From the NCBI RefSeq assembly GCF_025993755.1, contig NZ_JAMQHN010000028.1, positions 1 through 32,497 on the forward strand: a stretch of 32,497 nucleotides of DNA, in the 5' to 3' direction. Of this stretch, positions 1 to 32,497 are shown piece by piece. Under the pieces are notes generated by a model that made no database searches, had not been told where the DNA came from, and saw only the letters and a program-made list of their open reading frames with translations. A program made the translations under genes and the position numbers. Source of the stretch: Thermomonas sp. GTDB lineage: Bacteria; Pseudomonadota; Gammaproteobacteria; Xanthomonadales; Xanthomonadaceae. The stretch's first letter is position 1; every line of letters begins with the position of its first letter.

Positions 1-1
1 C

Positions 2-355
2 GACGCGATCCGGTTGATGGCCGAGCGCCGGGTCGGCGCGCTGCTGGTGATGGAGGGCCCGCGCCTTGCCGGCATCGTTTCCGAGCGCGACTACGCGCGC
101 AAGGTGGTGCTGCAGGGCCGTTCGTCGAAGGACACGCCGGTGCGCGACATCATGACCGCGCAGGTCGTCACGGTGGCTCCTTCCGACAGCACCGAGCACT
201 GCATGGAACTGGTCACCAACAGCCGCATCCGCCACCTGCCGGTGCTGGACGGAGATCAGGTCGTGGGCGTGCTGTCGATCGGCGATCTGGTCAAGGCCGT
301 GATCGAGATGCAGCGGCAGGACATCGACCAGTTGCAGCGGTATATCGTCTCGTAA
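2..355 (+). CDS. CBS-domain protein, 5' end cut off by the window
   Basis: The frame is open from the first bases and ends with TAA, leaving about 117 C-terminal residues of a protein that starts outside the window. Two CBS repeats can be read. The first is only its end (RRVGALLVMEGPRLAGIVSE, then RDYARKVV). The second runs from the VRDIMT stretch to HLPVLDGDQVVGVLSIGDLV. CBS pairs usually bind adenine nucleotides or S-adenosylmethionine and regulate a partner. Small stand-alone CBS-pair proteins of about 140-150 residues are common in proteobacteria, and the SERDYARKV wording is typical of them. Its stop is directly followed by the prfC stop on the other strand, with no spacer. The molecular target cannot be inferred from the visible part. 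Confidence 0.85.
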   Translation, partial: DAIRLMAERRVGALLVMEGPRLAGIVSERDYARKVVLQGRSSKDTPVRDIMTAQVVTVAPSDSTEHCMELVTNSRIRHLPVLDGDQVVGVLSIGDLVKAVIEMQRQDIDQLQRYIVS

Positions 356-1954
356 CTAGGCCGCCGACTGCGCGATTTCCCGGGTGGCGTGGAATTCCAC
401 CGCCGGCGCGCGTTCCTGCGCCAGTTGCAGGTTGACCCGGCTGGGGGCCAGGTAGACCAGTTCGCCGGCGGCATCCAGCGCCAGGTTCAGCGCATTCTTG
501 TCGCGGAACTCTTCCAGTTTCTTGGCGTCACTGCAGTGAATCCAGCGTGCGGTGGCCACCTGCACCGGCTCGAAGATGGCTTCGACGCCGTACTCGTCCT
601 TGAGCCGGTAGGCGGCCACGTCGAACTGCAGCACGCCGACCGCGCCGAGGATCAGGTCGTTGCTCAGCAGCGGCTTGAAGAATTGGGTGGCGCCTTCCTC
701 GCTCAGCTGCGCCAGGCCCTTCTGCAGCTGCTTGAGCTTCAGCGGATCGCGCAGGCGGGCGCGGCGGAACAGTTCCGGCGCGAAACTGGGAATGCCGGTG
801 AAGGTGAGCTTCTCGCCTTCGCTGAAGGTGTCGCCGATGGAAATCGTGCCGTGGTTGTGGATGCCGATCACGTCGCCCGGATAGGCGCTCTCGGCGATCT
901 CGCGGTCACTGGCCATGAAGGTCAGTGCGTTGGCGAGCTTGACCTCCTTGCCGCTGCGCACATGGAAGGCTTTCATGCCGGCTTCGAACTTGCCCGAACA
1001 CACGCGCATGAAGGCCACGCGGTCGCGGTGCATCGGGTCCATGTTGGCCTGGATCTTGAACACGAAGCCGGTCAGCTTGCCTTCGCTGGCGGCCACGTCG
1101 CGCGTGGTGGTGGCGCGTGCGCGTGGCGGCGGCGCATGTTCGACGAAGAAATCCAGCAGCGGCTGCACGCCGAAGTTGTTGACGCCGGAGCCGAAGAAGA
1201 CCGGCGATTGCTTGCCGGCCAGATATTCGGCCTGGTCGAACGGGTGCGAGGCGCCCTGCACCAGCTCCAGCTGCTCGCGCACTTCGGCCAGCAGTTCGGT
1301 GCCGACGGCGGCGGCCACGCCTGGGTCGTCCAGCGACGGGAAGATGGTGGAATCCTGGCGGGTGAAATTGCGCCCCGGTTCGTACAGATGCACCTCGCCG
1401 GACACCAGGTGCACCACGCCCTTCAGCCGCTTGCCCATGCCGATGGGCCAGGTGACGGGCGCGCACTGGATGCCCAGCACCGATTCGATTTCGTCCAGCA
1501 GCTCGATGGGGTCCTTGCCCTCGCGGTCGAGCTTGTTGACGAAGGTCATGATCGGGGTGTCGCGCAGGCGGCAGACCTCCATCAGCTTGATGGTGCGTTC
1601 TTCCACGCCCTTGGCGACGTCGATCACCATCAGCGCGGAATCCACCGCGGTGAGCACGCGGTAGGTGTCCTCGCCGAAGTCGGCGTGGCCGGGGGTGTCC
1701 AGCAGGTTGACGATGCGGCCCTCGTAGGGGAACTGCATCACCGAACTGGTGACCGAGATGCCGCGCTCCTTCTCCAGCGCCATCCAGTCGGAGGTGGCGT
1801 GGCGCGCGGCCTTGCGGCCCTTCACCGAGCCGGCCATCTGGATCGCGCCCCCGAACAGCAAGAGCTTTTCGGTCAGCGTGGTCTTGCCGGCGTCGGGGTG
1901 GGAGATGATGGCGAAGGTGCGGCGGCGCGCGGCTTCGGAAGCGATGTCTGACAT
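356..1954 (-). CDS. prfC: Peptide chain release factor 3 (RF3)
   Basis: A 532-residue translational GTPase that recycles RF1 and RF2 from the ribosome after termination, in the cytoplasm. The G1 loop [10 protein letters not shown] lies at residues 18-27. The G3 stretch [13 protein letters not shown] and the G4 motif FVNKLDREG follow, then the family's C-terminal domains. The length matches the family (about 530). The frame stays open 66 codons further upstream, but that extension is arginine-rich, unlike RF3, and would run into the divergent kinase gene. The ATG that starts [14 protein letters not shown] is therefore chosen. The gene converges on the CBS-domain gene with adjacent stops and diverges from the kinase gene across 57 bp, which must hold both start regions. 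Confidence 0.96.
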
Positions 1955-2011
1955 TGCGGAATTATACCGGCGCGGGCAGGATGGTCGGGACCGCGAACGG
2001 CGACGAGAGCG

Positions 2012-4474
2012 ATGCACGACGATCCCACCCACGCCCTCGACGAGGCGGCACAGGTTGCCGTAGGGCTGCCGGAAACCATCGGCCCCTATCGCGTGGTCGG
2101 ATTGCTGGGCGAAGGCGCGATGGGGCGGGTGTACCTCGCGCGCGAAACCCATCCGGCGCGCGAGGTGGCGATCAAGGTGGTGCGCGGGATTTCATCCGGG
2201 GCGCTGGAGCGCTTCCGCCGCGAGGTCACCATCCTCGGCCAGCTCGAGCACCCCGGCATCGTGCGCCTGTATGCCGCCGGCGAAGAGACCGTGGGCGGCC
2301 TGCCGTCGCCGTGGTTCGCGCTGGAGTATGTCCGCGGCCCCGACCTGCGCGGTTATCTTGAACGCGAGCAGCCGGATCTGCGCGCGCGCATCGCACTGCT
2401 GGTCAAGCTGGCGCAGGCGGTGGATTGCGCGCATCGGCGCGGGATCATCCATCGCGATCTCAAGCCGTCGAACATCCTGGTCGATGCCAGCGGCCAGCCG
2501 AAGATCCTGGATTTCGGCATCGCCCGCCTGCAGGACGAGGCCGAGGCCGGGATGACCCGCGCCGGACAGGTCATGGGTTCGCTGCCGTACATGGCGCCGG
2601 AACAGCTCGAAGGTCGATCGGGCGAGGCCGATGCGCGCAGCGACGTCTACGCGCTGGGTGCGATCGGCTACGAGATCCTGGCGGGCCGGCTGCCGCACCC
2701 GGGTCTGTCGACGTCTTCGTTGATCGAGGCGTTGATGATCGTGCGCCGCGAAGAACCCACGCCTCTGGGGCGGGTGAACCGAGCCACGCGCGGCGACCTG
2801 AGCCTGGTCGTCATGAAGGCGCTGGCCTCGGAGCCGTCGCAGCGCTACGCGACGGCGGCGGCCTTCGCCGACGATCTGGACGCGGTGCTGGCATCGCGTC
2901 CGATCAAGGCCAGGGCGCCGACCTGGACCTATCGCAGCGGGCGTTTCATTCGACGCAATCGCGCCTTGAGCGCGGCCGTGGCGGCGATCTTCGTCTCTCT
3001 GCTGGCGGCCACGGTCGTCAGCGCGCTGTCGGCGCGGCGTGCGCAGCAGGCGTTGGTCGAGTCGCGCGCGCGCGCGAACGAGCTTGCGGCGGTCAATGCC
3101 TTCGTCGAGAACATGCTGACCGAGGCGGATCCGGATCAGGGCGGTTCACCGGACATGCCGCTGCGGGAAGTGCTGGAGCGCGCCGAGACGACGCTGGGTG
3201 GCCCGACCGCTTCGCTGCGCGTCGATGGCCAGGTGGCGCTGCTGCTGGCCAGGACGTGGAGTGGGTTGGGTGAAAGCGCACGCGCGCAGAAACTGCTCGA
3301 TGACGCGCAGCTGTGGCTGGGCGGCGCCTTCGGCGAGCGCAGCAAGGAAGCGCTGATGGTGCGGCTGGCGCGATCGGAGGACTTCTACCGTGTCGGGAAG
3401 CCGGATCTTGCACTGGAACAGGCGCAGACCCTGGAGCGGCAGCTGCAGGGCATCGACGCCGACTGGGCGCGGGAACTCGCGATCAAGGCCGGCATCATGC
3501 GCGCGCAGGCCATGGAGGCGACCGGCGATGTCGATGGTGCCATCGCGCTGGACCGCCGGATTCTGGCCGACCCTGACCTGGCGCGCATCGACGTCGATGC
3601 GTCGTTGACCGATTCGGTCCGCTACAACCTTGCCTATACCCTGAACAATTCCAGCAAGTTCCCCGAGGCGGAAGGGTTGCTCCGGCAAGTGCTGGCGGAC
3701 GAAACGAGGCGGCTGGGGCCGGATCATCCTCAAACCCTGTACACCAAGAAGGCGCTGGGGCAAAACCTGCATCGTCAGGGGCGGCTGCAGGAAGCGGTCG
3801 TGCTGTACGCCGAGGTTTACGCGAAGCGCGCCAGGCGCTACGGCCCCGACCATCCGTTGACCTTGGGCGCTGCGGCGCAACTGGCGGCGGCCTACAACAC
3901 GCTGGGCCGCGCCGCCGAGGCGGAGCCCTTGCTGCGTGAGGCGCTGGCGGGCTTCAAGCAGCGCGGCGAGGGCGACGGCAAGGAAGCGCTGGTGGTGCGC
4001 GTCATGCTGACGTCGGCGCTGGAAAAGCTGGGGCGCTATGACGATGCGATCGCCTTGGCCGATGAAACGATCGCGCTCGAACACGGCACGCCGAACCGGG
4101 ATACGGTGGCCGTGCGCAACGTCAAGGCGCAGGCGCTGCTGGAGTCGGGGCGCGTACGCGAGGCGCGTGAGGTCTGGCGTGAGACTCTGGCATTGGCGCC
4201 GGAAGCGATGGGGACGGATCATCCGAATTATCCGGCCATCGTTGCCAACGCGGCGCGCGCCGATCTCGCGCTGGGCGATCTGCAAGCCGCGCGCGCGAAG
4301 CTGGAGCCGTCCTTCGCCACCTTGAAAGCCCAGCGTCCCAATCATCCGAGCACGCTCGCGGCGGCGCGGCTGCTGGTGGAAACCTATACGCGCCTCGGGA
4401 TGCGCGCGCAGACGGCGGAACTGGATCGCGCCTATCCGGAGCAACCGGCAGGCGCGGCGGCATCAGCGCGATGA
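2012..4474 (+). CDS. Membrane Ser/Thr protein kinase with TPR sensor tail
   Basis: An 820-residue Hanks-type kinase. The glycine loop GEGAMG is at residues 33-38 and the ATP-binding lysine in VAIKVV at 55. The catalytic loop HRDLKPSN starts at 147, DFGIARL at 167, and YMAPEQLEG follows. One hydrophobic segment near residues 318-340 ([19 protein letters not shown]) should place the kinase in the cytoplasm and the long C-terminal half in the periplasm. That half holds several TPR units of the kinesin-light-chain type, recognisable by repeated GPDHP-T-L wording. The catalytic residues look intact, so activity is expected. The sensed signal and substrates are unknown. No phosphatase or FHA partner is visible next to it. 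It converges on the M23-type gene with a 12 bp overlap of the 3' ends. Confidence 0.9.
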
Positions 4475-5269
4475 CGGCACGCCCTGCATCCGGAACGGAA
4501 TCGATACCAGCTTCCCGCCGCGATTGACCTGCACCACGAAGTGCAGGTGCGGCGCGTTGCTGTAGCCGGTGTTGCCGGAACTGCCGATGCGCTGGCCGAC
4601 TTCGACCCGCTGGCCGGAGACGACCTGCGCGCCGTCCGGTGCGAGGTGCCCGTACAGCGCCATGCTGCCGTCGTCGTGCAGGATGCGGATGAAGTTGGCG
4701 CGCGTCGCGTCGCGGGCGTAGTCGAGGCCGTTGCCGCGATAGCCGGTTTCGACCTGCAGCACGGTGCCGGCGCGCGCCGCCAGCACCGGGGTGCCGACCG
4801 CGGCGGCGAAATCCAGCGCGTAGCGGTTTTCGTCGTCGGCGTGGCTGAAGGCGCCATCGAAGCCCTGGTCGATGCGGATGCTCGATTGCCGCAGCGGCGT
4901 CAGGTACGGCACGTCGCGCGGCTTGGCGTTGCTGCTGCCGGGCACGCCACCGAGCCGCAGCTGCATCCGGCCTTCGCGGGCCGGCGGCGGTCGCAGCCGG
5001 GCCAGCAGGACGCTGCCACCGGCAGGAATGCTGGCGCGCGCCGGCAGGGCGGGCAAGGCCTGCGGCCGCGCCCCGCCTTCGACGTCAAGGCGCACTTCGA
5101 CCGGACCGGGCAACAGGTTGTCCGCCCAGGCTTCGAAGCTGCCGTCGATGGGCACGATCCGCAGCCGCGCCACGGCGTCGCGCTGGACGGCTGTGGTGGG
5201 CGCGTCCTGCGCGAACGCGGGCAGCGCGGCGCACAGCAACAAACCCGGCAGGGCGGCGGGAAGACGCAT
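4463..5269 (-). CDS. Exported M23 (LytM-like) peptidase-family protein
   Basis: A 268-residue secreted protein. The ATG giving MRLPAALPGLLLCAALPAFA is chosen because it starts a clean signal peptide ending at AFA-QD. The upstream frame is open but falls in repeat DNA. The C-terminal 130 residues are a LytM/M23 fold: RYALDF with Asp153, GTPVLAARAGTV, GNGLDYARDATRANFIRILHDDGSMALYGHL, then HLHF with His241 and His243. The usual HxxxD is not present, because the residue four before Asp153 is Arg. An upstream His143 (FSH) is a possible substitute ligand, as in the RYA-DF subfamily. The role is probably cell-wall hydrolysis, or a regulatory M23 fold if metal binding is lost. It converges with the kinase gene. 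Confidence 0.85.
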   Translation of the reverse strand: MRLPAALPGLLLCAALPAFAQDAPTTAVQRDAVARLRIVPIDGSFEAWADNLLPGPVEVRLDVEGGARPQALPALPARASIPAGGSVLLARLRPPPAREGRMQLRLGGVPGSSNAKPRDVPYLTPLRQSSIRIDQGFDGAFSHADDENRYALDFAAAVGTPVLAARAGTVLQVETGYRGNGLDYARDATRANFIRILHDDGSMALYGHLAPDGAQVVSGQRVEVGQRIGSSGNTGYSNAPHLHFVVQVNRGGKLVSIPFRMQGVPSSR

Positions 5270-5337
5270 GGCGAGCAGTATGCCGCAGCCTGCGGGCGCG
5301 GTTCGGTGGCGGAGTACGCAGGACGAGCGGGAATTAT

Positions 5338-5424
5338 TTTTGACGCGGATCAGAGCGGATGAACGCTGATGAAAGCCGATTCGAAGGATGGATCCGCGTT
5401 CATCCGCGTCAATCCGCGTCCAAA
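5338..5424. repeat. Large intergenic inverted repeat (GCGGATGAACGC family)
   Basis: Two 33-base arms, 5338-5370 and 5392-5424, are inverted copies of each other with 27 of 33 positions matching. They are separated by 21 bases. The arms are built from short units such as GACGCGGAT and GCGGATGAACGC, so each arm is itself internally repetitive. It lies between the divergent M23-type gene and the metX leader. It resembles the dispersed rich-in-CCGCGT intergenic repeats found in many proteobacterial genomes. It codes for nothing recognisable and could form a long hairpin in RNA from either strand. Confidence 0.75.
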
Positions 5425-5488
5425 TGTCTTTGCGTGGCTGCACTTGAAGGGGAGATATAAATAACATCGCTTCATACGGATAAAGCGA

Positions 5489-5517
5489 TTGACAAATGAA
5501 AAGAGCACATGCACACT
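5489..5517 (+). promoter_or_regulatory. Probable sigma-70 promoter of the metX operon
   Basis: A perfect -35 box TTGACA (5489-5494) is followed after 17 bases by CACACT (5512-5517), a weak -10 box matching three of six consensus positions. It lies in the most AT-rich stretch of the window. The predicted start near 5524 is just before the first base of the SAM-I aptamer, which supports the assignment. Confidence 0.6.
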
Positions 5518-5525
5518 GGCCGAAT

Positions 5526-5640
5526 CCATCAAGATCGGCAGAGGGACAGGCCCTTTGAAGCCGGGGCAACCGGAGGGCGATCGCAGATCGTCGTCAAGGT
5601 GCCAAATCCTGCGGTGACCGTCGGGTCTTCCGGAAGATGG
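5526..5640 (+). promoter_or_regulatory. SAM-I (S-box) riboswitch
   Basis: The order of conserved S-box blocks is present. P1 is CCATC (5526-5530) pairing with GATGG (5636-5640). AAGA follows the 5' arm, and GAGGGA is at 5541-5546. Next come GGCCC, the TGAAGCC block and GGCAACC (5565-5571). A hairpin of GGCGATC with GATCGTC (one G-U pair) is followed by AAGGTGCCAAATCCTGC (5596-5612) and GAAGATGG closing the structure. S-adenosylmethionine binding normally turns such genes off. No terminator with a U tract follows. GTGCGG at 5641-5646 can pair with CCGCAC at 5710-5715, next to the ribosome binding site GGAG (5717-5720), so control of translation is the likelier mode. That last point is inference. 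Confidence 0.9.
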
Positions 5641-5727
5641 GTGCGGGCGTTTCCGCAACGCCTGGCTCCCGCTTCGATTCCCCGGTTGCTTCGGTCTTGC
5701 TGGAACCTTCCGCACCGGAGCATTGCC

Positions 5728-6813
5728 GTGACCCTTGCCGAACGCATCCCAGACCGCAGCCATCCCCTTCCCCGGGCCGAGGCTGGGATGCGTCCGGTGC
5801 GGATTTCCGAAGTGCCGGTGCGCCGTGGCGGTGTCGATGCCGTGCTCGCGACGCGCCATGCCGGTGCCAGGCGCCTGCGCCTGAACTATGAACTCGTCGG
5901 GCCGGAAGAGGCGCCGGTGGTATTCGTCGCCGGCGGCATTTCGGCCCATCGCCATGTCGCCGCCAATCCGCTCGAATCCGAACCGGGCTGGGCGCAAGGC
6001 CTGCTGGATCCGGGACGCACGCTGGATCCGTCGCGGCTGCGCGTGCTGGCCTTCGATTACGTCGGCGCCGATGGCGGCATCGATGCGCCGATCGATACCG
6101 CCGACCAGGCCGATGCGGTTGCGTTGCTGCTCGATGCGCTCGGCATCGAGGCGCTGGCCAGCTGGGTTGGCTATTCCTATGGCGCGCTGGTGGGCCTGCA
6201 GTTCGCGGCGCGCCATCCATCGCGCTTGCGCCGGCTGGTCGCGGTCAGCGGCACGCATCGGGCGCATCCCTACGCGGCCGCGTGGCGCGCGCTGCAACGC
6301 AAGGCGGTGGCGCTGGGCAGGCTGCAGTGCGCCGACGCCCAGGGGCTGTCGCTGGCGCGCCAGTTCGCCATGCTCAGCTATCGCACGCCCGAGGAATTCG
6401 GCGAACGCTTCGATGCGCCGCCGGAAATCTGCAACGGGCATGTGCGGGTGGCGGCCGAGGATTATCTCGATGCCGCCGGTGCGAAGTTCGTTGCGCGGGT
6501 GGGGGAAACGGCATGGCTGCGACTGTCGGAATCGATCGACCTGCACCGGGTGGATCCGGCCGGGGTTTGCGTGCCGACGACGGTGGTCGCGGTCGAGGGC
6601 GACCGGCTGGTGCCGATGTCGGACGCCGTGGCGCTGATCGAAGGACTGGGCACGCGCGGGCGGCTGCGCGTGCTGCGCTCGCCGTACGGGCATGACGCGT
6701 TCCTGAAGGAAACCGATCGCGTCGATGCGCTGCTGGCGACGGAACTGTTCGGTTCCGGCGGGAAATTCCAGTTCGTTGCGCGAACGCGCGCGCATTCGGG
6801 AGACGTGGCATGA
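5728..6813 (+). CDS. metX: Homoserine O-acyltransferase (probably succinyl), MetX type
   Basis: A 361-residue alpha/beta-hydrolase-fold enzyme that activates homoserine at its hydroxyl for methionine synthesis. The nucleophile elbow GYSYGALVG carries Ser150. Asp292 (VEGDRLVP) and His322 (YGHDAF) complete the triad. GTG at 5728 is taken as the start because GGAG lies 7 bases upstream and the riboswitch ends at 5640; the ATG at 5788 (MRPVRISEV) is a shorter alternative. The frame open before 5728 crosses the riboswitch and is not coding. Xanthomonadaceae enzymes of this type are described as succinyltransferases, but the acyl donor cannot be read from the visible motifs. The stop overlaps the metB start (ATGA), and the operon appears to be S-adenosylmethionine-controlled. 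Confidence 0.88.
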   Translation: MTLAERIPDRSHPLPRAEAGMRPVRISEVPVRRGGVDAVLATRHAGARRLRLNYELVGPEEAPVVFVAGGISAHRHVAANPLESEPGWAQGLLDPGRTLDPSRLRVLAFDYVGADGGIDAPIDTADQADAVALLLDALGIEALASWVGYSYGALVGLQFAARHPSRLRRLVAVSGTHRAHPYAAAWRALQRKAVALGRLQCADAQGLSLARQFAMLSYRTPEEFGERFDAPPEICNGHVRVAAEDYLDAAGAKFVARVGETAWLRLSESIDLHRVDPAGVCVPTTVVAVEGDRLVPMSDAVALIEGLGTRGRLRVLRSPYGHDAFLKETDRVDALLATELFGSGGKFQFVARTRAHSGDVA

Positions 6814-8030
6814 GCGCAGGTGGGGATTCTATTTCCAGGCCGGACGGTCGCGCCGTCACGCGTGCGGTACGCGCCGGCATCGACCGCGACACCGCCTTTG
6901 GCGCCGTCGCGCCGCCGCTGGTGCTGTCGTCGAATTTCAGTTTCGAAGGCTTCAGCCGCAAGCGAGAGTACGACTACACCCGCAGCGGCAACCCGACCCG
7001 CGATCTGCTGGGCGAGGCGCTGGCGGAACTCGAAGGCGGCGTCGGCGGCGTCGTGACGGCCACCGGCATGGGCGCGATTGCGGTGGTGGTCAACGCCCTG
7101 CTCGCGCCCGGCGAGCGCGTGCTGGTGCCGCACTATTGCTATGGCGGCAGCTGGCGGCTGTTCAACGCGCTGTCCGGCAAGGGCGCCTTCGGGAAAATCA
7201 CCTGCGACCTGACCGATGCCGCATCGCTGGCCGAGGGGCTGCAAAGCGCGCCCAAGCTGGTCTGGGTGGAGACGCCCTCCAATCCGCTGCTGCGCATCAC
7301 CGATCTGCGCCACGTCATCGACGCGGCGCACGCCGCCGGCGCGCTGGTCGCGGTCGACAACACCTTCCTGTCGCCGGCGCTGCAGCGGCCGATCGCCGAT
7401 TTCGGCGCCGATCTCGTGGTGCATTCGACCACCAAGTACATCAACGGCCACAGCGACGTGGTCGGAGGCGCGGTGATCGCGCGCGATGCCGCGCTGCACG
7501 AGCAGCTGGCGTGGTGGGCGAACTGCCTCGGGCTGACCGGCGCGCCGTTCGACAGCTTCCTGACCCTGCGCGGCCTGCGCACGCTGGATGCGCGGCTGCG
7601 CGTGCATCAGGAAAACGCGGCGGTGATCGCGGAGTTGCTTGAAGGGCATCCGGCCGTGCGTGCGGTCCACTACCCGGGGCTGCTGTCGCATCCCGGCCAT
7701 GCGCTGGCCGCACGCCAGCAGCATGGCTTCGGGGCGATGCTGAGCCTGGAACTGGAGGGCGGCGAAGCGGCGGTGCGCGCGTTCGTCGATGGCCTGCGCT
7801 ATTTCACCCTGGCCGAATCGTTGGGGGGTGTCGAAAGCCTGGTCGCGCATCCGGCGACGATGACGCACGCGGCGATGACGCCCGAGGCGCGGGCGCAGGC
7901 CGGGATTCCCGACGGCTTGCTGCGGCTTTCGATCGGCATCGAACACGCGGACGATCTCGTTGCCGACCTGCGCGCTGCGCTGGCGCGTGCGCAGGCGGCG
8001 GTACTCACCGAGTCGCGGTGTCCGGCGTGA
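6810..8030 (+). CDS. metB: Cystathionine gamma-synthase-type PLP enzyme
   Basis: A 406-residue Cys/Met-metabolism PLP enzyme that joins O-acylhomoserine with cysteine to give cystathionine. Features include YTRSGNPTRDLL near residue 50, ATGMGAIAVV for phosphate binding, VETPSNPLLRITD, VDNTFLSPALQRP, and the cofactor lysine 209 in HSTTKYINGHSDVVGG. ESLGGVESLVAHPATMTHA near the C terminus is typical of gamma-synthases and gamma-lyases. Gamma-lyase or O-acylhomoserine sulfhydrylase activity cannot be excluded by sequence. Its place between metX and hom favours the biosynthetic role. It is translationally coupled to metX by a 4-base ATGA overlap and to hom by a GTGA overlap. Confidence 0.92.
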   Translation: MSAGGDSISRPDGRAVTRAVRAGIDRDTAFGAVAPPLVLSSNFSFEGFSRKREYDYTRSGNPTRDLLGEALAELEGGVGGVVTATGMGAIAVVVNALLAPGERVLVPHYCYGGSWRLFNALSGKGAFGKITCDLTDAASLAEGLQSAPKLVWVETPSNPLLRITDLRHVIDAAHAAGALVAVDNTFLSPALQRPIADFGADLVVHSTTKYINGHSDVVGGAVIARDAALHEQLAWWANCLGLTGAPFDSFLTLRGLRTLDARLRVHQENAAVIAELLEGHPAVRAVHYPGLLSHPGHALAARQQHGFGAMLSLELEGGEAAVRAFVDGLRYFTLAESLGGVESLVAHPATMTHAAMTPEARAQAGIPDGLLRLSIGIEHADDLVADLRAALARAQAAVLTESRCPA

Positions 8031-9124
8031 GCGCGCGGGTGGCGACCTTGTGCCGCGATCGCCAGGCGCCGGCGCGGGTGGCCCTGCTCGGCACCGGCAC
8101 TGTCGGCAGTGCTGCCTGGGCGCGATTGGCGCGCTGGCAGGGCACGCCGCTGGGCGAGCGGTTGCGTCTGGTGCATGCCGCCAATTCGCGCTTCGCGCTG
8201 GCCGATCCGGATGGAATTGCGGGCCTGTCGGGCGATGTGCTGCTGCAGAATCCGCCACAGCAGGCCGCGCTGGAGGCGGTCGATGTGGCGTTGGCGGGAG
8301 TCGGCACCCGGATCGTGATCGATGCCACCGCCTCCGGACAGGTGGCCGAACGCCATGCGCACTGGCTGGCGTGCGGCATCCATGTGGTGACGGCCTGCAA
8401 GCTCGGACAAGGCACATCGCTGGCGCACTGGAAGGCGATCCAGGCGGCAAAACGCGCGGGCGATACCGAGTATGGCGACAGCGCGACGGTCGGCGCCGGA
8501 TTGCCGCTGCTGCACGTCATCCGCCGGCTGCAGGCGGGCGGCGACCGCATCCATTCGATTGCCGGAGTGCTGTCCGGCTCGCTGGCCTGGCTGTTCAACG
8601 CCTACGACGGCCTGCGTCCGTTTTCCGGCTTCGTGCGCCAGGCCAGGGCGGCCGGTTATACCGAGCCGGATCCGCGCGAGGACCTGTCCGGCGAGGACGT
8701 GCGACGGAAATTGCTGATCCTCGCACGCGCTTCAGGCTACCTGCTGGAATCGGAGGCGGTACAGGTCGAACCGCTGCTGCCGCCCGAGCTGTTCGCGCTG
8801 CCTCGGGATGCCGTGGACGCCGCCCTGCCGGTGCTCGATGCGCCGCTGCGCGAGCGTTACGCGACAGCCTACAAGAACTGCGAGAAGCTGCGCTTCGTCG
8901 GACGCTTGCAGAACGGCGGTCTGGCGACGGTTGGTTTGGAAGCACTGCCGGCCGACCATCCCCTGGTGGGCGGCGGCGGTGCCGACAACCGGGTGGCGAT
9001 CTGGTCCGATCGCTATGCCGAACAGCCGCTGGTCGTGCAGGGACCGGGTGCGGGCGCCGAGGTGACGGCCGCCGCGCTTCTGGACGACGCGCTGGCGATC
9101 CAGGCCGCGCGTGCGCGCGACTGA
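8027..9124 (+). CDS. hom: Short homoserine dehydrogenase without ACT domain
   Basis: A 365-residue protein that reduces aspartate semialdehyde to homoserine with NAD(P)H. The Rossmann motif LGTGTVGSAAW starts near residue 21. VVTACKLGQG carries the family lysine. The signature DLSGEDVRRKLLILAR has the catalytic Asp and Lys. There is neither an N-terminal aspartokinase part, as in ThrA or MetL, nor a C-terminal ACT domain, so threonine feedback is not expected. The GTG at 8027 overlaps the metB stop (GTGA); an in-frame GTG at 8018 is the alternative. As the last gene of the riboswitch-led operon, it probably supplies homoserine for methionine specifically. It ends 15 bp from the convergent GGDEF-EAL gene. 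Confidence 0.9.
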   Translation: MSARVATLCRDRQAPARVALLGTGTVGSAAWARLARWQGTPLGERLRLVHAANSRFALADPDGIAGLSGDVLLQNPPQQAALEAVDVALAGVGTRIVIDATASGQVAERHAHWLACGIHVVTACKLGQGTSLAHWKAIQAAKRAGDTEYGDSATVGAGLPLLHVIRRLQAGGDRIHSIAGVLSGSLAWLFNAYDGLRPFSGFVRQARAAGYTEPDPREDLSGEDVRRKLLILARASGYLLESEAVQVEPLLPPELFALPRDAVDAALPVLDAPLRERYATAYKNCEKLRFVGRLQNGGLATVGLEALPADHPLVGGGGADNRVAIWSDRYAEQPLVVQGPGAGAEVTAAALLDDALAIQAARARD

Positions 9125-9139
9125 GCGCGGAAGGCTGGC

Positions 9140-11329
9140 TCAGGCGGTGACCGCGAAGAATTCGGCGATCGGCTGCGGGCGCTGGAAGTAATACCCTTGC
9201 GCGTAGTCCACCCCGATTCCGCGCAACAGGTCGAGTTGCTGCTCGGTTTCCACCTGCTCGCCGACCGCGCGCATGTCGAGCAGGTGGGCGATTTCGGTGA
9301 TCGACCGAACCACCGCCTCGGACAGGCCGGGCTGATCGATGCCGCGCACGAAGCTGCCGTCGATCTTCAGGTAGTCCACTTGGAGGTTGCGCAGATAGCT
9401 GAAAGAGCAGAATCCGGTGCCGAAATCGTCGAGCGCGAAGCGGCAGCCGAGGTCGCGCATCTGGGCGATGAAGCGGCGGGTGCGGGTCATGTCGCGCACC
9501 ACGCTGGTTTCGGTGATCTCCACGCAAACCTGGTCGGCGCGCAGCGCGCTGCGGCGCAGACGGTGCGCGAGGTAGTTGCCGAAGTCCTCGTCCGCCAGGG
9601 TGGCGGCGCCGAGGTTGAGGTTGCACTGCTGGATTCCGGTCGCGGCTTCGGGGTGTTGTTCCACCCAGGCCAGCAGGCTGCCGAGGATGCTGCGATCCAG
9701 CCGTGGGCCGAGCTGGTAGCGCTCTGCCGCCGCGATGAGTTCCGCCGGCGGACGCACCTGGCCGTCGCGGTCGCGCCAGCGCATCAACAGCTCGAAATGG
9801 GATTGCGCCGGCTGCGGTGCGTGCAGGTTGATGATCGGCTGGCACCACAGCTCGAAGCGGCCCTCGTCCAGAACTTCGCGCGCGATCAGCGCGCTGCGCA
9901 TCTGGCGGGTACGCAGCTCCAGGCTCTCCGCATTCGATTCGGTCAGGAACAGGCGGTTGCCGCCCTGCTCCTTGGCTGCGTGGCAGGCGGTGTCGGCCTG
10001 CGAAAGCAGTTCGTCGTAGGCGACGTGGGGCGGCTGGCTGGTGGCGATGCCGATGCTGGCGCTGGTGCCCAGATTCTGCCCCTGCCACGCCACCCGTGTC
10101 GCCTCGATCGAAGCCAGCAGCCGATTGCAGCGCACGCTGGTCGTGGGGGCATCGCCGGCGGTGAGCACGGTGAACTCATCCCCGCTGGAATGTGCGATCA
10201 GGTCGTCGTCGGTGAACTCCGCGCGAACAAGAGCGGCGATATGGCGCAGCATCTCGTCGCCGGCCGCGTGGCTGGCGGATTCGTTGATCATCTTGAAGTT
10301 GTCGAGATCGATGTACACCAGACACAGGTGCGGCTCATTCTTCGCCAGCCGCGCGCGCGCGCGCTCCTCGAAGGCGAATCGGTTGAGCAGATCGGTCAAT
10401 GGATCCTGGGTGGCGCGGATGCGCAGCGCCTCCGCCGCGAGGGTGCGCTCCCGGAAAGCCACCGCCATCAGCATCGGAATCACCGAGTTGACCACCAGCG
10501 AGCCCATCATCATCGAGGTGTCGTGCAGCGTTTCCGGGCGCGGCAGCCCCCAGAGCCCGAGGCCCAGGGTGAGCGCCATCAACAACGTCACGCCCATGGT
10601 GGAAAACGCGGTGAACTGCGGCGGGAAACGGGCCGCCGACCACAACAGCAGGGCCAGCGGCAGCACCGAGATCGCCAGCGGGTACATGCTGCCCTTGTCA
10701 ATCAACCAGATGCCACCCGCCAGAACCAGGATCATGAGCGCTGTCCACAGCACGCGTTCACGCAGGCGGATCCTGATCGCATTGCCTGCGTCGGGCCTGT
10801 ACAGGCGGTTGCCCATGCCGAACAAAAGAAGGAAATTCGGCGTGGTTGCCGTGATGCCGAGCAGGTTGCTCAGCGACCACTGCAGGAAGGCGCGCGGCAT
10901 GGCCTCGGGCGGCACCATGCCGGCGTGCAGCATCCCCAGGGTGCCGATGCCGGCGCTGAGCAGGCTCATCGCGAGGCCGCCGCGAAGCAGCAGCAGGCCG
11001 TCCTGGATGCGGAACTGCAGATGGGCTTTCCGGCTGTGCACGTACAACCAGGCCAGCACGACGGCGATGAAGTCGGCGCCGAGCGAATAGGGAATGAACA
11101 GCGTCGGCACCGGATTGAACGTCAGGTGCAGCAGCAGCTGGCCCAGCGGTACTGCGAATGCGTAGCGCAGGCCGTAGCGCAGGACGAAGGCCAGTCCGAT
11201 GCCGGCCGCGGGCCAGAACAGCACCACGTCCGACGGCGTCCTCAGGAACAACACGGTGACCGCCGCGCCGGCGTAGTAAAGGCCGGTGAGCAGCGCGAAG
11301 CGGAGGATCCCCGGAAATGCTCCGTGCAT
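9140..11329 (-). CDS. MASE1-GGDEF-EAL cyclic-di-GMP signalling protein
   Basis: A 729-residue inner-membrane protein. Residues 1 to about 290 are a multi-pass MASE1-like sensor with a FWPAAGIGLAFVLRYG stretch. A GGDEF domain follows; its signature is SGDEF at 382-386, and no RxxD inhibitory site is visible upstream. An EAL domain ends the protein, with ELLMR (Glu513) in place of EALLR. CNLNL, EITETS, DDFGTGF, YLKIDG, GEQVET and YAQGYYF supply the expected metal and substrate residues. The phosphodiesterase half therefore looks intact. The cyclase half may be active or only GTP-binding. The ligand is unknown. It lies downstream of sdaA on the same strand, 90 bases away. Confidence 0.9.
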   Translation of the reverse strand: MHGAFPGILRFALLTGLYYAGAAVTVLFLRTPSDVVLFWPAAGIGLAFVLRYGLRYAFAVPLGQLLLHLTFNPVPTLFIPYSLGADFIAVVLAWLYVHSRKAHLQFRIQDGLLLLRGGLAMSLLSAGIGTLGMLHAGMVPPEAMPRAFLQWSLSNLLGITATTPNFLLLFGMGNRLYRPDAGNAIRIRLRERVLWTALMILVLAGGIWLIDKGSMYPLAISVLPLALLLWSAARFPPQFTAFSTMGVTLLMALTLGLGLWGLPRPETLHDTSMMMGSLVVNSVIPMLMAVAFRERTLAAEALRIRATQDPLTDLLNRFAFEERARARLAKNEPHLCLVYIDLDNFKMINESASHAAGDEMLRHIAALVRAEFTDDDLIAHSSGDEFTVLTAGDAPTTSVRCNRLLASIEATRVAWQGQNLGTSASIGIATSQPPHVAYDELLSQADTACHAAKEQGGNRLFLTESNAESLELRTRQMRSALIAREVLDEGRFELWCQPIINLHAPQPAQSHFELLMRWRDRDGQVRPPAELIAAAERYQLGPRLDRSILGSLLAWVEQHPEAATGIQQCNLNLGAATLADEDFGNYLAHRLRRSALRADQVCVEITETSVVRDMTRTRRFIAQMRDLGCRFALDDFGTGFCSFSYLRNLQVDYLKIDGSFVRGIDQPGLSEAVVRSITEIAHLLDMRAVGEQVETEQQLDLLRGIGVDYAQGYYFQRPQPIAEFFAVTA

Positions 11330-11419
11330 GGGGGCAGTCTAGACCGGTTCGGGGCAGGTTTGGCAACTGCGCCGCCGCGGCCTGCGATGGCCTTCAAATG
11401 ACTGGGAAAGCGGCCGGTT

Positions 11420-12817
<1,398 letters not shown>

Positions 12818-12882
12818 GTGGGGTGTCCGGAAACGAGCAAGCTATTCTAGGTCGCTGGAGCCGCTGGCGTGGACGATGGCGT

Positions 12883-13119
12883 ATGGGCCTGATCCTGTAT
12901 CAACGCGACGATTGCCATCTGTGCGATCTGGCGCTGGCCGAGCTGGCCAAGGCGCGTGCGCCGGAGTTCGAGTCGGTGTTCCTTGACGATGTACCGGAGC
13001 TGGAAGGCCGGTATGGCCGGCGGGTGCCGGTGCTGCGCGACGACGTGCGCGATGCCGAACTGGACTGGCCGTTCAGCGCGGCCGCGGTGCGGACATTTCT
13101 CGGCGCTTCTGATGGCTGA
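12883..13119 (+). CDS. Glutaredoxin-like protein (DUF836 type)
   Basis: A 78-residue thioredoxin-fold protein beginning MGLILYQRDDCHLCDLA, with the redox pair Cys11-x-x-Cys14. A conserved RVPVLRDD segment supplies the cis-proline loop after Val. The ATG at 12883 fits the family's compact size; upstream in-frame sequence is tryptophan- and arginine-rich and lies in the promoter region shared with sdaA. Such proteins are small cytoplasmic thiol-disulfide proteins with unclear partners. It precedes the hybrid kinase gene by 143 bases on the same strand; co-transcription is possible but not shown. Confidence 0.8.
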   Translation: MGLILYQRDDCHLCDLALAELAKARAPEFESVFLDDVPELEGRYGRRVPVLRDDVRDAELDWPFSAAAVRTFLGASDG

Positions 13120-13151
13120 GGAAACGCGTTGGCACGCGTTCCATGGGGCAT

Positions 13152-13180
13152 CGCAGAGACTGGAGTAGACACTCTCTGCG
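13152..13180 (+). promoter_or_regulatory. Hairpin in the leader of the hybrid kinase gene
   Basis: CGCAGAGA (13152-13159) and TCTCTGCG (13173-13180) are perfect inverted 8-base arms around a 13-base loop, 83 bases before the kinase start. No T tract follows, so it is not a standard terminator. It could be an operator for a dimeric regulator or an RNA stem; neither can be decided from sequence. Confidence 0.4.
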
Positions 13181-13262
13181 GCCATGGAGATCGCGCTTGC
13201 ATCTGCGCCACGGCACCGCCAGCATGGGGCGGGGCGAATCGGTCGACCGAAGGGTGCGGGGG

Positions 13263-16200
13263 ATGCGTCGAGGCCTGGTGGCGTTGTGCCTGTGGCTGCT
13301 ATGCGCCTGCGCGCTGGCGGGAGTCCCCCAGCGCCCGCGATTCCGGATCGTCGGGCCGCCGCAGGGCTTGCCGTCGACCGACATCAAGGCGCTGGCGCAC
13401 GATCGCGACGGCTATCTGTGGATCGGCACCGCCGACGGGCTGGCGCGCTACGACGGCGTCGGCATGCGGATCTGGCGCAACGATCCGGAGCATCCCGAAG
13501 GTCTGCCCGGCAACAACGTGCAAGCCCTGTTGGTGGATGCGTCCGACCGGATCTGGGTGGCGGTGGAGGGCGCCGGCGTCAGCGTGCTGGATTCGGGCCG
13601 CCGCCGCTTCATCCACTACCGGATGGCCAGCCATCGCGCCCTGGCCAGCGACGATGTCTGGGCCATGGCGAGCCAGGGCGAAGCGGTCTGGCTGGGCACG
13701 TTCGGTGGCGGGGTGACGCGGGTGCTGCCCGGAGGGCAGATGCGAACCTGGACCAGCGAGAAGGGCGGCTTGCCCTCCGATGTCGTGCTGTCGTTGGCGG
13801 TCGATGCCAGGGGCGTGCTGTGGGCCGGCACCACGGCGGGGCTGGCGCGTTTCGACGGCGAGCGATTCGTGGCCGTTCCGTTGCCCGACGAAGAAGGCAA
13901 GCAACTGGTCTATTCCCTGACCTGGCAGCAGGACGGTCTGTGGGTGGGTGGATCGCAGGGCGTCTGGCAGCGTCGCGGCGACGGCTGGACGCGGCCGGCG
14001 TGGTCGCCGATGTTCGAGCGCCCCAACGCGATGCTCTCCATCCTGAGTCTGCCAGCGGGCGAGCACTGGATCGGCAGCCAGCGCGGTTTGTGGCATCAGG
14101 AAGTGGAGCAGCCGCCGGTGCCGGTTGCGCTGGGCGGCGCCGATATTCCGCGCGCCATCGGCTCCTTGTTGCGCGAGCGTGGTGCCGCGCTGTGGACGCC
14201 GGTGCTGGGTCGCGGTCTGGGCTATCTGCGCTCGGACTGGCGCCAGCTGGCCGAGCTGCGCGGTCGCGAAGACGGCCTGCAGGGTGCGATGTACCGTGCC
14301 TTGGGCCGGGCTGAGGATGGCGGCGTCTGGATGGGAGGGATGGACGGGCGGGTCGAGCATATGGACGCCGACGGCCAGGTTGCCTCGCTGCCCGATGCTG
14401 CCCTCGAACGCCTGCACAGCGTCAAGCCGGTGGCCATCGCCGAGGATCCCGGACACCGGCTGTGGCTGGCGCACCGCAACGGGCTGATCCGGATCAGCCA
14501 TGACGGAGCGATCGACGAATGGACTTCAGACGATGCGACCGATCCGGTTCCGGCGGGGCAGATCGCCTGGCTGCTGCACGCCGGCGACGGTACGCAGTGG
14601 CTGGCGGCGCCCGGCGGAGGCGTCCAGCAGCGCGATCCCGAGACCGGCCGCGTGCTGCTGGATCTTCCGGCGGGCGAGGCCAGTGGCTTGGGCGAGGCCG
14701 ACATCGAATCGATGGTGCTGGCGCCGTCGGGAGAGCCCTGGATCGCCGGCGCTACCGGCATCCTGCGTTTCGACCCGGCGACCAGGCGCTTCATGCCGGT
14801 GCCGGCCATGGGCGGGACGCGCGCCTATGCGCTGGCTTTCGACGGTCGGACCCGGCTGTGGCTGCAGCGTCTATCCGGGTTGGAGGAGTACCGCCGCGAT
14901 GGCGACAACTGGCGCCTTGTCGCGCGGGTCGATGCCCGCCGAGGCATGCCGGCCGTGGCCGCGGCGGCGCTGCGGGTGGATGGCGCGCATCGGGTCTGGC
15001 TGACCACTTCGCGCGGCTTGTACCGATGGGATCCTGCGCACAACGTCCTGCGGCATCCCGGCGCCCAAGACGAGACCAGCAGCGAGGAATACCTTGAACG
15101 CGCCGCGGTGCTGCGCGACGACGGCGTGCTGGTGGCTGCGACCGCCGACGGCGGGCTGCGCCTGTTCGACACCCGGATGGCGGATGCCGCTCCGGTGCGA
15201 CCGCGTCTGCGCTTCGATGCGATGGCCGTGCGTCGCAATGGCGATTGGCAGGATCTGCCGATGCGAAGCGACATGCGGCTGGCGGCCAGCGACCGCGAGT
15301 TGCGCATTCGTGCGCGGCTGCTGGCCTACGACGACCCGTTGGCCAACCGCTACTGGTTCTGGCTGGAGGGGTTCGACCACGGCTGGGTGGCGCTGGGCAA
15401 CAGCGGCGAGCGCGTGTTCACTGCGCTGACGCCGGGGCGCTACGTCGTCCGCGTGCGGGCGCAGGACGCCTCCGGCAACGTAGCCGCCGAGCAGCGATTG
15501 GCCTTCGTGGTGCTGCCGCCGTGGTGGCGCAGCGGCTGGGCGATCGCCGCGTATGCGCTGTTGGGCCTGCTGGCGCTGGGGTGGCTGGCGCTGGCCTATC
15601 GCGAACGATTGAAGCGCCGGAATGCGTGGCAGCTGGCCGAGCACAAGCGCGAGTTGGCCGAGCAGGCCTCCGAGGCGAAGTCGCGTTTCCTCGCAACCTT
15701 GGGCCATGAGGTGCGCACGCCGATGACCGGGGTGCTGGGCATGGCCGAGTTGCTGCAGGCAACGCCGCTGGACCCGCGCCAGCGCAGCCATGTGGCGGCA
15801 ATCCGGCACGCGGGGGAACATTTGCTGCGCCTGGTCAACGATGCGCTGGACCTGGCGCGGATCGAGGCCGGCAAGCTGCAACTCGCCAACGCCGATTTCG
15901 TGCTGCGGCCGCTGCTGGACGATATCGCCGGACTGATGGCCCCGGTGGCCGAGCGCAAGGGGCTGGCGTTCGTCGAACAGGTCGAACCGGATGCGCCCCT
16001 GGTCGTCCATGGCGACCGCACCCGCGTCCAGCAGATTCTGCTCAACCTGGTCGGAAATGCGGTGAAGTTCACCGACACCGGCCATGTCGCGGTGGAAACG
16101 TCGGGGCTGCAGCCGCAGGGCGTGCGCTTCGTCGTTTCCGACACCGGTCCGGGGCTGAACGAGGAGCAGCGCCAGCGCCTGTTCCGCCGCTTCGAGCAGG

Positions 16201-16775
16201 CGGAAGGCGCGCGCACCGCGACGCGCTACGGCGGCAGCGGGCTGGGGCTGGCGATCTCGCAGGAATTGGCGGCGGCGATGGGCGGGCGGATCTCGGTCGA
16301 AAGCGAGGTTGGCAAAGGCACGCGCTTCATCGTCGATCTTCCGCTGCCGGTGGGCAGCGAATCCGCGCCGACCAGTGAAACCGCTGCAGCGCCGGCGACC
16401 GGAACAAGCGGCGCGTCGCTGCGGCTGCTGCTGGTCGAGGACGATCCGATCGTGGCCGAAACCCTCGCCGGCCTGCTGCGGGCGCAGGGGCATGCCGTCG
16501 TGCATGCCGGTCACGGGCTGGGGGCGTTGACGGAAGTCGCCACCGGCCGTTTCGATGCCGCCCTGCTCGATCTGGACCTGCCCGGCATGGACGGCCTGAC
16601 GCTGGCGCGCGTGCTGCGCGATCAGGGCTTCACTGCGCCGCTGCTGGCCGTCACCGCCCGCTCGGATCCCGGTGCGGAAGCGCAGGCCCGCGCCGCCGGC
16701 TTCGATGACTTCCTGCGCAAGCCGGTCGGCGGCGAACAGCTGGCGGCTGCGATCGCAGCCATCGTGCGACGCTGA
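13263..16775 (+). CDS. Hybrid two-component sensor with periplasmic propeller
   Basis: A 1170-residue membrane protein. The ATG at 13263 gives a signal peptide (MRRGLVALCLWLLCACALAG); 40 extra in-frame upstream codons spoil it and are left out. Residues to about 650 are two-component-regulator-propeller repeats, for example IKALAHDRDGYLWIGTADGL. A Y_Y_Y domain follows (NRYWFWLEGFDHGWV) and then one membrane helix. The cytoplasmic part has HisKA with His815 (GHEVRTPMTG), HATPase blocks NLVGNAVKF, SDTGPGL and GGSGLGLAIS, and a receiver with LLVEDD and acceptor Asp1103 (LLDLDLPGMDG). No DNA-binding domain is attached, unlike Bacteroidetes HTCS proteins, so a separate partner is expected. The signal is unknown; carbohydrate is a guess from relatives. 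Confidence 0.92.
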   Translation: MRRGLVALCLWLLCACALAGVPQRPRFRIVGPPQGLPSTDIKALAHDRDGYLWIGTADGLARYDGVGMRIWRNDPEHPEGLPGNNVQALLVDASDRIWVAVEGAGVSVLDSGRRRFIHYRMASHRALASDDVWAMASQGEAVWLGTFGGGVTRVLPGGQMRTWTSEKGGLPSDVVLSLAVDARGVLWAGTTAGLARFDGERFVAVPLPDEEGKQLVYSLTWQQDGLWVGGSQGVWQRRGDGWTRPAWSPMFERPNAMLSILSLPAGEHWIGSQRGLWHQEVEQPPVPVALGGADIPRAIGSLLRERGAALWTPVLGRGLGYLRSDWRQLAELRGREDGLQGAMYRALGRAEDGGVWMGGMDGRVEHMDADGQVASLPDAALERLHSVKPVAIAEDPGHRLWLAHRNGLIRISHDGAIDEWTSDDATDPVPAGQIAWLLHAGDGTQWLAAPGGGVQQRDPETGRVLLDLPAGEASGLGEADIESMVLAPSGEPWIAGATGILRFDPATRRFMPVPAMGGTRAYALAFDGRTRLWLQRLSGLEEYRRDGDNWRLVARVDARRGMPAVAAAALRVDGAHRVWLTTSRGLYRWDPAHNVLRHPGAQDETSSEEYLERAAVLRDDGVLVAATADGGLRLFDTRMADAAPVRPRLRFDAMAVRRNGDWQDLPMRSDMRLAASDRELRIRARLLAYDDPLANRYWFWLEGFDHGWVALGNSGERVFTALTPGRYVVRVRAQDASGNVAAEQRLAFVVLPPWWRSGWAIAAYALLGLLALGWLALAYRERLKRRNAWQLAEHKRELAEQASEAKSRFLATLGHEVRTPMTGVLGMAELLQATPLDPRQRSHVAAIRHAGEHLLRLVNDALDLARIEAGKLQLANADFVLRPLLDDIAGLMAPVAERKGLAFVEQVEPDAPLVVHGDRTRVQQILLNLVGNAVKFTDTGHVAVETSGLQPQGVRFVVSDTGPGLNEEQRQRLFRRFEQAEGARTATRYGGSGLGLAISQELAAAMGGRISVESEVGKGTRFIVDLPLPVGSESAPTSETAAAPATGTSGASLRLLLVEDDPIVAETLAGLLRAQGHAVVHAGHGLGALTEVATGRFDAALLDLDLPGMDGLTLARVLRDQGFTAPLLAVTARSDPGAEAQARAAGFDDFLRKPVGGEQLAAAIAAIVRR

Positions 16776-16827
16776 GGCGCGAATCCGGCGGAGTGCGGGG
16801 AGGCAAGGCGATGCGGCGGCCGTTTGT

Positions 16828-16858
16828 CCCCCCGGGGGGGGGCGGGTGGCATGCCCGC
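16828..16858. other. C6G9 homopolymer block and GC hairpin between convergent genes
   Basis: Six C are followed by nine G (16828-16842). A GCGGG/CCCGC stem (16842-16846 and 16854-16858) with a 7-base loop comes directly after. It sits in the 109 bp between the convergent stops of the hybrid kinase and hemE. It may slow polymerases or help end transcription from both sides, but there is no T tract. Long G runs are also prone to sequencing length errors; here this would not affect a gene. Confidence 0.4.
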
Positions 16859-16884
16859 GTCCGTAGTGGGACATCTGATGTGTT

Positions 16885-17952
16885 TCAGCGCGCGCTGTGG
16901 CGATGCACCTCATCGACCAGCGCGGCGACGTGCTCGGGGTTCATGTCCGGCGACATGCCGTGGCCAAGGTTGAACACGTGGCCCTCGCGCGAGCCGCCGT
17001 TGCCGTCGCGGTAGCTGTCCAGCACCGCACGCGCCTGGGCACGCACGGCGTCCGGGCTGCCGTAGAGCATCGCCGGATCCAGGTTGCCCTGCAGCGCCAC
17101 CTTGCCGCCGACGCGGCGGGCGGCGTCTTCCAGCGTGACGGTCCAGTCCACGCCCACGCCTTCGGCGCCGCAGTCGGCCAGCGCTTCCAGGTGCGGGGCA
17201 TTGCCCTTGCCGAACAGGATCAGCGGTGCGTCGTCGCGCTTGAGTTCGCGCGCGATGCGGGTGAGGCGGGGCAGCGAGAATTCGCGGTACATCGACGGCG
17301 ACAGCGTGCCGCCCCAGGTGTCGAACACCTGCAACGCCTGCGCGCCGGCGGCGTGCTGCGCGGAAAGATAGGCGATCACCGCGTCGGTGACGACGTCCAG
17401 CAGCCGATGCATTGCCGCCGGTTCGTTCAGGGCCAGCGCCTTGACCTTGCCCCATTCCTTGCTGCCGCCGCCTTCGACCATGTAGCAGGCAAGCGTCCAC
17501 GGGCTGCCGGAAAACCCGATCAACGGCACGCTGCCGGCAAGCTCGCGACGAATCAGCCGCACCGCATCCATCACGTAGCGCAGGCCCGATTCCATGTCCG
17601 GCACCGAAAGCCGGGCGATGTCGGCCACGCTGCGCACCGGGCGCTCGAACTTCGGGCCTTCGCCTTCGACGAAATGCAGGCCCAGTCCCATCGCATCGGG
17701 CACGGTGAGGATGTCGGAAAACAGGATCGCCGCATCCAGATCGAACCGGCGCAGCGGCTGCAAGGTCACCTCGCAGGCCAGTTCGGGCGTCTGCGCCATC
17801 TTCAGGAAACTGCCGGCGGCGGCGCGGGTGGCGCGATATTCCGGCAGATAGCGACCGGCCTGGCGCATCAGCCAGACGGGCGTGCAGTCCACGGATTCGC
17901 GACGCAGGGCGCGCAGGAATCGGTCGTTCTTCAGGGTCACGGCAAACTCCAT
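16885..17952 (-). CDS. hemE: Uroporphyrinogen decarboxylase
   Basis: A 355-residue cytoplasmic enzyme that converts uroporphyrinogen III to coproporphyrinogen III in haem synthesis. The first signature, [16 protein letters not shown], has Arg30 and Arg34. [10 protein letters not shown] carries the catalytic aspartate. [17 protein letters not shown] is the second signature, and [16 protein letters not shown] lies near the end. The length is normal. The start follows the stop of the small WGR gene with no spacing, so the two are probably translated together. The gene is the last of the minus-strand run aroK-aroB-WGR-hemE and converges on the hybrid kinase. Confidence 0.97.
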
Positions 17953-18207
17953 TCAGCGGGGCGCGTCGGCACCCTGTGCGAACATCAACTGGAAGCCTTT
18001 CTTAAACTGCGCGTCGCGTTCCTTTTCCAGCGCCAGCAGGGCCGTGGCCTGGTCGGGGAACATCGCCCTGCGCAAGGTGCTGCGGCCGCCGGTCTGACCG
18101 CTTTCGCGCAGCAGTTCCCAGCCGCCCAGCAGGTCGGGCTGGAGCTGGAGCTGGACGAAGCGCGGGGCTTCGCGGCCGTCGGGACGTTGCTGCAGCAAAA
18201 GACGCAT
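17953..18207 (-). CDS. Small WGR-domain protein
   Basis: An 84-residue protein starting MRLLLQQRPDGREAPRFVQ. The pattern QLQLQPDLLGGWELLRESG-TGGRSTLRRAMFPDQATALLALEKE matches a stand-alone WGR domain: a WxLxxxxGR-type core, then a conserved helix ending near the C terminus (KKGFQLMF). WGR domains occur in PARPs and in bacterial proteins linked to nucleic acids, but the role of the small free-standing form is not known. The ATG at 18207 is chosen because earlier in-frame codons are Arg-rich and lie beyond the aroB stop region. It lies between aroB (26 bp) and hemE (directly adjacent), a position that suggests shared transcription only. Confidence 0.78.
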   Translation of the reverse strand: MRLLLQQRPDGREAPRFVQLQLQPDLLGGWELLRESGQTGGRSTLRRAMFPDQATALLALEKERDAQFKKGFQLMFAQGADAPR

Positions 18208-18233
18208 GGGGACATTGTAAGGTGGCGCGGCGG

Positions 18234-19334
18234 TCAGCGGCCGGCGCGCAGCGTCTCCAATACCGCCGCTTCGTCCACGTCGGGCACGATCTTCGCCGCG
18301 CCGGGCCCGTCCCACAGGATGAAGCGCAGGCCGCTGGCCTGTGCCTTCTTGTCCAGCCGCATCCGCGCCAGCAGGGCTTCGGGAACCAGGCCGGCCGGCA
18401 GGTCCACCGGCAGCCCGAACCGCAGAAGCAATCCACGCAGCGTTTCGGCGTCCGCGCGCGAAGCCATGCCCAGTGTGGCCGCCAGCCGCGCCGCCAACAG
18501 CATGCCCACCGCCACCGCCTCGCCGTGGTTCAGCCCATCGACATAACCTTGTTCGGCCTCGATCGCGTGGCCGAAGGTATGGCCGAAATTGAGCAGTGCG
18601 CGCTCGCCGCGTTCGAAGGGATCGCGCTCGGTGATCGCCGCCTTGTGCGCGCAGCTGCGGGCGATGGCGGTGGCCAGGGTCGCGTCGTCGCCGGTCAGCA
18701 GGGCGTCGCGGTGCGCCTCCAGCCAGTGCAGGAAACCGGCATCGACGATCGCTCCGTACTTGGTCACTTCGGCCAGCCCCGCGCGCAGTTCACGCGGCGG
18801 CAGCGTTCGCAGGGCGGTGGTGTCGGCGATCACCGCGCGCGGCGGATGGAACGCGCCGACCAGGTTCTTGCCCTGCGGGATGTCCACCGCGGTCTTGCCG
18901 CCGACCGAGGAGTCCACCATCGCCAGCAGGCTGGTGGGCAGCTGCACGACGTCGATCCCGCGCATCCAGCAGGCGGCGGCGAAGCCGGCAAGATCGCCGA
19001 CCACGCCGCCACCCAGGGCGTAGACGCAGGCGTCGCGGGTGGCGCCCAGCGCGGCCAGCGCGTCGATCGCGGCGCCGAAGTTGTCCAGCGTCTTGTGCGC
19101 TTCGCCGGCGGGAATGACGTGGCGGGCGATGCGCAGCTCGGGCGCGACTTGGCGCAACGCGGCTTCGACGCGATCGGCGTACAGCGGTGCGACGTGGCTG
19201 TCGCTGACGATCAGGGCGTGGCGTCCGCGCAGGCGCTCAACCAGCAGCGGGCCGTTGTGCAGCAGATCCGGGCCGATGTGGATGCGGTATGGCGCCGCGC
19301 CGCCGACTTCGACCTGTTGCAGCGATGCGCTCAT
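18234..19334 (-). CDS. aroB: 3-dehydroquinate synthase
   Basis: A 366-residue NAD- and metal-dependent enzyme that closes DAHP into 3-dehydroquinate, the second step of the shikimate pathway. The NAD-binding block reads [31 protein letters not shown]-type with the following [13 protein letters not shown]. Metal ligands are the Glu of LAEVTKYG and the histidines of [11 protein letters not shown]. The start ATG overlaps the aroK stop by four bases (ATGA), and [12 protein letters not shown] begins the protein. The length matches the family (about 360). The same frame is open upstream through aroK, but this has no homology-like content and aroK is read in another frame there. Confidence 0.96.
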
Positions 19335-19864
19335 GCGCGGGATTCCTCGTGTTGGCGGAATGCGGTGGCCAGCAGTTCGACCAGTCGCGCCGGGTCCTGC
19401 ACGCCGGTGTCGAGCCGGAAGTCGGCCAGCGCACGGTAGATCGGTTCGCGCAGCGCCTGCAATTCGGCCAGCGCCTGCGCCGGATCGTCCCTGTCCAGAA
19501 GGGGCCGGTTGTCGTCGCCGGCAATGCGCGCCAGCTGCACATCTGGCGTGACGTCCAGCCAGGCGATCCAGCCGGCGCAGCGCATGGCGCTGCGGTTGGC
19601 TTCGCGCATCACCGCGCCGCCGCCGGTGGCGATCACCGAGGGCGGAGTATCCAGCGCCTCCAGCAGCGCCCGGGACTCGCGGTCGCGAAACCCTGATTCG
19701 CCTTCGTTGTTGAAGATGGCGGGAATCGACCTGCCGGCGGCGGCCGCGATGCGTGCGTCCAGATCGATGAACGGCCGCTGCAGGCACGCCGCCAGCGCCG
19801 AGCCGAGCGTACTCTTGCCGGAGCCCATCGGGCCGATCAGGACGATGTGTCTGCCGTGTTGCAT
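19331..19864 (-). CDS. aroK: Shikimate kinase
   Basis: A 177-residue P-loop kinase making shikimate 3-phosphate. The Walker A loop is GPMGSGKST (Lys17). FIDLDARI carries the substrate-binding aspartates. [13 protein letters not shown] has the conserved Arg, [13 protein letters not shown] is the glycine-rich substrate loop, and RPLLDRDDP is the lid. It is the first gene of the aroK-aroB-WGR-hemE run. The start ATG lies 95 bp from the divergent dodecin gene. The normal length and all motifs make the assignment secure; the choice between the names aroK and aroL cannot be made by sequence alone, but linkage to aroB favours aroK. Confidence 0.96.
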
Positions 19865-19959
19865 TGCGGAATGCTAGCAGCGAAAACGAGGCGTTAACGT
19901 GGGCCGTGCCAGCGTGGCCATTCCGGTCGCAGTTCGCGTCCAAACACGAGGAGTGTCCC

Positions 19960-20163
19960 ATGTCGGTTGCCAAGGTCATCGAACTCACTGCTTCCTCCCC
20001 CGCCGGCATCGAGCAGGCCGTTGCCGCCGGATTGAAGAAATGCTCCGAGTCGGTGAAGAACATCCAGGGCGCCTGGGTCAACGACATCAAGGTCGTCACC
20101 GACGCAGCCGGCAATATCCAGGAGTGGCGGGTCAACCTGCGGATCACCTTCGTGGTCGAGTGA
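19960..20163 (+). CDS. Dodecin (flavin-binding storage protein)
   Basis: A 67-residue protein starting [21 protein letters not shown], the typical dodecin opening. [14 protein letters not shown] holds Trp39, which in the family stacks on the flavin isoalloxazine ring. The end [13 protein letters not shown] forms the last strand. Dodecins form hollow dodecamers that bind riboflavin, FMN or FAD and buffer free flavin. A strong ribosome binding site GAGGAG (19948-19953) lies six bases before the ATG. It precedes pdxH, an FMN enzyme, by 36 bases, which gives the pairing a plausible flavin theme, though this is inference. Confidence 0.93.
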
Positions 20164-20199
20164 GGTGCCAAAGCGCGGCGCGCGCGCGACAATGCGCGC

Positions 20200-20796
20200 A
20201 TGACCGCGCTCACGCCTGAAATCCTGGCCACCTTCGATACGCTGTTCGACGAGGCGCTTGCCGCCGGCGAGCCGGATCGAACCGCGATGGCGGTGGCCAC
20301 CTGCACGCCGGACGGCGTGCCGTCCATACGCACCGTGCTGCTGAAGGCGCACGATGCGCGCGGCTTCGTGTTCTACACCCATCTGGATGGACGCAAGGGG
20401 CGCGAACTGCAGGCCAATCCGCACGCGGCTCTGCTGTTCCACTGGCCGCGCGTGCGCAACGGCGTGCAGGTGCGGATCGAGGGCGAGGTCGAGATCGTTG
20501 GCGACGACGAGGCCGACGCCTATTTCGCCAGCCGTCCGCGCGGCAGCCAGATCGGGGCCTGGGCATCGCGGCAGTCGGAAACGCTGGACGCGCACGCGAC
20601 CTTCGAGGCGCGGCTGGCGCGGTTCGAGGCCGAATTCGAGGGTCGCGCCGTGCCGCGTCCGCCGCGCTGGACCGGTTTTCGCGTGCGGCCCCGCGCGGTC
20701 GAGTTCTGGTTCGGCGCGCAATACCGGCTGCACGAACGCCATCTGTACGAACTGGGCGACGCGGGCGGGTGGACGCAGCGGATGCTGTATCCCTGA
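20200..20796 (+). CDS. pdxH: Pyridoxamine 5'-phosphate oxidase
   Basis: A 198-residue FMN-dependent enzyme that oxidises pyridoxine or pyridoxamine phosphate to pyridoxal phosphate. FMN-binding blocks are [37 protein letters not shown] and [16 protein letters not shown]. The C-terminal family end has [13 protein letters not shown], with the conserved Arg and His. The ATG at 20200 gives [20 protein letters not shown] and a length slightly below the E. coli protein, as in related species. It follows the dodecin gene and converges on rapZ, with 39 bp between stops; a GACGCA-G-TGCGTC palindrome lies in that gap (20812-20824). Its product is the cofactor needed by MetB in this window. Confidence 0.95.
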
Positions 20797-20835
20797 TCCT
20801 GGGGGTCGCCGGACGCAGTGCGTCGGGTGCGGCCC

Positions 20836-21705
20836 TCATTCCAGCTCGCGGTGGTGGACTGCGACTTCCTCCCAGCCGGTTTCGCGGCAGTGCCGGGCCA
20901 GGCGTTCGGCCAGATAGACCGAGCGGTGGCGGCCGCCGGTGCAGCCGAAGCAGGTCGTCACGTAGCTGCGGGTGTCCGAGCGCAGCCCGGGCAGCCAGCC
21001 GTCGAGGAATCCCTGCACCTGTGCGACGTAGGCTTCCACGTCGGGCTGGCCATCGAGGTAGGCGCGCACCGCATCGTCACGGCCCGACAGGGGCCGCAGC
21101 CGCGCGTCCCAGTGCGGGTTCGGCAGGACCCGGGTGTCGAACACGAAGTCGGCGTCGGCGGGAACGCCGTGGCGGTAGGCAAAGGACTGGAACAGCAGCG
21201 ACAGGCCGGTGCCGACCAGGCCGAACTCGGTCAGCACCGCGCGCCGCATCTGGTGGACGTTCATCTCGCTGGTGTCGATCAACACGTCGGCGATCTGGCG
21301 CAGCGGCTTGACCGCCTGCCGATCCAGCGCGATCGCGTCGGCCAGCGCCAACCCGAGGTGGCTGAGCGGGTGCCGGCGGCGGGTGTCGGCGTAGCGCCGC
21401 AGCAGGGGTTCGTCGCGCGCTTCGAGAAACAGCATGCGCGGGCTGATGCCCAGTGCGCCGACCTGCGACAGCGCCGCGGGGACATCGGACAGGTCGCCGA
21501 AATTGCGCGCGTCGATGCCGACCGCAATCCGCGAAGGCGGCGTTTCGCTCTCGGCCAGGCGGCGCACGAATTCCGGCAGCAGCTGCGCCGGGAGGTTGTC
21601 GACGCAGTAGTAGCCAAGGTCTTCCAGCGCGTGCAGCGCGCCGGATTTGCCCGATCCGGACATGCCGCTGACGACGACCAGGTCGGACAGGGGCGAAGCG
21701 TTCAT
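20836..21705 (-). CDS. rapZ: RNase adapter protein / nucleotide-binding protein RapZ
   Basis: A 289-residue P-loop protein. Walker A is GMSGSGKS (residues 14-21). [12 protein letters not shown] and the GIDARNF stretch follow. The C-terminal signature is [20 protein letters not shown]. In E. coli RapZ guides RNase E to the small RNA GlmZ to control glucosamine-6-phosphate synthase. In other species the partner is less clear. The start overlaps the hprK stop by four bases (ATGA). In Xanthomonas a PTS IIA-HPr-EI set follows rapZ; here pdxH converges instead, so that part is not present. Confidence 0.95.
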
Positions 21706-22658
21706 GGCGTGGCGCGTTCCAGGAAGTGGCTGTGGCGGGCGAGGAAGGCCGCCGCCGGATCGATGCCCTTGCTGCGCAGGATGTGCATGCGGGTGGCGGC
21801 CTCGGTCAGCACCGCCAGATTGCGGCCGGCCATCACCGGAACCGTGATCATCGGCACGTCCAGATCCAGCACGCGGCGCACGCCGAGGTCGCCGGTCAGA
21901 CGTTCGATGCCGCTTTCGCTGCCGCCGGAGGACGGCTTGCTGAGGTGGACGATCATGCGCAGGTACTTGTTCCGCTTCACCGCGGTGTCGCCGAACATCT
22001 GACGGATGTTGAGCACGCCCAGGCCGCGCAGTTCGAGCATGTCCTGCAGCAGTTCGGGGCAGGTGCCGTCGAGCACGTCGGGCGCGATCTGGGTGAATTC
22101 GGGCGCGTCGTCGGCGACCAGCCGATGGCCGCGGGTAATCAGTTCCAGCGCCAGTTCGCTCTTGCCGGAGCCGGATTCGCCGGTGATCAGCACGCCGATC
22201 GAATAGATCTCCATGAACACGCCGTGCAGCGTCACGCGTGGGGCCAGCGTGCGCGCTAGCAGGTACTGGATGTGGTTGAGCAGTTCATGGCCGCGGCGCG
22301 GCGACACCCACAGCGGCGTGTCGGACTCTTCGGCCGCCACTCGCAGGTCCTCTGGACAGGTCTGGTTGCGCGTGATCACCAGCGCCAGCGGGCGGAAGTC
22401 GATCAGCTTCTGGATGGTTTCCCAGCGCTGGCGCGCGTCGAGCTTGTCCAGCCATTCGAGTTCCTCGGAGCCGAGAATCTGGACCTTGTTGGGGTAGATG
22501 GCGTTGAGATAGCCGGCCAGCGACGGCCGCCGCGCGACCGTGTCGACCGCCTCGAGCACGCGCTCGGCGGCGCCGCGCTGTCCCGCCAGCCAGCGCAGCG
22601 CAAGGCGCTCCTGCTGGCTGGAGAACAGCTCTTCGGCGGTGATGCGTGCCGTGGTCAT
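21702..22658 (-). CDS. hprK: HPr kinase/phosphorylase
   Basis: A 318-residue bifunctional enzyme that phosphorylates and dephosphorylates a serine of HPr. The P loop GESGSGKS is at residues 160-167. The catalytic histidine lies in [21 protein letters not shown] follows. The family signature [20 protein letters not shown] is complete. The protein looks fully active. In proteobacteria it usually belongs to the nitrogen-PTS cluster. Here hpf ends 33 bp upstream, with no ptsN between, and no HPr gene is in the window, so its substrate must be encoded elsewhere. It is coupled to rapZ by an ATGA overlap. Confidence 0.95.
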
Positions 22659-22691
22659 GCGCGCACCGGGCGTTGCAACGCGGTCATGGGG

Positions 22692-23018
22692 TCAGTCGAT
22701 CCCAGCGCTGCGGGACAGGCCTTCGCCGCGCCGCTGCTCGGTCTGTTTCTCCTTGTGCTTGACCAGCAGGCGATCAATCTTGTCGGCCAGCAGGTCGATC
22801 GCGGCGTACATGTCGGGGCCGAGGGCGTCGCCGTGGAGGGTCCGACCCGCCAGGTTGACGGTGGCGATGGCCTTGTGCGAGGGCTTTTCCAGCGCGAGCT
22901 GGACGCGGATTTCGCAGTCTTTGTCGACCCGTCGTTCGAAGCGCTCGAAGCGGGTCTCGACATAGCTGCGCAGGGCGGGCGTCACTTCGATCTGCTGGCC
23001 ATAGACTTCGATCTGCAT
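22692..23018 (-). CDS. hpf: Ribosome hibernation-promoting factor, short form
   Basis: A 108-residue protein beginning MQIEVYGQQIEVTPALRSYVETRFERFER, the standard opening of short HPF/YfiA proteins. HGDALGPDMYAAIDLLADKIDRLLVKHKEK is the conserved second half. It binds the 30S decoding region to stall ribosomes in slow growth. There is no long C-terminal dimerisation domain. Two ATGs stand in a row. A perfect AGGAGG (complement of 23024-23029) is 3 bases from the first (23021) and 6 from the second (23018), so the second is favoured. The first ATG overlaps the rpoN stop as ATGA. It lies in the usual place directly after rpoN. Confidence 0.94.
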   Translation of the reverse strand: MQIEVYGQQIEVTPALRSYVETRFERFERRVDKDCEIRVQLALEKPSHKAIATVNLAGRTLHGDALGPDMYAAIDLLADKIDRLLVKHKEKQTEQRRGEGLSRSAGID

Positions 23019-24511
23019 CATGGTCCTCCTTCGGCAGTGGGCCGCGGGCCGGTTGGCCGCGGTGCGGGTGCAATCGCCGAAGCGACGCGCACGCGTTCAT
23101 GGGAGGCAGGAATCTGCAAGGCTTCGCGGTATTTCGCGATGGTGCGCCTGGCCACCGGCACTCCCTCCTTCTTCAACGTATCGGCAAGCTTGGCATCGGA
23201 CAAGGGCTTGCGCGGGTCTTCGTTCGCCACCAGTTTGCGGATCCGGTCCTGAATGGCGGTGCTCGAGGCGCTGCCGCCGGCATCGGTCCCGATGCCCGAG
23301 GCGAAAAATGCGCGCAGCGGCAGGGTGCCGCGCGGGGTGTGGGCGAATTTTCCGGCGACCGCCCGCGACACCGTGGATTCGTGCAGTTCGAGTTCGGTGG
23401 CGATTTCGCGCAGGGTCAGCGGGCGCAGCGCCTGTGGGCCGAATTCCAGGAAGCCGGCCTGTTCGCGCACGAGGCAGCGCACCACCCGCAGCAGCGTGTC
23501 CGCCCGCGATTCCAGCGCCTTGAGCAGCCAGCGCGCTTCCTGCAGGTGGCCGCGCAGATATTCGGCGTCGGCGCCGGACGTGCGCTCCAGCAGTCGCTGG
23601 TAATCCTGCTGCAGCCCGATCCTGGGCTGGGCGTCCGGGGCCAGCGCCACCTTCCACAGGCCCTGATGGCGCCAGATCACGCAATCCGGCCGTACATAGG
23701 CATCCGCGGGCAGGGCGCCGAAACGCGAGCCCGGGCGCGGGTCCAGGCTTTGCACCAAGGCGACCGCGACGCTGGCGTCGGCCGGGCTGCAATCGAGCTT
23801 GGCGGCAAGTTCGCCCAGACCCAGGCGCGGCAGGCGGTCGAGCAGGCTGGTGACGAGCAACAGGGCCAGGCCGCGGCCCGGCGTGTTGTCCGTCAGGGCG
23901 CGCAGCTGCGCCTGCAGGCATTCGCCGACGTTGCGGGCACCGGACCCGATCGGGTCGAAGCACTGGATCCGGTGCAGGACCGGAAGCATCTGTTCCGGAC
24001 TGACGTCGAGTTCGGGGCGCAGGCTGGCGGCCAGCGTGTCGAGATCGTCGCGCAGGTAGCCGTCGTCGTCGATCGATTCGATCAAGGCGACGCCGATGCG
24101 GGTTTCCAGCGGGCTGAAGTGGCCCAGGTGGAGTTGCAGCAACAGGTGATCGCGCAGGCTGTCTTCGGTCGCCTGCTGGGCGAAATCGTCGCTGTGTTCG
24201 GCGCCGGTCGCGCGCGATCCGTGTTCCTGCCAGAGGTCGAATTCCGGCCCCGGCTCGGGCTCGGAAACGGCGTCGGATACTGCTTCCGACGCGGTTTCCA
24301 CGGCCTCGGGCAGCTCGCCCGCGTCCGCGCCATCCGTGTCCTGCTCCTCGGTCCAGTCGAGCAGGGGGTTGCTGGCGACCGCCTCGGCGATTTCCGCCTC
24401 CAGCTCGACGCTGGACAGTTGCAGCAACCGGATCGCCTGGCGCAGCTGCGGCGTCAGGACGAGCTGTTGCTGGACGGAATGGGACAGGCGCGGCTTCACG
24501 ACCCCAAGCAT
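23018..24511 (-). CDS. rpoN: RNA polymerase sigma-54 factor
   Basis: A 497-residue sigma-54. Region I is glutamine- and leucine-rich (LSHSVQQQLVLTPQLRQAIRLLQLSS). A strongly acidic region II follows, with many Glu and Asp (about residues 55-110). The core-binding and DNA-binding parts come next: IQCFDPIGSGARNVGECLQAQL-type wording, then ELHESTVSRAVAGKF as a helix-turn-helix. The RpoN box ARRTIAKYREAL lies at 454-465. After it a 32-residue tail, rich in Pro, Arg and Ala, extends further than usual; its end overlaps the hpf start. Sigma-54 directs genes for motility, nitrogen and envelope functions and needs bEBP activators. It is 44 bp downstream of lptB. Confidence 0.96.
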   Translation of the reverse strand: MLGVVKPRLSHSVQQQLVLTPQLRQAIRLLQLSSVELEAEIAEAVASNPLLDWTEEQDTDGADAGELPEAVETASEAVSDAVSEPEPGPEFDLWQEHGSRATGAEHSDDFAQQATEDSLRDHLLLQLHLGHFSPLETRIGVALIESIDDDGYLRDDLDTLAASLRPELDVSPEQMLPVLHRIQCFDPIGSGARNVGECLQAQLRALTDNTPGRGLALLLVTSLLDRLPRLGLGELAAKLDCSPADASVAVALVQSLDPRPGSRFGALPADAYVRPDCVIWRHQGLWKVALAPDAQPRIGLQQDYQRLLERTSGADAEYLRGHLQEARWLLKALESRADTLLRVVRCLVREQAGFLEFGPQALRPLTLREIATELELHESTVSRAVAGKFAHTPRGTLPLRAFFASGIGTDAGGSASSTAIQDRIRKLVANEDPRKPLSDAKLADTLKKEGVPVARRTIAKYREALQIPASHERVRVASAIAPAPRPTGPRPTAEGGP

Positions 24512-24555
24512 AGCCGCGAAGGCGTTGCCTTGCCGCCTTGCCGGAGGCGGGTCGC

Positions 24556-25275
24556 CTACAGCCGGAAACCCTCGCCGAGATAGACCCGGCGAACCTCCGG
24601 GTTGTCGAGCAGGTCGGCGGGCGCACCCTGTGCCAGCACCGCGCCTTCGGCCAGGATGTAGGCGCGATCGCAGATGCCCAGGGTTTCGCGGACGTTGTGG
24701 TCGGTGATCAGCACACCGATGTCCTTTTCGCGCAGGTGGCGCACGATGCGCTGGATTTCGTTGACCGAAATCGGATCCACGCCGGCGAAGGGTTCGTCGA
24801 GCAGGATCATGCGCGGCTTGCCGGCCAGCGCGCGGGCGATCTCGACCCGCCGGCGTTCGCCGCCGGAGAGGCTGGCTCCGGCCTGTTCGGCGACGTGGCC
24901 GATCTGCAGTTCGTCGAGCAGGGAATTGAGCTCGTGCTCGCGACCGGCATCGTCCAGATCCGGGCGCAGTTCCAGCACCAGCCGCAGGTTGTCGGACACA
25001 CTCAGCTTGCGGAACACCGAGGCTTCCTGCGGCAGGTAGCCCAGCCCGAGACGGGCACGGGCGTACATCGGGCGGTCGGTGATGTCGACCTCGTCCAGCA
25101 CGATCCGCCCGGCGTCGGCCTCGATCAGGCCGACGATCATGTAGAAACAGGTGGTCTTGCCGGCGCCGTTCGGGCCGAGCAGGCCGACCACCTCGCCGGG
25201 ACCGAGCGACAGGCCGAACTCGTGCACGACGTCGCGCTTGCCGTAGCGCTTGCGCAGCCCTTGCGCCACCAGCAT
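24556..25275 (-). CDS. lptB: LPS export ABC transporter ATP-binding protein
   Basis: A 239-residue ATPase that powers extraction of lipopolysaccharide by LptFG. Walker A is GPNGAGKTT (from Gly34). The Q loop is [14 protein letters not shown], the signature [15 protein letters not shown], Walker [14 protein letters not shown], and the switch histidine lies in ITDHNVRET. The C-terminal end [12 protein letters not shown] is typical of LptB. The start ATG shares one base with the lptA stop (TGATG). The ORF can be read further upstream within lptA, but this is another frame of lptA. Neighbours lptA and lptC complete the bridge; lptF, lptG and lptD are not in the window. Confidence 0.97.
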
Positions 25276-25793
25276 CAGGGCGATCCTCCGGCGGCCGGCG
25301 CGGACTTGGGCAGGATCCGCATCCGCACGCGCCCGCCGCCGTCGCCGCCGCTTTCGATCTGCCCGGTCTTGAGGTTGTAGACCACCCGCTGGCCGTTGAG
25401 GCTGCCGCGCTGCTGGTGGATCGTCACGTTGCCGGTGAGGACCATGACCTCGCTTTGCATGTCGTAATCGACGTTGGCGGCGGCCGCCTGGATGCGGTCG
25501 CCGTCGTCCATGTCCTGCTGCAATGTCACGCCACCGCTGAGTTGGGCGCGGCTCGGGTTGCCGTTGCTCTGCGAAATGACCGCGCGTGCCGACACCACCC
25601 GCAGCGAACCCTGGGTGATGATCACGTTGCCGGTCAGGGTGCATGTGGCATTGGCACCGAGCCCGCAGTCGCTGCGGCTGGCCTCGATGTCCATCGGCTG
25701 GGTGCGGTCGGACGTGCGCGCGCCGACGCTGCCGCAGGCTGCGACGAGCAGGACGGCGAGCAGACGAACCGCAGGGTCAGTGCTTCGGGGCAT
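25275..25793 (-). CDS. lptA: LPS transport periplasmic protein LptA
   Basis: A 172-residue OstA-like protein of the periplasmic LPS bridge. Beta-jellyroll wording can be read: [39 protein letters not shown]-type [40 protein letters not shown]. The N terminus [15 protein letters not shown] has a hydrophobic stretch ending in VAAC (Cys20), a good match to a lipobox. LptA is normally soluble, cut by signal peptidase I, and a VGA-R site six residues later is the alternative. Its start lies inside the end of lptC (17 bp overlap), and its stop shares a base with lptB, so the three are made together. Confidence 0.92.
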
Positions 25794-26331
25794 AGCGGTT
25801 GCGCACCTGGGACAGAAGGGAGACCTGGCGGCGCTCGAAATCCGCCAGCAGGCCCGTGCCTTCCATTGTAAGGCCGGGACGGGTGATGGTGACCTTGCCG
25901 TCGGACGTGGCGCGGTTGTGCTCGAGATCCAGGGTGAGCTGGTCGGATTCGATCCGGGTAATGGGGGGCTGGTCAGCGGGACTCTGGGCGCTGACCTGCC
26001 CGCGCACTTCGAGGTGGTCGCCGCTGGCCGGAACCAGACCCTCGTCGGCGCGCACTTCCCAATAGTGCCCTTGCGGGTCGGGCACCAGGAACTTCGGCGT
26101 GGCCAGATGGATGGTCCGGTCGGCCGGGTTGCGCTGCAGGACCGGGCCGCTCAGGGTGAACTGTTCCTTGCCGCGCTTGTCGAGCGAGGTGATCTCGTAA
26201 TCGCGCAGGAGGTAGTCGGGCCGCGAGCGCAGCACGCCGTCGTCGACCGGGTGCGAGTTGCGCCAGACCGACCAGCCGCTGGCGATCGCCGCCGCCAGCA
26301 GGAGCAGGGTCAAGGCGGTGCGCCAGCTCAC
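25777..26331 (-). CDS. lptC: LPS export protein LptC
   Basis: A 184-residue inner-membrane-anchored protein that passes LPS from LptBFG to LptA. One N-terminal membrane helix (TALTLLLLAAAIASGWSVW) is followed by a periplasmic LptC/OstA fold: RPDYLLRDYEITSLDKRGKEQFTLSG, YWEVRADEGLVPASGDHLEVRG, and ESDQLTLDLEHNRATSDGKVTI. The gene sits 22 bp after kdsC and overlaps lptA. Length and order match the gammaproteobacterial kdsD-kdsC-lptC-lptA-lptB arrangement. Confidence 0.94.
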   Translation of the reverse strand: MSWRTALTLLLLAAAIASGWSVWRNSHPVDDGVLRSRPDYLLRDYEITSLDKRGKEQFTLSGPVLQRNPADRTIHLATPKFLVPDPQGHYWEVRADEGLVPASGDHLEVRGQVSAQSPADQPPITRIESDQLTLDLEHNRATSDGKVTITRPGLTMEGTGLLADFERRQVSLLSQVRNRYAPKH

Positions 26332-26353
26332 GCGCGGACCTGCCGGGGCGGCG

Positions 26354-29442
<3,089 letters not shown>

Positions 29443-29450
29443 GCGCGACG

Positions 29451-29972
29451 TCAATCCGATTCGCGCAGAAGCGCGAGGTAGCGCTGAAGATCGTCGTCGC
29501 TGAAACAGCAGAAAACGATGCGGCGCAGGCTGTGCGATCGGTGCGCGCGCACCGTGGCGACGGCGATGCGCGCCGCCGCGTCCTTTGGATAGCCGTACAC
29601 GCCGGTGCTGATGGACGGGAAGGCGAGCGAACGCAGGTCGCATTGCTCCGCAAGCGCCAGCGAATGGGCGTAGCAGGCGGCCAGCAAACCCGGTTCGCCC
29701 GCGTCGCCGCCCTGCCAGACCGGCCCGACGGCGTGGATGACGTGGCGGGCCGGCAGCCGATGGCCGGAAGTGATCTTCGCCTGGCCGGTGGCGCAGCCGC
29801 CGAGCGTCCGGCATTCCTCCAGCAGTCCCGGGCCGGCGGCGCGGTGGATCGCGCCATCCACGCCGCCGCCGCCGAGCAGCGTCCCGTTGGCGGCGTTGAC
29901 GATGGCATCGACCGCGAGCGTGGTGATGTCGGCCCGGATCGCCTCCATCCGCGGCGGCTGCGGATCGTTCAC
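29451..29972 (-). CDS. Macrodomain protein (ADP-ribose hydrolase, YmdB-like)
   Basis: A 173-residue single macrodomain. [36 protein letters not shown]-like wording carries the ADP-ribose loop 1. [27 protein letters not shown] follows, and [18 protein letters not shown] is loop 2. Such proteins remove ADP-ribose or act on O-acetyl-ADP-ribose; YmdB also modulates RNase III in E. coli. A GTG start at 29972 overlaps the L,D-transpeptidase stop as GTGA, which fits translational coupling; the in-frame ATG at 29948 (MEAIRAD) is the alternative. It is the last gene of the minus-strand set and converges on murA. Confidence 0.88.
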
Positions 29973-30475
29973 GGGTTGATCTCGATCGGCGTTGGCACCC
30001 GCACCAGCCGCCACAGCGTCGTCATGTCGGCATTCGACAGCGCGATGCAGCCATCGGTCCAGTCGTAGGGAAGGGCCTGGGTCGAGTTGGCGGGCAGGCG
30101 GAATCCGTTGGGCTGGCCGTGGATCATGATCGCGCCGCCCGGGCTGACGCCGAGACGGCGCGCGTTGGCGCGATCGGCGGCATTGGGATAGGAAATGTGG
30201 ATGGCGCGATAGAAACTGCTGTCGGCCTTCTTGAAGTCGAGCATGTAGCGGCCTTCCGGCGTGCGGCGGTCGCCCTCGCGCTGCTTGTGGCCGACCGGCG
30301 TGCCGCCGAGCCGGATCGAAAACCGGTGCAGGACGACGCCGTTGCCGATCAGGCTCAGGGTGCGTGCCGCCTTGTCCACCCGCACCAGATCCACCTGCGC
30401 GGACTGCGCGCGCGGCTGCGGACCGGCCAGCGCCAGCAGCATCAGCAATGGCAGCAGGAGCAGGTTTCTGAACAT
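29969..30475 (-). CDS. Exported L,D-transpeptidase family protein
   Basis: A 168-residue YkuD-fold protein with signal peptide [58 protein letters not shown] and IMIHGQPNG give the catalytic His region. [15 protein letters not shown] holds the nucleophile Cys143. The DGCIALSN wording resembles the YafK/DpaA-like branch, some of which cut rather than form bonds to peptidoglycan, so cross-linking is not certain. AGGAGG lies seven bases before the ATG (complement of 30483-30488). A strong hairpin separates it from the upstream PH-domain gene; the downstream macrodomain gene is GTGA-coupled. Confidence 0.9.
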
Positions 30476-30523
30476 TCGCGATCCTCCTGTTCGCGCAAGC
30501 CCCGGGCCGAACCGGAACGGCGT

Positions 30524-30544
30524 CGTCCGGGGAAGCCCCGGACG
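30524..30544 (-). terminator. Strong GC hairpin between the PH-domain and L,D-transpeptidase genes
   Basis: CGTCCGGGG (30524-30532) and CCCCGGACG (30536-30544) pair over nine bases around a three-base loop. It starts 13 bases after the PH-domain gene stop in the direction of transcription. No U tract follows, so it may be an RNA-processing or partial termination stem rather than a classic intrinsic terminator. Confidence 0.45.
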
Positions 30545-30557
30545 ATTCAGGCCCCCG

Positions 30558-31043
30558 CTAGTCCGAATCCTGCGCCGCCGGAGACTCGTGGGCCAATGCC
30601 TCCATGCCGGTCAGCGCCGCGCTGCGAAACGTGAGCGGGTGGGCGATGTAGGGAATCGGCGCGTGGGTGCCGCCCGACCCGGTGATCACCACGCTGCCGT
30701 AGTCGAACAGGCGGCCGAGGATGGTCTGGTTCACCTGCAGGCTTTCCACCTTGCTGTGCTGCAACTCCACGGTCTCGCGGCGGATGAAGCCGAATTTGGC
30801 GATGACCCGGCTGCTGGTGACGGCCAACTCGGTGGAGTGGACGTAGATCCAGGCCTTGAGCACGAGGAACAGGGCGCCCGCCAGCAGCAGGTAGCCGAGC
30901 GCCGCGAACGGCAGCGGCAGCAGCAGCGAAAGCGCGCCGCCCAGCGCCAGCCAGCACAGCGAGGGCAGATAGATGAACCAGTGGGTCCGGGCCCGCGCAA
31001 TGATCTTTTCGCCCGGAACGATGACGGATTGCACGTAGCTCAT
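30558..31043 (-). CDS. Membrane PH-domain (bPH2) protein
   Basis: A 161-residue protein. Two hydrophobic helices lie at the front (YLPSLCWLALGGALSLLLPL and AALGYLLLAGALFLVLKAW). After them comes a YdbS/YdbT-like bacterial PH domain: VHSTELAVTSSRVIAKFGFIRRETVELQHSKVESLQVNQTILGRLFDYGSVVITGSGG-type wording, then a short polar tail. Members sit in the inner membrane and their function is not known. The start MSYVQSVIVPGEKIIARARTHW is typical. It stands 64 bases downstream of the isoprenylcysteine methyltransferase-like gene on the same strand. Confidence 0.88.
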   Translation of the reverse strand: MSYVQSVIVPGEKIIARARTHWFIYLPSLCWLALGGALSLLLPLPFAALGYLLLAGALFLVLKAWIYVHSTELAVTSSRVIAKFGFIRRETVELQHSKVESLQVNQTILGRLFDYGSVVITGSGGTHAPIPYIAHPLTFRSAALTGMEALAHESPAAQDSD

Positions 31044-31107
31044 GGAGATTCCCTCTGCGCGTCGCAGCGATGGTAGCCGGCGCGCCTGCCGGTGGGAACC
31101 GGAACGG

Positions 31108-31569
31108 TCATAGCCAGCGCCGCGTGGCGTGAAGGTACTCCGCGTAGGGCGCTCCGAATTTTTCCAGCAGGATGCGCTCTTCCGGCTGGATCTGGAAACG
31201 GCTCAGCCAGCCGACCAGCAACACCGGAGCGACCAGCGTCAGCGGATTGGACAGCCACGTGCACACGGCCAGCAGCATCAGCAGCAGCCCGAGGTACATC
31301 GGATTGCGGGTGAAGCGATAGGGGCCGCCGCGAACCAGCGCACGGGCCTTTTCCGGCGCGTGCGGATCGACCGTGGTGCGCGCCGCGCGGAAAGCAAGAA
31401 TCCCCGACGCGCCGCTGGCGCCGCCGAGCAGGACCAGCAGCGCCGCCAGCGGCAGCCGGCCCGGCCAGGGCAGTGCCAGCGTCGGCGCGCTCCGCGCCAA
31501 CGCCCACGCCAGTCCGGCGCACAGCAGCCAGACCAGCGGTGGTGGGAGCTTCAGTTCCAGCCAGCGCAT
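31108..31569 (-). CDS. Isoprenylcysteine carboxyl methyltransferase-like membrane protein
   Basis: A 153-residue multi-pass membrane protein. After several helices, the C-terminal half reads VRGGPYRFTRNPMYLGLLLMLL and then EERILLEKFGAPYAEYLHATRRWL, the ICMT/PEMT-like signature that binds S-adenosylmethionine between RNPMY and EE. Bacterial members methylate unknown small lipophilic substrates, as no prenylated proteins are expected here. The ATG at 31569 is chosen; a GTG at 31587 would overlap the MAPEG stop region by 8 bases. It follows the MAPEG gene closely, so the two are probably co-transcribed. Confidence 0.87.
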   Translation of the reverse strand: MRWLELKLPPPLVWLLCAGLAWALARSAPTLALPWPGRLPLAALLVLLGGASGASGILAFRAARTTVDPHAPEKARALVRGGPYRFTRNPMYLGLLLMLLAVCTWLSNPLTLVAPVLLVGWLSRFQIQPEERILLEKFGAPYAEYLHATRRWL

Positions 31570-31579
31570 GTGCGGGGCA

Positions 31580-31972
31580 TCAACCACCGACCCGCAGTGC
31601 CGCCGACACCATCAGCGCGATGACGCAAACGAAGCCGCCGAGCCAGCACAGGCTGCGCAGCGCCTGCTGGACGGTGACGTAGAAGACCCCGTGCAGGATG
31701 CGGAAGGCGACGAAGGCCATCGCCAGCCACGCCACCCGCTGCGGATCGACCTGGGTGAACTGCGCCATCAGCACCGCCGCGGCGAACGCCGGGAACGCCT
31801 CGAAGGCGTTCAGATGTGCGCTGTACGCGTTGCGTACCTTGTAGTTGTCCTGCCGGGCGATCCAGCCGCGCGGATCCTTGTTGTTGTAGCCGGGGGCGGC
31901 GCGCTTGGCGATTACCGCCCACAGATAGGGCAGGCAGGCAGCGATGAGGATGCACCAGTAGGCGATGGTCAT
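31580..31972 (-). CDS. MAPEG family membrane protein
   Basis: A 130-residue protein with four predicted helices (AYWCILIAACLPYLWAVI at the front, FAAAVLMAQF, AWLAMAFVAFRILHGVFYV and the final FVCVIALMVSAAL). The family hallmark is RQDNYKVRNAYSAHLNAFEAFPAFAA, with the Arg-Asn-Ala-His-x-Asn arrangement. MAPEG proteins in animals are glutathione-dependent enzymes of eicosanoid metabolism; bacterial members are mostly uncharacterised. It is the first gene of the minus-strand set, with non-coding DNA upstream. No distinct promoter could be picked out with confidence. Confidence 0.9.
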   Translation of the reverse strand: MTIAYWCILIAACLPYLWAVIAKRAAPGYNNKDPRGWIARQDNYKVRNAYSAHLNAFEAFPAFAAAVLMAQFTQVDPQRVAWLAMAFVAFRILHGVFYVTVQQALRSLCWLGGFVCVIALMVSAALRVGG

Positions 31973-32108
31973 GGGGAGGAATCCGCAGGAAGTCCAACCC
32001 GGAGTCTAGTGCAAGATGGTGCGCTTGCTGTGTGCGCTTTGGGCAGGGAGGTGGGGCGGACTGGAACGAAATACCGATGCGAATCCGAGGTTCGGGTCTT
32101 CTCAGAAT

Positions 32109-32286
32109 CTGATTAGCCCTATCCCTCAGCTCGTCATTCCCGCGAAGGCGGGAATCCAGCGCCTTTTGCGCCTTGGCCAGAGCAAGGTCAGAAGCCATGT
32201 CACTGAATTTCCGCCAGAAGCATGCGGAAATGACGAGCCGGAGCCATTCTTCCTCGATTTGCCGGCTGAGACTTGGGGCTAATCAG
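32109..32286. repeat. MITE-like element with 22-base inverted ends
   Basis: The ends are CTGATTAGCCC (32109-32119) and its exact complement (32276-32286). The match resumes five bases further in with CTCAGC, so 18 of 22 end positions agree. The body is non-coding and encloses the REPIN-like pair of palindromes. No target-site duplication is obvious. A small non-autonomous mobile element is the best guess. It occupies half of the 351-base stretch without genes between the MAPEG gene and the CRISPR array. Confidence 0.5.
32129..32237. repeat. REPIN-like inverted pair of REP sequences
   Basis: Unit one (32129-32159) opens GCTCGTCATTCCCGC and folds on a GCGGGAAT stem. Unit two (32203-32237) is the same motif inverted and slightly diverged, ending GCGGAAATGACGAGC. 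The two lie 43 bases apart. The CGTCATTCCCGCGAAGGCGG wording is a well-known extragenic palindrome in many proteobacteria. Such pairs are spread by RAYT transposases; none is in the window. Confidence 0.7.
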
Positions 32287-32323
32287 GTCATCGGGAGCTG
32301 TCGCGGCATGTCGCGACGTGTCG

Positions 32324-32497
32324 GCTTCAATAAGGCCGCAGCGAATTCGCTGCGGAAACCCACCGGCCTGCGCCGTACCCCGTGCAATTTGCGCTCGCTT
32401 CAATAAGGCCGCAGCGAATTCGCTGCGGAAACTGCCGATCTGGTGGAAGTGGCCTTTCTTCGCGAGGCCCGCTTCAATAAGGCCGCAGCGAATTCGC
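32324..32497 (-). CRISPR. CRISPR array edge, running off the right end of the window
   Basis: Two identical 36-base repeats lie at 32324-32359 and 32397-32432, and the first 27 bases of a third at 32471-32497. The spacers are 37 (32360-32396) and 38 (32433-32470) bases and unrelated to each other. In plus orientation the repeat starts GCTTCAATAAGG and ends GCGGAAAC. Its core CCGCAGCGAATTCGCTGCGG is a perfect palindrome that gives the crRNA stem. On the minus strand it ends ATTGAAGC, close to the ATTGAAA(C/G) handle of many type I and III systems, so minus-strand transcription is likelier. That would put the leader outside to the right and make this the older end. No cas gene is visible, so the type cannot be set. 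Confidence 0.93.

What the first reader, a model, noticed from the sequence alone, without database searches (positions are those of the whole stretch)
32324..32497. CRISPR array cut by the window border, with cas genes out of view
Perfectly conserved 36-base repeats and 37-38-base spacers show an intact array. Spacers of this length are longer than in I-E or I-F arrays and would suit type III or several other type I systems. The repeat's minus-strand end ATTGAAGC suggests the direction of transcription. No cas gene exists within 32 kb to the left, so the locus, if not orphan, extends right.
Basis: partly seen in the sequence, partly recalled or inferred. Interest (0 to 1): 0.75.

Follow-up and report, generated by a model that had tools for sequence, protein, structure and literature searches.

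The report
CRISPR array end; toxin-armed Cas3 nearby
The repeats at the window's edge are the tail of an ordinary bacterial anti-virus memory array, but the DNA-cutting protein that serves it carries a toxin-like domain whose probable antidote is written out of frame inside the same gene, a design that recurs in distantly related bacteria.

Summary
The array is real. The window is a whole contig (C13) that ends inside a repeat. The array continues on contig C14: 35 exact repeats behind a complete type I-G cas operon. C14's error-rich last 55 bases fit the repeat plus the window's first spacer, and the two genes flanking the locus are neighbours in 22 of 24 other genomes of the genus, so the window holds the leader-distal end of one array. 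Four of 37 spacers resemble phage genes, three of them beside a TT-type PAM. That much is ordinary. The striking part is its Cas3. It has a C-terminal Fic (AMP-transferase) domain, and the stretch between HD and Fic encodes, in the +1 frame, a conserved 69-aa protein with the class I Fic-inhibitor motif (S/T)xxxE(G/N). Cas3 and Fic share one ORF in 31 of 79 Fic-selected loci from several phyla. The +1 frame is the conserved one, yet the Cas3-Fic frame stays open through it in 28 of 28 counted loci with Cas3 upstream, against 9 of 20 others. The same pair sits on restriction-type methylases in three loci. I propose a toxin-antitoxin module built into Cas3, probably for growth arrest when immunity fails. 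Activity is untested; ten paper searches found no description.

The parts
32324..32359 (-). CRISPR repeat, full 36-base copy, last of the array (leader-distal)
32360..32396 (-). Spacer of 37 bases, the oldest position of the array; target not found (its 20-mer has no exact match in viral contigs)
32397..32432 (-). CRISPR repeat, full 36-base copy
32433..32470 (-). Spacer of 38 bases; resembles a phage DNA primase gene (29/38 in Stenotrophomonas phage S1, 32/38 and 31/38 in two viral contigs); its first 19 bases also fit the error-rich end of contig C14
32471..32497 (-). Partial repeat, 27 of 36 bases, cut by the end of contig C13; the array continues on C14
31974..32323 (.). Leader-distal flank of the array: end of the inserted island, lying between the array and the conserved flanking gene
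   Evidence: homology to 7 empty sites begins at about 31974 (32009 in one, G212)
31580..31972 (-). Flanking gene (130 aa, MAPEG-like by recall, no family search made) that in 22 of 24 other genus genomes directly follows the peptidase gene found upstream of cas3 on C14

Best explanation
The window's end is the leader-distal end of a type I-G CRISPR array of about 38 repeats and 37 spacers (join inferred), split by an assembly break. It belongs to an island (cas3-csx17-csb1-csb2-cas4/1-cas2-array) inserted between two genes that are adjacent in the rest of the genus. It should work as type I-G does: Csb2 cuts pre-crRNA at the repeat, Cascade finds phage DNA beside a TTN PAM, and Cas3 degrades it. 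What is unusual is that this Cas3 gene is a dual-coding toxin-antitoxin unit. A class I-like Fic toxin domain is fused to the C-terminus of Cas3, and the short antitoxin gene that precedes such a Fic gene elsewhere survives in the +1 frame inside the HD-Fic linker. SHOWN by sequence: the fused frame, the nested conserved ORF, its Fic-inhibitor motif, its +1-frame conservation, and the open Cas3-Fic frame. INFERRED: the small protein binds Fic and keeps it off; since Cas3 is reported as a stable part of type I-G Cascade, the toxin rides on the surveillance complex; when a phage shuts down gene expression or disables the complex, the small antitoxin is lost first, Fic AMPylates a host target (gyrase or topoisomerase IV by analogy) and the cell stops growing before the phage spreads.
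For: Array and type. Join: C14 end fits repeat + window spacer (30/36 + 14/19); flanking genes adjacent in 22 of 24 other genus genomes; empty sites. Targets and PAM. Fic domain in Cas3: PF02661 44.6 bits, cut-off 24; one ORF with Cas3 in 31 of 79 Fic-seeded loci; motif HPFxDFNGRx(T/S)R in 8 Cas3-fused proteins and 1 stand-alone of 12 examined. Nested ORF:: +1 frame identity 0.536 against 0.360 and 0.350; ATG at a fixed place in 26 of 28; SD-like string in 18 of 26 against 0.119 at random. None of the 12 proteins has (S/T)xxxE(G/N) in the Fic frame, so the only such motif nearby is in the +1 frame. Frame kept open: 28 of 28 against 9 of 20, 30 of 32 fused with the 2 exceptions broken inside Fic. 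Same pair on methylases. Cas3 stable in I-G Cascade: PMC9638904, passages. Class I Fic logic and gyrase as target: PMC13327609, passages.
Against: No expression or activity data. The nested protein matches no Pfam or NCBIfam family above cut-off and no solved antitoxin, so its role rests on motif, size and position. The Fic motif has Phe where the published signature has Gly. The last motif letter varies: S in L157 and L201, Q in L182, E in L203. 18 of 79 loci show no inhibitor motif by my pattern, one of them Cas3-fused (L203). 2 of 12 Cas3 or stand-alone pieces are Cas3 with a partial Fic (G350, G589), and 7 of 15 I-G regions read have no Fic at all, so it is optional. The C14-C13 join has 11 mismatches in 55 bases.
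Confidence: 0.58

Rival explanations
1. Plain type I-G locus: the Fic part is a passenger. A Fic-antitoxin pair landed behind cas3, and the shared frame has no function of its own; the pair works, if at all, as an ordinary addiction module that stabilises the cas genes.
For: Fic is absent from 7 of 15 I-G regions read; the same antitoxin-Fic pair occurs alone, away from cas genes, in many loci; T. sulfidiphilus has two separate toxin-antitoxin systems in its I-G locus (PMC9638904, passage).
Against: The Cas3-Fic frame is open through the antitoxin gene in 28 of 28 counted loci with Cas3 upstream against 9 of 20 others, where synonymous shuffling expects 4.6 of 28. A passenger would not keep the frame open.
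Confidence: 0.25
2. The Fic domain is a working part of Cas3 (for example modifying phage or host proteins during interference), and the +1 ORF is not an antitoxin but a leftover or a structural constraint on the linker.
For: No sequence match of the small protein to known antitoxins.
Against: The +1 frame, not the linker frame, is the conserved one; it starts at a fixed ATG, carries S and E of the inhibitor motif in 20 of 20 aligned sequences, and precedes stand-alone Fic genes as well.
Confidence: 0.11
3. C13 and C14 carry two separate arrays with the same repeat; the window's array is a second one whose continuation is unknown.
For: The two contigs do not overlap exactly: 11 of 55 positions differ at the C14 end.
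Against: The C14 end fits the window's spacer in register (14/19, the only 19-mer of 64,958 in the window to reach that; other 35 spacers at most 9/19), and the flanking genes are neighbours in 22 of 24 other genus genomes.
Confidence: 0.06

Closest known systems
Type I-G (formerly I-U) CRISPR-Cas, as studied in Thioalkalivibrio sulfidiphilus (PMC9638904, passages read)
   Same: Cas3g, Csx17/Cas8g, Csb1/Cas7, Csb2, Cas4/1 fusion and Cas2; 36-nt repeat; 8-nt handle; TTN-type PAM.
   Different: Here Cas3 carries a C-terminal Fic domain over a nested +1 ORF. The passages read describe separate toxin-antitoxin genes between csb2 and cas4/1 in T. sulfidiphilus and no Fic on Cas3.
Class I Fic toxin-antitoxin pairs (VbhT-VbhA, FicT-FicA, Fic-1-AntF; PMC13327609, passages read)
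   Same: Fic domain plus a separate small protein with (S/T)xxxE(G/N), encoded next to each other.
   Different: Here the toxin is a domain of Cas3 (or of a methylase) and the antitoxin is read out of frame inside the fused gene; no sequence similarity of the small protein to solved antitoxins.
Fic/DOC genes in type I cas loci (PMC3936711, passage read)
   Same: Reports ten Fic/DOC genes in cas loci, type I where the genome is known, one in Geobacter sulfurreducens beside an antitoxin gene.
   Different: The passage and its figure legend describe separate proteins (Fic alone or with a RhuM domain), not a Cas3 fusion or a nested antitoxin.
PADLOC candidate PDC-S04 and the anti-phage Fic protein SoFic (PMC12249575, abstract and passages read)
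   Same: The Cas3 Fic part matches PDC-S04 (E 1.4e-20); SoFic shows that a Fic protein can act by abortive infection.
   Different: SoFic is class II with the inhibitor in the same chain and stands alone; here Fic is fused to a nuclease and the motif lies in another frame.
Doc toxins in restriction-type defence operons (PMC3506569, passage read)
   Same: Already in 2012 Doc domains were noted beside nucleases and helicases of defence operons and read as coupling of immunity and dormancy.
   Different: Separate genes in other systems; no Cas3 fusion in the passages seen.

Membership tests
Type I-G CRISPR-Cas | Cas3g, Cas8g/Csx17, Cas7g/Csb1, Csb2, fused Cas4/Cas1 and Cas2 in one locus | tested here: met
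   6 of 6 proteins pass NCBIfam cut-offs: TIGR02621, TIGR04113, TIGR02570, TIGR02165, NF049935, TIGR01573
Type I-G CRISPR-Cas | 36-nt repeat giving an 8-nt 5' handle 4 nt past a hairpin | tested here: met
   fold of the repeat, against PMC9638904 passages; cleavage itself not tested
Type I-G CRISPR-Cas | TTN PAM 5' of the protospacer | tested here: inconclusive
   TTC, TTC, TTC and CTT beside imperfect matches of three spacers in four genomes; no TTN beside the window spacer's matches
Class I Fic toxin-antitoxin module | Fic signature HxFx(D/E)GNGRxxR | tested here: inconclusive
   HPFTDFNGRTTR: catalytic H, D, N, G, R, R kept, one Gly is Phe; Fic model passes its Pfam cut-off
Class I Fic toxin-antitoxin module | Inhibitory motif (S/T)xxxE(G/N) on a separate small protein | tested here: met
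   SMAFEG in the +1 ORF C14:74516-74725; S and E in 20 of 20, G in 19 of 20 aligned; no such motif in the Fic frame of 12 proteins
Class I Fic toxin-antitoxin module | Sequence relationship of the small protein to VbhA, FicA or AntF | tested here: not met
   no antitoxin among 7 weak PDB matches up to E 10; nothing above cut-off in Pfam or NCBIfam. Hence described as class I-like, not filed as a member
Class I Fic toxin-antitoxin module | Toxicity of Fic and its neutralisation by the small protein | not testable with these tools
   needs expression in a laboratory strain

The most novel reading that the evidence does not exclude
Type I-G Cas3 has taken up a whole toxin-antitoxin module: the Fic toxin became its C-terminal domain while the antitoxin gene survives as an overprinted +1 ORF inside the linker, so one stretch of DNA encodes both the tether of the toxin and its antidote. 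The same pair was captured separately by restriction-type methylases, so this would be a general way of arming DNA-attacking defence proteins with a growth-arrest warhead that goes off when the defence is overwhelmed.
Probability: 0.6. Interest if true: 0.85.

Novelty: new variant of a known kind. Interest (0 to 1): 0.72.

Why it matters
Coupling of CRISPR immunity to dormancy or suicide has been proposed for years, mostly from genes that lie side by side. Here the coupling would be physical: a toxin domain on Cas3, which is reported to be a stable part of type I-G Cascade, with its probable antidote overprinted in the same gene. That makes the idea directly testable in laboratory E. coli with genes of cultured Thiocapsa strains. 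It would also be an unusual toxin-antitoxin pair whose antitoxin is read out of frame inside a fused effector gene, recurring on a second class of defence enzyme. Practically, anyone moving such a type I-G system into another host should know that the linker is probably a gene.

Tried and rejected
Type III or other type I: rejected, the cas genes are I-G. Orphan array: unlikely. Self-targeting: outside the arrays, no match of either window spacer at E <= 0.001 and none of the C14 array in G000 at E <= 1e-4, but one search scored only 2 of 52 first-look candidates, so this is weak. Phage and plasmid collections with the C14 array: best E 0.06, mostly one low-complexity spacer, not counted as targets. 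Plasmid search with the window spacer: E about 1 or worse, dropped. In one search the G151 hit (low-complexity spacer) was not aligned, nor the second G194 hit to spacer 8. Sigma-70 promoter in the leader: 0 found. A strict pattern for the linker letters matched only G000; the conservation turned out to lie in the +1 frame. A fixed partner gene beside stand-alone Fic genes: gene layouts of 14 loci were listed and no common neighbour stood out, but no family search was made on them. Known antitoxin families for the nested protein: none. Papers: ten searches of an open-access library; nine papers opened, by passages only or abstract and passages; none seen describes a Cas3-Fic fusion. The other listed papers were seen as listings only.

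Full report
1. The observation. The window ends in two exact 36-base repeats and 27 bases of a third, with spacers of 37 and 38 bases. The window is the whole of contig C13 of its genome (207 contigs, 2.53% contamination). The repeat occurs 35 more times, exactly, in C14:82584-85074, and nowhere else at up to 3 mismatches. Cas1 was found once, on C14.

2. The rest of the locus. C14 carries, in one direction, cas3 (1073 aa as listed from a GTG), csx17, csb1, csb2, a cas4/cas1 fusion and cas2, then a 213-bp leader (63% GC) and the array; the contig ends at 85,167. Six of six proteins pass an NCBIfam cut-off, five of them for type I-G models and Cas2 for the general one. PADLOC agrees for all six; Pfam for four, with no match for csx17 and csb2.

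3. One array, cut by the assembly. The last 55 bases of C14 fit the repeat (30/36) followed by the first 19 bases of the window's spacer 32433-32470 (14/19). None of the other 35 spacers tested exceeds 9/19, and no other 19-mer of the window, both strands, reaches 14. The mismatches look like a low-quality read end (inference). Independently, the peptidase gene that precedes cas3 on C14 and the small gene that flanks the array on C13 lie 48-123 bp apart (distance between match ends), in the same orientation, in 22 of the 24 other genomes of the genus; in the remaining two, one of the genes gave no hit. Aligned to 7 of these empty sites, homology stops at C14:71467-71481 on one side and begins at window 31974-31977 (32009 in G212) on the other. 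None of 16 other genus genomes has a Cas3g match, with two best candidates scored per genome. So the window holds the leader-distal end of an array of about 38 repeats and 37 spacers (35-39 nt, one of 23), part of an island absent from its relatives.

4. How the array should work. Read on the minus strand, the repeat is 4 nt, an 8-bp hairpin with a 4-nt loop, CCUU, then AUUGAAGC. This is the geometry reported for Csb2: cleavage 4 nt past the hairpin, 8-nt handle (PMC9638904, passages). A search of 297 family genomes with the C14 array gave protospacer-like matches for three spacers: spacer 12, 37/38 at the start of a tape-measure gene (G183, same genus); spacer 18, 33/36 and 32/36 in RecE-like exonuclease genes (G019, G194; PHROGs run on the first only); spacer 8, 32/35 in a terminase gene (G178). 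The three bases 5' of them are TTC, TTC, TTC and CTT. The published I-G PAM is TTN (PMC9638904, passage). Window spacer 32433-32470 matches the primase gene of phage S1 at 29/38 (E 0.1) and two viral contigs at 32/38 and 31/38. These contigs were found with a pattern made from the spacer's own reading frame, so part of that agreement is built in. No TTN lies beside these.

5. Cas3 with a Fic domain. Residues 921-1022 of this Cas3 match Fic (PF02661, 44.6 bits, cut-off 24), after helicase and HD domains. Of 12 proteins examined, 8 Cas3-fused and 1 stand-alone have the motif HPFxDFNGRx(T/S)R; G350, G589 and a stand-alone G386 piece lack it. In 31 of the 79, Cas3 parts and Fic share one open frame: 28 helicase-HD-Fic, two HD-Fic cut by contig ends, one (L209) with Fic in front of a divergent Cas3; csx17 was detected beside or in frame with 29 of the 31. 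By record titles they come from Gammaproteobacteria (with cultured Thiocapsa roseopersicina DSM 217 and T. marina 5811), Rubrivivax, Acidobacteriota, Verrucomicrobiota, Rhodothermales, a Desulfocapsa and a cyanobacterial bin. Nearly all are metagenome bins, so single placements may be wrong. The scan was seeded on Fic and says nothing on frequency. In the class search 21 of 369 genomes matched. I read the regions of 15 of these 21 (14 fetched, and G000): 6 have the full Fic motif, 2 a partial Fic, 7 none.

6. A hidden small gene. The linker between HD and Fic reads, in the +1 frame, as a conserved protein. In G000 it is C14:74516-74725, 69 aa, with ...RKVARSMAFEGEPVDQAMLEAE.... SMAFEG fits (S/T)xxxE(G/N), the inhibitory motif which in class I Fic systems sits on a separate small antitoxin (PMC13327609, passages). 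In the Fic frame none of 12 proteins has such a motif. In 28 loci, over 50 codons, mean pairwise identity is 0.536 in the +1 frame, 0.360 in the Cas3-Fic frame and 0.350 in the third frame, which has 36 stops against 0 and 0. The third codon position of the +1 frame varies most (0.518 against 0.648 and 0.661), as expected if the +1 frame is the one under selection. An ATG lies at codon -35 or -32 from the motif in 26 of 28 loci (not L172, L193), with a Shine-Dalgarno-like string upstream in 18 of the 26 against 0.119 at random places. In 20 aligned sequences S and E are invariant and G is kept in 19.

7. Both frames are kept. If only the small gene mattered, synonymous drift should close the Cas3-Fic frame: shuffles expect 4.6 of 28 loci open. 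That set was chosen as fusions, so I counted all 32 loci with Cas3 directly upstream: 30 are fused, and the other two (L184, L216) are open through the linker and broken inside Fic. In one search, among 51 loci with the motif in the +1 frame, the Fic frame is open through it in 28 of 28 with Cas3 upstream, 3 of 3 with a methylase upstream and 9 of 20 others (28/0 against 9/11, Fisher p 7e-6; inflated by common descent, and some of the nine look like relics of fusions). The other 28 loci were not counted: 3 without Fic motif, 18 without inhibitor motif by my pattern, 6 with it in another frame, 1 truncated. One of the 18, the fusion L203, reads SMAMEE in the +1 frame.

8. The same pair elsewhere. 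In L200, L201 and L213 the Fic follows an Eco57I/TaqI_C-type methylase; PADLOC scores the two tested, L201 and L213, as DrmMI or type IIG. The small ORF is again in the +1 frame, in L201 with SMAFES. In a 76-row Fic tree, 29 of 31 Cas3 fusions fall in a 39-row branch (SH-aLRT 91, below the 95 mark) that also holds ten separate Fic genes, six near cas genes; L172 and L193 lie apart. One or a few captures by Cas3g and a separate one by methylases are likely, with modest support.

9. Mechanism. Shown: fused frame, nested ORF, motif, dual-frame conservation. Inferred: inhibition by the small protein, release on phage attack, AMPylation of gyrase or topoisomerase IV by analogy with Fic-1 (PMC13327609), growth arrest. 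PMC9638904 states that Cas3 appears to be a stable component of type I-G Cascade without target DNA (passage), which would tether the toxin to the surveillance complex. Against: no activity data, no sequence match to known antitoxins, one altered letter in the Fic motif, no structure model, and Fic absent from about half of the I-G regions read.

10. Novelty. Array and operon are ordinary type I-G. Fic/DOC genes in type I cas loci were reported in 2013 (PMC3936711, passage). I saw no account of a Cas3-Fic fusion or an overprinted antitoxin in ten searches of an open-access library; subscription papers and supplements were not searched. I rate it a new variant of a known kind.

Noticed in passing
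L133:10356-10862 (+), L088:7591-8217 (-), L137 about 9903-10657: In three I-G loci without Fic (G451, G031, G615) the slot between cas3 and csx17 holds a nucleotidyltransferase-like ORF (AbiEii above its Pfam cut-off in G451 only; G615 judged by eye), and csx17 has an N-terminal extension in G451 and G031 (827 and 794 aa against 749). The cas3-csx17 junction may be a docking place for different toxin-antitoxin pairs.
   Followed up: partly
G000 C14:84327-84421 (L041, spacers 25 and 26): Spacer 25 is only 23 nt and equals the first 23 nt of spacer 26, which goes on with GTTTCC, the start of the repeat: it looks like a 59-bp tandem duplication through a 6-base match, real or from assembly.
   Followed up: no
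window 32109-32286: Imperfect 22-base inverted repeats enclose a stretch next to the array's far end, with a dispersed palindromic element (about 32129-32166) that recurs on other contigs; it looks like a small mobile or REP-type element.
   Followed up: no
L091 (G095), L092 (G027), L095 (G073), L132 (G350): I-G loci with fragments of one Cas3g beside a second, divergent Cas3 (about 28-30% identical helicase), in G027 and G073 also with a split csb2; in G095 Fic is fused in front of the second Cas3. They suggest replacement of interference modules.
   Followed up: partly
L150 (G056), 5737-6594: A Fic gene with no cas gene detected nearby still matches the end of the Cas3 HD domain at its start (query 795-1070) and keeps the +1 ORF: probably the relic of a lost Cas3-Fic gene.
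   Followed up: partly
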